DNA of 58,664 bases from Sciscionella marina DSM 45152 (GTDB taxonomy: Bacteria; Actinomycetota; Actinomycetes; Mycobacteriales; Pseudonocardiaceae), in NCBI RefSeq assembly GCF_000379465.1, contig NZ_KB905394.1:1-58664 (forward strand). The letters are read 5' to 3'. How positions within the stretch are numbered: the stretch's first letter is position 1; each line of letters starts with the position of its first letter. This document shows, piece by piece, positions 1 to 58,664 of this stretch. The notes under the pieces are model-generated. The model worked only from the letters and a program-made list of their open reading frames with translations, did not search any database and was not told the origin of the DNA. Made by a program: the position numbers and the translations under genes.

Positions 1-480
1 CACCGAGGTGGGCCAGGACGACGCCGGCTACCCCGCCCTGGTCGGACAGATCCCTAGCAGAGCACCCCGATGGGGCCGAGCGTGTCTCGAGTCACGACCA
101 AGGGTGGGACGACCGACGCCAACCCTGCCAGCCGGTCCCAGACCAGCCACCGGAAAGACTCACAGCGTGTCTGATAATCCACTGCCGTCGCGAGCGGGAG
201 CCAGATCGGCGGTGTTCCTGCGGGACACCCGCGCCCGAGATCGGCAAGGCGGAGGATCGAGCCGCAGCGGGTTTCTGCGGTGACTGACGACAACGCCGCG
301 AGGCGCCGACATGGCACGCGGCGGCACGCCGCCGACATTGCAGCGCAGCAGGCTACGGGATTGTCAGACGCGCACCAGTTGTCCCAGCGTACCGGACTGA
401 CCGCGTGGGGTGCCGTCCATGGACGGCACCCCAGAGTCGTCGTATCGTTGAGCCACAGGGGCACTCGAAGGAGGTGCGTC
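1..480. other. stretch with no supported gene
   Basis: I see no recognisable gene here. Several ORFs are open on both strands, as expected at this GC content, but none has a convincing ribosome binding site or a familiar motif. The first 60 bases read on the plus strand as TEVGQDDAGYPALVGQ, which could be the tail of a gene cut by the window edge; the frame then runs on into low-complexity Arg/Pro/Gly sequence. The one clear structure is the perfect palindrome at 406-433. Confidence 0.5.
406..433. promoter_or_regulatory. 28-bp perfect palindrome upstream of membrane protein gene
   Basis: The 14-bp arm TGGGGTGCCGTCCA is followed directly by its exact reverse complement, with no spacer and CCATGG at the centre. 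It lies 47 bp upstream of the ATG at 481. It could be an operator for a dimeric regulator or a GC-rich hairpin in the leader. No T-run follows, so a classical intrinsic terminator is less likely. No regulator gene lies next to it. Confidence 0.5.
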
Positions 481-945
481 ATGGCTGGCCACTCCGTTTC
501 CGGTACGGCAGTGTCCGCGTTCTGGCTGCGGCGGTACGGTTCTCCGCTGCGCTGGCCGGTCATGATCATGCTGCTCGTCTCGGCGCTCGCGCACATTCCG
601 GTCGTGGCACCCGAACTACGTGAAACCCCTTATGTGGCAGCACTTTTCCTGCTGCTGATCCTCGCCGATCTGGTGCTGATCGCGGCGTTGTTCCTCCGTG
701 ACTCCGCGGCGGCCTGGACGTTGACCGCGCTCACCACCGGGCTGGCGGCCCTTGCCTATGTGCTGTCCAGAACGGTCGGCCTGCCCGCGCTGTACAACTA
801 CATCGGCGACTGGGTTTCCGTGCCCGGACTCGTGTCCCTGGCCTCCGAGGCAATCGGCTGTGTGCTCGCGGTTTTCGTCCTGATCCGCCACCCGGCTACG
901 GCTGCTATCCCAGCCGCTGAGCCTCGATCAGCTGGAACTTCGTGA
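481..945 (+). CDS. small integral membrane protein, unknown function
   Basis: A 154-residue protein with about four hydrophobic helices (roughly residues 23-45, 52-75, 80-100 and 117-140), a short Arg-containing N-terminus and a polar Pro/Ala-rich C-terminal tail. The start at 481 is chosen because GAAGGAGG lies 7-14 bases upstream; the same frame is open further upstream but without a binding site. Its 3' end overlaps the convergent GH36-like gene by 41 bases. I do not recognise a family. The helix layout recalls small DoxX-like or four-helix membrane proteins, but no diagnostic motif is visible. Confidence 0.75.
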   Translation: MAGHSVSGTAVSAFWLRRYGSPLRWPVMIMLLVSALAHIPVVAPELRETPYVAALFLLLILADLVLIAALFLRDSAAAWTLTALTTGLAALAYVLSRTVGLPALYNYIGDWVSVPGLVSLASEAIGCVLAVFVLIRHPATAAIPAAEPRSAGTS

Positions 946-2968
946 ACTTCAGCCGCACGGTGTTGTGCGCGGCGTCCACGGTGCCGAGCGAGCCGCCGTG
1001 GAACGGGTCGGTCAGCCGGTACCGGCCCGGCCCGAGCCCGCGCAGTTCCACGGTGCCCTCCCAGGAGGGCGCGTAGAAGGCGTAGTGCAGCGTCGAATCC
1101 TTGGCCACGACATGGGTTTCCGGTTTGTCGAAGCCGATGTCGTAGAGTTCGCCGCGGTATTCGCCGGTGGACAACATGTTCTTCTTGTACAGCGCCACCC
1201 ATTGGCGCCAGAGCCGCTCCTTCTCCGGGGTGAGCGCGTATGGGTCCTTCGCCGAACGCGGCGGATAGGTGAACTTGGTCGACAGGATCGCGCCGACACC
1301 GTAGCTGGACGCGAAATCGTCCCCGCCATCGCTGAGCTCGACGTGGTCACCGGCATAGCTGCTGCCCGGGCCCATCAGGGCCTTCATCGACTTGCCCTTG
1401 CTGCGCACCTGGAACGAGGACTCGGGGTCGGAAGCCGGATACTGGTCCACATAGGGCAGATTGTGGAATGCGAAGGCCGTGCCACACGGGCACAGTTCGA
1501 CCACGGCATCCGGCTCGGCCCGGTGTACCGCCTCGTGCACCAGTTTCCAGAACCGTGCCAGTCCCTCCGTCGATTCCTCCGGCCGCGCGTGCCCGTGCGC
1601 CGGATTGTGACAGGGAAGCACGGCGTTGAGGTGCTGTCCGTCGACCTTGATTCCCGCATGACCCCAGTCCCGGATGAACTTCGTCGCCTGGCGCACGAAG
1701 TAGTCGATCACCGGCGGATAGGCGGGGCACAGGGTATAGGAGTCCCACCAGGACACCTTCTGCTTCTCGCCCTTTTCGTTCAGCAGCAGCATATCCGGGC
1801 GCTGCGCGAACAGTTTGCTCGAGGGATGCGCCGCGATCGGGGCCCACCACAGCCGCGGCCGCAGCCCCTTCTCCTTGATCTGCTTGGTGAAGGAACGCAT
1901 ATCCGCTTCCCCGCGCGGGAATTTCTTCGGATCGAGTTCCCAGTCGCCGACATTGGTCTGCCAGCCGTCATCGAGCACAGCCCAGTCCAGGCCTACATCC
2001 TTGGCCTTGGGCAGGGTTCCGAGCACCTGGTCGACGGTGAAATCGCGCTCATAGCCCCAGGCGCACCAGATGGCCTCGAACGCGGGCTCGCCGACCCGGG
2101 GCGCGCGCTGGTCGATATCGGCCATATAGCGGCGATAGCGCTCCAGTGGCACATAGTGGTCGCGGGGATGGGTGATGAGGAACGTGGTGTCGGTGCTCAG
2201 CCGCTGTCCCGGTTTCAGGGTGCGCGCGCTGTCCCCCTCGATCGCGATCATGGCGCCCTTGGTGGTCCGCCGGGTGGGCATCCGCAGCATCCGCGGGACC
2301 GGTTCCACGTGCCCGACCGAGAGCCCGGCTCCGTTGCGCCACACCGTGGCCAGCGGGGTGCCGCCGCCGTAGTCGGAAGCGACCATTCCCAGGGAGTTCT
2401 CCTGGAAGAACCCCTCGGTCATCGGCCGCACCCAGTCCCGCCGGTCCTCGTGGGTGGCACCGGAGAACATATAGAATCCGCCGGACGCGGCCAGCAGCTC
2501 GTGTGCCCCGTTGCGCCATCCGGTGACCTGCAGCGGCGCACCGGAAACGTTGGTGTAGCTCACTTTCATGATGACCATGCCGGAAAGGCGCTGAAACGAG
2601 GTCAGTTCCACCGTCTTGCGCACGCCCTGCTCCGACTCACCGTGCAGGATCACCTGAACTCCGGCGCCGTGCCGGGGATGCCGGGTGTTCCGGCTCTCCC
2701 GCCCGGAGTAGCGGAACGACTCGATGGTGGTGTCGCCGAGCAGCAGGGCCTCGCCGGCGTCGAAACCGGTCACCGGCTCGCCCGCCATCCGCACCCGGCT
2801 GCGCAGGGTGTCGTCGAATTCCACGGTGATGGAATCGTCACCGACCCCGAGCAGATCGGAGCGGCTCGTGGCCCCGGCCACCTGCGCCGTGCCGAATCCC
2901 CCGGCCATGGCCAGACCGGCACCCCCGAGGGCCAGTTTCAGGATGGTTCGCCGATCCATACCGGTCAC
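905..2968 (-). CDS. Tat-exported GH36-like alpha-galactosidase
   Basis: A 687-residue secreted glycoside hydrolase that resembles clan GH-D alpha-galactosidases. The N-terminus carries a twin-arginine signal (DRRTILKLALGGAG followed by a hydrophobic stretch and an Ala-rich cleavage region). A beta-rich domain occupies roughly residues 35-290. A TIM-barrel follows, with DWAVLDDGWQ, RLWWAPIAAH and IKVDGQHLN; Asp443 in the last motif matches the family nucleophile, and the Asp in YPASDPES is a candidate acid/base. The start is GTG with AGGAG seven bases upstream, overlapping the transporter stop as GTGA, so it is translationally coupled. The operon pairs an exported glycosidase with a transporter and a sugar kinase. 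The exact substrate, alpha-galactoside or alpha-N-acetylgalactosaminide, cannot be read from the sequence. Confidence 0.82.
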   Translation of the reverse strand: MTGMDRRTILKLALGGAGLAMAGGFGTAQVAGATSRSDLLGVGDDSITVEFDDTLRSRVRMAGEPVTGFDAGEALLLGDTTIESFRYSGRESRNTRHPRHGAGVQVILHGESEQGVRKTVELTSFQRLSGMVIMKVSYTNVSGAPLQVTGWRNGAHELLAASGGFYMFSGATHEDRRDWVRPMTEGFFQENSLGMVASDYGGGTPLATVWRNGAGLSVGHVEPVPRMLRMPTRRTTKGAMIAIEGDSARTLKPGQRLSTDTTFLITHPRDHYVPLERYRRYMADIDQRAPRVGEPAFEAIWCAWGYERDFTVDQVLGTLPKAKDVGLDWAVLDDGWQTNVGDWELDPKKFPRGEADMRSFTKQIKEKGLRPRLWWAPIAAHPSSKLFAQRPDMLLLNEKGEKQKVSWWDSYTLCPAYPPVIDYFVRQATKFIRDWGHAGIKVDGQHLNAVLPCHNPAHGHARPEESTEGLARFWKLVHEAVHRAEPDAVVELCPCGTAFAFHNLPYVDQYPASDPESSFQVRSKGKSMKALMGPGSSYAGDHVELSDGGDDFASSYGVGAILSTKFTYPPRSAKDPYALTPEKERLWRQWVALYKKNMLSTGEYRGELYDIGFDKPETHVVAKDSTLHYAFYAPSWEGTVELRGLGPGRYRLTDPFHGGSLGTVDAAHNTVRLKFTKFQLIEAQRLG

Positions 2969-3894
2969 GTCAGACTCCTCTCATCGACACTGTCGAGGCC
3001 GGACACCGAATTCGCGTTGCCGCGCTCATCGCTGTAGATCATCAGCGCCGAGCCGCCGATCGCGAGCACAATCCCGATCACCGAATAGATCGAGGGCACC
3101 TTCTGATAGATCGCCAGCGAGACGATGGCGGTGAACACCGGGTACAGGGCGTTGGTGGAGGGCGCGACGATCGTGGCCCGCCCCCGGCTCATCGCCATCA
3201 CCAGGAACAGCGCGCCGATCGCGTTGAGCACCTGGGTGGCCGCGGTGATCGTGGGTGCCTGCCACGGGAACCCGCCGGGGATTCCGCCCATCATCGCGAT
3301 CGCGACCGGGATCAGCAGCAGCCCGCTGATCGTCATATAGGCGAAGGTGGTTCCGTCGTTCACCCCGACCGAGGCCGCTTTCTTCATGAAGAAGGCCTGC
3401 ACGCCCCAGGCGATCAGGATGCCGATCGAGAGCAGCAGCCAGGTGCCCGCGCTCGCGTCCCCGTCGCCACCGGAGATGTTGAACAGCACCAGCGAGACGA
3501 TCGCCGCGATCAGCCCGATGACCGCGATCTTGGTGAGCCGTTCGCGCAGGAACGCGATGGCCATCAGCGCGGTGACCGCCGGGGAGAGCGCGGTGATCGG
3601 GAAGACCAGATACGCGGGCCCGATGGTGAGCGTGTGGAACAGCAGCAACTGCCCGCCCGCCCCGGTGAGCCCGACGATCAGGCCGTAGACCGCGGCGATG
3701 GGGCGCCGGTCGAAGCGGTTCCCGCGCAGCCCGAACACGCACGGGATGAGCATGGTCAGCGCCCAGATGACGTAGACCATCTGATCCGGATAGTGGTACA
3801 GATTGGTCGGCAGATCGGAAAGGGCGCCCCAGACGCCCCAGACGATCACCACGAGAGACGAGTAGAGGATCCAGCTTCTACTGCTTGTCATCAT
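2965..3894 (-). CDS. DMT/EamA-type transporter, probable sugar uptake
   Basis: A 309-residue membrane protein with about ten hydrophobic helices arranged as two homologous halves, as in the drug/metabolite transporter superfamily. Conserved-looking pieces are PITALSPAVTALMAIAFLRE in the first half and the matching IVAPSTNALYPVFTAIVSL in the second. The start at 3894 (ATGATG) follows GGGAGAAG and lies inside the last codons of the kinase gene, a 17-base overlap. The longer upstream frame is antisense-like noise within the kinase. Between a sugar kinase and an exported glycosidase, uptake of the released monosaccharide is the likely job. That is unusual, because actinomycetes mostly use ABC or PTS importers here. 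Efflux cannot be excluded. Confidence 0.8.
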   Translation of the reverse strand: MMTSSRSWILYSSLVVIVWGVWGALSDLPTNLYHYPDQMVYVIWALTMLIPCVFGLRGNRFDRRPIAAVYGLIVGLTGAGGQLLLFHTLTIGPAYLVFPITALSPAVTALMAIAFLRERLTKIAVIGLIAAIVSLVLFNISGGDGDASAGTWLLLSIGILIAWGVQAFFMKKAASVGVNDGTTFAYMTISGLLLIPVAIAMMGGIPGGFPWQAPTITAATQVLNAIGALFLVMAMSRGRATIVAPSTNALYPVFTAIVSLAIYQKVPSIYSVIGIVLAIGGSALMIYSDERGNANSVSGLDSVDERSLT

Positions 3895-4894
3895 CTTCTC
3901 CCAGTGCTGTGCGTGGTGCGGACCGCAGGCGGGCGAGCGCGGTCTCGCCGAGCGGGGCGCAGGCGCGCTTGGCCGCGTAGAGCGCGGCGCCGAAATGCGG
4001 GGCATAGCGGGGTTCGCGCAGTTCGTAGCCGCCGTACCGGTTCGCGAGTTCGTGCGCGAACGCGTCCAGAATCGGCGAACCCGCGTTGAACACCCCGCCC
4101 GAGTAGGAGACCGGAACCGGTTGCCCGTCCCGATAACCGAGGCGTTTCCGGGCCGTGTCCACGATCTCGGCCAGCTCCCGAGCCGCATCGGCGAGAATCT
4201 CGCGGGCCTGCGGATCACCCTTCCCGGCCGCGGTGACCACGAGCCTGCTCAGTGCGGCGATCATGCTGCGGTTGCCCTGCCACCGGTTGAGCACCAGGCC
4301 GACCAGGTCCAGATCCTCGGTGAGTCCCAGGTGTTCGCGCACCAGCGCGTGCAGCGGTCCGATCGGCGACCGGCCATCGCTCATCCTGGTGAAACAGGCC
4401 AGCCCGCGGTTCCCGATCCAGTACGCGGAACCCTCGTCGCCGAACAGTTCGCTCCAGCCGCCGACCCGGGCGATGGTTCCGGCGCGCTCCCCGTAGGCGA
4501 TGGAACCGGTGCCGCTGACCACGTTGATCCCGTCGGCGCCACCAAGCGAACCGGCCCAGCTGCAGACCATGTCGTTGCCGCAGTCGTAGCGATCGTGCCC
4601 GAGAGCGGTACGTGCCGCCGCGTTCAGGGCGGGAAGATCACCGCTCGATTCGCCGTAGGTGGGCAGACCGAAGAAGGCGTGCCGGATGTCGCCGGGTTTG
4701 ATGTCCGCGGCGGAGCACACCTCGGCGACCCCATCGGTGAGCACCCTGGCGACCAGATCGATCCCCGCCGAGAAGTAGTCGGCGGACGGCCCCTGCCACT
4801 GCGCGAGCACCGCACCGGTCTCGGCGACCAGGCAGTAGGCGGTCTTGGTTCCTCCACCGTCGACGCCGAGATACACGGCCACCTCCTCGCCCAC
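3878..4894 (-). CDS. BadF/BcrA ATPase-family sugar kinase (GlcNAc kinase-like)
   Basis: A 338-residue ASKHA-fold kinase. The phosphate-1 loop VDGGGTKT lies near residue 12, SGTGSIAYG forms the second phosphate region, and GGWSELFGDEGSAYWIG is typical of N-acetylglucosamine kinases and the BadF/BadG family. The start is GTG, preceded by AAGGAG at a good distance. It is the first gene of a coupled three-gene operon (kinase, transporter, glycosidase) read from the promoter at 4934-4962. It probably phosphorylates the hexose or N-acetylhexosamine imported by the next gene. The family also contains dehydratase activator ATPases, but the CxxC motifs those use are not seen. Confidence 0.82.
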   Translation of the reverse strand: MGEEVAVYLGVDGGGTKTAYCLVAETGAVLAQWQGPSADYFSAGIDLVARVLTDGVAEVCSAADIKPGDIRHAFFGLPTYGESSGDLPALNAAARTALGHDRYDCGNDMVCSWAGSLGGADGINVVSGTGSIAYGERAGTIARVGGWSELFGDEGSAYWIGNRGLACFTRMSDGRSPIGPLHALVREHLGLTEDLDLVGLVLNRWQGNRSMIAALSRLVVTAAGKGDPQAREILADAARELAEIVDTARKRLGYRDGQPVPVSYSGGVFNAGSPILDAFAHELANRYGGYELREPRYAPHFGAALYAAKRACAPLGETALARLRSAPRTALGEDDDKQ

Positions 4895-4933
4895 GGTGAA
4901 CTCCTTTGTCCGCTCCCAACGGTCTGTCGGCTG

Positions 4934-4962
4934 AACTTATTGGTCTTTAATTGGCTTGTCAA
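4934..4962 (-). promoter_or_regulatory. sigma-70 type promoter of the kinase-transporter-glycosidase operon
   Basis: Read on the minus strand this is TTGACA (4957-4962), a 17-bp spacer and TAAGTT (4934-4939), an unusually good housekeeping promoter for such GC-rich DNA. The AT-rich spacer contains CCAAT twice, 11 bp apart, on the same face of the helix. This is a plausible operator for the divergent GntR regulator. Confidence 0.65.
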
Positions 4963-5051
4963 CGGTCAACATTTGGTATGCATCTGGATCAGTCAGGTTA
5001 CCGGCGCAGGGAATGAGCTGGCACGATCACCGCGAACTTACGGAGTCGACC

Positions 5052-5069
5052 GGTATGCTTCTGGTATGC
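5052..5069 (+). promoter_or_regulatory. GGTATGC direct repeats before the GntR gene
   Basis: GGTATGC occurs at 5052-5058 and 5063-5069, 11 bp apart, and a third copy lies at 4975-4981 beside the -35 of the divergent operon. Three copies of a 7-mer in about 95 bp suggest a binding site, most simply for the adjacent GntR protein. They also contain the rejected upstream ATG of that gene. Confidence 0.4.
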
Positions 5070-5083
5070 CCGAAAGGACGTCG

Positions 5084-5869
5084 ATGCCACGCGGCCTGTT
5101 CGCCGATGACGCGCTGCCGCTCTACGAGCGCACCGCCGCCCGATTGCTCGACGACCTGCACGCCACCGCCCCGCGCGCCGGTGACCGGCTGCCCTCCGAG
5201 CGGGCACTGGCGACCCGGTACGGCGTGTCCCGGGTGACCCTGCGCGCCGCGCTCGCCGAGCTGGAGTCGCGCGGCATCGTGTGCCCGACCTCCTCCCGCG
5301 GCTGGTTCATCGCCGATATCGAGGAAAACGCCACCGAACCGGCGCAGCCCACCATCTCCGCCCCGCAGATCCAGGGCTTCGCGGACTACGCGCAGGCGCA
5401 CGGGCTCAGGACGAGCAGCCAGATCCTGCGCTCCTCGGTCCGCCCGGCGGCCGTGGCCGAGGCCGAGCAGCTGCGCATCGCCCCGGGTGCCGAACTCTTC
5501 GACCTGCTCCGGTTGCGCCTGCTGGACGGGCTGCTCGTGGTGCTCGAACACAACCGACTCCCGCTCGCGGTCTGCCCGGCGCTCGCCGAGACCGATTTCA
5601 GCACCGCCTCGCTGTACGCCACGCTGCGCGCCGCCGATCCGCCGCAACTGCCGCGGGTCGCCGACTACTCCGCCGAGGCGCGGCATCCGACGCCTTCGGA
5701 GAGGGAACTGCTCGAGACCGGGGAGACCATGCCGATGCTCGTGGCCACCCAGCTGACCTTCAACCAGGCGGACCGCCCGATCGAGCTGACCGTCCAGGTC
5801 TACCGGGGCGACCGCTACCGGTTCCGGGCCTCGATCACCAATCAGGCGGTTCCGGTGCAGACTCCCTGA
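5084..5869 (+). CDS. GntR-family regulator, HutC/UTRA type
   Basis: A 261-residue transcription factor. The winged-helix domain occupies about residues 5-75 (LPSERALATRYGVSRVTLRAAL then LESRGIV). A UTRA effector domain follows, ending in the typical IELTVQVYRGDRYRFRAS. UTRA domains usually bind a sugar phosphate or similar small molecule, so the product of the divergent kinase is a natural effector. The start at 5084 is preferred over an in-frame ATG at 5066 because AAAGGA lies just before it. It probably represses the divergent kinase-transporter-glycosidase operon. Confidence 0.88.
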   Translation: MPRGLFADDALPLYERTAARLLDDLHATAPRAGDRLPSERALATRYGVSRVTLRAALAELESRGIVCPTSSRGWFIADIEENATEPAQPTISAPQIQGFADYAQAHGLRTSSQILRSSVRPAAVAEAEQLRIAPGAELFDLLRLRLLDGLLVVLEHNRLPLAVCPALAETDFSTASLYATLRAADPPQLPRVADYSAEARHPTPSERELLETGETMPMLVATQLTFNQADRPIELTVQVYRGDRYRFRASITNQAVPVQTP

Positions 5870-5870
5870 C

Positions 5871-5914
5871 ATAGTCTCGCTCTATACCGCCCATCGGGAG
5901 ATCGCGCTTCCTTG
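5871..5914 (+). promoter_or_regulatory. LysR-type box and promoter element before first amidohydrolase
   Basis: ATAG-N7-CTAT at 5871-5885 is a T-N11-A dyad, the classical LysR recognition box. GCTTCCTTG follows at 5906-5914 and runs into TTGACG, a candidate -35. The same elements with the same spacing recur at 9370-9413 beside the lysR gene. If TTGACG is the -35, the box centre sits near -68, where LysR recognition sites normally are, and transcription would begin at or next to the start codon at 5943. Confidence 0.6.
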
Positions 5915-5942
5915 ACGGCGCTGCCGGCTCGACCATGGACAC

Positions 5943-6956
5943 ATGCCCCGGACCGTCGATGTGCATGCGCATGCCTGGCTGCCGCAAATCCAGTCCCTGG
6001 TGCGCTACCGTCCGGAATACCCGGCGTATGCGGAGCTCGAGGAACTGCGCGCGGGCCGTGCCTCGGCCGGGGTGAGCGCGCGCCGGTTCGCCGAAAACCG
6101 GGGGCTGCTCACCGATCCGGATGCACGCATCGCGGCGATGACCGCTGCCGGGGTCGACGTCCAGGTCGTCTCGGTCTCGCCGACGCAGTACCACTCCTGG
6201 GCGGATCCGGTGCTGGCCTGGGAGCTCGCACAGGCCACCCATGACGGCATCCGGGAACATTGCGCCGCTCATCCGGAGCGATTGTGCGGCCTCGGGGTGG
6301 CGCCGCTGCGTCATCCCGAGACCGCTGTCGCCGCCCTGGAGCACGCGCTTGGCAACGGACTGCGTGGCGTCGAGATCTCCTCACACGCTCCCCTGCCGGA
6401 CGGCGGCACCGTGGAACTCTCCGACCCCGCGCTGAACCCGCTGTGGGCACGCGCCGAAGAACTCGGTGCCGTGCTCTTCCTCCACCCCTGGGGATGCACG
6501 CTCGATGCGCGCCTCGATCGCTGGTATCTGGCCAATTCGGTCGGTCAGCCGGTAGAGCACACGGTCGCCATCACGCACCTGATCTTCGGCGGTGTGCTGG
6601 ACCGGTTTCCGCGGCTACGGCTGCTGATCGCACACGGCGGCGGCTATCTGCCCACCAGCCTCGGGCGCGCCGATCATGCCTGGCGTCACCGCCCGGAGGC
6701 GGCTGGGTGCCGCGAACTACCGAGCACCTATCCGCCCCGGATGTGGTTCGACTCACTGGTGTACACCCCGGAGTCCCTGCATGCCCTGATCCGCGCGGCA
6801 GGCCCGGACCGGGTGCTGCTCGGCTCGGACTATCCGTTCGATATGGGCATCGAGGATCCGGTGCGGCGGCTGGCGGATGCGGTTCCCGATCCGGGGCTCG
6901 CCGCGGCCATCGGCGGCGGGAACGCGGCGGAACTCGGCCTGCTGCCCCATTTCTGA
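5943..6956 (+). CDS. ACMSD-type amidohydrolase/decarboxylase, paralog 1
   Basis: A 337-residue metal-dependent TIM-barrel enzyme of the amidohydrolase-2 (ACMSD) family, which holds nonhydrolytic decarboxylases of aromatic or muconate acids as well as hydrolases. The HxH metal motif is VDVHAHAW at the N-terminus. Later motifs are VFLHPWG-like LFLHPWG, IAHGGGYLP and LLGSDYPFDMG, with the metal-binding Asp in the last. No ribosome binding site precedes the ATG, and the probable -35 is only about 30 bp upstream, so the mRNA may be leaderless. Twenty bases downstream begins an aldehyde dehydrogenase, likely the next step. The substrate is not identifiable here. Confidence 0.82.
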   Translation: MPRTVDVHAHAWLPQIQSLVRYRPEYPAYAELEELRAGRASAGVSARRFAENRGLLTDPDARIAAMTAAGVDVQVVSVSPTQYHSWADPVLAWELAQATHDGIREHCAAHPERLCGLGVAPLRHPETAVAALEHALGNGLRGVEISSHAPLPDGGTVELSDPALNPLWARAEELGAVLFLHPWGCTLDARLDRWYLANSVGQPVEHTVAITHLIFGGVLDRFPRLRLLIAHGGGYLPTSLGRADHAWRHRPEAAGCRELPSTYPPRMWFDSLVYTPESLHALIRAAGPDRVLLGSDYPFDMGIEDPVRRLADAVPDPGLAAAIGGGNAAELGLLPHF

Positions 6957-6976
6957 TCAACCAACGAAGGAGTTCG

Positions 6977-8449
6977 ATGCTCATGCCATCCACGATCCGT
7001 ACCCCGTGGTCCTCTGCGGACCCGGCCGATGTGTTCACTGTGGACAATCCGGCGACCGGTCAGCCCACCGCGGAGGTCCAGGGTGCCGGAGTGGCGCAGG
7101 TGGACGGGGCGGTCCGCGCCGCGCACGAGGCACATTTCGGCTGGAAGGCCCGCACACCACGGGAGCGCGGCCGCTGGCTGTGGCAGATCGCCGCGGCGGT
7201 GCGCGAACACGCCGACGAGATCGCGGCACTGGAATCCAGGGACAACGGCAAACCGGTCACTCAGGCGCGGGAATTCGACCTGGAGGCCGCCATCGCGATC
7301 TTCGAGCTCTTCGCCGGACTGTGCGAGGCCATGCCCGGCCAGGTACGGGACGCGGGCAGCATCCTGGATGTCACCGTGCTGGAGCCCTACGGCGTCATCG
7401 GCGCGATCGTGCCGTTCAACTGGCCGCCACTGCATACCGCGGGCAAACTCGCCCCCGCGCTCGCGGCCGGAAACGCCGTGGTGCTCAAGCCACCCGAGCA
7501 GGCACCGCTTTCCGTACTGCGGATGGTGGAACTGGCCCGCTCGGTGCTCCCGGACGATGTCGTGCACGTCGTCCCGGGAACCGGGAAGATCGGTGCGGCG
7601 CTCGCCGGGCACGAACTGGTCGGGAAGATCTCCTTCACCGGCGCACCCGCGACCGGAACGGCGGTGCTGAAAACGGCTGCGGACAACCTGACTCCTGCCC
7701 TGCTGGAGCTCGGCGGCAAGAACGCGTTGCTGATCTTCGCGGACGCCGACCTGGATTCGGCGCTGCCCTGGGCCCTCGAAGGGGGATTCTTCAACCAGGG
7801 CGAAGCCTGCACCGCCGCCTCCCGCGTCCTCGTGCACGCCGATCGGTATGCGGAGGTCGCCCGGCGCTACGCCGCCGCCGTGCGCCGCCTGCGGGTCGGC
7901 GACGGCGCGGACACGGGCACCCACGTCGGGCCGCTCGTCACCCCGGCGCAACGCAAGCGGGTGCTGGACTACCTGGAGATCGGGGTGGCCGAAGGCGCGG
8001 AAATCGCGGCACAGGCGCCATTGCCCACCGATCCCGCGCTCGCCGAGGGGTACTACGCGCCACCGACCCTGTTCACCGGCGTCGCCCCGGACATGCGCAT
8101 CGCCAGAGAGGAGATCTTCGGCCCGGTGGTGTGCCTGATCCCTTTCCACGACGAGGCCGAGGCGCTGCGCATCGCCAACGGCACAGAATTCGGGCTCGTG
8201 GCAGGGGTTTTCACCCGCGATGCGGAGCGCGCCATGCGGGTCGGCCGGGCACTGCGCGCGGGTATGGTGTTCGTCAACCACTACAACCGCGCGTTCACCG
8301 GAACCCCGTTCGGCGGGGTCGGCGCGAGCGGTTACGGCCGCGAACACGCCCTGGAAACGCTGCAGGAGTTCGGTTACAGCAAGAGCCTGCGGTTGCCCTC
8401 CGGCACCGCCGACATTCCGCGCTGGGCGCCGTCTGTCGAGGTCAGCTGA
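6977..8449 (+). CDS. NAD(P)-dependent aldehyde dehydrogenase
   Basis: A 490-residue enzyme of the classical ALDH superfamily. Visible motifs are VPFNWPP (cofactor/substrate region), [16 protein letters not shown] with the general-base Glu, and [12 protein letters not shown] with the catalytic Cys. The C-terminal [12 protein letters not shown] motif is also present. The ATG at 6977 follows GAAGGAG. It lies 20 bases after the amidohydrolase and is almost certainly cotranscribed, so it probably oxidises a semialdehyde formed in that pathway. Its last 8 bases overlap the convergent lysR gene. Full length, no oddities. Confidence 0.9.
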
Positions 8450-9371
8450 GCTCGGCACGCGCCTCGGTGAGCAAGCCACGCAGCCAGGCATGAGCGGAGT
8501 CCGGATCGTGCATCGGATGCCACCAGAACGCTTCGACGATGGGCACCGCGTCGAACGGGCAGGGCAGTATCCGGACCCCCAATGCCTCCGCCATCCCGGC
8601 GGCGAGCTTGTGCTGGACCAGCGCGAGCCCACCGGTGCGGCGGACGAGTTGCAGCATGCTCAGGAAGGAATCCGCGGTGGCGCACACCCGGGGGGTGACG
8701 CCGAGCAGTTCCATCTGCCGCCACGCAGGCGCACGCCCCAGCGGATTACCGAAGGTTGCCACCCACGGCAGGTTGCGCAGCTCGGCCATGCTCAGCCGGT
8801 CCCCGATCGCCGGGTTGTCCGCGGCCGCCACACAGACCCACCGGTCCCGGAACAGATCCATCGACCGCGGGAGATCGAGGTAGCCGTGCGGCATGAACAC
8901 GCCGTCCACGGTCCGGTAGAACTCCGGATCCCTGCTGAGCACATCCGGGGTGACCGGCTCGAAGCGCACACTGGCCCGCGGTGCCCGCTTTTCCAGCAGT
9001 GCCACCAGATGCGCGCCGATGACACTGATTCCGTAGTCCGAGGAAACGATGGTGAAAACCCGCTCGGAGCCCGCCGGATCGAAGCTCGATTCGGCGGAGA
9101 AGACCCGTTCGACCGCGACCACGGCGACATTGGTGAGCGGGAGCAACTGGGCCGCGAACGGGGTGAGCTGATAGTGATTCCCGGACCTGGTCAGCAGATC
9201 ATCGGAGAAGTGCCTGCGCAGCCGGGCCAATACCGCGGACAACGTCGGCTGGGTGCGACCGAGACGCTGCGCCGCACCGGTGACCGTGCGCTCGGTCAGC
9301 AGCGCATGCAAGGCGTGCAGGTGATTGTTGTCCAGGCTGTGCAGGTTCGCCGGCTCGGACTCCATGGACAT
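8442..9371 (-). CDS. LysR-type regulator of the amidohydrolase genes
   Basis: A 309-residue LysR-family protein: an N-terminal winged helix-turn-helix (residues about 10-70, [20 protein letters not shown]) and a substrate-binding domain after it. It is divergent from the second amidohydrolase gene, and a LysR box covers its start. The minus-strand reading of that box contains TATAGA ending 8 bases before the ATG at 9371, which suggests a leaderless, autoregulated mRNA. An alternative ATG lies at 9365. The same box occurs in front of the first amidohydrolase, so both enzymes are the likely regulon. Confidence 0.88.
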
Positions 9372-9413
9372 AGGGCCAGTCTATATCCGGCATGGAACGG
9401 ATTTGCTTCCTTG
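9370..9413 (+). promoter_or_regulatory. LysR-type box and promoter element before second amidohydrolase
   Basis: ATAG-N7-CTAT at 9370-9384 (T-N11-A) and GCTTCCTTG at 9405-9413 repeat the layout seen at 5871-5914. The full shared pattern is ACATAG, 6 bases, TCTATA, 5 bases, CAT, 11 bases, GCTTCCTTG. It lies between the divergent lysR gene and the amidohydrolase, the normal place for an autoregulated LysR site. Confidence 0.65.
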
Positions 9414-10401
9414 GCTACAGCGCGCGCGGCATCCTCGGATGTGTGACCGGATTACTCGATGTGCACGCGCATTTCACCCCGCCGACCACGGCCCGGGAAC
9501 GACAGGCCCGGTGGCAGGCGATGCGCGCGAAGCGGTTCCTCGCACCGCAGCCCTACCACTGGACCGTGGCGGGAACACTGGACTACATGGACCGCGCGGG
9601 CGTCGCGATGCAATTGCTCAGCAATATCCCCAAAACTCCCGATGCGCTCCGGGAGTCCAACGACTACGGCGCCGCGCTCGTCGCCGCCCATCCCACCCGA
9701 TTCGGTCTGCTCGCCGCGCTGCCGACCGATGACCCGCGGGCCGCGCTTGCCGAGATCGCGCGCTGCGCCGACGAGCTGCACGTGGACGGATTCGCCGTGA
9801 CCTGCGACTACAACGGCGTCTCGCTCGGTGACCCGAGCCTGGAACCGGTATGGGCGGAACTCGACCGTCGGGGCGCGACCGTGTTCGCCCACCCGGATGC
9901 TTACGCACCCGCGAACCTCGGCCGCCCCAGCCCGTTGCTCGAGGTCGCCTTCGAAACCGCCCGCACCGTCGTGGACCTGCTGTACGCCGGGATTCTGCGC
10001 CGGTTCCCGAATTTCCGGCTCATCCTCGCGCACTGCGGCGGCGCGCTGCCCGCGCTCGCCGGGCGCCTGGAGCTGCTCGGCACCCAGGACTGGGTGCCGA
10101 ACCCGAACCGGATCGAGCAACACGAGATCCGCGCGCAGCTCGCCGGGCTGTATCTGGACACCGCGGCGACCGGAACCGGGCATTCCCTGGCCCCCGCACT
10201 GGCCATGACCTCACCGGAGCACCTCGTCTACGGCTCGGACAGCGGGGTGCCGTGCAGCACCGAAACGACACTGGAGGCAAACCGGCAGGCGCTCGCGGAC
10301 TTCACCGGGCTGCCGAGGGAGCAACGCGCGGCCATCGGCCACAACGCACTGCGGCTGTTTCCCGCTGCTGTGGCCCGGATCGATCGAGCCCCGGGAGCCG
10401 A

Positions 10402-11954
<1,553 letters not shown>

Positions 11955-11971
11955 CCGTGGGAGAGAGTCGG

Positions 11972-12568
11972 ATGCCGAAGAAGGTCGATCACCGGCAACG
12001 CCGCGAAGCGATCGCCCGTGCGCTGTGGCGGGTCGTGGACCAGCAGGGAGTCGCCCAGGCCACGATGCGCGAGGTCGCGCAGGAGGCGGGCATCTCCCTC
12101 GGGCAGCTCCAGCACTATTTCGGTTCCCGGACCGCGCTGCTCACCTTCGCCATGGACTTCGCCGCCGAACAGCGCTCGCTGCGCGTGCAGAACCGGCTGC
12201 ACCGGCTCGGCAGGGAACCGCACCCCCGCGACATCCTGGCGCTGATGCTCACCGAGCTGCTGCCACTGCAGACCGATTCCCGCGCTTCCAGCCGGATGAG
12301 CGCCGCCTACGTGCTGGAGGCATTGCACGACCGCGAACTCCGCGACCAGGCAGGCGAAGATCTCCGGCACGCGCGCGCCAGGCTCGAGGAGCTGATCCGC
12401 ACCGCGATCGCCGATGGGCATATCGAGGCACACCGCGATCCCGGCACCGAGACCGATCTGCTGCTCGCCCTCACCGGCTTCACCACCCTGCTCGAGCTCG
12501 GCGTCGTCCAGCCCGAGGGTGCCCTTTCCGCCATCGATGCGCACCTGGACCGGCTGTTCGCCCCGTGA
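11972..12568 (+). CDS. TetR-family regulator
   Basis: A 198-residue TetR protein. The helix-turn-helix is at about residues 25-55 (TMREVAQEAGISLGQLQHYF), then an all-helical ligand domain (DSRASSRMSAAYV, RARLEELIRTAI). The ATG at 11972 follows GGGAGAGAG. It is divergent from the esterase with a 74-bp promoter region containing inverted repeats, so repression of the esterase and itself is likely. The ligand domain matches the BetI/PfmR-like C-terminal type by eye, with low certainty. Confidence 0.88.
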   Translation: MPKKVDHRQRREAIARALWRVVDQQGVAQATMREVAQEAGISLGQLQHYFGSRTALLTFAMDFAAEQRSLRVQNRLHRLGREPHPRDILALMLTELLPLQTDSRASSRMSAAYVLEALHDRELRDQAGEDLRHARARLEELIRTAIADGHIEAHRDPGTETDLLLALTGFTTLLELGVVQPEGALSAIDAHLDRLFAP

Positions 12569-12609
12569 TCGGGCTCGGGCGAACAGCGCGGCCCAGGTGT
12601 TCCGGCTCC

Positions 12610-13866
12610 CTACCGGGACTGCGCACTCTGGGAGACCTGGTTTCGCTCGGCGAACTTCTGCGCGCGGTAGGTGCTGTACCGCATGTGTTCGTAGGTGCCG
12701 AACGAACCGGGAACGGTGTGCATCGGCATCTCGGTCGCGGTGAGCAGGCCCGCGTCGACGTAGTCCCGCGAGTCCGGATAGAAAGTCTTCTCCATCTGCA
12801 CCTTCTCCCCGGGTGCGCATTTCACCTTGATCCATCCCGGAATGGTGTAGCGCTGGAACGGCGGCGAGATGTCCCCGAACATCGAGCGTCCCCAATGGTA
12901 GTCACCGAATTTCATGGTGATCCGCGAGCAGACCCGGGTTCCCGATGGACGGGCGTCGACCAGATAGCCGTCGTGCATCCGGCCGCTCGGGTCCATCATG
13001 GCGTAGTACTGGCTCGCCCCGCCATCGGGTTCCAGGACCATGTTCCATTCCCAGCCGCGCCAGGAGGTCGCCGGGTTGAGCTGGCTGTCGAACACACTCG
13101 GGAACATGTTCATCCGCCAGTAGTTGGTCCGCCAGCCGTCCAGATCGATCTTGCGCCCGTTGAGCGTCAGGCTTCCGTGCACCCGGCCGTTCGCCACGGC
13201 GTCCACGTTCGTCGGCCCGGTGGTGTGCCCATCGGGCGGGTAATAGGAACCGACGGAACCCGGAACGACCTGATCGACGGTGAAGTTCGCCGAATTGTTC
13301 GGGGACTGCCCCTGCACATGCCAGGTGTTCGCCGCGGGATCATGATCGAAGCTGAGATTGTTCCCGCGAAGCCCGGGTTTACCGTCGATCCTCGCGGTTC
13401 CCGGAGATCCGCCGAACGGCAGTCCCCGCTTGAAGGAAATGATTCCGTTCAGGAACGGGAACTGCGGTTGCTCCTCATTGGCCTCGTCGGCGATGGCCCA
13501 GACATAGGTCCCCTGTTGCCCGATCTGCCGCGGCTGCTTCCAGCCGGGCTCGGCTTCGAGCAGGAACAGCGAACGCTTCGGGTCCTTGGGATTCTTGAGT
13601 TTCCACCAGGAGATGACGATCTCGCCGTTCAGCTTGTCGAGTCCGGTGTCCTGCGGTGTCGCCACCCTGGCCTGTTTCTCCTTCGGGAGCGGGGATGTGT
13701 CGTATCCTTTCGGTTCGTATTTCTGCCACCCCGGGATGGCCTGCTCTCCGGCCGCCGATGCCGGAACACTGCCCAGTGAGACGGCGAGCAGCACGGCGGC
13801 CAGGACGGCGAGCAGCCTCGGCGGGCGCACGGCACGCCTTCGGCCGAGCCTGGTGCGAATCGTCAT
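12610..13866 (-). CDS. secreted AttH/CrtC-like (lipocalin-type) protein
   Basis: A 418-residue protein with a Sec-type signal: basic RTRLGRRRAVRPPR, a hydrophobic core, then an ASA cleavage site near residue 39. The mature part is rich in Trp, Tyr and Gly. NGRVHGSLTLNGRKIDLDGW followed by WRGWEWNM, and later DPSGRMHDGYLVDA, recall the beta-barrel AttH/hydroxyneurosporene-synthase (CrtC) family; this assignment is by pattern only. The ATG at 13866 follows AAGGAGAG; the frame is open for eight more codons upstream. It begins 32 bases after the FAD oxidoreductase stop, so the two are one operon and probably share an extracytoplasmic substrate. Confidence 0.6.
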   Translation of the reverse strand: MTIRTRLGRRRAVRPPRLLAVLAAVLLAVSLGSVPASAAGEQAIPGWQKYEPKGYDTSPLPKEKQARVATPQDTGLDKLNGEIVISWWKLKNPKDPKRSLFLLEAEPGWKQPRQIGQQGTYVWAIADEANEEQPQFPFLNGIISFKRGLPFGGSPGTARIDGKPGLRGNNLSFDHDPAANTWHVQGQSPNNSANFTVDQVVPGSVGSYYPPDGHTTGPTNVDAVANGRVHGSLTLNGRKIDLDGWRTNYWRMNMFPSVFDSQLNPATSWRGWEWNMVLEPDGGASQYYAMMDPSGRMHDGYLVDARPSGTRVCSRITMKFGDYHWGRSMFGDISPPFQRYTIPGWIKVKCAPGEKVQMEKTFYPDSRDYVDAGLLTATEMPMHTVPGSFGTYEHMRYSTYRAQKFAERNQVSQSAQSR

Positions 13867-13898
13867 GTTCTCTCCTTTTCTCGCGAACAATGGGTTTC

Positions 13899-15770
13899 TC
13901 AGCCGTGCGGCGGCGGCATTCTGGCCGGAGCGACGAGGTCGAAGGCGTGTGGAAGGCCCGCGCGGAAACGGCGGTCGTCGTCCCGGCGCGCGGCCTCGAG
14001 TTCGGGCGGCGGGCCGTAATACGGCAGCTCGGCGTGCGGTTCGCGCACTCCGGCGGCCTCGATGATCCAGTTGGTGGCCAGCTTCGCGGAAAGGGCGGCC
14101 GAGTCCATGTTGTCCCCGCCGATCGCGGTCTTGGTGCTGCCACCGGCGAGGAACAGGTTGGGGATCCTGCGCACCTGATCGGGAAAGTACTTGCTCGTTC
14201 CGGGCGCGGATGCCGTGCGGTGATCGGGCACGGTCCAGCCCGATTGTCCCGTCCAGGACAGTGTGGGATGCGGTCGCCAGCCGAGGAGATTGTCCTTGGC
14301 CAGCAAGGCTTTCCCGTCCGGGATTCCCCGTTCGATATGGGCACGGATCTCGTCGAAGGCCTGCGCGTAGTTCAGGTCCTTGAGGGGTTTGCCGTACAGG
14401 ATTCCCGGTGTGTCGAAGTAGGGATGGTTGTTGAACTCCACGGACAGCATCCCCTTCGCCTGTCCGTCACCGAATTCGCGAAGGTCGATGCCCCAGATCT
14501 CGGAGAGCCCGACAAGCGTGAGCAGCCACTGTTCGTCACCGTTGCGGTTGGTGACCTGGCCGAGCTCGAAACCGACCGGATCGCGGAAGAAGATCTCGAA
14601 CCCGGATTCCACCGCGGGATCCAGCTTTCGCACGTTCGCCAGCCCGGGATCGGCGGCGAGCAGGTCCCTGGACAGCAGCGGGCGCATCCGGTCCGGTGGC
14701 ATCGCCAGCACGTACCAGTCCGCCTCGACCCGTTCCGTGCGGCCGCGTTCATCCATGACATCCGCACCGGCGATCCGCCCGTTCTCGACGCCGATCCGGG
14801 TCAGGGTGCGCCGCAGGTGGAACCGGGTGCCGAGACCGCGCAGATACCGTGCCCATGGATCGAACCACACCTCGGTTTCCGGGCCATCGGTGAGGATGTC
14901 GAGCACCTTCTCCGGGGATTTCGGATACCTGCGCCGCCCGGCGAGCATGTTGATGATCTGGTCGATGATGGCGGTGAGATACACCAGGGAATTGATCCCG
15001 CGGGTCGGCGAATCCACCGAGACCGTGGTCGCCAGGTCCCGGATCAGCGTGTGCGCGGTCGGGGAAAGCAGTTCGCTGCGGAAGAAACCGTATTCCAGAT
15101 CGATGTACTCCAGCTGGTTTTCCCGGCGCAGTGTTCCGCTGGTGACCCAGGCGGCGATCTTGCTCGCCAGGTGCGGAATATCCGAGGGGCGGAAACCGCC
15201 GAGCAGCTGCAGCGTTCCCTGGATGGTCTGCGCGATGTGCGCGGGATCGAACTCCCCGATCCGGTCCAGAGAAGTCGGTATCCCCAGCGCGATGAGTGCG
15301 CCGTTGGCACCGATCCGGCCACCGAGCATGCCCTGTGAGGAGAAGGCGAGCCGGTCGATGACCTTGCGCCCGTCTCCGGTCGGAATGCGGCTCAGCAGGT
15401 CCGGCATGGCCGCATAACCGGGAAGGAAGAAATGCCCGCCGCTGGTATTGGGCAGCGCCGGCCGGCCCGCGGTGCCCGCGCCCGGGGTCGTGTACGAGCG
15501 AACCCCGCCACCGAGCCGGGAAAACCGATCGTAGACATCCACCTGGAAACCGCGTTCGGCCAGCTCGTGCGCAACACTCATGCCACCGGGACCGGCACCG
15601 AACACCGCCACTCTGCGCCCGTTGGCCGCCGCCGCGGAAGCGGGAACACCCGAGGCCGATGCCAGCAGGACACCGAGACCGGCCGCGCCGGCTGCCTTCA
15701 GCATCGAACGCCGCGAGGAGATACTCCGTTCCGAGTCACCACCCGTTTTCCGCTCATCTGCGTTGGCCAT
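13899..15770 (-). CDS. Tat-exported FAD-dependent amine oxidase/desaturase-like oxidoreductase
   Basis: A 623-residue flavoprotein. The N-terminus has a twin-arginine signal (SSRRSMLKAAGAAGLG) and an Ala-rich cleavage region. VAVFGAGPGGMSVAHELAE, just after the signal, is the FAD-binding Rossmann motif, and FLAGGSTKTAIGGDNMDSA near the C-terminus is the second FAD motif typical of the phytoene desaturase/amine oxidase/hydroxysqualene dehydroxylase group. AGGAGG lies 6 bases before the ATG. It is first in a two-gene operon with the AttH/CrtC-like protein and carries a dyad (15836-15852) 66 bases upstream. A carotenoid, terpenoid or other lipid substrate is suggested by the family pairing but is unproven. 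Confidence 0.82.
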   Translation of the reverse strand: MANADERKTGGDSERSISSRRSMLKAAGAAGLGVLLASASGVPASAAAANGRRVAVFGAGPGGMSVAHELAERGFQVDVYDRFSRLGGGVRSYTTPGAGTAGRPALPNTSGGHFFLPGYAAMPDLLSRIPTGDGRKVIDRLAFSSQGMLGGRIGANGALIALGIPTSLDRIGEFDPAHIAQTIQGTLQLLGGFRPSDIPHLASKIAAWVTSGTLRRENQLEYIDLEYGFFRSELLSPTAHTLIRDLATTVSVDSPTRGINSLVYLTAIIDQIINMLAGRRRYPKSPEKVLDILTDGPETEVWFDPWARYLRGLGTRFHLRRTLTRIGVENGRIAGADVMDERGRTERVEADWYVLAMPPDRMRPLLSRDLLAADPGLANVRKLDPAVESGFEIFFRDPVGFELGQVTNRNGDEQWLLTLVGLSEIWGIDLREFGDGQAKGMLSVEFNNHPYFDTPGILYGKPLKDLNYAQAFDEIRAHIERGIPDGKALLAKDNLLGWRPHPTLSWTGQSGWTVPDHRTASAPGTSKYFPDQVRRIPNLFLAGGSTKTAIGGDNMDSAALSAKLATNWIIEAAGVREPHAELPYYGPPPELEAARRDDDRRFRAGLPHAFDLVAPARMPPPHG

Positions 15771-15835
15771 CGTGCCTCCTGGAATCGCCGAACCGCAGCC
15801 GATTCAGAGAATGGCACGGAGAACACACCGGTCCG

Positions 15836-15852
15836 TGTTCCATCTTGAAACG
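15836..15852. promoter_or_regulatory. TGTTyCA-type dyad before the Tat FAD oxidoreductase operon
   Basis: TGTTCCATCTTGAAACG matches TGTTCCAAGTTGAAACA at 21860-21876 in 14 of 17 positions. Both are imperfect 17-bp dyads of the form TGTTyCA-N3-TTGAAAC. It lies between the oxidoreductase start (15770) and the end of the GAF/Fis regulator gene, which is the best candidate to bind it. Confidence 0.55.
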
Positions 15853-15891
15853 CTGGATCGCTTCAGTGGGTGCACTTCCCCGTGCATCGGG

Positions 15892-17526
15892 TCAGGAAAG
15901 GTCGGGGATCCCGAGGGTGCGCATGTGCCGGTACAGGGTGGTCCGGCCGATGCCGAGCAGTTGAGCCGCCTGTTGTTTGTTGCCGTCCGCCTGTTCGAGT
16001 GCAGCGATGATGGCATTGCGCTCGGCGAGATCCATTCCGCCGAATTGCCGCGTGCCACCGATTCGGTATTCGGCGGGCAGGTGTTCCGGGGTGATTCCGG
16101 TCCCCGGCGCCACCGCGGGCAGGCGCTCGATCAGCGCGCGGAGTTCGGCCAGATTCCCTTGCCATGAACGCGATCGCAGTATCTCCATGGCCCGGTCGGT
16201 GAACACCGGCGCGGGTGTGCCGAACCGCTCGGCCAGCATCGGCGCGGCCAGCGCGGGGAGCTCGGAGAGTCGTTCGCGCAGTGGTTTCAGGGTGATCCGC
16301 CGGGAACACCGCGCCGCGATCACCGCGACCGCTCCCGCGAGGTCTTCGTCGCGGCAGGCGGTGCAGACGATCCGGCCACGACGGTCGCGGACGACCGACT
16401 GCAGCAGCGAAAGGTGTCGATCCGGGAACAAGTGTACGTCTTCGACGATGATCGTCTTTTTCTCGCGCAATGCTTTCCGGAGTTCGCCGTGCCATTCCGG
16501 TATCGCGCCGAGGATGGCATCGGCGGCGGGCAGTCGCACCGGTTCCCCATCCCCGGCGAGCGCGGTCCCGGCCAGTTTCTCCGCGGTATGGCTGCGCCCG
16601 GTTCCCGGTTCACCGGTGATGAAGACGGTCTCCGCCGCTTCCGGTTCCGCGGCCGGGTGTGGAACCGGTTGCGGGCGCGGCTTTCCGATCCGGTAGAGCA
16701 CCCCGTCCTCGGTGCCCTCGATGCGGCGCAGGGTGACGGTGAGCGCAGCGCCATCGGGCAGATACAGGAGCCGCTCGATACTGCGATCACGGGGCAGTTC
16801 GCCCGCCGTGACACGCAACAGCGCGGGCCCGGCGACGCCGAGCTGATCGAGGCAACTGCGGTTGACGAGCACGACGTCGCCGCCGAGTACGGCGACCGGG
16901 GTGTGCTGGCGTGCGGTGGCACATTGGAAAGCTTCGAACAGCCGCCGCCTGCTGGCCTGTGCTCCTTCGAGGATGCGGGTCCGGATGTCCGCGACCGCCC
17001 TGGCGATCAGCGGCGCGAACAGCGGGTTGCTGTCCGCGGCCGCGCCGGTGATGTCGAGTACACCTTCTACCCGGCCGGTGAGCGGATGCTTGATGGGATG
17101 GCCGTAGCAGGAGAACGCGCGCAGCGGTTCGGCGTAATGCTCACCGCCGTGGATCTGGACGGCCCGGTGCAGTTCGTGCGCGGTGCCGAACGCATTGGCC
17201 CCGATGCGTTCCTCGTCGAGCTGGGCGCCGTGCACGAATCCGATCGAGGAAATGGCGCGGTCCATGCTCGGATCGGCCAGCCAGCGGTACACGATCCGGC
17301 AGTCCCGGTCGGTCAGTGCCAGCCCGAATCTGGTGCCCTCCAACTGTTCGGTCAACGCTTCGAGCACGGGGGCAGCGGCGTGCAGGAGCCTGCTGGACCG
17401 ATCGACTTCGGCGATGGCGATGTTGTTCAGCGCGCGTTCCGGGTCGACGCCGTACTGTTTCGAGCGATACCAGGCCAGGGCGATCTCCGACTGCGGACCC
17501 ACGGCGACAACCCTCCCAACGGACAT
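15892..17526 (-). CDS. AcoR-like GAF/Fis regulator with degenerate AAA+ domain
   Basis: A 544-residue regulator. The N-terminal GAF-type sensor (about residues 20-190) has the AcoR-like opening SEIALAWYRSKQYGVDP. A PAS-like linker is followed by an AAA+ remnant: FITGEPGTGRSH has Arg where the Walker A Lys should be, VEDVHLFPDRH stands for Walker B, and no GAFTGA loop is seen. The C-terminus is an intact Fis helix-turn-helix (NKQQAAQLLGIGRTTLYRHM). Without GAFTGA it cannot act as a sigma-54 activator, in keeping with actinobacteria lacking sigma-54. It sits between the two oxidoreductase operons and is the likely reader of the shared dyads. Confidence 0.85.
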   Translation of the reverse strand: MSVGRVVAVGPQSEIALAWYRSKQYGVDPERALNNIAIAEVDRSSRLLHAAAPVLEALTEQLEGTRFGLALTDRDCRIVYRWLADPSMDRAISSIGFVHGAQLDEERIGANAFGTAHELHRAVQIHGGEHYAEPLRAFSCYGHPIKHPLTGRVEGVLDITGAAADSNPLFAPLIARAVADIRTRILEGAQASRRRLFEAFQCATARQHTPVAVLGGDVVLVNRSCLDQLGVAGPALLRVTAGELPRDRSIERLLYLPDGAALTVTLRRIEGTEDGVLYRIGKPRPQPVPHPAAEPEAAETVFITGEPGTGRSHTAEKLAGTALAGDGEPVRLPAADAILGAIPEWHGELRKALREKKTIIVEDVHLFPDRHLSLLQSVVRDRRGRIVCTACRDEDLAGAVAVIAARCSRRITLKPLRERLSELPALAAPMLAERFGTPAPVFTDRAMEILRSRSWQGNLAELRALIERLPAVAPGTGITPEHLPAEYRIGGTRQFGGMDLAERNAIIAALEQADGNKQQAAQLLGIGRTTLYRHMRTLGIPDLS

Positions 17527-17557
17527 CGGTGACCGTTATGACACGAATCGTGCTGTG

Positions 17558-17571
17558 TTGTCGGTGGACAA
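17558..17571. promoter_or_regulatory. TTGTC-N4-GACAA inverted repeat upstream of GAF/Fis gene
   Basis: A perfect 5-bp inverted repeat, TTGTC GGTG GACAA, lies 32 bases before the regulator's ATG, in the gap after the acyl-CoA ligase. The surrounding TGTTGTC...GACAAT loosely resembles the TGTTyCA dyads, so it may be an autoregulatory variant. Confidence 0.35.
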
Positions 17572-17617
17572 TACGCCGATGAGAGTACGGTTCCCATACC
17601 CGAACGGGGGATGCGTG

Positions 17618-19147
17618 CTATCCCGTGCGGTACCGGTCCCGGAGTTCGCGTTTGAGGATTTTGCCTGCCCCGGACAGCGGCAGTTCTTCGGTGAATTCGA
17701 TGCTCCGCGGGAGTTTGTACCCGGCGATCAGGGTGCGGCAGTGCTCCCGTAGCTCGGATTCGCCCGCCTCGTACCCATCGTGGCGGACGATCACCGCGTG
17801 CACGCGTTCGCCCCAGCGCGAATCGGGCAGCCCGATCACCGCGCACGAGGCGACCGCGGGATGGGCGGCGAGGGCGTTCTCGACCTCGGCGGAGTAGACG
17901 TTCTCGCCGCCGGTGACGATCATGTCCTTGATCCGGTCCACGACGAACACATAGCCGTTCTCGTCCATATAGCCCGCGTCTCCGGTGTGCATCCACCCGC
18001 CGCGCAGTGCCTCGGCGGTGGCTTCGGGCTGGTTCCAATAGCCGAGCATGACATGATCCCCGCGCGCGAGGATCTCCCCGACCGTGCCGCGCTCGACCTC
18101 GTCGCCCCCGGGATCGGCCACCCGGACCTCGCCATGGGGTGCGGCCCGCCCCGCACTGCGGCGCAGTTCGGGATCCTCGTGATCACCCGGGCGCAGCAGG
18201 GTGGCCACCGGGGACAGTTCGGTCATGCCGTACGCCTGGGTGAAGCCCGCGTTCGGGAAAGCCTCGCGGGCACGCTGCAGCACGGTCTCCGCGATCGGCG
18301 AGGCGCCGTAAGCGATGTGGCGCACCCCGGAAAGGTCATGCCCGGCGAGCTCGGGAGCGTTCACGAGCAGTTCGATCATGGTCGGCACGAGCAGCAGATC
18401 GGTCACTCCGTGCTCACTGATCGCCTCGAATACCGCGTCCGGGCTGAACGCGGGCACGATGACGTGGGTCGCGCCGCTGAGCTGCCCCGCGGTCCAGATG
18501 GCGAGGTCGGCGAGGTGGAACATCGGCGCACTGTGCAGCAGGCGGCCCTCCGGGATGAGGAAGTCTCCGGTGGCCAGCGAACCGAAGGCCGAGGTGAGCA
18601 GATTGCGATGGGAAAGCAGCACGCCTTTGGGAGTGCCGGTGGTGCCGCCGGTGTAGAACACGCCGAGCGGCTCATCCCCGCCACGGCGTACATCCGCGAC
18701 CGGCGCGGTCTCGGCGATGAGCTGTTCGTAGTCGTGCAGGCCCTGCGGAACCTGATGGTCCCCCGCGTGGAACACCACCGACAGCTGCGGGCACTCCGCG
18801 CGCAGCACCGGGACGAGCGGGGCGAACCGGTCGTCCACGATCAGCACACCGGTCCGCGAATCCCGCAGCGCGTAGGACAGTTCCGCTGCACTCCAGCGGA
18901 TGTTCAGCGGATTGAGCACCGCACCCGCCCACGGTATCGCGAGCAGACACTCGTGGTACCGGTCGGAATTCAGCGCCAGAATCCCGACCCGGTCACCGGC
19001 GCCCACTCCGAGCGCCCGCAGTCCCCCGGCCAGCCGGGCCACTCGGTCCGCGCATTCGGCGATCGAGCGGGTGCGCCCGGAGAACACCGTGGCCGGACGG
19101 TCGGGGGCCTGCTGAACCGCGCGGTGCAGGGTCTGTGTCAGATACAT
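17618..19147 (-). CDS. acyl-CoA synthetase / AMP-dependent ligase
   Basis: A 509-residue ANL-superfamily enzyme that activates a carboxylic acid to its CoA thioester through an acyl-adenylate. Motifs: YTGGTTGTPKGVLLSH (A3), QAYGMTE (A5), GWMHTGDAGYMDENGYVFVVDR (split here: GWMHTGDAGY and VFVVDRIKDMI; A7-A8) and GAGKILKRELR with the catalytic Lys (A10). The start at 19147 follows GGAGGTGGGT. It begins 22 bases after the GMC dehydrogenase gene, so it is the third gene of that operon and probably takes the acid derived from the oxidised alcohol or aldehyde into the cell's CoA pool. Medium- to long-chain or cyclic acids are possible. Confidence 0.88.
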   Translation of the reverse strand: MYLTQTLHRAVQQAPDRPATVFSGRTRSIAECADRVARLAGGLRALGVGAGDRVGILALNSDRYHECLLAIPWAGAVLNPLNIRWSAAELSYALRDSRTGVLIVDDRFAPLVPVLRAECPQLSVVFHAGDHQVPQGLHDYEQLIAETAPVADVRRGGDEPLGVFYTGGTTGTPKGVLLSHRNLLTSAFGSLATGDFLIPEGRLLHSAPMFHLADLAIWTAGQLSGATHVIVPAFSPDAVFEAISEHGVTDLLLVPTMIELLVNAPELAGHDLSGVRHIAYGASPIAETVLQRAREAFPNAGFTQAYGMTELSPVATLLRPGDHEDPELRRSAGRAAPHGEVRVADPGGDEVERGTVGEILARGDHVMLGYWNQPEATAEALRGGWMHTGDAGYMDENGYVFVVDRIKDMIVTGGENVYSAEVENALAAHPAVASCAVIGLPDSRWGERVHAVIVRHDGYEAGESELREHCRTLIAGYKLPRSIEFTEELPLSGAGKILKRELRDRYRTG

Positions 19148-19169
19148 ACCCACCTCCACTCGGACCGGG

Positions 19170-20948
19170 TCAGAGTCCGAGTTGACCGAGCCGGACGGTG
19201 ATGCGGGGATCGGTTGAAACGACAGGATTGTCAGCGTACACCCAGGGATCTCCCCCGAAGTGCTCCGCGAAGATCTTCTCGGCGGTACGGGTGGCGAGGG
19301 CCTGGGTGGTCAGGGTCGGGTTCGGGCCGCCGAGCGCGTTGGCCAGCGCGGAGGTGTCGGCGATGTACAGGCCCCGGACCGCGCGGGATTGCGCATCGGA
19401 GTCCAGCACGGAATCCCGTTCGGATCCGCCCATGCGCATCGAGGACTGAATGTGCAGCAGCAAGGGCGCCCAGTCGATCCGGTAGACCCGCTTCGCCCCG
19501 GCACCGCGGATCACCTCGGCGGCCCTGCGGGCGAGGAATTCCCGGTTCTCCAGGGTGCGCCGGGTGCGCTTGCGGCCCCACATCTGCACCTTCGGCACCG
19601 GGCCGTGTTCGTCCCCGAGCGGGAGCCCGGAGCGGACGACACGGTTCTCCGGTTGCACGTCGTCATCGGTGAGGACCACGACGGACAGCAGATTCTCCAG
19701 GCGCCCGCTCATGAGGTCCTTCAGCATCGGCCCGGTCAGGCGACCGGCGGGTCCGTCCCACGGGCCCACCGGACCGCGCCCGTTCGCATAGTGGCCGTGG
19801 ATACCGCTGTCCGAGAAGTTCATCGCGAAGGCGTGCAAAGCCGGTGGCACACCGACGTTCTCCAGTCCACCCTTCGACGGGAAATCGGCGCGCGCGGCCG
19901 AACCGACACCTTTCGGATTGCCGACCGGATCGTCGAACACCCCGACGACCCAGTCGAGAAAATGGTCCGTGACCCCGCGTCCGACCCAGTCGTTCGGATT
20001 CGGCAGCCCACTGTTGAGCCACAGCCGTGGGTTTTCCACACAGCCACCGGCCAGCACGACCACGCGGGCGTCCTCGCGGTGCTCGGTCTCGGTGGTGTTG
20101 TCCTTCCAGGTGACCCCGCTCGCGGTCAGCTTGCCATTCCTGGTTTCCGCGTGGATCCGGGTGACGTAGGCATCGGTGATCAGCGTGCTCGGTTTCCCGC
20201 CCCGCGCCCACGCATCCGCGGTCAGCGCCATCGGCACATACGAATTGTCGGTGGACCGTTTCGCGTACTGGTTGCGCGGCGCACCGACCGGGCGCATACA
20301 GCCTTGGAAACAGTAGCCGCAGAACGTGCATCCGGTGGCCCGCGGGTAGTGCAGCAGGTCGGTGTCCGCGCTGCGTCCCGCCGTTCCGTGTGGTTGCAGT
20401 ACCGCGTTCTGCTGCGGGCGATACGAGGCTTCACGGGTGGTTTTCGTGGTCTGCACCGGAAGGCCGAGGGATTCACAGCCCCGGAAAAACGTCTGCTCCT
20501 TGTGCCCCATGGCGGCCGTGGCGACCGGGGCGGTGGCCTCGACCCACTCCAGGTACGGCAGCAGTTCCCGGAATCCGAACGGAAAGCGGTGCTGGATGTC
20601 GTAGGCCGCGGCATCCGGCCCCGTGTAGTCGTCGAACACCCCCGGATACGGCCGGGGATAGTTCCCGTAGAAATGCTGTGTCGTCCCGCCGACTCCGGAA
20701 ACCTGCCACACGAACGAATTCTGCGGCAACTCCCGGAACCACGCAGGCCGGGTCCGGTCCGTCGGGCCCAGCCGGAGGAATCCGGTGAGCGGATTGTTCG
20801 CGTCGTTCTCGAAACTCGTCCACTCCGCGCGCGGGTCCGCATGTCTCGGCCCGGCTTCCAGCACCAGCACGTCGAGCCCTTTCGCGGCCAGTTCCTTGGC
20901 CACCACCGGGCCACCGGCCCCCGCCCCGACCACGATCACATCCCGCAT
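19170..20948 (-). CDS. GMC dehydrogenase with CxxCxxCxxxC motif, catalytic subunit
   Basis: A 592-residue glucose-methanol-choline family flavoprotein. VIVVGAGAGGPVVAKELAA is the N-terminal FAD motif. HIQSSMRMGG and NPTLTTQALA carry the C-terminal active-site His and Asn regions. Cys207, 210, 213 and 217 form CTFCGYCFQGC, close in position to the Fe-S cysteines of bacterial FAD glucose dehydrogenase and gluconate 2-dehydrogenase large subunits. It has no signal peptide. The start overlaps the stop of the preceding Tat-signal protein (TGATG). In the gluconate-dehydrogenase type, the small Tat subunit carries the large one across the membrane, so the same is inferred here. The substrate is unknown. 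Confidence 0.85.
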   Translation of the reverse strand: MRDVIVVGAGAGGPVVAKELAAKGLDVLVLEAGPRHADPRAEWTSFENDANNPLTGFLRLGPTDRTRPAWFRELPQNSFVWQVSGVGGTTQHFYGNYPRPYPGVFDDYTGPDAAAYDIQHRFPFGFRELLPYLEWVEATAPVATAAMGHKEQTFFRGCESLGLPVQTTKTTREASYRPQQNAVLQPHGTAGRSADTDLLHYPRATGCTFCGYCFQGCMRPVGAPRNQYAKRSTDNSYVPMALTADAWARGGKPSTLITDAYVTRIHAETRNGKLTASGVTWKDNTTETEHREDARVVVLAGGCVENPRLWLNSGLPNPNDWVGRGVTDHFLDWVVGVFDDPVGNPKGVGSAARADFPSKGGLENVGVPPALHAFAMNFSDSGIHGHYANGRGPVGPWDGPAGRLTGPMLKDLMSGRLENLLSVVVLTDDDVQPENRVVRSGLPLGDEHGPVPKVQMWGRKRTRRTLENREFLARRAAEVIRGAGAKRVYRIDWAPLLLHIQSSMRMGGSERDSVLDSDAQSRAVRGLYIADTSALANALGGPNPTLTTQALATRTAEKIFAEHFGGDPWVYADNPVVSTDPRITVRLGQLGL

Positions 20949-21826
20949 CAGCCGCGTACCTCCTGACGTCCCTGGTAATAGCCGAGGAATTCGTCCCAGC
21001 CCTCGACCGGGCCGTCCGGCTGGTATCCGGAAAGTGTCCAGCCGACCGGCCGCGCGATGAGCTTCCTGCGCACCGGATCGAACACGGCGAACTCGCTGTA
21101 CGAGCCGAACGCGGCGAACTCCAGCAGCGCCCCGCCGAGAAACTTCAGCAGCCCGGAAAGAGAGGCCTTCAACGGCTGCGGCAGGTGCACATCCAGCACC
21201 GCGACCAGATCCGGCAGCGGCGCCTCGATCACCGAGAAAACCGTGGCCTTCTCCGCGAAGGACAGCCGCGAGAACGGCGAACCGAGCGGTCCGGCGACCG
21301 CCGCCGGTTTCACCCCGGTCGCCACCAGATTCAGCAGCGCCGCCGCGACCACCGGAAGCGGAACCGTCGCATTGTTCTGCAACAGCTTCGCCAGTGCTTT
21401 GTCCAGGGTGGCGACCACGTTCGGCAGACCGTCCAGGATCGGCAGGTGCACGCCCGCATCCGACAGTGCCGTCACCAGCGCGGCGACCGCCGGGCGCAGC
21501 AACTCGTCCGGTAACGGCATGAACTTGTTCAGCGCGTCCAGCAGGAACCGCGGTGTTCCCGCCTCCACCGCCCCCGGCTCGCTCCGCCGGGTCCCCTGCG
21601 CGACCGAGTGCGCGTCCGGGCCGGGGCACACGAACACCGACAGTCCCGTCATGGTGTCCCGCGCGAGCTCGTCCAGCACCGGCCGCAGCAGCCCGACGAC
21701 ATCCTCGATCGGTTCGCGCGGCGCGGCCGCGGCGGGCGCAGCAAGCAGCCCACCGGCACCGGCCGCGCCGAACAACCCGATCCGGGTCAGAAATCCCCGC
21801 CTGTCCCAGGTCCGCGCCTCGTCCAT
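20948..21826 (-). CDS. Tat-signal small partner subunit of the GMC dehydrogenase
   Basis: A 292-residue protein with a clear twin-arginine signal (WDRRGFLTRIGLFGAAGAGG then an Ala-rich cut site near residue 35) and a mostly helical Leu/Ala-rich mature region ending in EGWDEFLGYYQGRQ. It is the first gene of the operon, and its TGA overlaps the ATG of the GMC dehydrogenase. The arrangement parallels small (gamma) subunits of gluconate 2-dehydrogenase, which provide the export signal for the complex. The length is somewhat greater than usual, and I cannot confirm homology by eye. ATG 21826 is chosen as the first start before the signal. Confidence 0.65.
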   Translation of the reverse strand: MDEARTWDRRGFLTRIGLFGAAGAGGLLAAPAAAAPREPIEDVVGLLRPVLDELARDTMTGLSVFVCPGPDAHSVAQGTRRSEPGAVEAGTPRFLLDALNKFMPLPDELLRPAVAALVTALSDAGVHLPILDGLPNVVATLDKALAKLLQNNATVPLPVVAAALLNLVATGVKPAAVAGPLGSPFSRLSFAEKATVFSVIEAPLPDLVAVLDVHLPQPLKASLSGLLKFLGGALLEFAAFGSYSEFAVFDPVRRKLIARPVGWTLSGYQPDGPVEGWDEFLGYYQGRQEVRG

Positions 21827-22230
21827 GGGCTCAGTATCCGATGCGGCCACTCCGGCGACTGTTCCAAGTTGAAACAGTCGCCGGAACCGTCCGAGACCAC
21901 CACGACGGCGCGGTCCGGGTAGTCCGGTTCGGGAACCCGGTCCAGACGGAACCTGCGCCCGCCCGCGAACCACGGCACCGGATCGACCATCCAGTTCGGT
22001 GAACCGGAGCCGTCGGCCACGCAGTGGTCCACCGAGGCGCGCGACGCGTCCGGATACGGCCAGCCCTCGATGATCCGGTCGGTAAGCGCGTTCTGCGCCC
22101 GCTGCCACGCTCGCGCCTGCTCCGATTCGTCCTCCAGCCAGCGATACGGATCGGGAAAACCGGCGCCGGGGAATTCTTCCCGCACATCGACCGTCCTGGC
22201 CGCCGGGTATTCCAGCTGTTCCTCGGGCAT
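21787..22230 (-). pseudogene. remnant of a prolyl oligopeptidase (S9A) N-terminus
   Basis: The frame encodes the beginning of a prolyl oligopeptidase: MPEEQLEYPAARTVDV, then DPYRWLEDESEQARAWQRAQN, which is the family's N-terminal signature, followed by about 70 residues of propeller start (WFAGGRRFRLDRVPEPDYP). Then similarity ends and the frame runs into the promoter of the Tat-signal subunit. Roughly 80 percent of a normal gene of about 700 codons, including the catalytic domain, is missing. A complete S9 peptidase of a different subfamily starts 200 bases away on the other strand. A deletion joined this stub to the dehydrogenase operon. Confidence 0.7.
21852..21884. promoter_or_regulatory. 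inverted repeat with TGTTyCA dyad before the GMC operon
   Basis: CCGGCGACTGTT and its exact complement AACAGTCGCCGG (12-bp arms) enclose CCAAGTTGA. The inner 17 bp (21860-21876), TGTTCCAAGTTGAAACA, match the site at 15836. It ends 26 bases before the first gene of the GMC operon. An operator overlapping the promoter is the simplest reading; an mRNA hairpin is also possible. Confidence 0.6.
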
Positions 22231-22427
22231 CGTTCGCCGTCCGTTCCACGCCATACCCGCACGGTAGGCAGCTGCCGCCGGTGGCGGCCATCGACGGTCG
22301 CCGGATACTTCACGCAGCCGGGGCGATTGTCGAACCCCGCGCGGCGGGTGGCCGACATCTGTCGGTGGCGCACGGCGGTCCGACCGGCGAAGGTGGACCC
22401 CGACCGCACCGTGCCGAGAGGGATCAC

Positions 22428-24413
22428 ATGAAAGCCGACCTGCGAGACACCATCGAATTCGCCGCGGTCGCCGAGCATTTGCGGCGGCTGCACGAGCCCG
22501 CGTTCGGGCGGCCCCATGCGCTGCGCGAGCCGGAAGTCTCCCGGGACGGGACGCGGGTCGCCGTGACCGGCCTGGTGTTCGATCGGCTCGCCGGTCATCC
22601 GCGCACCGGGATCTACACCGGGGACGGCGAACTCCGGCCGGTTTCCGCGGGCACCGGATCGGCCCGCTCGGCCAGGTTCGCCCCGGACGGGTCGGCGCTC
22701 GCCTTCCTCGCCGACCGCGTCACACCCGGCGAGTTCCAGCTTTATCTGTTGCGGGACGACGACTTCGGTGAAGCGGTCGCCGCGCCGAAGGTGCCCGGAA
22801 CGGTGGAGTACGCACACTGGTCCCCGGACGGGCGGCACATTCTGCTCGGGGTCGCCGGGCTCGGTGCCGACCTTTCCGGTGCTCAGGGTTCCGGGACGAC
22901 CACCACGGCCACCGATGCCCCCGCCACGGACTGGTTACCGGATGTGGACACCGGCGCGACGGAGGACGCCTGGCGCGGCCTGTGGCTGTACATCGTGGAA
23001 ACCGGTGCCGTGCGGCGGATCTCGCCGGACGGGCTGAACTGCTGGGAGGCGGGCTGGGCGGGACCGGCCGGGGTCCTCGCGATCGCCTCGGACGATCCGA
23101 GCGAGGATTCCTGGTACGGCGCCGCGCTGCACCACATCGACTCGGCCACCGGGACGAGCAGGGAGCTGTTGCGCAGCGAGGTGCAGCTCGGTCTTCCGGT
23201 GGGATCCCCGGACGGCCGCTACGCCGCGGTCGCCGAGGCGGTCTGCAGTGATCGCTGGATCCTCGCGGGTGAGCTCTCGGTCATCGAACTGGAAACCGGG
23301 GCGCGGCACCGCATCGACACGGCGGGTACCGATGTCACCCGGCTGCAGTGGATCGATGAGCGGCGGCTCGGTTTCCTCGGGCTGCGGCGGATGGACTCGG
23401 TCGCCGGGATCGTGGACGTGCCGAGCGAAGCGGTGACCGAGGTGTTCGCCACCGCGCAGGCGTGCGGGGGCAGCTGGTTCTATCCGGACGGCACGTTCAC
23501 TGCGGACGGCCGGGTCATCACGATCCGCGAATCCTATGCCCTGCCCCAGGAACTGATCAGCACCGATGGCGAAACCGATACGGTGCTCGGTTCGGTCGCC
23601 GGTCCGGGCACCGACTACCTGTCCTCGGTAGCCGGTACCGCCCGGCCGATCACTTGGCAGGCCGCCGATGGGCTGGAGATCGACGGCATGCTCTGCACCC
23701 CGCGGGGTGCGGGACCGCATCCACTGGTGGTGAACGTGCACGGCGGGCCCATCTGGGCGTTCCGCGACACCTGGTCCCTCAACTATCCGTGGGTACCGCT
23801 GCTCGTCGCGCACGGCTATGCGGTGCTCAACCCGAACCCGCGGGGCAGCGGCGGCCGCGGGCAGAAGTTCGCCGGACAGGTCGTCGGGGACATGGGCGGG
23901 GCGGATACCGGTGACTTCCTCGCGGGCATCGACTGGCTGGCCGGACAGGGTATCGCCGATCCGGACCGCGTCGGCCTGATCGGCGGAAGCTACGGCGGTT
24001 TCATGTCCGCCTGGCTCGTCACCCAGGACCAGCGGTTCGCCGCCGCGGTACCCATCGCCCCGGTCACCGACTGGTACAGCCAGTCCTTCACCAGCAACAT
24101 CAACGGCTGGGGCAACGCCTTCCTGCGCGCGGACCCGGAACAACCCGGATCGCCCGCGCACACCCGCAGTCCGGTGCTGCAGGCCAGCAAGGTCCGCACA
24201 CCTTGCCTGACCGTGGCCGGGGCCAGGGACCGGTGCACCCCGCCCGGCCAGGCGCTGGAGTTCCACCATGCGCTGCTCGACCGGGGCGTGGACTCGGCGC
24301 TGGTCGTGTACCCGGGCGAGGGCCACGGGGTGCGCGCCTATCCCGCGGTCACCGATCTGCTCACCCGGATCCTCGGTTGGTTCACCGAACACATGCCGCC
24401 GAACGGGTACTGA
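22428..24413 (+). CDS. S9 family (prolyl oligopeptidase-type) serine peptidase
   Basis: A 661-residue peptidase of the S9 family, acylaminoacyl-peptidase/dipeptidyl-peptidase type. The first 400 residues form a beta-propeller with recurrent VSRDGTRVA, WSPDGRHI and GSPDGRYA blades. The alpha/beta-hydrolase domain has GGSYGGFMSAW (nucleophile Ser), GARDRCTPP (Asp) and GEGHGVR (His). No signal peptide, so cytoplasmic. The ATG at 22428 follows GAGAGGGA; an open frame extends upstream without a start signal. It stands alone and probably degrades small peptides. Confidence 0.88.
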   Translation: MKADLRDTIEFAAVAEHLRRLHEPAFGRPHALREPEVSRDGTRVAVTGLVFDRLAGHPRTGIYTGDGELRPVSAGTGSARSARFAPDGSALAFLADRVTPGEFQLYLLRDDDFGEAVAAPKVPGTVEYAHWSPDGRHILLGVAGLGADLSGAQGSGTTTTATDAPATDWLPDVDTGATEDAWRGLWLYIVETGAVRRISPDGLNCWEAGWAGPAGVLAIASDDPSEDSWYGAALHHIDSATGTSRELLRSEVQLGLPVGSPDGRYAAVAEAVCSDRWILAGELSVIELETGARHRIDTAGTDVTRLQWIDERRLGFLGLRRMDSVAGIVDVPSEAVTEVFATAQACGGSWFYPDGTFTADGRVITIRESYALPQELISTDGETDTVLGSVAGPGTDYLSSVAGTARPITWQAADGLEIDGMLCTPRGAGPHPLVVNVHGGPIWAFRDTWSLNYPWVPLLVAHGYAVLNPNPRGSGGRGQKFAGQVVGDMGGADTGDFLAGIDWLAGQGIADPDRVGLIGGSYGGFMSAWLVTQDQRFAAAVPIAPVTDWYSQSFTSNINGWGNAFLRADPEQPGSPAHTRSPVLQASKVRTPCLTVAGARDRCTPPGQALEFHHALLDRGVDSALVVYPGEGHGVRAYPAVTDLLTRILGWFTEHMPPNGY

Positions 24414-24524
24414 TCAGCGCCCCCGGCGGGCGTGGCCAGTCCACGACGCGGACAGCGGCCGCGACCATCCGATGAGCATCCCGGTGGACTGACCTGGTTG
24501 GCGCCTCCCTGGTGAGCGGAGTAT

Positions 24525-24561
24525 TTTCGCAGAGTAGAAATTACTATCCGCTATGCAGAAT
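24525..24561 (+). promoter_or_regulatory. candidate IclR operators before malate synthase
   Basis: TTTC-N8-GAAA (24525-24540) and TATC-N9-GAAT (24545-24561) stand in tandem in an AT-rich patch just before the malate synthase start. Similar elements precede each transcription unit of the ureide block, so the IclR regulator at 32661 is the likely binder. Confidence 0.5.
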
Positions 24562-24572
24562 CACTAGGTGAG

Positions 24573-26162
24573 GTGTCGATCGTGTCCGATGTTCGTGTGC
24601 TGGGAGCCGAAGTCGAGGCAACCGAGGAGATCCGGAGCCCGGAGGCGCTGCGTTTCCTGGCAGAACTGCACGAGGCCTTCGCCGGGACCCGTGCAGAGCT
24701 GCTGGCGGCGCGGGCGCGGCGGCGGGCACAGGTCGCCGAAACCGGGCGGCTGGACTGGCTCGAGGAGACCAGGACGATCCGCGAGGGGCAGTGGCAGGTG
24801 GCGCCCGCCCCGCCCGCCCTGCACGACCGGCGGGTGGAGATCACCGGGCCGACGGACCGGAAGATGACGGTGAACGCGCTCAACTCTCAGGCCAAGGTGT
24901 GGCTCGCCGACCTGGAGGATTCGAACACTCCGCACTGGGCGAACGTGCTCGGCGGGCAGCGCAATCTCTACGACGCGGTGCGCGGGCAGATCACTTACGA
25001 CAGCCCGGAGGGCAAGCACTACGCGCTGCATGAGGGGCAGCAGCGTCCGGCCATCGTGGTGCGCCCGCGGGGCTGGCACCTCGACGAGCGCAATATCGAG
25101 ATCGGCGGGCGGCCCGCGATCGGCGCGCTGGTCGACTTCGGGCTCTACTTCTTCCACAACGCCGCCTATCTGCTCGAACACGGCAGCGGCCCGTACTTCT
25201 ACCTGCCGAAGATGGAAAGTCACCTGGAGGCGCGGCTCTGGGCCGAGGTGTTCGCGCACGCGGAGGCCGCGCTCGGGATCCCGCGCGGGAGCGTGCGGGC
25301 CACGGTGCTGATCGAGACGATCCCCGCGGCCTTCGAGATGGACGAGATCCTGTACGAACTGCGCGAGTACGCCTCGGGGCTGAACGCGGGCCGGTGGGAC
25401 TACCTGTTCAGCGTGATCAAGTACTTCCGGGACGCGGGCGAGCGGTTCGTGCTCCCGGACCGGGACGGGGTCACCATGACCGCACCGTTCATGCGCGCCT
25501 ACACCGAACTGCTGGTGCGTACCTGTCACCGGCGCGGCGCCTACGCGATCGGTGGAATGGCCGCCTTCATCCCGAACCGGCGCGATCCACAGGTCACCGA
25601 GCGGGCACTGGCCAAGGTGCACGAGGACAAGCGCAGGGAGGCCGCAGCCGGGTTCGACGGTTCCTGGGTCGCCCATCCCGATCTGGTGGCGATCTGCGCC
25701 GAGGAGTTCGGCGCGGTGCTCGGTGACCGGCCGAACCAGCTCGACCGGTTGCGCGAGGATGTCGAGGTCACGGCGGACGAACTGCTGGATGTCGCGGCGA
25801 CCCCGGGGCAGGCGACCGAGCGTGGCGTGCGTTCCGCGGTCGATGTCGGGGTGCGCTACATCGCGTCCTGGCTCGGCGGTAACGGCGCGGCCGCGATCCA
25901 CAACCTCATGGAGGACGCGGCGACCGCGGAGATCTCCCGTTCGCAGCTCTGGCAGTGGATCCACAACGGCACCAGGCTGGACACCGGTGCGGTGCTGACC
26001 GCGGAGCTGGTGCGCGAGATCCTGGCGGAGACCGGGGCGGAACTGGCCGGGGAGATCCCCGCGGACCGGCTGGAGACCGCGGTGGAGATCTTCGGCGAGG
26101 TAGCCCTTGCCGAGGAGTTCGCCGACTTCCTGACCTTGCCCGCCTACCAGCGGATCAGTTGA
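24573..26162 (+). CDS. aceB: malate synthase A
   Basis: A 529-residue malate synthase of the A type, condensing glyoxylate with acetyl-CoA. VVRPRGWHL holds the catalytic Arg, VLIETIPAAFEMDEI the Mg-binding Glu, and NLMEDAATAEISRSQLWQW the C-terminal catalytic Asp region. The start is GTG at 24573, with a second GTG at 24582 better spaced from AGGTGAGG; either may be used. It precedes the glyoxylate carboligase operon and drains glyoxylate made by allantoin breakdown into malate. A 17-bp tandem duplication covers its stop codon. Confidence 0.92.
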   Translation: MSIVSDVRVLGAEVEATEEIRSPEALRFLAELHEAFAGTRAELLAARARRRAQVAETGRLDWLEETRTIREGQWQVAPAPPALHDRRVEITGPTDRKMTVNALNSQAKVWLADLEDSNTPHWANVLGGQRNLYDAVRGQITYDSPEGKHYALHEGQQRPAIVVRPRGWHLDERNIEIGGRPAIGALVDFGLYFFHNAAYLLEHGSGPYFYLPKMESHLEARLWAEVFAHAEAALGIPRGSVRATVLIETIPAAFEMDEILYELREYASGLNAGRWDYLFSVIKYFRDAGERFVLPDRDGVTMTAPFMRAYTELLVRTCHRRGAYAIGGMAAFIPNRRDPQVTERALAKVHEDKRREAAAGFDGSWVAHPDLVAICAEEFGAVLGDRPNQLDRLREDVEVTADELLDVAATPGQATERGVRSAVDVGVRYIASWLGGNGAAAIHNLMEDAATAEISRSQLWQWIHNGTRLDTGAVLTAELVREILAETGAELAGEIPADRLETAVEIFGEVALAEEFADFLTLPAYQRIS

Positions 26163-26184
26163 CGGCGCGGATCAGTTGACGGCT
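26151..26184 (+). repeat. 17-bp tandem duplication over the malate synthase stop codon
   Basis: CGGATCAGTTGACGGC occurs at 26151 and again at 26168, a period of 17 bp with one difference in the last base. The first copy contains the TGA stop of aceB and the second repeats it in another frame. It looks like a slippage duplication. Confidence 0.8.
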
Positions 26185-26199
26185 CACTCGCACACGCCC

Positions 26200-26223
26200 T
26201 ATCGTTGTTTCGAATCACAGAAT
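26200..26223 (+). promoter_or_regulatory. candidate IclR operator before the hyi-glxR-gcl-allantoicase operon
   Basis: Two overlapping elements, TATC-N8-GAAT (26200-26215) and TTTC-N8-GAAT (26208-26223), lie 33 bases before the hydroxypyruvate isomerase start. They share TATCGTT with the sites at 32608 and 35567. Confidence 0.5.
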
Positions 26224-26255
26224 CTTGATTCCGCGATCCGAAAAAGGTGAGAACG

Positions 26256-27062
26256 ATGGGGATCAATCGTGACCGGTTCGCGGTGAACTGCTCGATCCTG
26301 TTCACCGAGCTGCCGCTGCTCGAACGGCCGGCCGCGGCGAAACAGGCGGGGTTCTCCGCGGTGGAGTTCTGGTGGCCGTTCCGCGAACCGGTCGCCGCCG
26401 AGGCCGAGGTGGACGCGTTCCTCGAGGCGCTGCGCGCGGCGGGGACCGAGCTGACCGGGCTGAACTTCTTCGCGGGGGACATGCCCGCCGGGGACCGGGG
26501 CGTGCTGTCGGTTCCCGGTCGCGGCGCGGAGTTCCTGGCGAACACCGAACAGGTCGCGCGGATCGGCGCGGCGACCGGCTGCCGGGTGTTCAACGCGTTG
26601 TACGGCAACCGCGTCGAGGGTGCGGATCCGGATGTACAGGACGATCTGGCGCTGGTGAATCTGCAAGCGGCAGCAAAGGCGGTCGAACCGATCGGCGGAA
26701 CCGTTGTGCTCGAACCGGTTTCCGGGGTCGACGCCTACCCGCTGCGCACCGCGGCGGACGCGGTCGCGGTGCTGGACCGCCTCGCCGAGGCGGGAATCGG
26801 GAACGCGCGACTGCTCGCCGATCTCTATCACCTCGCGGTCAACGGGGACGATGTGGAACAGGTGATCGCCGAGCATTCCGCGCGGATCGGCCATGTGCAG
26901 CTGGCCGACGCCCCGGGACGCCACCAGCCGGGCACCGGAGAGCTGGCGATCGAGAAACACCTGCGACTGCTCAGCGAAGCGGGATATCGGGGCCGGATCG
27001 GTTTGGAGTACTCGCCTTCCGGGCCGAGCGCCGATAGCTTCGGCTGGTTGCCCGAGCACTGA
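26256..27062 (+). CDS. hyi: hydroxypyruvate isomerase
   Basis: A 268-residue AP-endonuclease-type TIM-barrel isomerase that interconverts hydroxypyruvate and tartronate semialdehyde. Typical pieces are FAVNCSILFTELPLLERP at the N-terminus, GFSAVEFWWPF, VLEPVSGVD (metal-binding Glu region), LLADLYHL and GHVQLADAPGRHQPGTGEL. ATG 26256 follows AAGGTGAG; a GTG three codons earlier falls within that site. First gene of a four-gene operon with tartronate semialdehyde reductase, glyoxylate carboligase and allantoicase. Confidence 0.92.
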   Translation: MGINRDRFAVNCSILFTELPLLERPAAAKQAGFSAVEFWWPFREPVAAEAEVDAFLEALRAAGTELTGLNFFAGDMPAGDRGVLSVPGRGAEFLANTEQVARIGAATGCRVFNALYGNRVEGADPDVQDDLALVNLQAAAKAVEPIGGTVVLEPVSGVDAYPLRTAADAVAVLDRLAEAGIGNARLLADLYHLAVNGDDVEQVIAEHSARIGHVQLADAPGRHQPGTGELAIEKHLRLLSEAGYRGRIGLEYSPSGPSADSFGWLPEH

Positions 27063-27082
27063 CAGCGAGGAGATTCAGCGTT

Positions 27083-27970
27083 ATGACCACTGTGGGATTC
27101 ATCGGACTCGGCATCATGGGCGCGCCGATGGCCGCCAATCTGGTCGGGGCCGGGTACGAGGTACTGGGCTACAACCGCAGCGAGGCCGCGGTGCGCAGGC
27201 TCACCGAGCAGGGTGGGCGGGCCGCTGGTTCGGTCGCCGAGGCGGTGCGGGAGGCGGACATCGTGCTGACCATGCTGCCCGATTCCCCGGATGTGCAGGA
27301 TGTGGTGCAGGGCCCGGAAGGGGTGCTGGCCAACGCGAAGGACGGCACCCTGCTCATCGACTGCAGCACGATCCGCCCGGATATCAGCAGGGAACTGGCC
27401 GGGGCGGGCGCGCGCTCCGGAGTGCGGGTGGTGGACGCCCCGGTCAGCGGCGGCGAGCAGGGCGCGATCGACGGGGCGCTGTCGATCATGGTCGGCGGCG
27501 CGGAAGCGGATGTCGAGGCCGCGCGCCCGGTACTGGAAACGGTCGGCAAGACGGTGGTGCACGTCGGGCCCGCGGGCTCCGGGCAGACCGTCAAGGCGGC
27601 GAACCAGCTGATCGTGGCGGGCACCATCGAGCTCGTCGCGGAGTCCATCGTGTTCCTCGAGGCGCACGGCGTGGACACCGAGGCCGCGGTCAAGGTACTC
27701 GCGGGCGGGCTGGCCGGGAACGCGATCCTGGACCGCAAGGCGGCGGGCATGCTCAACCGCGAGTTCGCCCCGGGATTCCGCCTGGAACTGCACCACAAGG
27801 ACCTCGGAATCGCGCAGGCGGCCGCGCGGGACGCGGGTGTACCGCTTCCGCTCGGTTCCGTGGTCTCCCAACTGGTCGCCGCGCTCGTCGCGCGCGGCGA
27901 CGGCGGCCTCGACCACTCTGGGCTGCTCAAGCTCGCCGATGAACTGTCCGGGCGCCCCAGCGGCGCTTGA
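27083..27970 (+). CDS. glxR: tartronate semialdehyde reductase
   Basis: A 295-residue beta-hydroxyacid dehydrogenase that reduces 2-hydroxy-3-oxopropanoate to D-glycerate. It has [16 protein letters not shown] (NAD(P)-binding glycine motif), [11 protein letters not shown] (substrate loop), and [11 protein letters not shown] with the catalytic Lys. GAGGAGA precedes the ATG, 20 bases after hyi. Together with the next gene it forms the glycerate route for glyoxylate. Confidence 0.93.
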
Positions 27971-27986
27971 CCGAGGGAGCTATGCC

Positions 27987-29762
27987 ATGCCACGAATGAC
28001 AGCCGCCCGAGCGGCGGTGGAGGTACTGCGGGCCGAGGGTGTCACCGATGCCTTCGGTGTGCCGGGCGCGGCGATCAACCCGTTCTACGCCGCACTGCGG
28101 GACAGCGGTGCCATCGAGCACGTGCTCACCCGCCACGTGGAGGGCGCCTCGCACATGGCCGAGGGCTACTCCCGGGCGAAGGCGGGCAATATCGGAGTGT
28201 GTATCGGCACCTCCGGGCCCGCGGGCACCGATATGGTCACCGGGCTGTACTCGGCATCCGCCGATTCGGTGCCGATCCTGTGCATCACCGGCCAGGCACC
28301 GGTCGCGCGGCTGCACAAGGAGGACTTCCAGGCTGTGGACATCGAGTCCATCGCGGGCCCGGTGACCAAACTGGCGATGACGGTGCGCGAGGCCGCCCAG
28401 GTGCCCGGCGCGGTCAGCAAGGCCTTCCAGTTGATGCGTTCGGGGCGGCCGGGTCCGGTGCTGATCGATCTCCCCGTGGACGTGCAGCAGACCGAGATCG
28501 AGTTCGACCCGGACACCTACGCGCCGCTGCCCGTGCACCGGCCCGCGGCGAGCCGGGCGCAGATCGAGAAGGCCATGGCCATGCTCGCCGCCGCGCAGCG
28601 CCCGCTGATCGTCTCCGGGGGCGGTGTGGTGCAGGCGGAGGCGAGCGCGCTGCTCGTGGAGTTCGCCGAACTGGTCGGGGCGCCCGTGGTCCCGACGCTG
28701 ATGGGCTGGGGCAGTATCCCCGATGATCACCCGCTGATGGCCGGGATGGCCGGGCTACAGACCGCGCACCGCTACGCCAATGCGAGCCTGCTGGCCTCGG
28801 ATTTCGTGCTCGGCATCGGCAATCGCTGGGCGAACCGGCACACCGGCGGGCTGGAAAAGTACCGGCAGGGGCGCAGCTTCGTGCACGTGGACATCGAGCC
28901 GACCCAGATCGGGCGGATCTTCGCCCCGGACTACGGAATCGTCTCCGACGCACACGCCGCGCTCACCCGGTTCGTCGAGGTGGCACGTGTCTGGCGGGAC
29001 GCGGGGCGGCTCCCGGACCGGACCGCGTGGGCCGACTCCTGCCGCGCGCGTAAACAGACCATGCAGCGGCGCACCCATTTCGACACTGTGCCGATCAAGC
29101 CGCAGCGGGTGTACGAGGAGATGAACCGGGCCTTCGGCGCGGAGACCAGGTATGTGAGCACGATCGGGCTCTCCCAGATCGCCGCGGCCCAGTTCCTGCA
29201 CGTGTACCGGCCACGGCACTGGATCAACGCCGGACAGGCCGGGCCGCTCGGCTGGACGGTGCCCGCCGCGCTCGGGGTCTGCCGGGCGGCCCCCGAGGCT
29301 ACCGTGGTCGCGCTCTCCGGGGACTACGATTTCCAGTTCATGCTCGAAGAACTCGCGGTCGGTGCCCAGTTCAACCTTCCGTACTTGCACGTCGTGGTGA
29401 ACAATTCCTATCTGGGACTGATCCGCCAGGCACAGCGCGGTTTCGACATGGACTACTGCGTGCAGCTCTCCTACGAGAACATCAACTCGCCGGGCATCGG
29501 CTCCTACGGCGTGGACCACGTGAAAGTCGCCGAGGGGCTGGGCTGCAAGGCCATCCGGGTCAGCGAACCCGCGGACCTGTTGCCCGCGCTCGAGGAGGCG
29601 AAGAAACTCATGGCCACCCATCAGGTCCCGGTCCTGGTCGAGGTGATCCTGGAACCGGTCACCAATATCGCCATGGGCACCGAGCTGGACAACACCGTGG
29701 AGTTCGAGGAGCTGGCCGGGAATCCGAAACACGCGCCGACCGCGATCCTGCCGCTCGCCTGA
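27987..29762 (+). CDS. gcl: glyoxylate carboligase
   Basis: A 591-residue thiamin-diphosphate enzyme joining two glyoxylates to tartronate semialdehyde with loss of CO2. The diagnostic feature is [13 protein letters not shown]: Val51 stands where almost all ThDP enzymes have the catalytic Glu, exactly as in the known glyoxylate carboligase. [10 protein letters not shown] and [12 protein letters not shown] also match, and SGDYDFQFM with NNSYLGL forms the ThDP/Mg motif. GAGGGAGC precedes the ATG, 17 bases after glxR. Full length. Confidence 0.95.
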
Positions 29763-29795
29763 ACCAGTACCAACGGAGACAACCTAGGGAGCCCC

Positions 29796-30986
29796 ATGAC
29801 CGAACCGGAATTCCGCACGCTTCCCGACCTCGCCTGCCGGGACCTCGGCGGCGCCGTGCTCGTGGCGAACGACGAGTTCTTCGCCGAGCGGGAGAACCTG
29901 ATCAACCCCGGGGCCGCGAGCTTCGACGCGCAATCCTTCGGGCACAAGGGAAAAGTCTACGACGGCTGGGAGACCAGGCGGCGCAGGGGGCCGGGGCACG
30001 ACTGGGCGATCGTGCGCCTCGGAGCGCCGGGAGTGATCCACGGCGTCATCGTGGACACCGCCTTCTTCACCGGCAACTACCCCGAATCCTGTTCGGTCGA
30101 GGCGGCCGCGATCGACGGTCACCCTTCTCCCGAGGAGCTTTCCGGACCGGATGTGGAATGGGTGCCGATCGTGGCGAATTCGGCGCTCAAGGGGGACACC
30201 GAGAACTCCTTCGAGGTGAGTTCACCGCAGCGGTTCACCCATGTGCGGCTGAACATAGTCCCGGACGGCGGGGTCGCCCGGCTGCGGGTGCACGGGGCCG
30301 CGGTCGCGGATCCGCGCTGGATCGCGGGTGCGCCGCTGGACCTCGCCGCGCTGGAGAACGGCGGAATCGTCGCGGACTGCTCGAACCGGTTCTACTCCGC
30401 GCCGAACAATCTGCTGCGCCCCGATCTCGCGCGCAGCATGGGCGATGGCTGGGAAACGGCGCGCCGCCGCGACGACGGGAACGACTTCGTCACGGTGCGC
30501 CTGGCCGGAGAGGGCGTGCTGCACCAGATCGAGATCGACACCCGCTACTTCAAGGGCAACGCACCCGGCTGGTTCCGGCTGAGCGGGGGCGCCGCGGACA
30601 CGGATTCCGCGCGGTGGACCGAACTTCTGCCGCGCACCGCGCTGCAACCCGATACCCGGCACCGGTTCCGGATCCGCGCGGGCGAACCGGTGGGCGCGCT
30701 GCGGGTGGACGTCTACCCGGACGGCGGTTTCGCCCGGTTCCGCGCCTACGGGGAACTCACCGCGGCGGGCCGGGAACACCTCGGCATCGACTGGTTCGAC
30801 CGGCTGCCCGATTCCGCGGCCGCAGCGGTACTGGCCGCCGAGGCGGATCTGAGCGCCACACAGGCGGCCGCCCTCCTCGCGCACCGGCCGCTGCGCGATG
30901 CGGCGGGTCTGGACGCGGCCCTGACGGCGGCGAAGCTCGCGGAGGCACCCGCCGCGGCGCTGCGTGACCTCCTGCGCGGTTCCTGA
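29796..30986 (+). CDS. alc: allantoicase with C-terminal extension
   Basis: A 396-residue allantoicase hydrolysing allantoate to ureidoglycolate and urea. Two repeated beta domains are visible: GKVYDGWETRRRRGPGHDW with VDTAFFTGNYPESC, then MGDGWETARRRDDGND with IDTRYFKGNAPG. This repeat is typical of the family. The last 60 residues (from WFDRLPDSAAAAVL to the end) are extra and resemble the first helices of OHCU decarboxylases, without their catalytic residues. Last gene of the hyi operon, 33 bases after gcl. Confidence 0.9.
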   Translation: MTEPEFRTLPDLACRDLGGAVLVANDEFFAERENLINPGAASFDAQSFGHKGKVYDGWETRRRRGPGHDWAIVRLGAPGVIHGVIVDTAFFTGNYPESCSVEAAAIDGHPSPEELSGPDVEWVPIVANSALKGDTENSFEVSSPQRFTHVRLNIVPDGGVARLRVHGAAVADPRWIAGAPLDLAALENGGIVADCSNRFYSAPNNLLRPDLARSMGDGWETARRRDDGNDFVTVRLAGEGVLHQIEIDTRYFKGNAPGWFRLSGGAADTDSARWTELLPRTALQPDTRHRFRIRAGEPVGALRVDVYPDGGFARFRAYGELTAAGREHLGIDWFDRLPDSAAAAVLAAEADLSATQAAALLAHRPLRDAAGLDAALTAAKLAEAPAAALRDLLRGS

Positions 30987-31026
30987 GCGTGCACCCTTGA
31001 CCACGGGCGCACCGGGCCATACGCTG

Positions 31027-31043
31027 TTTCCGCAAGACAGTAT
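31027..31043 (+). promoter_or_regulatory. candidate IclR operator before the permease
   Basis: TTTC-N9-GTAT in an AT-rich patch 38 bases before the permease start. This is the weakest match among the sites in this block. A nearby TATTTCAATTCCAC may provide another half-site. Confidence 0.35.
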
Positions 31044-31081
31044 TTCAATTCCACACACCGAAACAAGCTCGGAGTTGGGAT

Positions 31082-32596
31082 ATGGGCGTGCTCTCGCGTC
31101 TCACCGCCTCGCGCATCGCCGAGACCGCCGGTACCGATCAGGCGGCCTCCGGCCCGGTGAGCACCGCGCTGTACAACGAGGATCTCGCGCCGACCAAGAT
31201 CGCCGGGCGCAGATGGCGGGCCTACAACATCTTCACGCTGTGGGCCAACGATGTGAACAGCCTCGGCAACTACACCTTCGCCATCGGCCTGTTCGCGCTC
31301 GGCCTCGGCGCCTGGCAGGTGCTGCTCGCCCTGATGATCGGCGCCGCGCTGCTGTTCGTGCTGCTGAACCTTTCCGGCTACATGGGCTACAAGACCGGGC
31401 TGCCGTTCCCGGTGCTGAGCCGGATCAGTTTCGGGATCCGCGGCGCGCAGATCCCGGCGCTGATCCGCGGCGCGGTCGCGATCGTGTGGTTCGGCATCCA
31501 GACCTATCTGGCATCGGTCGTGTTCTGCGTGATGCTGATCGCGATCGATCCCGGATTGTCCGCGCTGTACCGGAATTCCATCCTCGGGCTGTCCACATTG
31601 GGCTGGATCTGCTTCGGAGTGCTGTGGATTGTCCAGGTCGTCATCCTCATGTACGGCATCGAGATGGTGCGCAAATACGAGGCGTTCGCCGGTCCGATCA
31701 TCCTGTTCACCATGGGCGCGCTCGCCGTGTGGATGTTCTTCCGGGCGGGCGGCTCCATCGCCTGGTCCGCCGGTTCCGAACTGTCCGGCGCGCCGATGTG
31801 GAACAAGATCTTCGCGGGCGGATCGCTCTGGATCGCCATCTACGGCACGTTCCTGCTCAACTTCTGTGACTTCACCCGGTCCGCGAAGAGCAGGAAATCG
31901 ATCACCTTGGGCAATTTCTGGGGACTGCCGATCAACATCTGCATCTTCGGCATCGTCACCGTCGTCCTGTGCGGCGCGCAGTTCAAGGTGAACGGTCAGA
32001 TCATCAAGAGCCCCACCGATATCGTGCACGCCATCCCGAACACGTTCCTGTTGGTGATCGCCTCGCTCGCGCTGCTGATTCTCACGGTCGCGGTGAACCT
32101 GATGGCGAATTTCGTCGCACCCGCCTACGCGATCGCGAACCTGTTCCCGAAGAAACTGAATTTCCGGCGCGGCGGACTGATCAGCGCGATCATCGGGGTG
32201 CTCATCCTGCCGTGGAACCTGTACAACAGCCCGGTCGTCGTCGAGTATTTCCTCGGCGGACTCGGCGCGCTGCTCGGCCCGTTGTTCGGGGTGTTCATCG
32301 CGGACTACTGGCTGGTGCGCAAGGCCCGGATCGATCTTCCCGCGCTGTACAGTCCGGCACCGGACGGGGAATACCACTACCGCGCGGGTGTCAATCCGCG
32401 CGCGGTTTTCGCGTTCGCGGTGGCCGGTGCGATCGCGGTCGCGGTGGCCTTCGTGCCCGAGCTCGCCGTGGTGGCCCCGTTCTCCTGGCTGTTCGGCGCT
32501 GGGATCGCCGCGCTGCTGTACTACCTGATCGCCGAGCGCCACCGGGATTATCGCGCGGTCTCCGGCGAGTCGATCGCCGTATCGAGCACCGACTGA
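31082..32596 (+). CDS. NCS1-family allantoin permease
   Basis: A 504-residue, about twelve-helix transporter of the nucleobase:cation symporter-1 family. NDVNSLGNYTFAIGLFALGL in helix 1 and GYMGYKTGLPFPVLSRISFG (helix 2-3 region) are characteristic, and FVAPAYAIANLFP in helix 8 is also seen. Its place between allantoicase and allantoinase points to allantoin, though hydantoin or uracil transport is possible in the family. Own promoter with a candidate IclR site. Confidence 0.87.
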   Translation: MGVLSRLTASRIAETAGTDQAASGPVSTALYNEDLAPTKIAGRRWRAYNIFTLWANDVNSLGNYTFAIGLFALGLGAWQVLLALMIGAALLFVLLNLSGYMGYKTGLPFPVLSRISFGIRGAQIPALIRGAVAIVWFGIQTYLASVVFCVMLIAIDPGLSALYRNSILGLSTLGWICFGVLWIVQVVILMYGIEMVRKYEAFAGPIILFTMGALAVWMFFRAGGSIAWSAGSELSGAPMWNKIFAGGSLWIAIYGTFLLNFCDFTRSAKSRKSITLGNFWGLPINICIFGIVTVVLCGAQFKVNGQIIKSPTDIVHAIPNTFLLVIASLALLILTVAVNLMANFVAPAYAIANLFPKKLNFRRGGLISAIIGVLILPWNLYNSPVVVEYFLGGLGALLGPLFGVFIADYWLVRKARIDLPALYSPAPDGEYHYRAGVNPRAVFAFAVAGAIAVAVAFVPELAVVAPFSWLFGAGIAALLYYLIAERHRDYRAVSGESIAVSSTD

Positions 32597-32607
32597 ATTC
32601 TCCTGCG

Positions 32608-32629
32608 TATCGTTTCTGTATCGTGGAAT
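32608..32629 (+). promoter_or_regulatory. candidate autoregulatory IclR site
   Basis: The segment from TATCGTTTC to GTGGAAT contains TTTC-N9-GAAT and the palindromic arms GTAT and ATAC (32618-32631). It lies 31 bases before the iclR start and shares TATCGTT and GTGGAATA with the site at 35567. Confidence 0.5.
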
Positions 32630-32660
32630 ACGGTCGGTGGCAGGACGGAGAGGAACGATC

Positions 32661-33434
32661 ATGCCCGTGGACGGTGCCGGTAGCGGCGTGCAGTCCCTGC
32701 AGCGCGCTTTCGAGCTCCTGGAAGGGCTTGCGGACAGCGGAGGGGAAGCGAGCCTCTCCGAACTCGCCGCGACGACCGAACTGCCGATGCCGACCATCCA
32801 CCGGCTGATCCGCACCCTGGTCGCCGCCGGATACGTGCGGCAGAACGACAATCGCCGGTACGCGCTCGGCGCCCGGCTGATCCGACTCGGCGAACAGGCC
32901 AGCATGCAGTTCGGCACCTGGGCCCGCCCGCTGCTGGCCGAACTGGTCGACGCGGTCGGCGAGACCGCGAATCTCGCGGTGCTGGAGCGCGATGAGGTCG
33001 TGTACGTGGCCCAGGCGCCCTCCAAACACTCCATGCGGATGTTCACCGAGGTCGGCAGGCGGGTGTTGCCGCACGGCACCGGGGTCGGCAAGGCCATGCT
33101 CGCCTGCCTCGACCCGCAGGACGTGCGCGCGCTGGTGCAGCGGACCGGGATGCCCGCCTACACCGAGCACACCTACACCGATCCGGATGCGCTGCTCGCC
33201 CAGCTGGTCACCATCGCCGAGCAGGGCTACGCGCTGGACGAGGCCGAGCAGGAGCTCGGGGTGCGCTGCGTGGCCGTGGCCGTGCCCGGCGGCCCCGCAC
33301 CCGCCGCCGTTTCGGTCTCCGGCCCCGAAGGCAGGCTGACCCCCGAGGTGATCACGAAGATCGTGCCGATCGTGCAACAGACCGCGCGCGCCCTCGGCAC
33401 TCAGCTGGACGACACCACGGCCGGTGCCTCCTGA
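32661..33434 (+). CDS. IclR-family regulator of the ureide/glyoxylate genes
   Basis: A 257-residue IclR protein. The winged helix is at about residues 8-70 (SLSELAATTELPMPTIHRLI), and the effector domain after it has LPHGTGVGKAMLA and LDEAEQELGVRCVAVAV, the usual IclR signatures. ATG 32661 follows GGAGAGGAA. In known systems AllR, an IclR protein, represses allantoin and glyoxylate genes and is released by glyoxylate or allantoate; the location inside this block suggests the same role. It ends 6 bases from the convergent racemase gene. Confidence 0.9.
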   Translation: MPVDGAGSGVQSLQRAFELLEGLADSGGEASLSELAATTELPMPTIHRLIRTLVAAGYVRQNDNRRYALGARLIRLGEQASMQFGTWARPLLAELVDAVGETANLAVLERDEVVYVAQAPSKHSMRMFTEVGRRVLPHGTGVGKAMLACLDPQDVRALVQRTGMPAYTEHTYTDPDALLAQLVTIAEQGYALDEAEQELGVRCVAVAVPGGPAPAAVSVSGPEGRLTPEVITKIVPIVQQTARALGTQLDDTTAGAS

Positions 33435-33440
33435 TCAGGC

Positions 33441-34166
33441 TCAGCGTGGCGTGATCGGCCAGCCGGTGATCCGTTTCGATCGTGGCCGCGCGTAACCGCC
33501 GAGCTTCGAGGTGCGTAACCCGGAGCGCACCAGCGCTTCGGCGAGCCCGACGGCTGCGGCGACCCCGTCCACCGTCGGCGCCCCGGTGGCCGCGGTGATC
33601 CGTTCGGCGAGCCCGGACATTCCCGCGCAGCCGAGGCAGATCACCTCGGCCCGGTCCTCGGCGAGCGCGGCCGCGGCCTCCTCGGTGATCCGTTCCCTTG
33701 CCCGTTCCGGATCGGCTTCCAGTTCGAGCACCGGCAGCCCGATGGCGCGGACCGAGGCGCACCGCCCGTCGAGCCCGGCGAGCGCGAGCCGGTCGGCGAT
33801 CTGCGGGACCGCCCGGTCCAGCGAGGTGATCACCGAGTAGCGGTGCCCGAGCAGGCAGGCCAGGTGCGCGGCGGCCTCGGTGATGTCGACGACCGGTTCA
33901 TCGAGCAGTTCGGCGAGCCCTTCCTTGCCGTGCTCCCCGAAACCCGCCTGCACCACCGCGTCGAACGGTTCCCCGATCGCGGTGACCCGGTCCAGCACCG
34001 CAACCGCGGCCAGGTAGCTCTCGAAGTTCCCTTCCACCGATTCCGGACCGAAAAACGGTGTCACCGCGAGGATTTCGGTATCCGGGGACGCGACCGCCCG
34101 CGCCTGCGCGCCGATCGCCTCGGTGACCGCCTCGCTGGTGTTCACGTTGACCACGACGATGCGCAT
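33441..34166 (-). CDS. Asp/Glu/hydantoin racemase-family protein lacking first catalytic Cys
   Basis: A 241-residue two-domain racemase-fold protein. VNVNTSEAVTEAI and TPFFGPESVEG are typical of the hydantoin/allantoin racemase branch. The second-half active-site loop CLGCAGM keeps its Cys (Cys180). The first-half loop reads QAGFGEHG, with Gly75 where racemases carry the first catalytic Cys. One Cys plus this Gly is the arrangement of arylmalonate decarboxylase. So this may not be a racemase; an allantoin-related lyase or decarboxylase role is open. It starts 12 bases after allantoinase and is cotranscribed with it. Confidence 0.82.
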   Translation of the reverse strand: MRIVVVNVNTSEAVTEAIGAQARAVASPDTEILAVTPFFGPESVEGNFESYLAAVAVLDRVTAIGEPFDAVVQAGFGEHGKEGLAELLDEPVVDITEAAAHLACLLGHRYSVITSLDRAVPQIADRLALAGLDGRCASVRAIGLPVLELEADPERARERITEEAAAALAEDRAEVICLGCAGMSGLAERITAATGAPTVDGVAAAVGLAEALVRSGLRTSKLGGYARPRSKRITGWPITPR

Positions 34167-34178
34167 CAGCTGCCCCGT

Positions 34179-35507
34179 TCAGCAGTCACCGCGGCGCAGC
34201 AGGGCGCCGGACGGCTCGTCCGCGGTGATTTCCTTGCCCCGCAACCAGGTCCGGCGCACCACCCCGGCCAGCGGAAGCCCGTGATAGGCGGTGACCGGAT
34301 TACGGTGCGCCAATTTCCCGGCATCGACGAGGAAAGTCTCGTCCGGTGCGAACACCCCGAAATCCGCGTCATAGCCGAGTGCGATGTGCCCCTTGCGCCG
34401 CATTCCCGTCTGCGCGGCGGGTTGTTCGGCCATCCAGCGCACCACCTCGGTGAGTGCGAACCCGCGCCTGCGCGCCTGGGTCCACACCGCGGGCAGGCCG
34501 AGCTGCAGACCGGCGATCCCGCCCCAGGCCTCGCCGAAATCCCCGGTGTCCCGGCGTTTCAGCTCGGGTGTGCACGGCGAATGGTCACTGACCACACAGT
34601 CGATGATCCCCTCGGCGAGCCCGCGCCAGAGCAGTTCCCGGTTCGCCGCCTCACGCACCGGCGGGCAGCACTTGAACTCGGTCGCCCCGTCCGGGATCTC
34701 CTCGGCCACGAAACTGAGATAATGCGGGCAGGTCTCCACGGTCAGCGCGAGGCCTTCGCGGCGCGCGTCCGCGAGCATCCCGATCCCCTCGGCGCTGGAC
34801 AGGTGCAGCAGATGCAGCCGCGCCCCGGTGGTCTTGCCGAGCTCGATCACCTCGGCGATGGCGATGTTCTCCGCATCACGCGGGCGGGAACCGAGGAAAT
34901 CCAGGTACCGCCTGCCGCGCGCGCCGGGGGCCTGTTCGATCGCCGCCGAGTTCTCCGCGTGCACGATCAGCATCGCGTCCAGTTCCCGGATCCGGGTTGC
35001 GGCCTCGTGCAGCTGCCGCTGGTCCAGCGGCGGGAACTCGTCCACCCCGGAGTGCAGCAGGAAACACTTGAAGCCGAACACCCCGGCCTCGTGCAGTCCG
35101 CGCAATTCGCCGAGATTGCCCGGTACCGCGCCGCCCCAGAATCCGACGTCCACGTGCACCCGGCCGTGAGCCGCGGCGCGTTTGGTCTCCAGCGCGGCCA
35201 CGTCCACCGTGGGCGGCAGGCTGTTCAGCGGCATGTCCACGATGGTGGTGACCCCGCCGGCGGCCGCGGCCCTGGTCGCCGTTTCGAAGCCTTCCCACTC
35301 GCTGCGTCCCGGATCGTTGACGTGCACGTGAGTGTCCACCAGTCCGGGCAACAGCACCTCGTCCCCGTCCAGGTTCACGGTGTGCTCCGCGGGCAGTTCG
35401 GTGCCCAGTGGTTCGATCGCGTGGATGCGGCCCTCGCGCACCCCGATGGAGGCGGCGACCTCTCCCGCGGCGGTGATCACCCGAGGTGCATTGAACACGA
35501 GATCCAT
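34179..35507 (-). CDS. allB: allantoinase
   Basis: A 442-residue cyclic amidohydrolase opening the hydantoin ring of allantoin to give allantoate. [17 protein letters not shown] contains the HxH metal motif and matches allantoinases closely. [10 protein letters not shown] contains the Lys that is carbamylated in the family, IVHAEN and LHLLHLSS carry the other His ligands, and VVSDHSPC the Asp. The start at 35507 follows AGGAGAGG; the frame is open 20 codons upstream, into the operator region. Divergent from the HpcH/HpaI-like gene. Confidence 0.93.
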
Positions 35508-35545
35508 GGCGTCCTCTCCTCGACCGCCGCGCTTTCGGTCGCAAA

Positions 35546-35582
35546 TTTCGTTCAGTGAAATTGTCATATCGTTTTGTGGAAT
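35546..35582. promoter_or_regulatory. paired candidate IclR operators between allB and the lyase gene
   Basis: TTTC-N7-GAAA (35546-35560, a 17-bp dyad counting the flanking A/T pair) and TATC-N8-GAAT (35567-35582) lie in the most AT-rich part of this divergent promoter. Two sites fit control of both directions by one regulator. Confidence 0.55.
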
Positions 35583-35638
35583 ATATACTGGGATTCAGGC
35601 CAGCCGATGTCAACCATCGCACGCACTCGAGGAGCCGG

Positions 35639-36895
35639 ATGCACATCGACGCGAATGTCCTGGCAGAGATCGAACGCAAACTCGAACCGGTCGACGCGGC
35701 ATTCGCCCGGTTGTATCCCGGGGAACGCCAGGGGCGCCAGCCGGTGCACACCGTCTACGTCCCCGCCGACCGGTTCAGCGCGCGACTGTGCCGCGAGTGG
35801 GGCGATCAGGCGATCGGCGCGCTCGCGGAGTTCGCCCCGGACCCGGACGGTTTCGCCGCGGCGAGCGGCATCGACCCGGTGCTGGCCGGAGACCTCTATC
35901 CGCGGGTGCGCGCCAAACTGGCCGCCGAACCGATCGAGGATCTGCGCATCGACTTCGAGGACGGCTACCTCGGGCACTCCGCGGAGCAGGAGTACGCCAC
36001 CGCGCGGCGTGCGGCCCGCGAGCTCGGCACCGCGATCGCGGACGGCAGCGCCCCCGCGTTCCACGGAATCCGGATCAAGAGCCTGGAGGCCGCCACCCGG
36101 CAGCGCGGGATCCGCACCCTGGACACGTTTCTCGCCGCACTGCCGGCCTCCACGGGGCTCCCGGACGGGTTCGTGGTGACGTGTCCGAAGGTCACCGCGG
36201 TGGAACAGGTCGAGGCCATGCTGACCCTGTGCGCGGGGCTGGAACGCGCGCACGGCCTGGACGACGGCAGCCTCCGGTTCGAGATTCAGGTGGAGACCCC
36301 GCAGACCGTGCTCGGCGCCGATGGCACCGCCCCGATCGCACGGATGGTGCGCGCCGCGGGGAACAGGTGTGCCGGTCTGCACTACGGCACCTACGACTAC
36401 TCGGCGGCCTGCGGGATCGCCGCGGAGCACCAGAGCATGGAGCACGCGGTCGCCGATCACGCCAAGGCGGTCATGCAGCTCGCCGCGGCCGGGACCGGGG
36501 TGCGGCTCTCCGACGGGTCCACGAACATCCTCCCGGTCGGCACCGCCGAGGAAGTGCACCACGCCTGGCGATTGCACACCCGCCTGGTCGGGCGCTCCCT
36601 GGAGCGCGGCTTCTACCAGGGCTGGGATCTGCATCCGGCCCAGCTGCCCACCCGGTTCGCGGCGACCTACGCGTTCTTCCGCGCGGGATTCCCGGCGGCC
36701 GCGGACCGGCTGCGCCGCTACCTCGAGCACGCCGCGGGCGGGGTGCTGGACGAACCGGCGACGGCCCGGGCACTGTCCGGTTTCCTGCTCCGCGGCCTCG
36801 ACTGCGGGGCGATCGATCCGGCCGAGCTGAGCACGGCCACCGGCAGGACGCGGGCGGATCTCGAAGCGCTGCACCGTCGTAGTCCCGTGGACTGA
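35639..36895 (+). CDS. HpcH/HpaI aldolase / citrate-lyase-like protein
   Basis: A 418-residue TIM-barrel protein of the CitE/HpcH/HpaI type (resembling the DUF6986 group). LRIDFEDGYLGH and FEIQVETPQTVLG carry the acidic metal and substrate residues expected of lyases that release or use glyoxylate or pyruvate. LHYGTYDYSAACGI is another group-specific motif. ATG 35639 follows GAGGAG. It is divergent from allantoinase and shares its operator region, so it belongs to the pathway. Since no ureidoglycolate lyase gene is seen, cleavage of ureidoglycolate or a malyl-CoA-like reaction are both candidate roles. Confidence 0.78.
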   Translation: MHIDANVLAEIERKLEPVDAAFARLYPGERQGRQPVHTVYVPADRFSARLCREWGDQAIGALAEFAPDPDGFAAASGIDPVLAGDLYPRVRAKLAAEPIEDLRIDFEDGYLGHSAEQEYATARRAARELGTAIADGSAPAFHGIRIKSLEAATRQRGIRTLDTFLAALPASTGLPDGFVVTCPKVTAVEQVEAMLTLCAGLERAHGLDDGSLRFEIQVETPQTVLGADGTAPIARMVRAAGNRCAGLHYGTYDYSAACGIAAEHQSMEHAVADHAKAVMQLAAAGTGVRLSDGSTNILPVGTAEEVHHAWRLHTRLVGRSLERGFYQGWDLHPAQLPTRFAATYAFFRAGFPAAADRLRRYLEHAAGGVLDEPATARALSGFLLRGLDCGAIDPAELSTATGRTRADLEALHRRSPVD

Positions 36896-36989
36896 TCTCG
36901 CCCGCGACGACAGAAGGACGCGCGCGCCGGCCCGCCGAACCTAGATTGCTCGCCGTAGGTAATGCCGAACACCCGAAGGAGAGCATCTG

Positions 36990-38130
36990 ATGGCATCCAC
37001 TGGTTCCCGCCGCCGGTTCGCCAGGGCCGCGGCACTGTGCGCGGCCTCGGCGGCACTGGTGGCCACGGCACCGTCCGCCTCGGCGATGTCGCACGGCAGC
37101 GACACCCGGCACGGGGCGGCCCCCTGGATGGCGACCCTGGCCTTTCCGGGCACCGATCCACTCACCGAGCGCGGCTACTGCGGGGGAACACTCATCGCAC
37201 CGGACCGGGTGCTGACCGCAGGGCACTGCGTGCAGGGCAAGGCACCGGCCGATTTCCAGGTGTATCCCGGCGCCCGACCGGCTCACCGAACCGGCCGGGA
37301 CGGCGCACCGGGTCAAGGGATGGTTCTGGCATCCGGGCTGGCGGGAGATCGACACGCGGGACGGCACGTTCGGCGCCGACGATCTGGCCGTCGTCCTGCT
37401 CGATCGCCCGGTGCCCGGGGTGCGCCCGGCGCCGATCGCGAATCCCGCCGCGATCTCTGCCGCGGTGGCCAGGGGCGCGCGCGGAACGGTCTACGGACAC
37501 GGCCGCACCGAACACACCGACCCGGCCGAGGGCGGCATGACCGATCGGCTGCAACGGGCCACGATGACCCTGCTTCCACCGAAGCGGTGCGCGGCGGACA
37601 TTCCGCGGGATTCGGTCGGCGATTCCGGGTTCTGCGTCACCGGAGTACCCGAGGGGCGCGCCGCGCAGGCACCGAGCGTCTGTCCCGGTGATTCCGGCGG
37701 TCCGCTGATGCTGAGCACTGCACGCGGACCCGAGATCGCCGGGGTGCTCAGCGCACAGAGCGACGACAACTGCGATGGCGGCGTGCACCAGGGCGAGTTC
37801 ATGAATCCCGGTGACTGGCGACAGGACGCACTGCGCCCGCATCCCACGCTGGCACCGATCGGTTCCCTGCGCATCACCGGAACCCCGGGAGCCGGCCATC
37901 GCCGCACCGCCACGGTCGGCGCGCTCACCCCTGATGATGCGTCCGTGCACTACGCCTGGTACCAGGAAAAAGACGACGGCGACGGCTTCAAGTACTACGT
38001 TCCCATCGATGGGGCCAGGAGTTCGACGCTCACCGTCACCAAGGATCTCGCAGGCAAGCAGCTGAAAACCATTGCCACCCTGACCACCCGGGCTGGCAAG
38101 GTGGATCTGGAGCAGACCACGAAAGCCTGA
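36990..38130 (+). pseudogene. secreted trypsin-like serine protease with a frameshift
   Basis: A chymotrypsin-family (S1) protease of about 380 residues broken by one frame change. Part one begins with a signal peptide (RRRFARAAALCAASAALVA, cut near ASA) and includes GGTLIAPDRVLTAGHC with the catalytic His. After about 37270 the homology continues in another frame: FGADDLAVVLLDRP has the Asp and CPGDSGGPLM the Ser. A C-terminal domain of about 85 residues (ITGTPGAGHRRTATVGAL, HYAWYQEKD) resembles Ig-like repeats of surface proteins. Good AAGGAGAG before the ATG. All catalytic residues survive, so a sequencing error or a fresh mutation is likely. Confidence 0.78.
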
Positions 38131-38144
38131 GCGAGGAGCGATCC

Positions 38145-39326
38145 ATGACGGAACCGGCCCGGCTGCACGTCAGCGCGAAATTTCCCGCGCTGCTCGAGCA
38201 GATCGACACGCTCGGCGAATCCATCGACGCGGCGGCGGACCGGGCCGAAGAGCTCGGCAGGCCTGCCGGGGAGATCACGGAGGCGCTGCTGGCGGCCGGG
38301 GTCATCCGGGCCGGTCTTCCGCACAACCTCGGCGGAGACGAATTCTCCCCGCGCCAGCTGATGCGGACGATCGAACAGATCAGCTATCACGACGCCGCGA
38401 TCGGCTGGACGATGCTGGCACTGCAGATGATGACCGGGACCACCGCGGCCTATCTCGGTGCCGTCGCGGCGGCGGACCTGTTTCCCGATGTGGCCGCCGG
38501 TGAGCACGCGCTGCTCTCCGGGCACGGCACCCGGCCCGGCCGCGCGGTCCCGGTGCAGGGTGGTTTTCTGGTGAGCGGAAACTGGCAGTTCGCCTCCGGA
38601 ATGGCGCTGGCCACCCATATTCACAGCGCCATCAAGGTCGAGGGCACCGGTGAGCCACGGGTGCTGGCCATGCCCAAGTCCGAGGTGACCCTGGTGGACA
38701 ACTGGGATGTGCTCGGGCTCCGCGCGACGAGCAGCATCGACTATCACTGCACGGATGTGTACGTCCCGGAAACGCACACCTACCCCGCGACCACGATGCT
38801 GCCCGCCAACGGCGGCGCGATCTATCGGGTTGGTCTGGTGAACATGGCCGCGATCGTGCACACCGGCTGGGCGCTCGGCGTGGGGCGGCGCCTGCTCGAC
38901 GAACTGAAGAGCTACGCCGCGAGCAAATCCGGCACCCGGGGTGCCGCCGTGGATACCGCGCAGTTCCACGCCGAGTTCGCGAACGCGGAAGCGAAAATGC
39001 GCGCGGCCGGGGCCTGGGCGCTCCAGGTGTGGCGGGACGATGAGCGCACCCTGGACGCGGGCGAATTGTTGAGTACCGAACAGCAGACCCTGCTCCGGCT
39101 CGCGCTCAACCACGCGACCTGGACCGCGCAGGAGATCGGCGAGACGGTGCACCGCTGGGCGGCGACGACGGCGATCCGGCGCGGACCGATCGACCGGTTC
39201 CTGCGCGATCTGCGGACCGGAAGCCAGCACATCACCTCCGGGCCGGTGGTGCTGCAGAACTGCGGGAAATGGCTCAGCGGCGCCCAGCCCGGGGCACGCT
39301 GGGAATTCCTCGACCTGGTTCCCTGA
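38145..39326 (+). CDS. acyl-CoA dehydrogenase-fold flavin enzyme (group D monooxygenase-like)
   Basis: A 393-residue protein with the acyl-CoA dehydrogenase fold, closest by eye to the HsaA/HpaB-like flavin-dependent hydroxylases or related dehydrogenases. GVIRAGLPHNLGGDEFSPRQ, ISYHDAAIGWTM, GNWQFASGM and DNWDVLGLRATSS are standard motifs. The usual acyl-CoA dehydrogenase Glu is not obvious, so a hydroxylase role with a partner flavin reductase is possible; no reductase is nearby. GAGGAG precedes the ATG, 14 bases after the protease stop. Confidence 0.8.
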   Translation: MTEPARLHVSAKFPALLEQIDTLGESIDAAADRAEELGRPAGEITEALLAAGVIRAGLPHNLGGDEFSPRQLMRTIEQISYHDAAIGWTMLALQMMTGTTAAYLGAVAAADLFPDVAAGEHALLSGHGTRPGRAVPVQGGFLVSGNWQFASGMALATHIHSAIKVEGTGEPRVLAMPKSEVTLVDNWDVLGLRATSSIDYHCTDVYVPETHTYPATTMLPANGGAIYRVGLVNMAAIVHTGWALGVGRRLLDELKSYAASKSGTRGAAVDTAQFHAEFANAEAKMRAAGAWALQVWRDDERTLDAGELLSTEQQTLLRLALNHATWTAQEIGETVHRWAATTAIRRGPIDRFLRDLRTGSQHITSGPVVLQNCGKWLSGAQPGARWEFLDLVP

Positions 39327-39384
39327 GCGGTTCCGCTCGGTCGACCGCACCGGTCGTCACCGCGGCGAACAGCAACTCGATCAG

Positions 39385-39624
39385 CGGTTCGCCGACGAGG
39401 ACAAGCTGAGCAAGGTGCTGCAGTACCACGCGGTCGGCAAGCGAATCAGCCCGAATCAGTTGAACAACGGGACCTTCACCTCGTTGACCGGTCAGTTGAT
39501 CAGCCCCGGCGGTTCCTGCACCAGTTTCACCGTCAACGACAACGCGAAGATCATCTGCGGCAATGTCCGGGCAGCGAACACAGTGGTCTACATCCTCGAT
39601 GGGGTCCTCACGCCGTCCAGCTGA
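39385..39624 (+). pseudogene. remnant of a fasciclin (FAS1) domain protein
   Basis: The frame reads FADEDKLSKVLQYHAVGKRI, then NNGTFTSLTGQL and ICGNVRAANTVVYILDGVLTP. These are the H1-side helix and the H2 box of a FAS1 domain (YHVV..., NGVVHVIDxVLxP in intact members). The first half of the domain and any signal peptide are missing; upstream codons are not FAS1-like. It lies between the flavin enzyme and the HNH gene, a region with other damaged genes. Confidence 0.6.
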
Positions 39625-40824
39625 AGGCCGGCCGGTATTCGGGTGGGGTGAATTCGGGTTTTCCGTGCTGTATCCGGACTTTCCAGTTGGTGTGGTGGAT
39701 GAGGGTGTGGTGGTGGGAGCACAGGAGCACCATGTTGTCTTCGGTGGTGAGTCCGCCGTTGGCGTGGTGTTGGATGTGGTGGGCTTGGGTGAAGGCGGGC
39801 TGGTGATCGCAGTCGGGGTGGGCGCAGCCGCGGTCGCGGGCGATGAGGCGGTGGCGGAGTTTTGGTGGTGCGGTGCGTTCGCGGCATCCCATGTCGAGTA
39901 TTTCGCCGTTCGAGCCGAGCATGGTGGGGATGATTCCGGCGTCGCAGGCGATTCTGCGTAATTGGGTGGCGGGTATGGTGCTGCCGTCCATGGTTGTCGC
40001 GGTCCCGATCCCTTCGCGCAGGGATTCTTCGGTCATGGTCACCATGATGGTGAACGGTTCGCCCCCGTTTTCGGGAAGACTTTCCGGGTTCGCGGCGAGT
40101 TGGACGATCTCGGCGAACGCGTCGGCGTCGCATTCTGCTGGGGTTCGGGTGTCGGGGTGCCGCCGTTGGCCTCGCTGCTGCGGGGTTTCCCGAGCGCGTC
40201 GAACACGCCGCGGAGTTTCAACCCGGTTTCGTAGTCCAGGTGTCCCCGGATTTCCCACTGGTTTGCGTGTTGCCGGAGCCAGATTTCCCGGTCCGGACGG
40301 GCAGGTTCGCGATCGCTGGGTTCCTGTCCGTCCGGATCGAGGCGTGCCCGTAGTTCTCTGATCGGCCGGACGAGCCCACGCGGCCCGACCTCACCAGCGA
40401 TCTGGGCGAGGGCGTTTTCCGCGATCGGCCACGCGTCCCCGATCACCACCTCCGCGGGCAATTCGGCGGCGAACGTGCGGATTCGGTCCACGTGTTCGAT
40501 ACCGACCTCACCACGCGAATACGCTTCCGCGGTATTCGGCAAATCCGGGGATAGTGGTTCCCCGCTGATCCCGAGCGCACCGAACAACACTCGTGCCCGT
40601 TCGGCCATCCTGCGCGCCTCGGCACGACTGATCCGCAACACATCCTGGACCAAAGTCGCCGCCGAACCACAGTACCCGAACTCGACCGGCGCACCCTCCT
40701 TATCCAACTCCGCAAGCTGATGCAACAACTCCGCCTCAGCACGCCGCACCACGGCGGCCTGCTCGATGAACCGGTCCAGCCTCTCCCGACTCGACAATAT
40801 CGTTTCCATTTCCCCAGTGTTCAT
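39608..40824 (-). pseudogene. DUF222/HNH endonuclease-family protein with a frameshift
   Basis: A 13E12-type protein in two frames. The first part (from ATG 40824) is the DUF222 helical region: ERLDRFIEQAAVVRRAEAEL, ISRAEARRMAERA, WEIRGHLDYETGLKLRGVFD. The second part ends in an HNH domain with CAHPDCDHQP, AHHIQHHANGG and LLCSHHHTLIHH. The break is at about 40154-40157, where one more C in the coding-strand CCCC run would join NGGTP to DTRTPAECDADAF. These genes are multicopy in actinobacteria and often variable. Function in cells is unclear; the metal-binding HNH residues are all present. Confidence 0.75.
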
Positions 40825-41098
40825 ACATCTATAATACCAACCGCCGAGGTGGATTCCCGCCATTCCCAAGAGATTCCCCCGAACAGACCAATCACCCGAT
40901 ACTCGTCGACGTCAGCGCCGGTCGCAGCGCGTCGGCCACGGCCGCATCGTTGTCCCGCCAGCTCCGCCAGCCGCTCATCGAGGAGTTCGGGCTGATCACC
41001 CGGCCAGTGCCGGTCGACGCCCCGGCCGCGGTGATCAACTGCACCTGGCACCAGTGCCACCTTGCCCAGTCCGGGCGCTGGCCGCAACTACCAGCGGT

Positions 41099-41770
41099 TC
41101 ATCCCGAGGATGCGGACATCCTGCGCGCCGCGATCGCGTAACCGAGCGCCTTGCGCAGCCCGGGCAAGGCGTCCTCGACCCGCGCACCGAGCGCCTTGAT
41201 CGCCTGCTTGTGCTCGCGGCGTTCCTGTGTCGTGAACACGCTGCGGACATCGCCGTCGGTGGCGAACACGGCCAGCACCGCCGCATCCACCGGGGCAGCG
41301 GCCGGATCACCGCCGAGCAGCACGGTATTCCTCGTGTTCTCCCGCAGGGTGGTCACCTGTCCCGGATCGGCGAGGCCGACCTCCCTTCCGGGCAGAATTC
41401 CCAGCCTCCGCACCCGGTTTCCGGCGACCAGCCGCTTCGCTTCGAGCTGTTCCCGCACGATCTTCTCGGCCTTGTACCAGTCACGCTCCAGCAGCGTGAA
41501 CCAGCGGCACGGCTTGTGCGGGGAAACGTGGTCGAGCACTCCGGCGAGGAACGGATCACTCGGCTGCGCCGCGCTGGTCTCGCGCACCGCCTTGCCGTCC
41601 CGATCACCGAGCAGCCCCCGCGTGCGCAGCTCGGCGACCGCGGCCGCGCGCAGCAGCGAACCGCGCACCAGGACGCTCGCCGTGTCGAGTTTGTTCCGGC
41701 CGGGATCGAAGCACAACAGGTAAAGTCGTTGCGGCAGCGTCAGATCCATGGTCCCGTTCCAGTCCGTCAT
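41099..41770 (-). CDS. GPP34 (Golgi phosphoprotein 3-like) family protein
   Basis: A 223-residue protein of the GPP34 family, whose eukaryotic members bind phosphatidylinositol-4-phosphate; bacterial roles are not established. LTLPQRLYLLCFDPGRNKL at the start, LRAAAVAELRTRGLL and LGGDPAAAPVDAAVLAVF follow the family pattern. The ATG overlaps the stop of the DUF3159-like gene (ATGA), so it is translationally coupled to it. The upstream open frame to 41893 is rejected because it lies antisense-like inside the partner gene. Confidence 0.82.
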   Translation of the reverse strand: MTDWNGTMDLTLPQRLYLLCFDPGRNKLDTASVLVRGSLLRAAAVAELRTRGLLGDRDGKAVRETSAAQPSDPFLAGVLDHVSPHKPCRWFTLLERDWYKAEKIVREQLEAKRLVAGNRVRRLGILPGREVGLADPGQVTTLRENTRNTVLLGGDPAAAPVDAAVLAVFATDGDVRSVFTTQERREHKQAIKALGARVEDALPGLRKALGYAIAARRMSASSG

Positions 41771-42420
41771 CGCCCGGCGGCCACGGTGGCGCCGTTCAGT
41801 CGAGTGGTGCAGCGGCGGAACGCCCAGAGGATCACCACCGCGGCCAGCGCGGTCAGCGGGGCACCCATCGCGATCTTGGCGAACGCCAGCCAACCCGTGG
41901 CGTCTTCAACGTACAGCCACTGCTTCACCACGAACCGGGCCGCGAACACCAGCGTCACCGCGAGCGTGGCGAGATCGTGCGCGCGCAGGCTCGCCCGGTC
42001 CGCCCGCCACGGGTGTTTCCCGCCGTGTGCGAGGTTCCACACGACACCGGTCGGCGGCCTGCGGACGAGCAGCGAGGCGAGCATGACGACCGCGCCGCCG
42101 AATGCCGCCCAGATCCCGATCAGGAAGAAACCGTTCGCCGAACCGGTCCATGCGGCGATTCCTCCGGCCGCGATGACACCGAACAGTCCACCGGCCGCCG
42201 ATACCAGGCGTTCCCCGCGCAGCATCCGCCAGCCGGTGAGCACCAGCGCCGCGAACACCGCGATCCCGATCGCGACCGGCAGGGCGAAAAACGCGTTGGC
42301 CGCCACGAAAACCACGACCGGCAGGGCCGTGTACACCATTCCCGGAACGCCACCCAGTCCGTCGAGCAGCGCCTGCTTCGGATCGGCCGCGCGGTCCCGG
42401 TGTTTCCCGAGTGTGCTCAT
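41767..42420 (-). CDS. DUF3159-like integral membrane protein
   Basis: A 217-residue protein with about six hydrophobic helices and the pattern ALLDGLGGVPGMVYTALPV at the N-terminus, RRPPTGVVWNLAHGGKHPWR in a loop and ARFVVKQWLYVED near helix 5, all typical of actinobacterial DUF3159 proteins. GGGAGGACGGCG precedes the ATG at 42420. Coupled to the GPP34-type gene by a 4-base overlap. Function unknown. Confidence 0.82.
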   Translation of the reverse strand: MSTLGKHRDRAADPKQALLDGLGGVPGMVYTALPVVVFVAANAFFALPVAIGIAVFAALVLTGWRMLRGERLVSAAGGLFGVIAAGGIAAWTGSANGFFLIGIWAAFGGAVVMLASLLVRRPPTGVVWNLAHGGKHPWRADRASLRAHDLATLAVTLVFAARFVVKQWLYVEDATGWLAFAKIAMGAPLTALAAVVILWAFRRCTTRLNGATVAAGR

Positions 42421-42626
42421 CGCCGTCCTCCCAGATGTTGTCATGCGGCCAGTAAAAGCCGTGCCGTTACGGCACACTCAACATCCGGAGAGGGTGGTTC
42501 AGCTCACATTCCGCACGAGCGTCGCGAAGCCGGTCGAACAGGCGGCCCGTCACGCATCCCGATAGCCCGCGCCGACGACGAACTCCGGTCTTCAGCATCG
42601 CCGCCCGCCCGGGAAGGGGGCCCGGG

Positions 42627-43334
42627 TCATCCGGTCTCCCCGCCGAGAAGTTCGTTCACCCGTTGCAGGACACGGATCTGGGCCGGGTTGTACAACTCCG
42701 CGACGGCATGTGCCATCGTGCTGATGGTCTGTGCGGAATACCCGGACAGATCCGCGAACCGGGGATGCTCCGTCCTGCTCCGGTGCACGACCGGTACCAG
42801 GCGCTCGGCGAGCCGTTCGATCACGGCATCCCCGGCATCCGCGGGCAGCCGATCGAACTCGTCCTCGACGTCTTCCCGTGCCGCAACCATTTCCCGGAAT
42901 TCCGTCATGTCCTCCGCACTGAAGACCGTCGAGTAGGCCGTCAGCAGCGATCGCTGGGTGCTGGAGAAATCCCGGGCGATGGTCTCGAATCCGGGCGGCA
43001 CCCCGAGCGGCGCGCGATGGCGCAGGATCACGGCCAGTTCCGCGCGGATCCGGGTCAACCGCTCGATCGTCGCCGCGAGTTCGGCGTCGAGTACCCGGAT
43101 CGCCTCGTCCGGTTCCTCATCGGCGCGTTCCATCTCCGCGATCTGCGCCAGCGGAACCCCGAGTTCGCTGAGCCTTTTGATCTGCACGAGCCGGATCAGG
43201 TGCGTCACCCCGTAGCGCTTGTACCCGTTCGACGCGCGTTCGGGTTCCTCCAGCAGTCCGATCCGGTGGTAGTGGCGAACGGCTTTCACCGTCGTGCCCG
43301 CGAGTTCGGCGAGCTGCCGGGTGCTCCACGCCAT
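42627..43334 (-). CDS. MerR-family regulator
   Basis: A 235-residue MerR protein. The N-terminal winged helix is clear (STRQLAELAGTTVKAVRHYH, RIGLLEEPERASNGYKRYG), followed by a coiled dimerisation helix and a long helical C-terminal ligand region (FREMVAAREDVEDEFDRLP, HPRFADLSGYS) like those of TipA/multidrug sensors. It starts 45 bases after the SpoIIM-like membrane gene and is probably cotranscribed. No 19-bp-spacer MerR operator could be picked out. Confidence 0.87.
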   Translation of the reverse strand: MAWSTRQLAELAGTTVKAVRHYHRIGLLEEPERASNGYKRYGVTHLIRLVQIKRLSELGVPLAQIAEMERADEEPDEAIRVLDAELAATIERLTRIRAELAVILRHRAPLGVPPGFETIARDFSSTQRSLLTAYSTVFSAEDMTEFREMVAAREDVEDEFDRLPADAGDAVIERLAERLVPVVHRSRTEHPRFADLSGYSAQTISTMAHAVAELYNPAQIRVLQRVNELLGGETG

Positions 43335-43379
43335 CGTGTCCTCCCACGTTGTGCACGCTCATTCTGCTGGTTCCCGGGA

Positions 43380-44030
43380 TCAGCCCGCGACCAGTCGCGG
43401 AACCAGGTAGATCACCTCGAAGGCCTCGTAGACGGCGCCGATGACGAACAGCGCCAGCGCGGGCAGGCTCAGCCAGCCGATCTGGGCCAGCCCGCGCGCA
43501 TACCCTTGGCGGCGATTCCGCGCGCCGATGCTTCCGGGACGCAGCCAAGACCTGCCGAGCAGATAGGAACCGAGCATCAGCAGCGCGTAGGCCTGGAACT
43601 CGATCAGTGCGGTCAGCGAGTGCGGGATCATGGTCTTCGCGGCGGCCGGGTTCACCGGGGAGAGGGTGACCCCGGTGTTGAACGCCCAGTACGCGTAGAT
43701 CGCGATTCCGGCGAACGGCACGATCATCGAGGGCAGCAGGATCCTCAACAGGCCGACCGTGAGGATGTTGACCACGAGGATGCCGAGGCTGAACAGCCAC
43801 ATGTTCCCGAGCAGCCACCCGACCAGATCCGCTGTCCCGTCCTGGCGCATGGTGGTGTTGTGCGCGGCGGTCAGCCCGGGAAAGAGCAGCCCCGCTCCCA
43901 TGCCGATGAGGCACAGGCCGTAGACGATCGCGTTCATCACCAGGTAGGCGCGCAGATTCGCGCGGATGATCCGGAACGGTTTCCACAGGCGTGCCGCGCA
44001 GTTCGGTTCCTGATCCAGGATCGTGGTCAT
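43380..44030 (-). CDS. SpoIIM-like integral membrane protein
   Basis: A 216-residue membrane protein with about five helices. The order RANLRAYLVMNAIVYGLCLIG, a loop, then NMWLFSLGILVVNILTVGLL and IEFQAYALLMLGSYLLGRSW fits the stage II sporulation protein M superfamily (split here into short motifs). ATG 44030 follows AAGGACA weakly; the frame extends 17 codons upstream. It pairs with the MerR gene downstream, suggesting a membrane-stress or permeability role. Family assignment is by pattern only. Confidence 0.65.
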   Translation of the reverse strand: MTTILDQEPNCAARLWKPFRIIRANLRAYLVMNAIVYGLCLIGMGAGLLFPGLTAAHNTTMRQDGTADLVGWLLGNMWLFSLGILVVNILTVGLLRILLPSMIVPFAGIAIYAYWAFNTGVTLSPVNPAAAKTMIPHSLTALIEFQAYALLMLGSYLLGRSWLRPGSIGARNRRQGYARGLAQIGWLSLPALALFVIGAVYEAFEVIYLVPRLVAG

Positions 44031-44123
44031 CGAAGTGTCCTTGACGGTCGGCGGGCGTCGCGGTCTGCGACGCGGCCTCATTCGAAACCGTGCCCCAAGG
44101 GCAGGGTCAAGCCACGCGTGCCG

Positions 44124-44750
44124 CTAACCGGCGAACCGGTCCAGCGCCGCCCATACCGCCTCGGGGGCGTCTCGGTAGGGCACGTGCCCGGCGCCCGCGA
44201 TGGGCACGAAGGCGGCCCCGGGCAGGCTCGCCGCGACCGCCCTGCCGTAGGGCAGCGGCGCGATCGGGTCCTCCTCGCCCCAGATCACCAGGCTGGGCAC
44301 GGTCGTCCCGGCGAGCCAGGGCCCCAGCGTGGCATCGGTGAGCGTGCCCTTACCGTAGGCGTCCAGCAGCGGCAGGCCCTCGGGCATCCGCAGCGGCTGT
44401 CCGGGAATCTCGATGCCGACGCTGTCGATGAGCACGAGTCCCCGGATCGCGCCAGCATCCTGGGCGACCAGCTCGGCGGCGATCCATCCGCCGAACGAGG
44501 TGCCGACCACGAGCACATCCTCGAGCCGGAGCTCGGCGAGCAGTTCCCGGTAGCGGCGGGCGAGCGCGGGGACTGAGACCTCGCCCTCGGGCAGCGGGAC
44601 GTCCTCCCAGCCGGGGTGGGTCGGCGCGTAGACGTGTCCGGTGCGTGCCAGATGGTCGACCATCTGCCGCGCCCCTTGGGGCCCGGGGCCACCGTGCAGC
44701 ACCAGAACCGGGCGGCCGCTCCCGGATTCGTACACCGGATTCACTGCCAT
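44124..44750 (-). CDS. alpha/beta hydrolase
   Basis: A 208-residue alpha/beta-fold hydrolase. VLVLHGGPGPQG is the oxyanion strand, VVGTSFGGWIAAEL holds the nucleophile Ser, IWGEEDPIAPLP the Asp and IAGAGHVPYRD the His. Rather short for the family, with a small cap. Its ATG overlaps the stop of the FAD monooxygenase (TGATG), so it is coupled to it and lies third in the TetR-controlled operon. Plausibly it processes the oxygenated product. Confidence 0.85.
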   Translation of the reverse strand: MAVNPVYESGSGRPVLVLHGGPGPQGARQMVDHLARTGHVYAPTHPGWEDVPLPEGEVSVPALARRYRELLAELRLEDVLVVGTSFGGWIAAELVAQDAGAIRGLVLIDSVGIEIPGQPLRMPEGLPLLDAYGKGTLTDATLGPWLAGTTVPSLVIWGEEDPIAPLPYGRAVAASLPGAAFVPIAGAGHVPYRDAPEAVWAALDRFAG

Positions 44751-45928
44751 CACCGAACCTCCCGATCCAACGCGGCGAACTGTTCGACAAGCCCCTGTGG
44801 CGCCTCCGGTTCGAAGATCATCTCGAGCCCGTCCGCGGATTCCTGGGCCGAGGCGGCGGATCGCGGGAACAGCTCGGCCTCGTAGGCGGCGAGCGCGGCC
44901 TCGCGGTTGTCGGCAGGCGGACCGTCTCGATGCGCGGCGATCGCGAGCGCGAGTTCCGCACCGTCCAGCATGGCGAGATTCGCGCCCTCGCCCGCGAACG
45001 GGGACATGACGTGGGCGGCATCGCCGAGCAGGGTCACCCCGGGCACCGGGCCCCAGGAATGCCCGACCGGTAAAGCGTTGATGTGTCGGGGAATCAGTCC
45101 GGTATCGGCGTTCGCGATCAGCCCGCGCAGTCCCTCGTCCCAGCCCTCGATGAGTTCCAGGATCGCCGCCTTCGCGCCCGGGGTGTCGGTGAAATCGATG
45201 CTCTCGACCCATTCCGGGCCGCACCGGTACCCGAGATACACGTGCAGGCTGCCATCGGTTTCCTTGTGCCCGAGGACACCGAGACCGGACCGGCCGTCGA
45301 GCGCGAAGAGCATGCCCTCGCCCATCACAGCGGCCTCGAGCGGATGCTTTTCCGCGCCATCGAAGAGATCCGCCTCGATGAACGAGATCCCGGTGTACGC
45401 GGGCCAGGCCGCGGAGACCAGCGGGCGCACCTTCGACCAGGCACCGTCCGCGCCGATGAGCAGATCCGTGGTGAACGTGCCGCCCTCGGCGAGGGTGACC
45501 TCGTGCCGCCCGGAATGCCCTGGCACTGTCCGGATCGCGGTGACCTTGCTCCCCCAGTGCACGGTGTTCCCGGGCAGTGAATCGAGCAGCAGGTCCCGCA
45601 GCGTGCCGCGGTCGATCTCGGGCCGTTCCAGATTTCCCTCATCGGCCTCGTCGCGCAGCACGATGCCGTGTTTGTCGAGGATGCGCATGGCCTCCCCGCC
45701 CCTGTTGATCAGCCCGAGGAACTGCTCGAACAGGCCGGCCGCGTGCAGCGCCCGCTGCCCGTTCTCCTCGTGGATGTCGAGCATGCCGCCCTGGGTCCGG
45801 ATGTGGCGGCCCGCTTCGCGCTCGAAGACGGCCGCCTCGATGCCGTGCACGTGCAGCACCCGCGCGGCCGTCAGGCCACCGAGGCCGCCGCCGATGATGG
45901 CGATCGGAAAGTGCGGTATCGCGGTCAT
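44750..45928 (-). CDS. TetX-like FAD-dependent monooxygenase
   Basis: A 392-residue class A flavin monooxygenase. IAIIGGGLGGLTAARVL binds FAD and LLGDAAHVMSPFAGEGANLA is the GD motif. GGMLDIHEENGQRALHAAGL, PEIDRGTLRDLLLDSLPGNT and EGWDEGLRGLIANAD line up well with the tetracycline-modifying enzyme TetX. AGGGGAG precedes the ATG. Actinomycete relatives modify various aromatic antibiotics or metabolites, so tetracycline is only one possibility. It follows a TetR gene by 13 bases and is coupled to a hydrolase. Confidence 0.85.
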   Translation of the reverse strand: MTAIPHFPIAIIGGGLGGLTAARVLHVHGIEAAVFEREAGRHIRTQGGMLDIHEENGQRALHAAGLFEQFLGLINRGGEAMRILDKHGIVLRDEADEGNLERPEIDRGTLRDLLLDSLPGNTVHWGSKVTAIRTVPGHSGRHEVTLAEGGTFTTDLLIGADGAWSKVRPLVSAAWPAYTGISFIEADLFDGAEKHPLEAAVMGEGMLFALDGRSGLGVLGHKETDGSLHVYLGYRCGPEWVESIDFTDTPGAKAAILELIEGWDEGLRGLIANADTGLIPRHINALPVGHSWGPVPGVTLLGDAAHVMSPFAGEGANLAMLDGAELALAIAAHRDGPPADNREAALAAYEAELFPRSAASAQESADGLEMIFEPEAPQGLVEQFAALDREVR

Positions 45929-45941
45929 GAGACTCCCCTGC

Positions 45942-46619
45942 TCAGTCGTTCGGTATCGGTGTGGCGGCGATTCCGGCGATCTGCGCCCGGAAATACCAGG
46001 TCCATCGCCCCTGTGGGGTGCCGCCGAGGACCGCGTCGACATGCTCGGCCAGCAGCGGGGTTTCCGCGGCACGGACCGCCTCGGCCATGGCCGCGCGCTT
46101 CGCGGGCGCATCGGTGGCCGCGTCCACATCCCCGTCCTCGGGCGCGGCGTGTTCGGCCGCGCTCGCGGTGGCGGTCAGCAACAACAGGTCCACTCCCCAC
46201 GCGGCCTGCGCGGGGTGCACGCCGCCCTCGATGAACAGGCCCATCGCGCGGTCGAAGAGGGCGAGCAACTGCGGCCCGGACGGGCGGATCACCAGCGCCG
46301 AGCGGGCCAGCCCCGGATGGGTCGCGAGGATGGCGCGGTAATCGGTGACCAGCGCGAGCAGCCGGTCCTGCCAGTCGCCCCGCTCCTGAACGGTCACCGC
46401 GCCGAGGAGTTCGTCGATGACCGCGGCATGCAGCTCCGCGGTGTTCCGCACATAGACGTAGAGCGAGGCCGGTCCGGTGTCGAGCTCCTTCGCGACCCGG
46501 CGCATCGTCGCCTTGCCAAGGCCTTCGCGGCGCATGATCCCGATCGTCGTATCGATGATCCACTGCCGGGACAGCGGTGGCTTCGCGGGCCGGTCGCGGC
46601 GGCTGCGTGGTTCAGGCAT
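45942..46619 (-). CDS. TetR-family regulator (tetracycline-repressor C-terminal type)
   Basis: A 225-residue TetR protein. The helix-turn-helix is ATMRRVAKELDTGPASLYVYV, near residues 38-58, followed by RNTAELHAAVIDELLG; this DTGPASLYxYVxN form goes with the TetR_C_1 ligand domain. HPGLARSALVIRPSGPQ and VHPAQAAWGVDLLLL fit that domain. First gene of an operon with the TetX-like monooxygenase and a hydrolase, and preceded by a strong palindromic operator, so it should repress its own operon until a substrate binds. Confidence 0.9.
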   Translation of the reverse strand: MPEPRSRRDRPAKPPLSRQWIIDTTIGIMRREGLGKATMRRVAKELDTGPASLYVYVRNTAELHAAVIDELLGAVTVQERGDWQDRLLALVTDYRAILATHPGLARSALVIRPSGPQLLALFDRAMGLFIEGGVHPAQAAWGVDLLLLTATASAAEHAAPEDGDVDAATDAPAKRAAMAEAVRAAETPLLAEHVDAVLGGTPQGRWTWYFRAQIAGIAATPIPND

Positions 46620-46636
46620 CGATCCTCTCGAATGCG

Positions 46637-46656
46637 TTCGTAACGAACATGTTCGT
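46637..46656. promoter_or_regulatory. TetR operator of the monooxygenase operon
   Basis: ACGAACATGTTCGT (46643-46656) is a perfect 14-bp palindrome and TTCGTAACGAA (46637-46647) a second overlapping dyad, so TTCGT half-sites occur three times. It lies 18 bases upstream of the tetR start, overlapping the expected promoter. Confidence 0.75.
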
Positions 46657-46690
46657 CACAACATTAGCGCAGCTCGCCGGAAACGTCGAA

Positions 46691-47806
46691 TCAGCGCGGT
46701 GCGGCGGCCACCCGCACCCGCTGACACGCACCCTCGGAGAGGAACGTCGCCAGCTCCCGCCCCTGCTCAGCAACGGCACCGCGGTCGGCCCGGGAGAACC
46801 GGCGCAGCGGTGCGACAAGCACGGTGCCGTCCTCGACCGTCCAGGTCGCCGCGACCCGGCCGTCCACGAGCACCAGGCGTTCCCCGGCCACCGACAGTCC
46901 GCGGTGCGCCTCGTCGATGATCCGGCCACGGTCCTGATAGCCGAGCACCGCGTTGTCGAAGGCGGGCAGAAACCGCACAGGGGCGGGAGTATCGGGATCC
47001 GGGCGCGGCGCATCGGGAAGGTCCAGCAGTTCCCGGCCGCGCTCATCGCGGAAGCTGATCAACCGCTCGCGGATCTCGGCGACCGCGGCCGGGAATCCGG
47101 CGAGTCCGCACCAGGCGCGCAGATCGGCGACGGCCGCGGGCCCGAACGCGGCCAGATAGCGCAGCGCCAGCGCGGCACCGGCCGGATCGGTGCCGTCCGG
47201 GGCGAGCGGTTCGATTTCCCGCCCCAGCCACGAGGAGAGCAGCGCATTGCGCACCCCGCCTTTCGTGCGCCACAGTCCGCGCGGCGGCAACTGCGCCATC
47301 GGGAGGAGCGCGGCGACCAGCATCTCCCCCAGTGCCCGCGGCCCCGGCTCCGGCCAGCGGTGCCCGAGTTCCCGCGCGAGCCCGGTCATCGAACGGGGTT
47401 CGCCGTCGGCCAGTACCGCCGCGCCCGCCGCGGCCAGCTCCTCCAGGTCCACGCCTTCGAGCTCACGGCGGTAGTTCCCGAGCACCCGCTGGCGCAGCAT
47501 GGCGTCGTGCCTGGCCCGCCACGCGAGGGCATCCTCGGCGGTGACCAGGTGCACGGTCCGGCGCATCAGATGGGTCCGCACCACGCTCCGCCGGACGAGC
47601 AGGTCCGAGAGAGTGTGCGGATCGAAGGCGTGCAACCGCGACCACAGTCCGATGAACGGTTCCTGTGGTTCCTGGGCCTGCAGACCGCACAGGTGCGCGA
47701 CGGCCTCGTGCACCGGAACCTCGGCGCGGTCGAGCAGCAACTGCCTGGCCAGCGTGGCGCGGTTGAGGGCGCGGGTACTCAGGCGGGTGGTGGTCGGGAC
47801 GGACAA
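46691..47806 (-). CDS. winged-helix DNA-binding domain protein (HTH_42 superfamily)
   Basis: A 371-residue protein of the winged-helix HTH_42 group (AlkZ/YcaQ-like superfamily). Typical motifs are HLCGLQAQEPQEPFIGLWSR, RTHLMRRTVHLVTAED and RFLPAFDNAVLGYQDRGRII; the QAQ signature is the best known. The start is a TTG at 47806, chosen because AAGGAG lies six bases before it and family members begin near LSTRxLNR. The open frame continues 140 codons upstream but crosses the GntR remnant. Some relatives are DNA glycosylases; whether this one has activity cannot be told. Confidence 0.82.
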   Translation of the reverse strand: MSVPTTTRLSTRALNRATLARQLLLDRAEVPVHEAVAHLCGLQAQEPQEPFIGLWSRLHAFDPHTLSDLLVRRSVVRTHLMRRTVHLVTAEDALAWRARHDAMLRQRVLGNYRRELEGVDLEELAAAGAAVLADGEPRSMTGLARELGHRWPEPGPRALGEMLVAALLPMAQLPPRGLWRTKGGVRNALLSSWLGREIEPLAPDGTDPAGAALALRYLAAFGPAAVADLRAWCGLAGFPAAVAEIRERLISFRDERGRELLDLPDAPRPDPDTPAPVRFLPAFDNAVLGYQDRGRIIDEAHRGLSVAGERLVLVDGRVAATWTVEDGTVLVAPLRRFSRADRGAVAEQGRELATFLSEGACQRVRVAAAPR

Positions 47807-47868
47807 GATCGGCTCCTTCGCTTCGGATCGGCAACGATCGCAGATGAAGCGGCCGGAATCTGTCCGCT

Positions 47869-48102
47869 TTAGACGTTCCGGCCCTCGGTGTCGAGGAACA
47901 GCTGCACGTGGTTCTCGACCGCGATGTCCATCCGGTCGAGCCGCCCTTCGTGCAGCACATCCAACAGCAGGCGATGCTGGTCGACCACATCCTGGGGCGA
48001 GGTGTGCCCGGAAGCCTCGGGTAGGAAATACGACCGGACGTGTGGCTGGATGGTGCGCCACCTCCGGGTTCCGGAAACCCGCTGGCGCACCCTCGAGGAC
48101 AT
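47869..48102 (-). pseudogene. C-terminal remnant of a GntR/FadR-type (FCD) regulator
   Basis: QHRLLLDVLHEGRLDRMDIA followed by ENHVQLFLD is the last pair of helices of an FCD ligand domain. The DNA-binding domain and most of the ligand domain are absent; upstream sequence is Arg/Pro-rich noise. It lies downstream of a hydrolase gene that has two strong operators but no intact regulator beside it, so this may be what is left of its regulator. Confidence 0.6.
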
Positions 48103-48220
48103 CGAGCAGGAGAGCGGAACGGCTCGCTGGCGCGGGCCGGCTCTGGGCAGCGCGGAACGGCATCATCGGCCGCAGCCGTCGACCGGGCGGTGCTCGGTGG
48201 TGCGCTGTCCTACTCCGGCG

Positions 48221-48271
48221 CTCCGTCATGGTGAGTACTCCCTCATGGTGAGTGCTCCCTCATGGTGAGAC
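48221..48271. repeat. three 17-bp tandem repeats at the hydrolase stop codon
   Basis: CTCC(G/C)TCATGGTGAG plus two variable bases is repeated three times with period 17 (48221, 48238, 48255). On the minus strand each unit contains ATGA. The hydrolase TGA overlaps the ATG of a 6-codon ORF (MREHSP), whose TGA overlaps the next (MREYSP), whose TGA overlaps the ATG of a longer frame (MTERRS...). This is a chain of stop-start junctions made by duplicating one such junction. Confidence 0.8.
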
Positions 48272-49096
48272 GGTGAGAAAGTCCAGGATCTCCTCGGTGA
48301 CCCGGTCGGGCGCGTCTTCCATGACGAAGTGACCGGCACCCGGGATGGTGACGAGTTCGGCGGCGGGAATGTCGGCGGCGAGTCGCCGGGCGTAGTCGAG
48401 GGGCTGCCATTGGTCTCGCGCACCCCAGAGGATGCGCACCGGCATGCGCAACCGGACGAGTTCCCCGCTGATCTCCTCGGTGTAGACCGAGTCGTAGTGG
48501 CGGACCTGGTGCTCGAAAAACGAGCTGGGCCCGAGACTCGACTGGTGCGGGGCCAGATAGGCCTCGAGCACCGCACCGGTCATGATTTCCTTGTCCGCGA
48601 CGGTCATTTCGAGCTGCCGGGTCAGCAGGGCGTTGAACTCCCACTGGGACAGATTCCGGTACCTGTCGAGGTGTTCGGCGATGATCGCGCGCCAGGTCGC
48701 CGAGGGCCAGGAGTCATAGCTGACCGTGTCCAGCAGCATCAGCCGCCGCACCCGTTCCGGTGCGGCGATGGCGAACCGCTGACCGATGGCGCCACCGATG
48801 TCGTGCGCGATGATGGTGACGCTGTCCAGGCCGAGTTCGTCGAGCAGCGCCCCGAGCAACGCGGTCTGCCCGGCCACCGAGGTGTCCCGGTCCAGTGGAC
48901 GCTCGGAACGCCCATACCCCAGCAGATCATAGGTGATCACCCGATGACCCGCCGCCTCGATGCGGGGCACGACATCCCGCCATTCATGGGAATGCGACGG
49001 CGTGCCGTGCACGAAGACCACCGGCTCCCCCGTACCGCGATCGCGATATGCGAGCCGGACACCGTCGACCAGGAGATCGCCGCGCAGAAAGGTCAT
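48260..49096 (-). CDS. haloalkane dehalogenase-like alpha/beta hydrolase
   Basis: A 278-residue alpha/beta hydrolase. VFVHGTPSHSHEW has the oxyanion HG, and IIAHDIGGAIGQRF places Asp where serine hydrolases have Ser, as in haloalkane dehalogenases, fluoroacetate dehalogenases and epoxide hydrolases. WGARDQWQ and GAGHFVMED supply the acid and His. GGAGGAACCCAC precedes the ATG at 49096. Two palindromic operators lie just upstream. The Tyr pair expected of epoxide hydrolases cannot be confirmed by eye, so dehalogenase-like is the safer name. Confidence 0.85.
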   Translation of the reverse strand: MTFLRGDLLVDGVRLAYRDRGTGEPVVFVHGTPSHSHEWRDVVPRIEAAGHRVITYDLLGYGRSERPLDRDTSVAGQTALLGALLDELGLDSVTIIAHDIGGAIGQRFAIAAPERVRRLMLLDTVSYDSWPSATWRAIIAEHLDRYRNLSQWEFNALLTRQLEMTVADKEIMTGAVLEAYLAPHQSSLGPSSFFEHQVRHYDSVYTEEISGELVRLRMPVRILWGARDQWQPLDYARRLAADIPAAELVTIPGAGHFVMEDAPDRVTEEILDFLTVSP

Positions 49097-49118
49097 GTGG
49101 GTTCCTCCAGCCCATTGA

Positions 49119-49163
49119 CTATACCGATCTGTATACCTTCGTTTACTATACAGGTCGGTATAG
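49119..49163. promoter_or_regulatory. two TATAC-N6-GTATA operators before the dehalogenase-like gene
   Basis: TATACCGATCTGTATA (49120-49135) and TATACAGGTCGGTATA (49147-49162) are each 5-bp-arm palindromes. With one base on each outer side they are also inverted copies of each other, matching in 16 of 17 positions. Their starts are 27 bp apart, and the inner edge is 23 bases from the gene start. A dimeric repressor, TetR- or GntR-type, is expected. Confidence 0.7.
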
Positions 49164-49362
49164 CACTGCATCAGGCTCGACTCCTGTCGCGCCTACGGGG
49201 ACGGATCTTTTGACAGTCGTCGGACGCGTGGTGAGTATGGGATGCCCGATTCTGGGAATATCCCCGGCAGCAAAGGAAAATCGTGGTTGATTCAGGGATC
49301 GATCTCGGCTCGGCGAGCTGGCGGCCGGGCGAGTATGAGCGGTTTTCGAGGCACAGACCGCG

Positions 49363-51003
49363 GTGCGCACCAGGGCCGGTGCGGCGAGCGGCGACCACGG
49401 AGCGGTGACCGTCGCCTACGGAGCACCGGCAGCGCGCGCCGGTCTCGAAGCCCTGCGCCAGGGTGGCACCGCGGCCGATGCGGCGATGACCACCGCGCTG
49501 GCCCAGGTTGCGCTGACCGCCGGATCCGCGGTCAGCTACTTCGGCATCATGTCGCTGGTGTATTACGAGGCGCGCACCGGCGAAGTGCACACGATGAACG
49601 CCGAATGGAACACCGTCGCCGGGGAGAACGATCCGCTGTCGATCCCCGGCGGGGTGACACTCGATGGCAGCGTCGAGGCGGCACGGGGCGCGGCACCCAG
49701 CGGAAGGGCCGCGCTCGTGGGCGGTTTCCTCAAGGGAGTGGAAGCAGGGCACCAGCGGTTCGGCAGGCTTCCGTTCGCGAGCCTGTTCGGACCGGCGATC
49801 GAATTCGCGGAACGCGGGATTCCGATCAGTCCCGGGCTGGGCCTCGCCTACACGATGCGCGAGGAGGATCTGCGGCGTCTTCCGGAGACCAGGGAAACCC
49901 TGCTGAAGCAGGACGGTTCGCGCTATCACCCCGGTGAAACGCTTCGCCAGCCGCGCCTCGCGCGCACCCTCCGGCAGATCGCGGCCCAGGGAACCGATCA
50001 TCTCTACCACGGCTCGCTCGGGGAACGGATCGTCGAAGCGGTTCGCGCCGACGGCGGCCGGATGACCATGCGGGACCTGCACGACTATGAGGTGCGGTGG
50101 GCTCCCGCACTGCGCGCGGACATCGGCGAGGACCTGGTCATCGCCACCGCGCCGTGGCCGAACGCCGGTGGGGTGGCCATGATCGAGGCGCAGAACCTCG
50201 CCGTCGCCGCGGGGTTGACCGATGGTCCACATTGGACGGAATCGGGAGAGTCCCTGCGCCACGCGCTGGACATCACGCAGCTGCTGCTGGTGTCGAATCT
50301 ACCGGCGGACACCGTGTCGGCCGCGTTCCCCGGGCTGGATTTCTCACCGGAGAACCGGGTCACCCCCGAGCACGCCCGGCTGCTGTGGCAGCGGATCGCG
50401 GACGGCTCCCCGCTGCCGTGGAAAACCTTGCCACCGCGGCACTCCGATGATGTGGTCGCCGTCGACGAGCACGGCAACATCGCGGCCATCACGCACTCGA
50501 TCAACTGCGTGCTGTGGGGCAGGCCCGCGATCGTCGTGGACGGGATCACCGTCGGCGATCCGGGCGCGCACCAGCAACAGCAGATCGCGGCCACCGAACC
50601 CGGCGGCCGGCTGCCCGCACCCACCGAGACCGGGATCGTGTTCCGGGCAGACAATCCGGTGCTCGGCTTCGCCTCGATGGGATCGGGCCTGCACCAGAAG
50701 ACCTTCCAGTGCCTGCTGAATCACCTCCGGCTGGGCATGACGGTGGAAGAGGCGGTGAACAAACCGGACTTCTTCATGCCGTCCTTCGACCCGGCCACCG
50801 GCACAGCCACCGCCATATTCCACGAGGGCGAGTACGACCACGCCGTACTCGAAGCGAGCGGGCTACCGTGGACCGAGGTCAGCTCCGAGACGTCACGATT
50901 CGGCGGCGAGGGCTACTGGGTCGCGATTTCCCGTGACCCAGTCACCGGCCGGATCGAGGCCGCATCGCACAACCGCAACAACAGCGCCGCGCTCGCCTAC
51001 TGA
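49363..51003 (+). CDS. ggt: gamma-glutamyltransferase family protein
   Basis: A 546-residue Ntn-hydrolase of the gamma-glutamyltranspeptidase family, a precursor that cleaves itself. GAPAARAGLEALRQGGTAADAA is the N-terminal signature (in two parts), GRAALVGGFLKGVEAGH follows, and NIAAITHSIN places the nucleophile Thr at about residue 377. FASMGSGLHQKTFQ and the small-subunit tail are intact. No signal peptide is seen, so it may be cytoplasmic, and the start is uncertain (GTG at 49363 used; no clear binding site). Related enzymes act on glutathione or cephalosporin-type amides. Confidence 0.85.
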   Translation: MRTRAGAASGDHGAVTVAYGAPAARAGLEALRQGGTAADAAMTTALAQVALTAGSAVSYFGIMSLVYYEARTGEVHTMNAEWNTVAGENDPLSIPGGVTLDGSVEAARGAAPSGRAALVGGFLKGVEAGHQRFGRLPFASLFGPAIEFAERGIPISPGLGLAYTMREEDLRRLPETRETLLKQDGSRYHPGETLRQPRLARTLRQIAAQGTDHLYHGSLGERIVEAVRADGGRMTMRDLHDYEVRWAPALRADIGEDLVIATAPWPNAGGVAMIEAQNLAVAAGLTDGPHWTESGESLRHALDITQLLLVSNLPADTVSAAFPGLDFSPENRVTPEHARLLWQRIADGSPLPWKTLPPRHSDDVVAVDEHGNIAAITHSINCVLWGRPAIVVDGITVGDPGAHQQQQIAATEPGGRLPAPTETGIVFRADNPVLGFASMGSGLHQKTFQCLLNHLRLGMTVEEAVNKPDFFMPSFDPATGTATAIFHEGEYDHAVLEASGLPWTEVSSETSRFGGEGYWVAISRDPVTGRIEAASHNRNNSAALAY

Positions 51004-51006
51004 CCC

Positions 51007-51033
51007 GGAATTCCTCGAATATCGAGTAATTCC
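51007..51033 (+). terminator. hairpin after the gamma-glutamyltransferase gene
   Basis: GGAATTCCTCGA, loop ATA, then TCGAGTAATTCC: a 12-bp stem with one mismatch, four bases after the stop codon. No T-run follows, as is common in actinomycetes. Confidence 0.6.
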
Positions 51034-51580
51034 CGATACCTGGATCACTCATCTCCGGCGTGGAATCACGCCCTTTGTGATCGCGCTGACGTGCGACGGA
51101 CGATGATCGCCGTCTCGGCCGCGCCGATCGGCTCGGCCGCCATACCGATTTCGGCGCCGTGCACGCCGGGAAACGGTGTTCCGTTGATTCCGAGATCAGC
51201 CGAATGCGCCATCAGTGATGAACCCAGTTCTTCCGGCGCACCGCCAGACACGGGGCATCGATTGCGATGAGCTGCCCGGCACGCAGTACACCAGCATGAA
51301 CCCCGGCTTCGATTCGGCAATCACCCGGCGCTCTCGGCCTCGGCCGTGCGCATGAAGGCTTCGCGATCCGCACTTCCCCCGAAATAGTCTCCGAGGGCAT
51401 TCCTTCCTCGAGACACTGTCGGGTGATACGCCATTCGCCGCACTACCACCGGTGGTGATATTCACCGAGAGAACCACTCACTCTTTCCGGTGATGCAACG
51501 TCGGAACTGGTCGAACGCAACGGAATCTGCCGGCCTCGCTAGGATCGCTGCATTGTGCATTCCTTCGATCGATTGAGCAG
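51034..51580. other. stretch with no supported gene
   Basis: About 550 bases without a convincing gene. Short minus-strand frames exist; one (51434 to 51321) reads MAYHPTVSRGRNALGDYFGG and ends after 37 codons, which looks slightly gene-like but has no match I know. Other frames have pieces such as PFPGVHGAEIGMAAEPIG that may be remnants. CTAGGAT at 51539-51545 could be a -10 for the membrane protein gene at 51581. Confidence 0.4.
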
Positions 51581-53512
51581 ATGTCACTGAACGACAGCTA
51601 TGGCCTCGTGATTCTGGCCGGTCTCGCGAACATCCTCATGATCTGGGGTCCGGGCCTGATCTTGGGCCACGGCACCGGGCTCCGGGGATGGCCGCTGACG
51701 GCTACCGCACCACTGCTGGGTTATGCCGTCGCGGGGCTGTGCGGACCACTGACCACGTGGCTGGGAATCCCTTGGGGTGCCTGGACGTACTGCGGCTCGA
51801 CGCTCGTCCTCGCGGTCCTCGCCTATCTGCTGCGCCGGCTGTGGCGGGGCCGGGATGAACCGCTCGGCAGCGCGGCTCGCTGGCAGCGGCGGGATCACCG
51901 GATCGCGATCGCCGGGGTGGCCATCGCATCGGTGGCCGGGGCACTGATCATCGCGCTGGGCACCGGCGGGCTGACGCATCTGCCGCAGGATTGGGATGCA
52001 CCGTTCCATGCGAACGGGATCCGCTATATCGCCGATACCGGCGACGGCAGTTTCACCGGGATGGGGATGATCAACTGGTACGAAACGGGCGGTACTTTCT
52101 ACCCGAACGCTTATCATCTGGTCGCCGCAACCGTTTACAATATCACCGGCGCGCCGATCACCATCGTGATGAACGCCCAGATGGCGCTTCTTCCCGCCAT
52201 GCTCGCCCTTGCGTTGCTCGGATTGCTGCACCGGTTCCGGGTTCGCGCCCTGACCTGTTCCTTCACGGTGCTGGTCGCCGTGAGTTCGGTTTCGGTGATT
52301 TACGACCAGCTGTGGCGGGGACCGCTGACCCCGTTCGAGATAGCGAGCATTCTGAGCCTGGCCTTCGTATTGCTCGCGGTGATGGTGCTGGACGAGCGCC
52401 GCATCGGCACCGGCGCGGCGCTCGTACTCGCGGCGGTGGGACTGCTCACCCTGCAACCCTCCGGTTTGTTCACCGCAGTCCTGTATCTGCTGCCCATCCT
52501 GCTCGGGCGCTGGCTGAAGATTCCACGGCGGACCTGGCGGGAACTGGGCATCCTGGCGACGGCAGGCGTGGCCAGTATCGTGATCTCGCTGCCTTTCATC
52601 AGCGGCCTGCTCAGTAGCGCCTCCGAAGCCCCCGGAATAACCTGGGACAAACACTTCCCGTTCAGCCAGTCCGTCGGATCGTTGCTGACCTATCAATTTT
52701 TGAGCGAACACCCGCAGATCTGGCTGGCGATACCCTTGTGGATCGGGCTGATCCGGTTCAAGAATCTCCGCGATGCGCGATGGATTCTCGGCGGTTCGCT
52801 CATCTTCGCCTGCCTTTTCATCCTGACGATGTCCTACAATGGCAGTACTCTCGTGGTCGCACTCAGCAGGCCGTGGTGGAACGACCAATACCGGCTCCTC
52901 GCGCTCGCCGTGCTTCCGCTTTCCCTGGTCGCGGGGCATGGATTGACCGAAACGGGTACCGCGATCGCGGCGCTGCTCCGGAAGGTGAACGCACTGCGGC
53001 GCGCGGCGTTCGCTATCGCGTTCTCCGTGGTGTTCCTGGCTTTCTTCGTGCTGACCAAAGGGTTCTATCATTCCGTCAACGCGGCGGCGATCGCGTTCCG
53101 GTACGGAAACGGGCCGACGGTCAGCAACCTCGAATATCAAGCCATGGAACATCTTCGCTCGGTGGTGCGGCCGAACGAAAAGGTCATGAACGATCGATAC
53201 GATGGTTCCGCGTGGATGTACGCGATCTCGGGTGCGCATCCGGTGGCTGGTCATTTCAGCGACAACCAGGTGGGTGCCGCGCCCAGCCTCCTGATGGACC
53301 ACTTCGACGAGTACGACGCGGACGCGCGGGTCCGATCCGCCGTGCGGCAGCTGAACGTCAAATACCTCATGGTGGAGAAAGGCTTCGTGCGAAACACCAA
53401 TCAGCGGGCGCACGGCCTCCGCCACCTCGATCGCGTACGTGAACTGCACCCGATCTACCACAACCGCGACGCGACCATCTATCGCATCGAGGACGGCCGG
53501 CACGGAACCTAG
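51581..53512 (+). CDS. large multi-pass membrane protein (DUF6541-like)
   Basis: A 643-residue protein with about 13-14 hydrophobic helices over the first 500 residues and a soluble C-terminal region of about 120. WDAPFHANGIRYIADTGDG after the fourth helix has the acidic loop of GT-C glycosyltransferase-like proteins, and NWYETGGTFYPNAYHLVAA and SRPWWNDQYRLLALAVLPL are motifs of actinobacterial DUF6541 proteins. The C-terminal AMEHLRSVVRPNEKVMND resembles mannosyltransferase-type ends. A role in cell-envelope glycan transfer is plausible but unproven. It stands alone, with no clear ribosome binding site. Confidence 0.78.
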   Translation: MSLNDSYGLVILAGLANILMIWGPGLILGHGTGLRGWPLTATAPLLGYAVAGLCGPLTTWLGIPWGAWTYCGSTLVLAVLAYLLRRLWRGRDEPLGSAARWQRRDHRIAIAGVAIASVAGALIIALGTGGLTHLPQDWDAPFHANGIRYIADTGDGSFTGMGMINWYETGGTFYPNAYHLVAATVYNITGAPITIVMNAQMALLPAMLALALLGLLHRFRVRALTCSFTVLVAVSSVSVIYDQLWRGPLTPFEIASILSLAFVLLAVMVLDERRIGTGAALVLAAVGLLTLQPSGLFTAVLYLLPILLGRWLKIPRRTWRELGILATAGVASIVISLPFISGLLSSASEAPGITWDKHFPFSQSVGSLLTYQFLSEHPQIWLAIPLWIGLIRFKNLRDARWILGGSLIFACLFILTMSYNGSTLVVALSRPWWNDQYRLLALAVLPLSLVAGHGLTETGTAIAALLRKVNALRRAAFAIAFSVVFLAFFVLTKGFYHSVNAAAIAFRYGNGPTVSNLEYQAMEHLRSVVRPNEKVMNDRYDGSAWMYAISGAHPVAGHFSDNQVGAAPSLLMDHFDEYDADARVRSAVRQLNVKYLMVEKGFVRNTNQRAHGLRHLDRVRELHPIYHNRDATIYRIEDGRHGT

Positions 53513-53824
53513 TCACGGGCTTTCCGCAGAGCGTGCCGGATGGTTCAGCCGCACGGCCGTTTCCGCCTGGTCAGTGGGGTACACAGAGCCGCCCGGTGCA
53601 GCGCGGAGCTCACCTCGCTCGGCGGAGTACCCGCGAGCCACACGATGCGCAGTGCAGCGGACAGCGGAGACAACGAGCAGCCCCGCGCGCAGGAAGAACG
53701 GTGGGGATACGCAACAACGCCTGGTTCCGTATCGGCATCGAAGCAGCCGAACCTGGCTGGCCCTCAGAACCGCCCATTACGCCGTATACTGCGCGAAAAA
53801 CCGAGCACAGAACCGGGGTCGCAC
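53513..53824. other. gene-free stretch with a probable promoter
   Basis: About 310 bases where all frames read as low-complexity Arg/Pro/Gly sequence. TATACT at 53785-53790 is a good -10 about 35 bases before the gene at 53825, but no matching -35 stands out. I see no RNA gene. Confidence 0.4.
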
Positions 53825-54523
53825 ATGCCGGAAAGCGCCGCAGGCTGGTACGCCGACCGGAACGAGATCGCCGCGATGCTCAGCGAGAGCGGAATCGCGC
53901 CGCGCTACGGCGACGGGACCGTTTTCGGTGAACCGGTCGTCATCGTCGACCAGCTCTCCATGGACCGGTCCGGCTGTCTGTACCGGCTGTACTCCGCCAA
54001 CGGTGCTCTGCTCGCCGAATGCGTCGAACAGATCGAGTCCTACGACATCGCCGAGACGCCACTTGGCGAGGCGATCAAAAAGAACACCACCGAAACCATG
54101 GAGTTCCGCGATCCCCGGGGGCGGCCGTGGGCAACGTTGACACACCGGAAGGTGTGGAAGAGCAAGATCAGCGTGACCAGCCCGGACGGCGGGGAGATCG
54201 GCCGGTTCGCCCAGAAGAACGTGCTCGGCAAGGTCAGCTTCGGCATCACCAGCCACGGCCGCGCCGCGGGGAAGCTACGCTCGACCGGGACCCGGCTCGA
54301 ACAGTTCGACCTCGCCGACCAGGCCGGGAACAACGTCGGCCGGTTCGTGAAACTGGGCGGCTACTCCCACTGGCGTCCGCTGGTGCGCGATGCCAGGGCG
54401 GTCGGCCGGTACGTGCTCGAGCTTTCGGCGCGACTGCCGCAACCGCTGGCAGCCTTGGCCGTCGTCTCGCCGGTCGCGATCGACCTCGCGTTCAACATGG
54501 ACCCGGCGGGATATCGGCGATAG
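53825..54523 (+). CDS. LURP-one/scramblase-related protein
   Basis: A 232-residue beta-rich soluble protein. The order DGTVFGEPVVIVDQLSMDRS, EFRDPRGRPWATLTHRKVWKSK and ITSPDGGEIGRF-like VTSPDGGEIGRFAQ fits the tubby/LURP-one-related fold, which in other organisms is linked to phospholipids. The ATG at 53825 is the first in frame after the likely -10 at 53785. The upstream open frame is repetitive and unlikely to be translated. Function in bacteria is unknown. Confidence 0.65.
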   Translation: MPESAAGWYADRNEIAAMLSESGIAPRYGDGTVFGEPVVIVDQLSMDRSGCLYRLYSANGALLAECVEQIESYDIAETPLGEAIKKNTTETMEFRDPRGRPWATLTHRKVWKSKISVTSPDGGEIGRFAQKNVLGKVSFGITSHGRAAGKLRSTGTRLEQFDLADQAGNNVGRFVKLGGYSHWRPLVRDARAVGRYVLELSARLPQPLAALAVVSPVAIDLAFNMDPAGYRR

Positions 54524-54560
54524 CGCTCCCCGGTCCACACCACCGACTGTGGGCCTGCGC

Positions 54561-54878
54561 TCAGAACTCCTCCTGTTGGCGCTGCCAGCGAACATGCAGG
54601 CCGTCGGCTCGCCGCCCCATGCGGCGCAGGGTGAGCCGCCGGGAAAGGCGAAGAGCGGGCCGCACCGCGAGCTGGATACTGCCGACAACGAACAGCCACA
54701 CGCCAGGATCGTGGTCCCGGCCGAAGAAGAAGATGCTGCCGATGAGGAACTCGATCGCGATCAACGCATCGTTGATGATGCTCAGTGTCTCGAACACATC
54801 GACGATGCGCAGCCGATGTCTGCCGAACCGGATGATGATGTTCGGATCGGCCGGGTCGTCGTCCGGAGGTGGAAGCAT
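54561..54878 (-). CDS. small YrhK-like membrane protein
   Basis: A 105-residue protein with two hydrophobic helices. DVFETLSIINDALIAIEFLI then GSIFFF, followed by GVWLFVVGSIQLAVRPALRL, is the YrhK-like pattern. The start ATG 54878 gives a short polar head (PPPDDDPADPN); the open frame continues far upstream but is Arg/Pro-rich without a signal. It is convergent with the LURP-one-like gene. Function unknown. Confidence 0.65.
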   Translation of the reverse strand: MLPPPDDDPADPNIIIRFGRHRLRIVDVFETLSIINDALIAIEFLIGSIFFFGRDHDPGVWLFVVGSIQLAVRPALRLSRRLTLRRMGRRADGLHVRWQRQQEEF

Positions 54879-55105
54879 GCTCCGAACGTAACAGGGTGAA
54901 CACCCATCGAGACATCGGAAAATCGGTTCCGGGACGGTTCCCGAGTCTTTCTCCCGCTCGCTGACCAGAGCAAACGGAGAACCCGCAGGAAAAACTACCG
55001 TTCGGCGCTCGTCGAGCTCTGGAAACCGCGCGCTCCGCAGGATGGTCAACGGTGGGCAACCTGGCTTGCCTTCACTCTCCGCAGCTGGCGACCCGGGCCT
55101 GATGC

Positions 55106-56035
55106 TCACTGCCGGTGAGGCGGCCGCACTCCAGGGATGGTGGTCATCTGCTCGGCGAGGAAGTCCCGGAGCAGCCGGACTCGAGCGATATCGGCCCGTT
55201 CCGGCACGACGAGCATGTTCAGTGGCATCGGCGCACAGCTGTACCCGGGGAGCACGGTGTGCAGCAACCCGTCGCGGAGCAGATCATCGACGAGCCACTG
55301 GGGTACGGGCGAGACACCGCGACCGCTGAGAAGGGCCTCCCGAGCCGCATGACCGTGGTCGATGCGGAGACGGGGAGTGAAGGTAGCGATGTGCGCCGTG
55401 CCCTGCTCATCGATGAGGGTCAGCTCGTGGCTTCTGGCGACGCCCGTCCGGCGGATCACGTCGTGCGAAAAGAGATCTTCCGGCGACCCCGGCGTCCCGC
55501 GCCGCGCGAGATAGGTGGGGGAAGCCACGAGAATCTGGTGCGCTTCGCCGAGCGGGCGCAGGCGCAGTTCACTGTCCGGCTGCTCGCCGAGCGCGATGGC
55601 GATATCCACGCCGTCACGGATCAGATCGGAGCGTTCATCGGTGAGGACGAAATCCACGCGAATGTCGGGGTGCCGATCCTGGAACTCGAAGATCAGTCTG
55701 CTCAGCTGCAGGACGCCGAAGAAAGCCGAGCAGGATACGCGCACTTTTCCGGACGCGTCGGCCTTGGCGTCCTCGAGCTCCTGGCCCGCCTGCTCGACCT
55801 GACGCAGAATTTCCGTGGCACGCGCGTAATAGCGGCTCCCCTCGTCGGTCAACGCGATGCTTCTGGTGGTGCGGCTGAACACGGAAACCCCGAGCGCATC
55901 CTCCAGATCGCGCACATGCCGCGTGACGGTGGACTGGCCGACACCGAGATCCCGTGCGACGGCGGAGAAACTGCCACTTTCGGCGACCCGGACGAAGGTG
56001 CGCATTCGATCGAGCGTGACTTCTGATTTATGCAT
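55106..56035 (-). CDS. LysR-type regulator
   Basis: A 309-residue LysR protein of the CrgA/DsdC-like branch. RTFVRVAESGSFSAVARDLG with VGQSTVTRHVRDLE is the helix-turn-helix, and VRVSCSAFFGVLQL and RDGVDIAIALGEQPDSEL belong to the ligand domain. It is divergent from the deacetylase/NmrA-like pair with only 67 bases between starts, so it most likely controls them. No clear T-N11-A box was found in that gap. Confidence 0.9.
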   Translation of the reverse strand: MHKSEVTLDRMRTFVRVAESGSFSAVARDLGVGQSTVTRHVRDLEDALGVSVFSRTTRSIALTDEGSRYYARATEILRQVEQAGQELEDAKADASGKVRVSCSAFFGVLQLSRLIFEFQDRHPDIRVDFVLTDERSDLIRDGVDIAIALGEQPDSELRLRPLGEAHQILVASPTYLARRGTPGSPEDLFSHDVIRRTGVARSHELTLIDEQGTAHIATFTPRLRIDHGHAAREALLSGRGVSPVPQWLVDDLLRDGLLHTVLPGYSCAPMPLNMLVVPERADIARVRLLRDFLAEQMTTIPGVRPPHRQ

Positions 56036-56102
56036 CGCGCGGATAGGTCCTCTCCTTCGGCGATACTAGATGACCTGTTCGGCCGCGGCTACCGTGACGC
56101 CC

Positions 56103-56936
56103 ATGGGATCTGCTCTGACCTGGCCGGATGGCAAAAAGGTCGCCGCAAAAATCTGCGTTGCGCTCGAATCCTGGTCCGATGGTCATTGGCCGGGCTACGC
56201 ACCGATGGCCGCCGCATGGCCGCTGCCCGGGGTGGAGTGCCTGCACAGCATTTCGTGGGCCGAATACGGGGCGACGACGGGCGTCTGGCGGCTGCTCGAG
56301 ATTCTGGACCGGTACGACATGCGGGCGACGTTCGGCGTCAGCGGCCGACTCGCGGAGCGGCATCCCGAACCAGTGCTGACCGCGCACGCTGCCGGACACG
56401 AGCTCGCGGCGCATTCGTACGCCCAGGACCTCGTTCCCGGACAGCTCGGTCCGGATGCCGAACGGGAGAACATCCTGCGCTGCACCGACATTCTGCGGCG
56501 GCTCACCGGCTCCCGGCCGGTCGGCTGGCTCAGCCCGCGAGCCACCCCGACCAGGAACACTCCCGATCTGCTCACCGCGGCCGGCTACCGATGGTCCGGG
56601 GACCACGGAGACCGGGATCTGCCCTATGTCACGAGCACAGCCGCTGGTCCATTGGTGTGCCTCCAACACAGCGACTTCACCGATGTGCGCGGTGCGCTGG
56701 CCGGTCCGCGAGCCTACCGGGACATTCACCTCGATCTCCTCGACTACCTGCTGCGCCAGCCGGGACCGGGCATCCTGAATCTGACCGTGCACGCGCACGT
56801 CGGAGGACGGCCACCATTCGCCGACCAGTTCGAGCAGGTGCTCCGGCAGCTCGCCGACGTCCGGGAGGATGTCTGGATTGTCACCCATCAGGAGCTCGCC
56901 GATCACGTGCTCCATGCCGCAAAGCTCGTCTCATGA
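56103..56936 (+). CDS. polysaccharide deacetylase-family (PuuE-like) hydrolase
   Basis: A 277-residue NodB-fold protein of the peptidoglycan deacetylase/PuuE-type allantoinase branch. RATFGVSGRLAERHPE and GHELAAHSYAQD (the metal-binding H-x3-H region) are typical, and PVGWLSPRATPT with VTHQELADHVL completes the family pattern. No signal peptide, so a cytoplasmic amide or imide substrate is more likely than cell wall. ATG 56103 is used; an in-frame ATG at 56070 is less well placed. It overlaps the next gene by ATGA. Confidence 0.82.
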   Translation: MGSALTWPDGKKVAAKICVALESWSDGHWPGYAPMAAAWPLPGVECLHSISWAEYGATTGVWRLLEILDRYDMRATFGVSGRLAERHPEPVLTAHAAGHELAAHSYAQDLVPGQLGPDAERENILRCTDILRRLTGSRPVGWLSPRATPTRNTPDLLTAAGYRWSGDHGDRDLPYVTSTAAGPLVCLQHSDFTDVRGALAGPRAYRDIHLDLLDYLLRQPGPGILNLTVHAHVGGRPPFADQFEQVLRQLADVREDVWIVTHQELADHVLHAAKLVS

Positions 56937-57913
56937 ACCGCACACTCGTCATCGGCGGCACCGGTGCCATGGGCAGCCGCGTCGTCGCGCAATTGCTTGC
57001 CGATACCGACGATGAGGTGACGGTACTGACCCGGAACCCGGACTCGAAGCGCGCGGCTGCGTTGGCCGACGGAAGCGACCGCGTGCGGCTCGTTCGGGGC
57101 GACGCAGGCGATCCGCAAAGCATCCGGTCCGCACTGGACGACGTGTCCTGGGTGTTCTGCAACACCGACTTCTTCTCCACGAAAAGCCCGATCGCCGAGT
57201 TCACCCAGGGCACCAGCATCCTCGAAGCTGCCCGGCTACGGGGGATCGACCGGTTCGTGTGGTCCTCGCTGGACAGCGCAGCCACCCTGACCGCAGGGCG
57301 CATTCTCGTGCCCCACTACGAGGCCAAGGCCGCGGTCGCCGCGCACATCCAGCTCCACCGATCCGAAGAGATGATGCGGCATGAGCGAGACGGATGGTAC
57401 TCCGAACACGTCTCGGTCCTGGTGACCTCGCCGTACTTCGAAAACCTCCAGTCACGCCTTTCGCCCGCGGCCGAGGGCGACGAGCATGTGGTGTTCACCC
57501 TGCCGCTCGGCTCCGGCCGGTATCCCATGATCGGGCTCGACGACATCGCCTGGTTCGCCGTACACATGCTCGAGCACTGGCAATCATGGGGTGCGCGCGA
57601 TCTCGCCGTGGCCGCCGACAGCCTCACCGGGAACGAGATCGCGGCGACCTTCGAGCGGGTGACCGGCATCCCCGCCCGCTACGCCGAACTGCCACTCGAC
57701 GCGCTCCGGACCGGCACTCCCGAAGTCGGTCACGACTACGCCGGCATGTTCGGATTCTTCCAGCACTATGACCTCGCCGGTAACGCTCGCGACCTCGATC
57801 TGTTGCGGCGACTCCATCCCACTCTGATGACCTTCGAAAACTGGCTGCGCCGGACCGGCTGGGATGGCGGTCGGCGCGAAGTCCAGCAGTTCACGCCCGA
57901 GCTGTCTCCATAG
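56933..57913 (+). CDS. NmrA-like NAD(P)-binding protein
   Basis: A 326-residue atypical short-chain dehydrogenase of the NmrA/HSCARG type. LVIGGTGAMGSRVVAQLL is the Rossmann motif and TVLTRNPDSKRAAAL the NADP-type loop. FVWSSLDSA lacks the usual YxxxK proton relay, as in NmrA-type redox sensors. The ATG overlaps the deacetylase TGA, so the two are coupled. Either a reductase for the deacetylase product or a redox-sensing protein. Confidence 0.85.
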   Translation: MNRTLVIGGTGAMGSRVVAQLLADTDDEVTVLTRNPDSKRAAALADGSDRVRLVRGDAGDPQSIRSALDDVSWVFCNTDFFSTKSPIAEFTQGTSILEAARLRGIDRFVWSSLDSAATLTAGRILVPHYEAKAAVAAHIQLHRSEEMMRHERDGWYSEHVSVLVTSPYFENLQSRLSPAAEGDEHVVFTLPLGSGRYPMIGLDDIAWFAVHMLEHWQSWGARDLAVAADSLTGNEIAATFERVTGIPARYAELPLDALRTGTPEVGHDYAGMFGFFQHYDLAGNARDLDLLRRLHPTLMTFENWLRRTGWDGGRREVQQFTPELSP

Positions 57914-58029
57914 CCGGTGTCCCAGTGGAAGAAAGGCAACCCGCCGAGCCGGCTCTTGCCCCGTCTGCGGGTCACTGCGTCACGGCCTGTTCGAGCACAT
58001 CGGCGGTGTTTCCGGCATACGGCGGGACG

Positions 58030-58278
58030 ATGCCGGTCACTCGTCATGCGGTGGCGCCCCTACTCGGTATGGAAGACGATCTCGCCGTGGTGGGTCAGGC
58101 GGGCACCGGCAACGAAGTGTCGGCGGTGATCCGCGCCCATCGGCCTGATATCGCGGTACTCGATATCGAGATGCCCGGGCTCGACGGCGCCCAGGTCGCC
58201 GAACACGTCGCCACACACCATCCCGGTACCCGCTGTGTCGTCCTCACCCGCCACGCCCACGACCACGGATGGCTGTGA
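58030..58278 (+). pseudogene. truncated response-regulator receiver domain
   Basis: The frame encodes GMEDDLAVVGQAGTGNEVSA then RPDIAVLDIEMPGLDGAQVA, the middle of a NarL-type receiver domain with its phosphorylatable Asp (in LDIEMPG). The N-terminal acidic pair is absent, the frame stops after VVLTRHAHDHGWL, and there is no DNA-binding domain or partner kinase. Probably a decayed fragment rather than a single-domain regulator. Confidence 0.6.
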
Positions 58279-58353
58279 CCCAGATCAGCACAGCCCGACA
58301 CGAGCCGCAGGGGTGACCGACCACTCGCCGCCCCGACCACCCGGCAAACTAGC

Positions 58354-58379
58354 TTAAATAGACAGAATGTCGCTATAGT
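58354..58379 (+). promoter_or_regulatory. promoter with a GACA-N3-TGTC dyad
   Basis: TATAGT (58374-58379) is a good -10. GACAGAATGTC (58361-58371) is an inverted repeat in the spacer, a likely operator. TTAAAT just upstream is a poor and badly spaced -35. It precedes the ORF at 58408. Confidence 0.5.
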
Positions 58380-58407
58380 GGGGTGGTGGGGCACCGAAGG
58401 AGCAAGC

Positions 58408-58664
58408 ATGCGGATCTCGACCGGTGGGGCAGGAACAGCCCGGCTCAGCGCCGACATCGACCTGGCACGTGGCGGTCACCATCCCGCAACACACCTGCCC
58501 GAGCAGGCCGACCTGCGCTTCGAGGAACACGTCGAAACACTCATCGACAACGGCGACCGAGTCACAGTCACCGTCGCCTCCAGCCACGAAAACACCCCGG
58601 ACCTCATCGTCGGCACCGACGAAGCACACTCGCCAGCGCGCCGACCGGTATTCGGCCCGGACGA
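58408..58664 (+). CDS. unidentified protein, cut by the window end
   Basis: The first 85 codons of a frame that is still open at the window end. It has a strong GAAGGAG six bases before its ATG and a good -10 upstream, so it is probably real. The product begins MRISTGGAGTARLSADIDLA and later has LRFEEHVETLIDNGDRVTV, acidic and without membrane segments. I do not recognise it. Confidence 0.6.
   Translation, partial: MRISTGGAGTARLSADIDLARGGHHPATHLPEQADLRFEEHVETLIDNGDRVTVTVASSHENTPDLIVGTDEAHSPARRPVFGPD

Follow-up and report, generated by a model that had tools for sequence, protein, structure and literature searches.

The nod box is described in PMC5596368 as a 47-bp operator of rhizobia that carries ATC-N9-GAT and is associated with NodD. 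More generally, operators of LysR-type regulators contain a T-N11-A motif with recognition and activation sites, as outlined in PMC11739112 and PMC5002191. The locus analysed here shares with this general layout an upstream T-N11-A box, a second conserved part by the promoter and an adjacent regulator gene, while it differs in that about 44 columns and a -10 element are constant without gaps across many genera, and matches in 30 other LysR loci of the genome do not exceed 10.4 bits. With the nod box it appears to have in common an ungapped register (AT at columns 1-2, 14-15 and 23-24, and TT at columns 38-39) and a regulator gene adjoining the operator. In contrast to the nod box, which is bound by NodD and lies before nod genes, the regulator belongs here to the sister clade of NodD, the targets are amidohydrolase (catabolic) genes, and the start codons of the two genes are predicted to coincide with +1 or to follow it by one base. 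Moreover, the best solved-structure match of the regulator was 1utb (E 4.2e-28), which we take to be DntR. Regulators of the NahR/DntR type are relatives of this protein, and NahR is near in the tree, falling outside the group that unites NodD and the actinobacterial clade. No publication on actinobacterial nod boxes was apparent in titles and the openings of abstracts, a source that supports their absence from print weakly.

The paired element and its genes

The window, that is, the whole analysed stretch of 58,664 nucleotides from Sciscionella marina DSM 45152, contains the spaced pattern ACATAG-N6-TCTATA-N5-CAT-N11-GCTTCCTTG at 5869-5914 and at 9368-9413 with 0 mismatches, an element of about 45 letters. 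An earlier note on this DNA had described the identical spacing with different intervening bases, which was found to be exact, as well as a T-N11-A LysR box in each copy, which follows from the presence of ATAG-N7-CTAT in both. The full pattern had no match with up to three mismatches in 100 dinucleotide-preserving shuffles, and the 21-letter core ATAG-N7-CTATA-N5-CAT-N11-GCTTCCTTG (up to three mismatches) occurred at two places in the 8.5-Mb genome, both in the window, while the reversed core used as a control had no match genome-wide; a chance origin was therefore set aside. Furthermore, with a matrix built from 26 sites of distant relatives, the two sites ranked first and second in the 58.7 kb (24.3 and 18.4 bits), the next best place scoring 9.7 bits and the reversed window 7.7 bits.

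The first site lies before amidohydrolase A (5943..6956, forward strand), a member of Amidohydro_2 (PF04909, E 2.9e-44) that resembles the ACMSD decarboxylase. It is followed by an aldehyde dehydrogenase gene (6977..8449, forward strand, PF00171), a neighbour retained in relatives and probably in one transcription unit with amidohydrolase A. The gene between the two amidohydrolases encodes a LysR-type regulator (8442..9371, reverse strand) with a helix-turn-helix domain (PF00126, E 1.5e-13) and a substrate-binding domain (PF03466, E 8.2e-15), the predicted binder of both operators. The second site precedes amidohydrolase B (9443..10465, forward strand, PF04909, E 1.6e-30), for which GTG 9443 was favoured as the start over the less likely ATG 9392, which lies in frame within the motif. 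NCBIfam provided a name for neither amidohydrolase. A T-N11-A dyad upstream of the target, together with an adjacent regulator gene, was found at both sites.

Before amidohydrolase A, the distal half-sites ATAG-N7-CTAT (columns 1-15) occupy 5871..5885 on the forward strand and form the predicted LysR recognition site, and the proximal part occupies 5892..5914, with CAT at columns 22-24 and GCTTCCTTG at 5906-5914, a putative activation site that would overlap the -35 region. The -10-like hexamer GACCAT follows at 5931..5936 (NANNNT at register 61). Before amidohydrolase B, the corresponding features on the same strand are the distal half-sites at 9370..9384, the proximal part at 9391..9413 (CAT, and GCTTCCTTG at 9405-9413) and the hexamer CATCCT at 9430..9435, also at register 61. 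Counted from the predicted +1, the centre of ATAG-N7-CTAT is near -65 and GCTTCCTTG spans about -37 to -29, in agreement with the positions near -65 and -35 that the earlier note had given for LysR sites. The gene starts (ATG 5943 and GTG 9443) had been placed 37 and 38 bp after GCTTCCTTG, distances that stand when counted from its first base and fail from its last (28 and 29 bp).

Both stretches are best explained, with high confidence, as one nod-box-type operator-promoter by means of which the LysR protein (8442-9371) would regulate the two amidohydrolase genes and probably its own gene. At each site, an operator-promoter of about 47 bp plus the -10 would receive a LysR tetramer, one dimer of which would occupy ATAG-N7-CTAT, the distal site near -65. 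Once an inducer is present, which is probably aromatic or a ring-cleavage compound, the second dimer would settle beside RNA polymerase on CAT...GCTTCC, the proximal part at about -51 to -32, and would start transcription of amidohydrolase A with the aldehyde dehydrogenase, and of amidohydrolase B. Moreover, the distal half-site of the second operator lies across the lysR start codon (ATG 9371), which makes it probable that the LysR protein also restricts expression of lysR. In this scheme, LysR binding, activation, autoregulation, the inducer and the leaderless start are predictions made from sequence. The genes found near lysR in relatives (FAA hydrolase, FAD monooxygenase, glyoxalase/dioxygenase fold, cyclase, BKACE and transporters) point to ring-cleavage catabolism in general terms only.

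Conservation with the LysR clade and specificity

The spaced motif was present in nine of the ten fetched relatives of the LysR protein, with a diverged version in the remaining one. The same spacing adjoins orthologous lysR, amidohydrolase or aldehyde-dehydrogenase genes in Amycolatopsis, Streptomyces, Thermocatellispora, Mycolicibacterium and Streptantibioticus. The earlier note had proposed a scan of related genomes for the spaced pattern, and in these five genera the pattern is kept by relatives that retain the genes, which supports the suggested control of both amidohydrolase genes by the LysR protein of 8442. The motif stays ahead of the target gene whether lysR is divergent or upstream and co-directional.

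At more distant loci, with the tested locus excluded from the matrix, the best site was found at a lysR edge and pointing away in 26 out of 27, a count for which a binomial figure overstates certainty because the loci share kinship; 25 of those 26 sites were divergent at the lysR start when the strand of lysR was taken into account. Among 27 further new loci, 17 had their best site at a lysR edge and pointing away under a preset rule (three of these scoring below 10 bits), and the 10 that failed comprised three with strong sites farther off and seven without a convincing site. One locus of this new set (L100) reached 18.4 bits, but at an unrelated position, and a clear site was not found in L021 and L023, which belong to one clade. 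A total of 40 sites were collected, leaving out near-copies (two from L003, one from L006, and L015), with none from L021 and L023 and one of two sites used from L025, L033 and L036. The conservation of the element and its tie to this LysR clade are shown here together with its sequence.

Specificity for this clade is a matter of degree. In 30 other LysR loci of the same genome, the best matrix match was at a lysR edge in four, all at or below 10.4 bits (L069, 9.3; L072, 10.4; L075, 5.6; L083, -4.9 bits). Three of the four sit at the lysR start and also show the -10 register, so some of the layout may be shared by a wider set of LysR regulators. When 397 genomes of the order were scanned with a blunt pattern of 19 letters (one of them Y, up to two mismatches), seven true places were returned against six for the reversed pattern, and position alone distinguishes five of the seven. 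A class-wide scan of 394 genomes gave five places against three reversed, of which three were already known and one (in G572) lies beside a LysR relative of 37% identity. Furthermore, matrix scores on proteobacterial DNA were not clean: among seven non-nod relatives, a weak best match appeared at the lysR start in two and not in the other five, with 6.0 bits at the lysR start of Massilia (reversed control -3.6) and 0.2 bits at that of Variovorax SRS16 (control -5.8), and the top score of the seven (16.2 bits, Variovorax boronicumulans) was inside the LysR gene.

Promoter register and alternative readings

The hexamer NANNNT was found at register 61 or 62 in all 40 collected sites and, elsewhere between registers 52 and 75, in at most two sites per register; registers 61 and 62 had played no part in finding the sites. 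A start codon of an open reading frame of at least 250 aa lay on the predicted +1 or 1 nt from it at 17 of the 40 sites, including both of the window, where ATG 5943 is on it and GTG 9443 one base after; 3-nt windows displaced by more than 2 nt contained 0-5 start codons. In the new set, one of 17 sites looked leaderless. The -10 and start-codon registers are shown by these sites, and transcription probably starts at or beside each amidohydrolase start codon, giving a leaderless mRNA. For this LysR clade, sequence allows the operator, the -10 and, in many cases, the start codon to be predicted, which makes it possible to list the targets in each genome.

An alternative is that LysR touches only the distal ATAG-N7-CTAT, with GCTTCCTTG and the -10 forming a weak sigma promoter at a fixed distance. 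TTCCTT is 17 or 18 bp ahead of the NANNNT hexamer, a normal promoter spacing, and TTCC (columns 38-41) is without variation in the 40 sites. However, among the 14 close sites the columns between the two parts are conserved as well (A23 and T24 in 14, G26 and A32 in 13, T33 in 12), and TTCC keeps a constant register to the distal box whereas the -10 shifts by 1 bp, the fixed columns being partly due to the ungapped search. TT at columns 38-39 is also common to four nod boxes. This alternative is considered unlikely, albeit one to be taken seriously.

A recent duplication that took in an amidohydrolase gene and the DNA upstream of it, by which the likeness would reflect descent and not selection, agrees with both proteins being PF04909 members. 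Nevertheless, it is very improbable, as the bases between the fixed letters differ between the copies, the two proteins have only about 26-30% identity to each other's orthologues, and the fixed letters recur in other genera before amidohydrolase, aldehyde-dehydrogenase and transporter genes. Slightly less probable still is another regulator at these sites, such as the GntR-type protein whose gene (5066-5869) ends immediately ahead of the first one: at E 1e-10, a GntR match appeared only in the sister species (L003) among L003-L012, L014 and L015 (loci of 3.9-10.9 kb), while the motif follows lysR and is seen again next to remote relatives within that LysR clade. A coding or RNA constraint on the second copy, within which ATG 9371 (lysR) and ATG 9392 (amidohydrolase B frame) fall, is hardly credible, because no start codon falls within the first copy and the motif is at or past the lysR stop in L005-L011.

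Likeness to nod boxes and the recognition helix

The best ungapped match of the actinobacterial matrix fell on the nod boxes of S. meliloti nodA, hsnD and hsnA and of R. etli nodA, so that the nod box was the best match in all four examined upstream regions of nod structural genes, whereas a stretch before nodD3 that by eye is no nod box outscored the nodA box (2.8 vs. 1.1 bits). The best match also fell at the start of two further LysR genes beside nod genes, and no site was found by this matrix in the nahR-salA intergenic region. An agreement with real nod boxes is likewise apparent. The earlier note had overlooked the nod-box-like column pattern, the near-fixed -10 and the start codon on or beside the predicted +1.

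The two sites of the window share 12-19 of 47 letters with the nod boxes, while clade operators in other orders share up to 36 of 47 with the S. meliloti hsnA nod box, and the four nod boxes share 29-39 letters with one another. The origin of NodD and the nod box is thus touched, because some actinobacterial operators before catabolic genes match nod boxes as closely as nod boxes match each other. The ATC-N9-GAT palindrome was not found at the window sites, both of which read ATA-N9-TAT, but it is present at many sites from more remote members of the clade. Tentatively, and with slightly more doubt than belief, we propose that the nod box predates nodulation, as the operator common to a LysR group of NodD and a large actinobacterial clade governing genes for ring cleavage and related catabolism. 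In the branch to which the window belongs, ATC/GAT would have become ATA/TAT while Thr replaced Ala in the recognition helix (with an Arg next to it), and in several lineages the operator would have been fused to a leaderless start. If this older origin is true, operator and regulator can be traced as they change together. The system also offers a simple test of how one recognition-helix residue sets the half-site. The box had C at column 3 in 27 of the 40 regulators with Ala at the residue aligned to Thr43 of the LysR protein of 8442-9371, and in none of the 13 with Thr or Ser.

The spaced pattern and the genes beside it

The full spaced pattern was located by sequence inspection, exact, at 5869-5914 and 9368-9413, with GCTTCCTTG at 5906-5914 and 9405-9413, which bears out the earlier note's claim of two identically spaced copies. 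No match was obtained in 100 shuffles with up to three mismatches allowed. Moreover, the 21-letter core had two matches in the genome (8.54 Mb, 86 contigs), both in the window, while its reversed version had none in the same 8.54 Mb. The distances to the start codons put forward before, 37 and 38 bp, were correct as figures, but they are counted from the first base of GCTTCCTTG and not from after its last. The genes concerned encode amidohydrolase A (Amidohydro_2, 5943-6956), an aldehyde dehydrogenase (6977-8449) and amidohydrolase B (a second Amidohydro_2 protein, 9443-10465), with the LysR regulator (8442-9371) on the strand opposite to these three. The nearest PDB match of amidohydrolase A was ACMSD, a decarboxylase (E 2.7e-52), and that of amidohydrolase B a metal-dependent hydrolase (E 4.2e-22), followed by decarboxylases. 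At its 3' end (10402-10465), amidohydrolase B (+) overlaps a carboxylesterase-family gene (-, PF00135) by 64 bp. A separate neighbouring cluster (905-5869) contains a BadF/BcrA-type ATPase gene and a GntR-type regulator, both also present in the sister species, and the gene at 2965-4218 looks, by eye only, like a transporter.

Close relatives of the regulator were encoded in 10 loci, with 97% identity in the sister species Sciscionella sediminilitoris (L003) and 48-76% in Amycolatopsis, Streptomyces, Thermocatellispora, Mycolicibacterium, Streptantibioticus and Microbacterium. An amidohydrolase A relative appeared in all 10 loci (8.7-10.9 kb), the aldehyde dehydrogenase in nine (all except L012) and amidohydrolase B, at 63-82%, in five (L003-L006 and L011). 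The pattern, whose conservation in relatives keeping the genes had been proposed as a check, was found in L003-L011, twice each in L003, L004, L007, L008 and L010 and also in L005, L006, L009 and L011; it was present in L014 as well. In L012 the operator has diverged: the distal box ATAG-N7-CTAT (columns 1-15 of the ungapped operator) is kept, TAT replaces CAT (22-24) and TTCC (38-41) is in register, ahead of a glyoxalase/dioxygenase-fold gene; the scoring matrix built from close sites fails to select it. In L005-L011 the box sits at the lysR stop or immediately beyond it, and in L003, L004 and the window at the lysR start, which ties it to the promoter of the target gene rather than to the start codon of lysR. 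For L007, one of the copies stands ahead of a gene for a substrate-binding protein (PF09084), and in L008 and L010 one copy each precedes the aldehyde dehydrogenase. An additional site scored 33.7 bits with the distant-site matrix in two Streptomyces (L005:1469-1512 and L006:3687-3730), and the gene behind it, of metallo-beta-lactamase fold (PF00753) in L005, is likely an extra regulon member. In the sister species, L003:4552-4926 encodes only residues 2-126 of amidohydrolase B, ahead of the neighbouring esterase gene; this gene looks cut short, with operator and regulator retained.

Promoter geometry and proposed regulation

Sites were found with columns 1-44 only, and the -10 columns lie beyond these. 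Of 40 sites, 23 had a NANNNT hexamer starting at column 61 and 17 had one starting at column 62, one of the two registers being present in all 40, while every other register from 52 to 75 occurred in at most two; 15 of the 17 new loci that passed in a class-wide search agreed. Thus, TTCCTT (38-43) lies 17-18 bp upstream of the -10. With the predicted +1 set seven bases after the hexamer, an ATG or GTG opening at least 250 codons stood within one base of it at 17 of 40 sites, both window genes included, compared with 0-5 such codons in control windows displaced by over 2 nt. Only one of the 17 new loci had a start codon there, so a leaderless start would at most be limited to certain lineages. 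Relative to this predicted +1, the distal LysR box has its centre near -65 and GCTTCCTTG extends from about -37 to -29, in agreement with the -65 box and the -35-region element previously claimed. The spaced pattern is real, and the reading of LysR control appears right in kind.

In the LTTR model, as outlined in PMC11739112, recognition and activation sites are distinguished and the effector shifts the tetramer. Under this model, a distal dimer would sit on ATAG-N7-CTAT, and an inducer-dependent contact with the proximal part adjoining the -35 would activate amidohydrolase A with the aldehyde dehydrogenase, and amidohydrolase B. The second site covers the lysR start, where autorepression may occur. 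Targets in the wider clade (FAA hydrolase, FAD monooxygenase, glyoxalase/dioxygenase fold and cyclase) suggest an aromatic or ring-cleavage compound as inducer.

Distant relatives and controls

An order-wide search covered 397 genomes, 77 of which had a LysR relative at E 1e-60 or better, and loci were fetched for 30 of the best places. Twenty-seven of these (L016-L042, 47-53% identity) were scanned with a matrix of 13 close sites that all came from other loci, and the best match lay at an edge of lysR, directed away, in all except L021, several scores being not above the best reversed-sequence control (5.1). With a matrix of 40 sites, the scored locus itself excluded, 26 of the 27 fell within the set window, 25 at 15.6-46.1 bits and L023 at 6.0; 25 sites were divergent at the lysR start and that of L042 was at the lysR end. 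The per-locus chance of passing was about 0.025, and its product was not relied on because the loci are related. Reciprocally, with a matrix built on 26 distant sites (L012 among them), the two window sites took the top two ranks in the window. The regulators of L021 and L023 form one clade with no clear operator beside lysR, and it was possibly lost or changed there.

A class-wide search (394 genomes) added 27 new loci judged by the same windows. The best site was at a lysR edge in 17, reaching at least 20 bits in 14 and staying below 10 in L087, L101 and L106, with reversed controls of at most 1.8. Strong sites outside the set windows appeared in L092, L093 and L107, and no convincing one in seven loci (L086, L100, L102, L104, L105, L109 and L111), L100 showing 18.4 bits at an unrelated place.

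As own-genome controls, 30 of 68 HTH_1 places were scanned. The top score was 10.4 bits, and the best match was at a lysR edge in four (L069 9.3, L072 10.4, L075 5.6 and L083 -4.9 bits), the three at a lysR start also having the -10 register. The strong operator form therefore appears to mark this LysR clade, from which the 30 paralogues were separate in a tree of 74 regulators (100/100), and a faint form of the layout perhaps extends to other LysR groups. Weak sites right before unrelated lysR genes (L072, L075 and, at 5.5 bits, L082) carry ATC-N9-GAT or ATA-N9-TAT, with NANNNT at register 62 in L072 and L075. Another LysR-type HTH in the window (55838-56014), outside the clade, had no matrix match above 6.8 bits, the best lying away from its edge.

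Nod boxes and the recognition helix

According to PMC5596368, the nod box is a 47-bp element that contains ATC-N9-GAT and is bound by the LysR-type NodD. The actinobacterial matrix was applied to six rhizobial or Pseudomonas regions, and the best match fell on the nod box for S. meliloti nodA (1.1 bits; runner-up -11.2), hsnD (6.6; -8.8), hsnA (9.8; -0.8) and R. etli nodA (6.8; -6.3), with reversed controls at -10 to -14. The nahR-salA region had a best score of -9.3, and upstream of nodD3 2.8 bits fell on a stretch judged by eye not to be a nod box. Furthermore, matrix sites were found at the start of two more LysR genes adjoining nod genes (L112, 13.7; L121, 21.0), whose regulators cluster with NodD. 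Some operators of clade members from other orders came close to true nod boxes: that of L110 agreed with the hsnA box in 36 of 47 letters and that of L097 with the nodA box in 33, the four nod boxes sharing 29-39 among themselves. The window sites shared only 12-19, fewer than the best matches that arise by chance in loci of such size, so that the kinship rests on the register and a chain of intermediates. NodD was sister to the actinobacterial clade in the tree of 74 regulators (99/94); in another tree, NodD and a Massilia protein joined that clade (100/97), subject to a long-branch warning. No description of a nod-box-type operator in actinobacteria was found in open-access titles and abstract beginnings. 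Half-sites, letters and targets differ, and the window element is not a nod box proper, but it would work like one as far as the sequence tells.

Residues 39 and 43 of the regulator presumably face DNA. Residue 43 appears to track the half-site letters, a lead and not a proof because many compared regulators are near kin: with Thr or Ser there (13 regulators), the box had C at column 3 in none and G at column 13 in four, compared with 27 and 37, respectively, of the 40 with Ala. All nine distinct regulators compared from the amidohydrolase clade have Arg aligned to window position 39 and Thr to 43, which occur in one and two, respectively, of 44 others.
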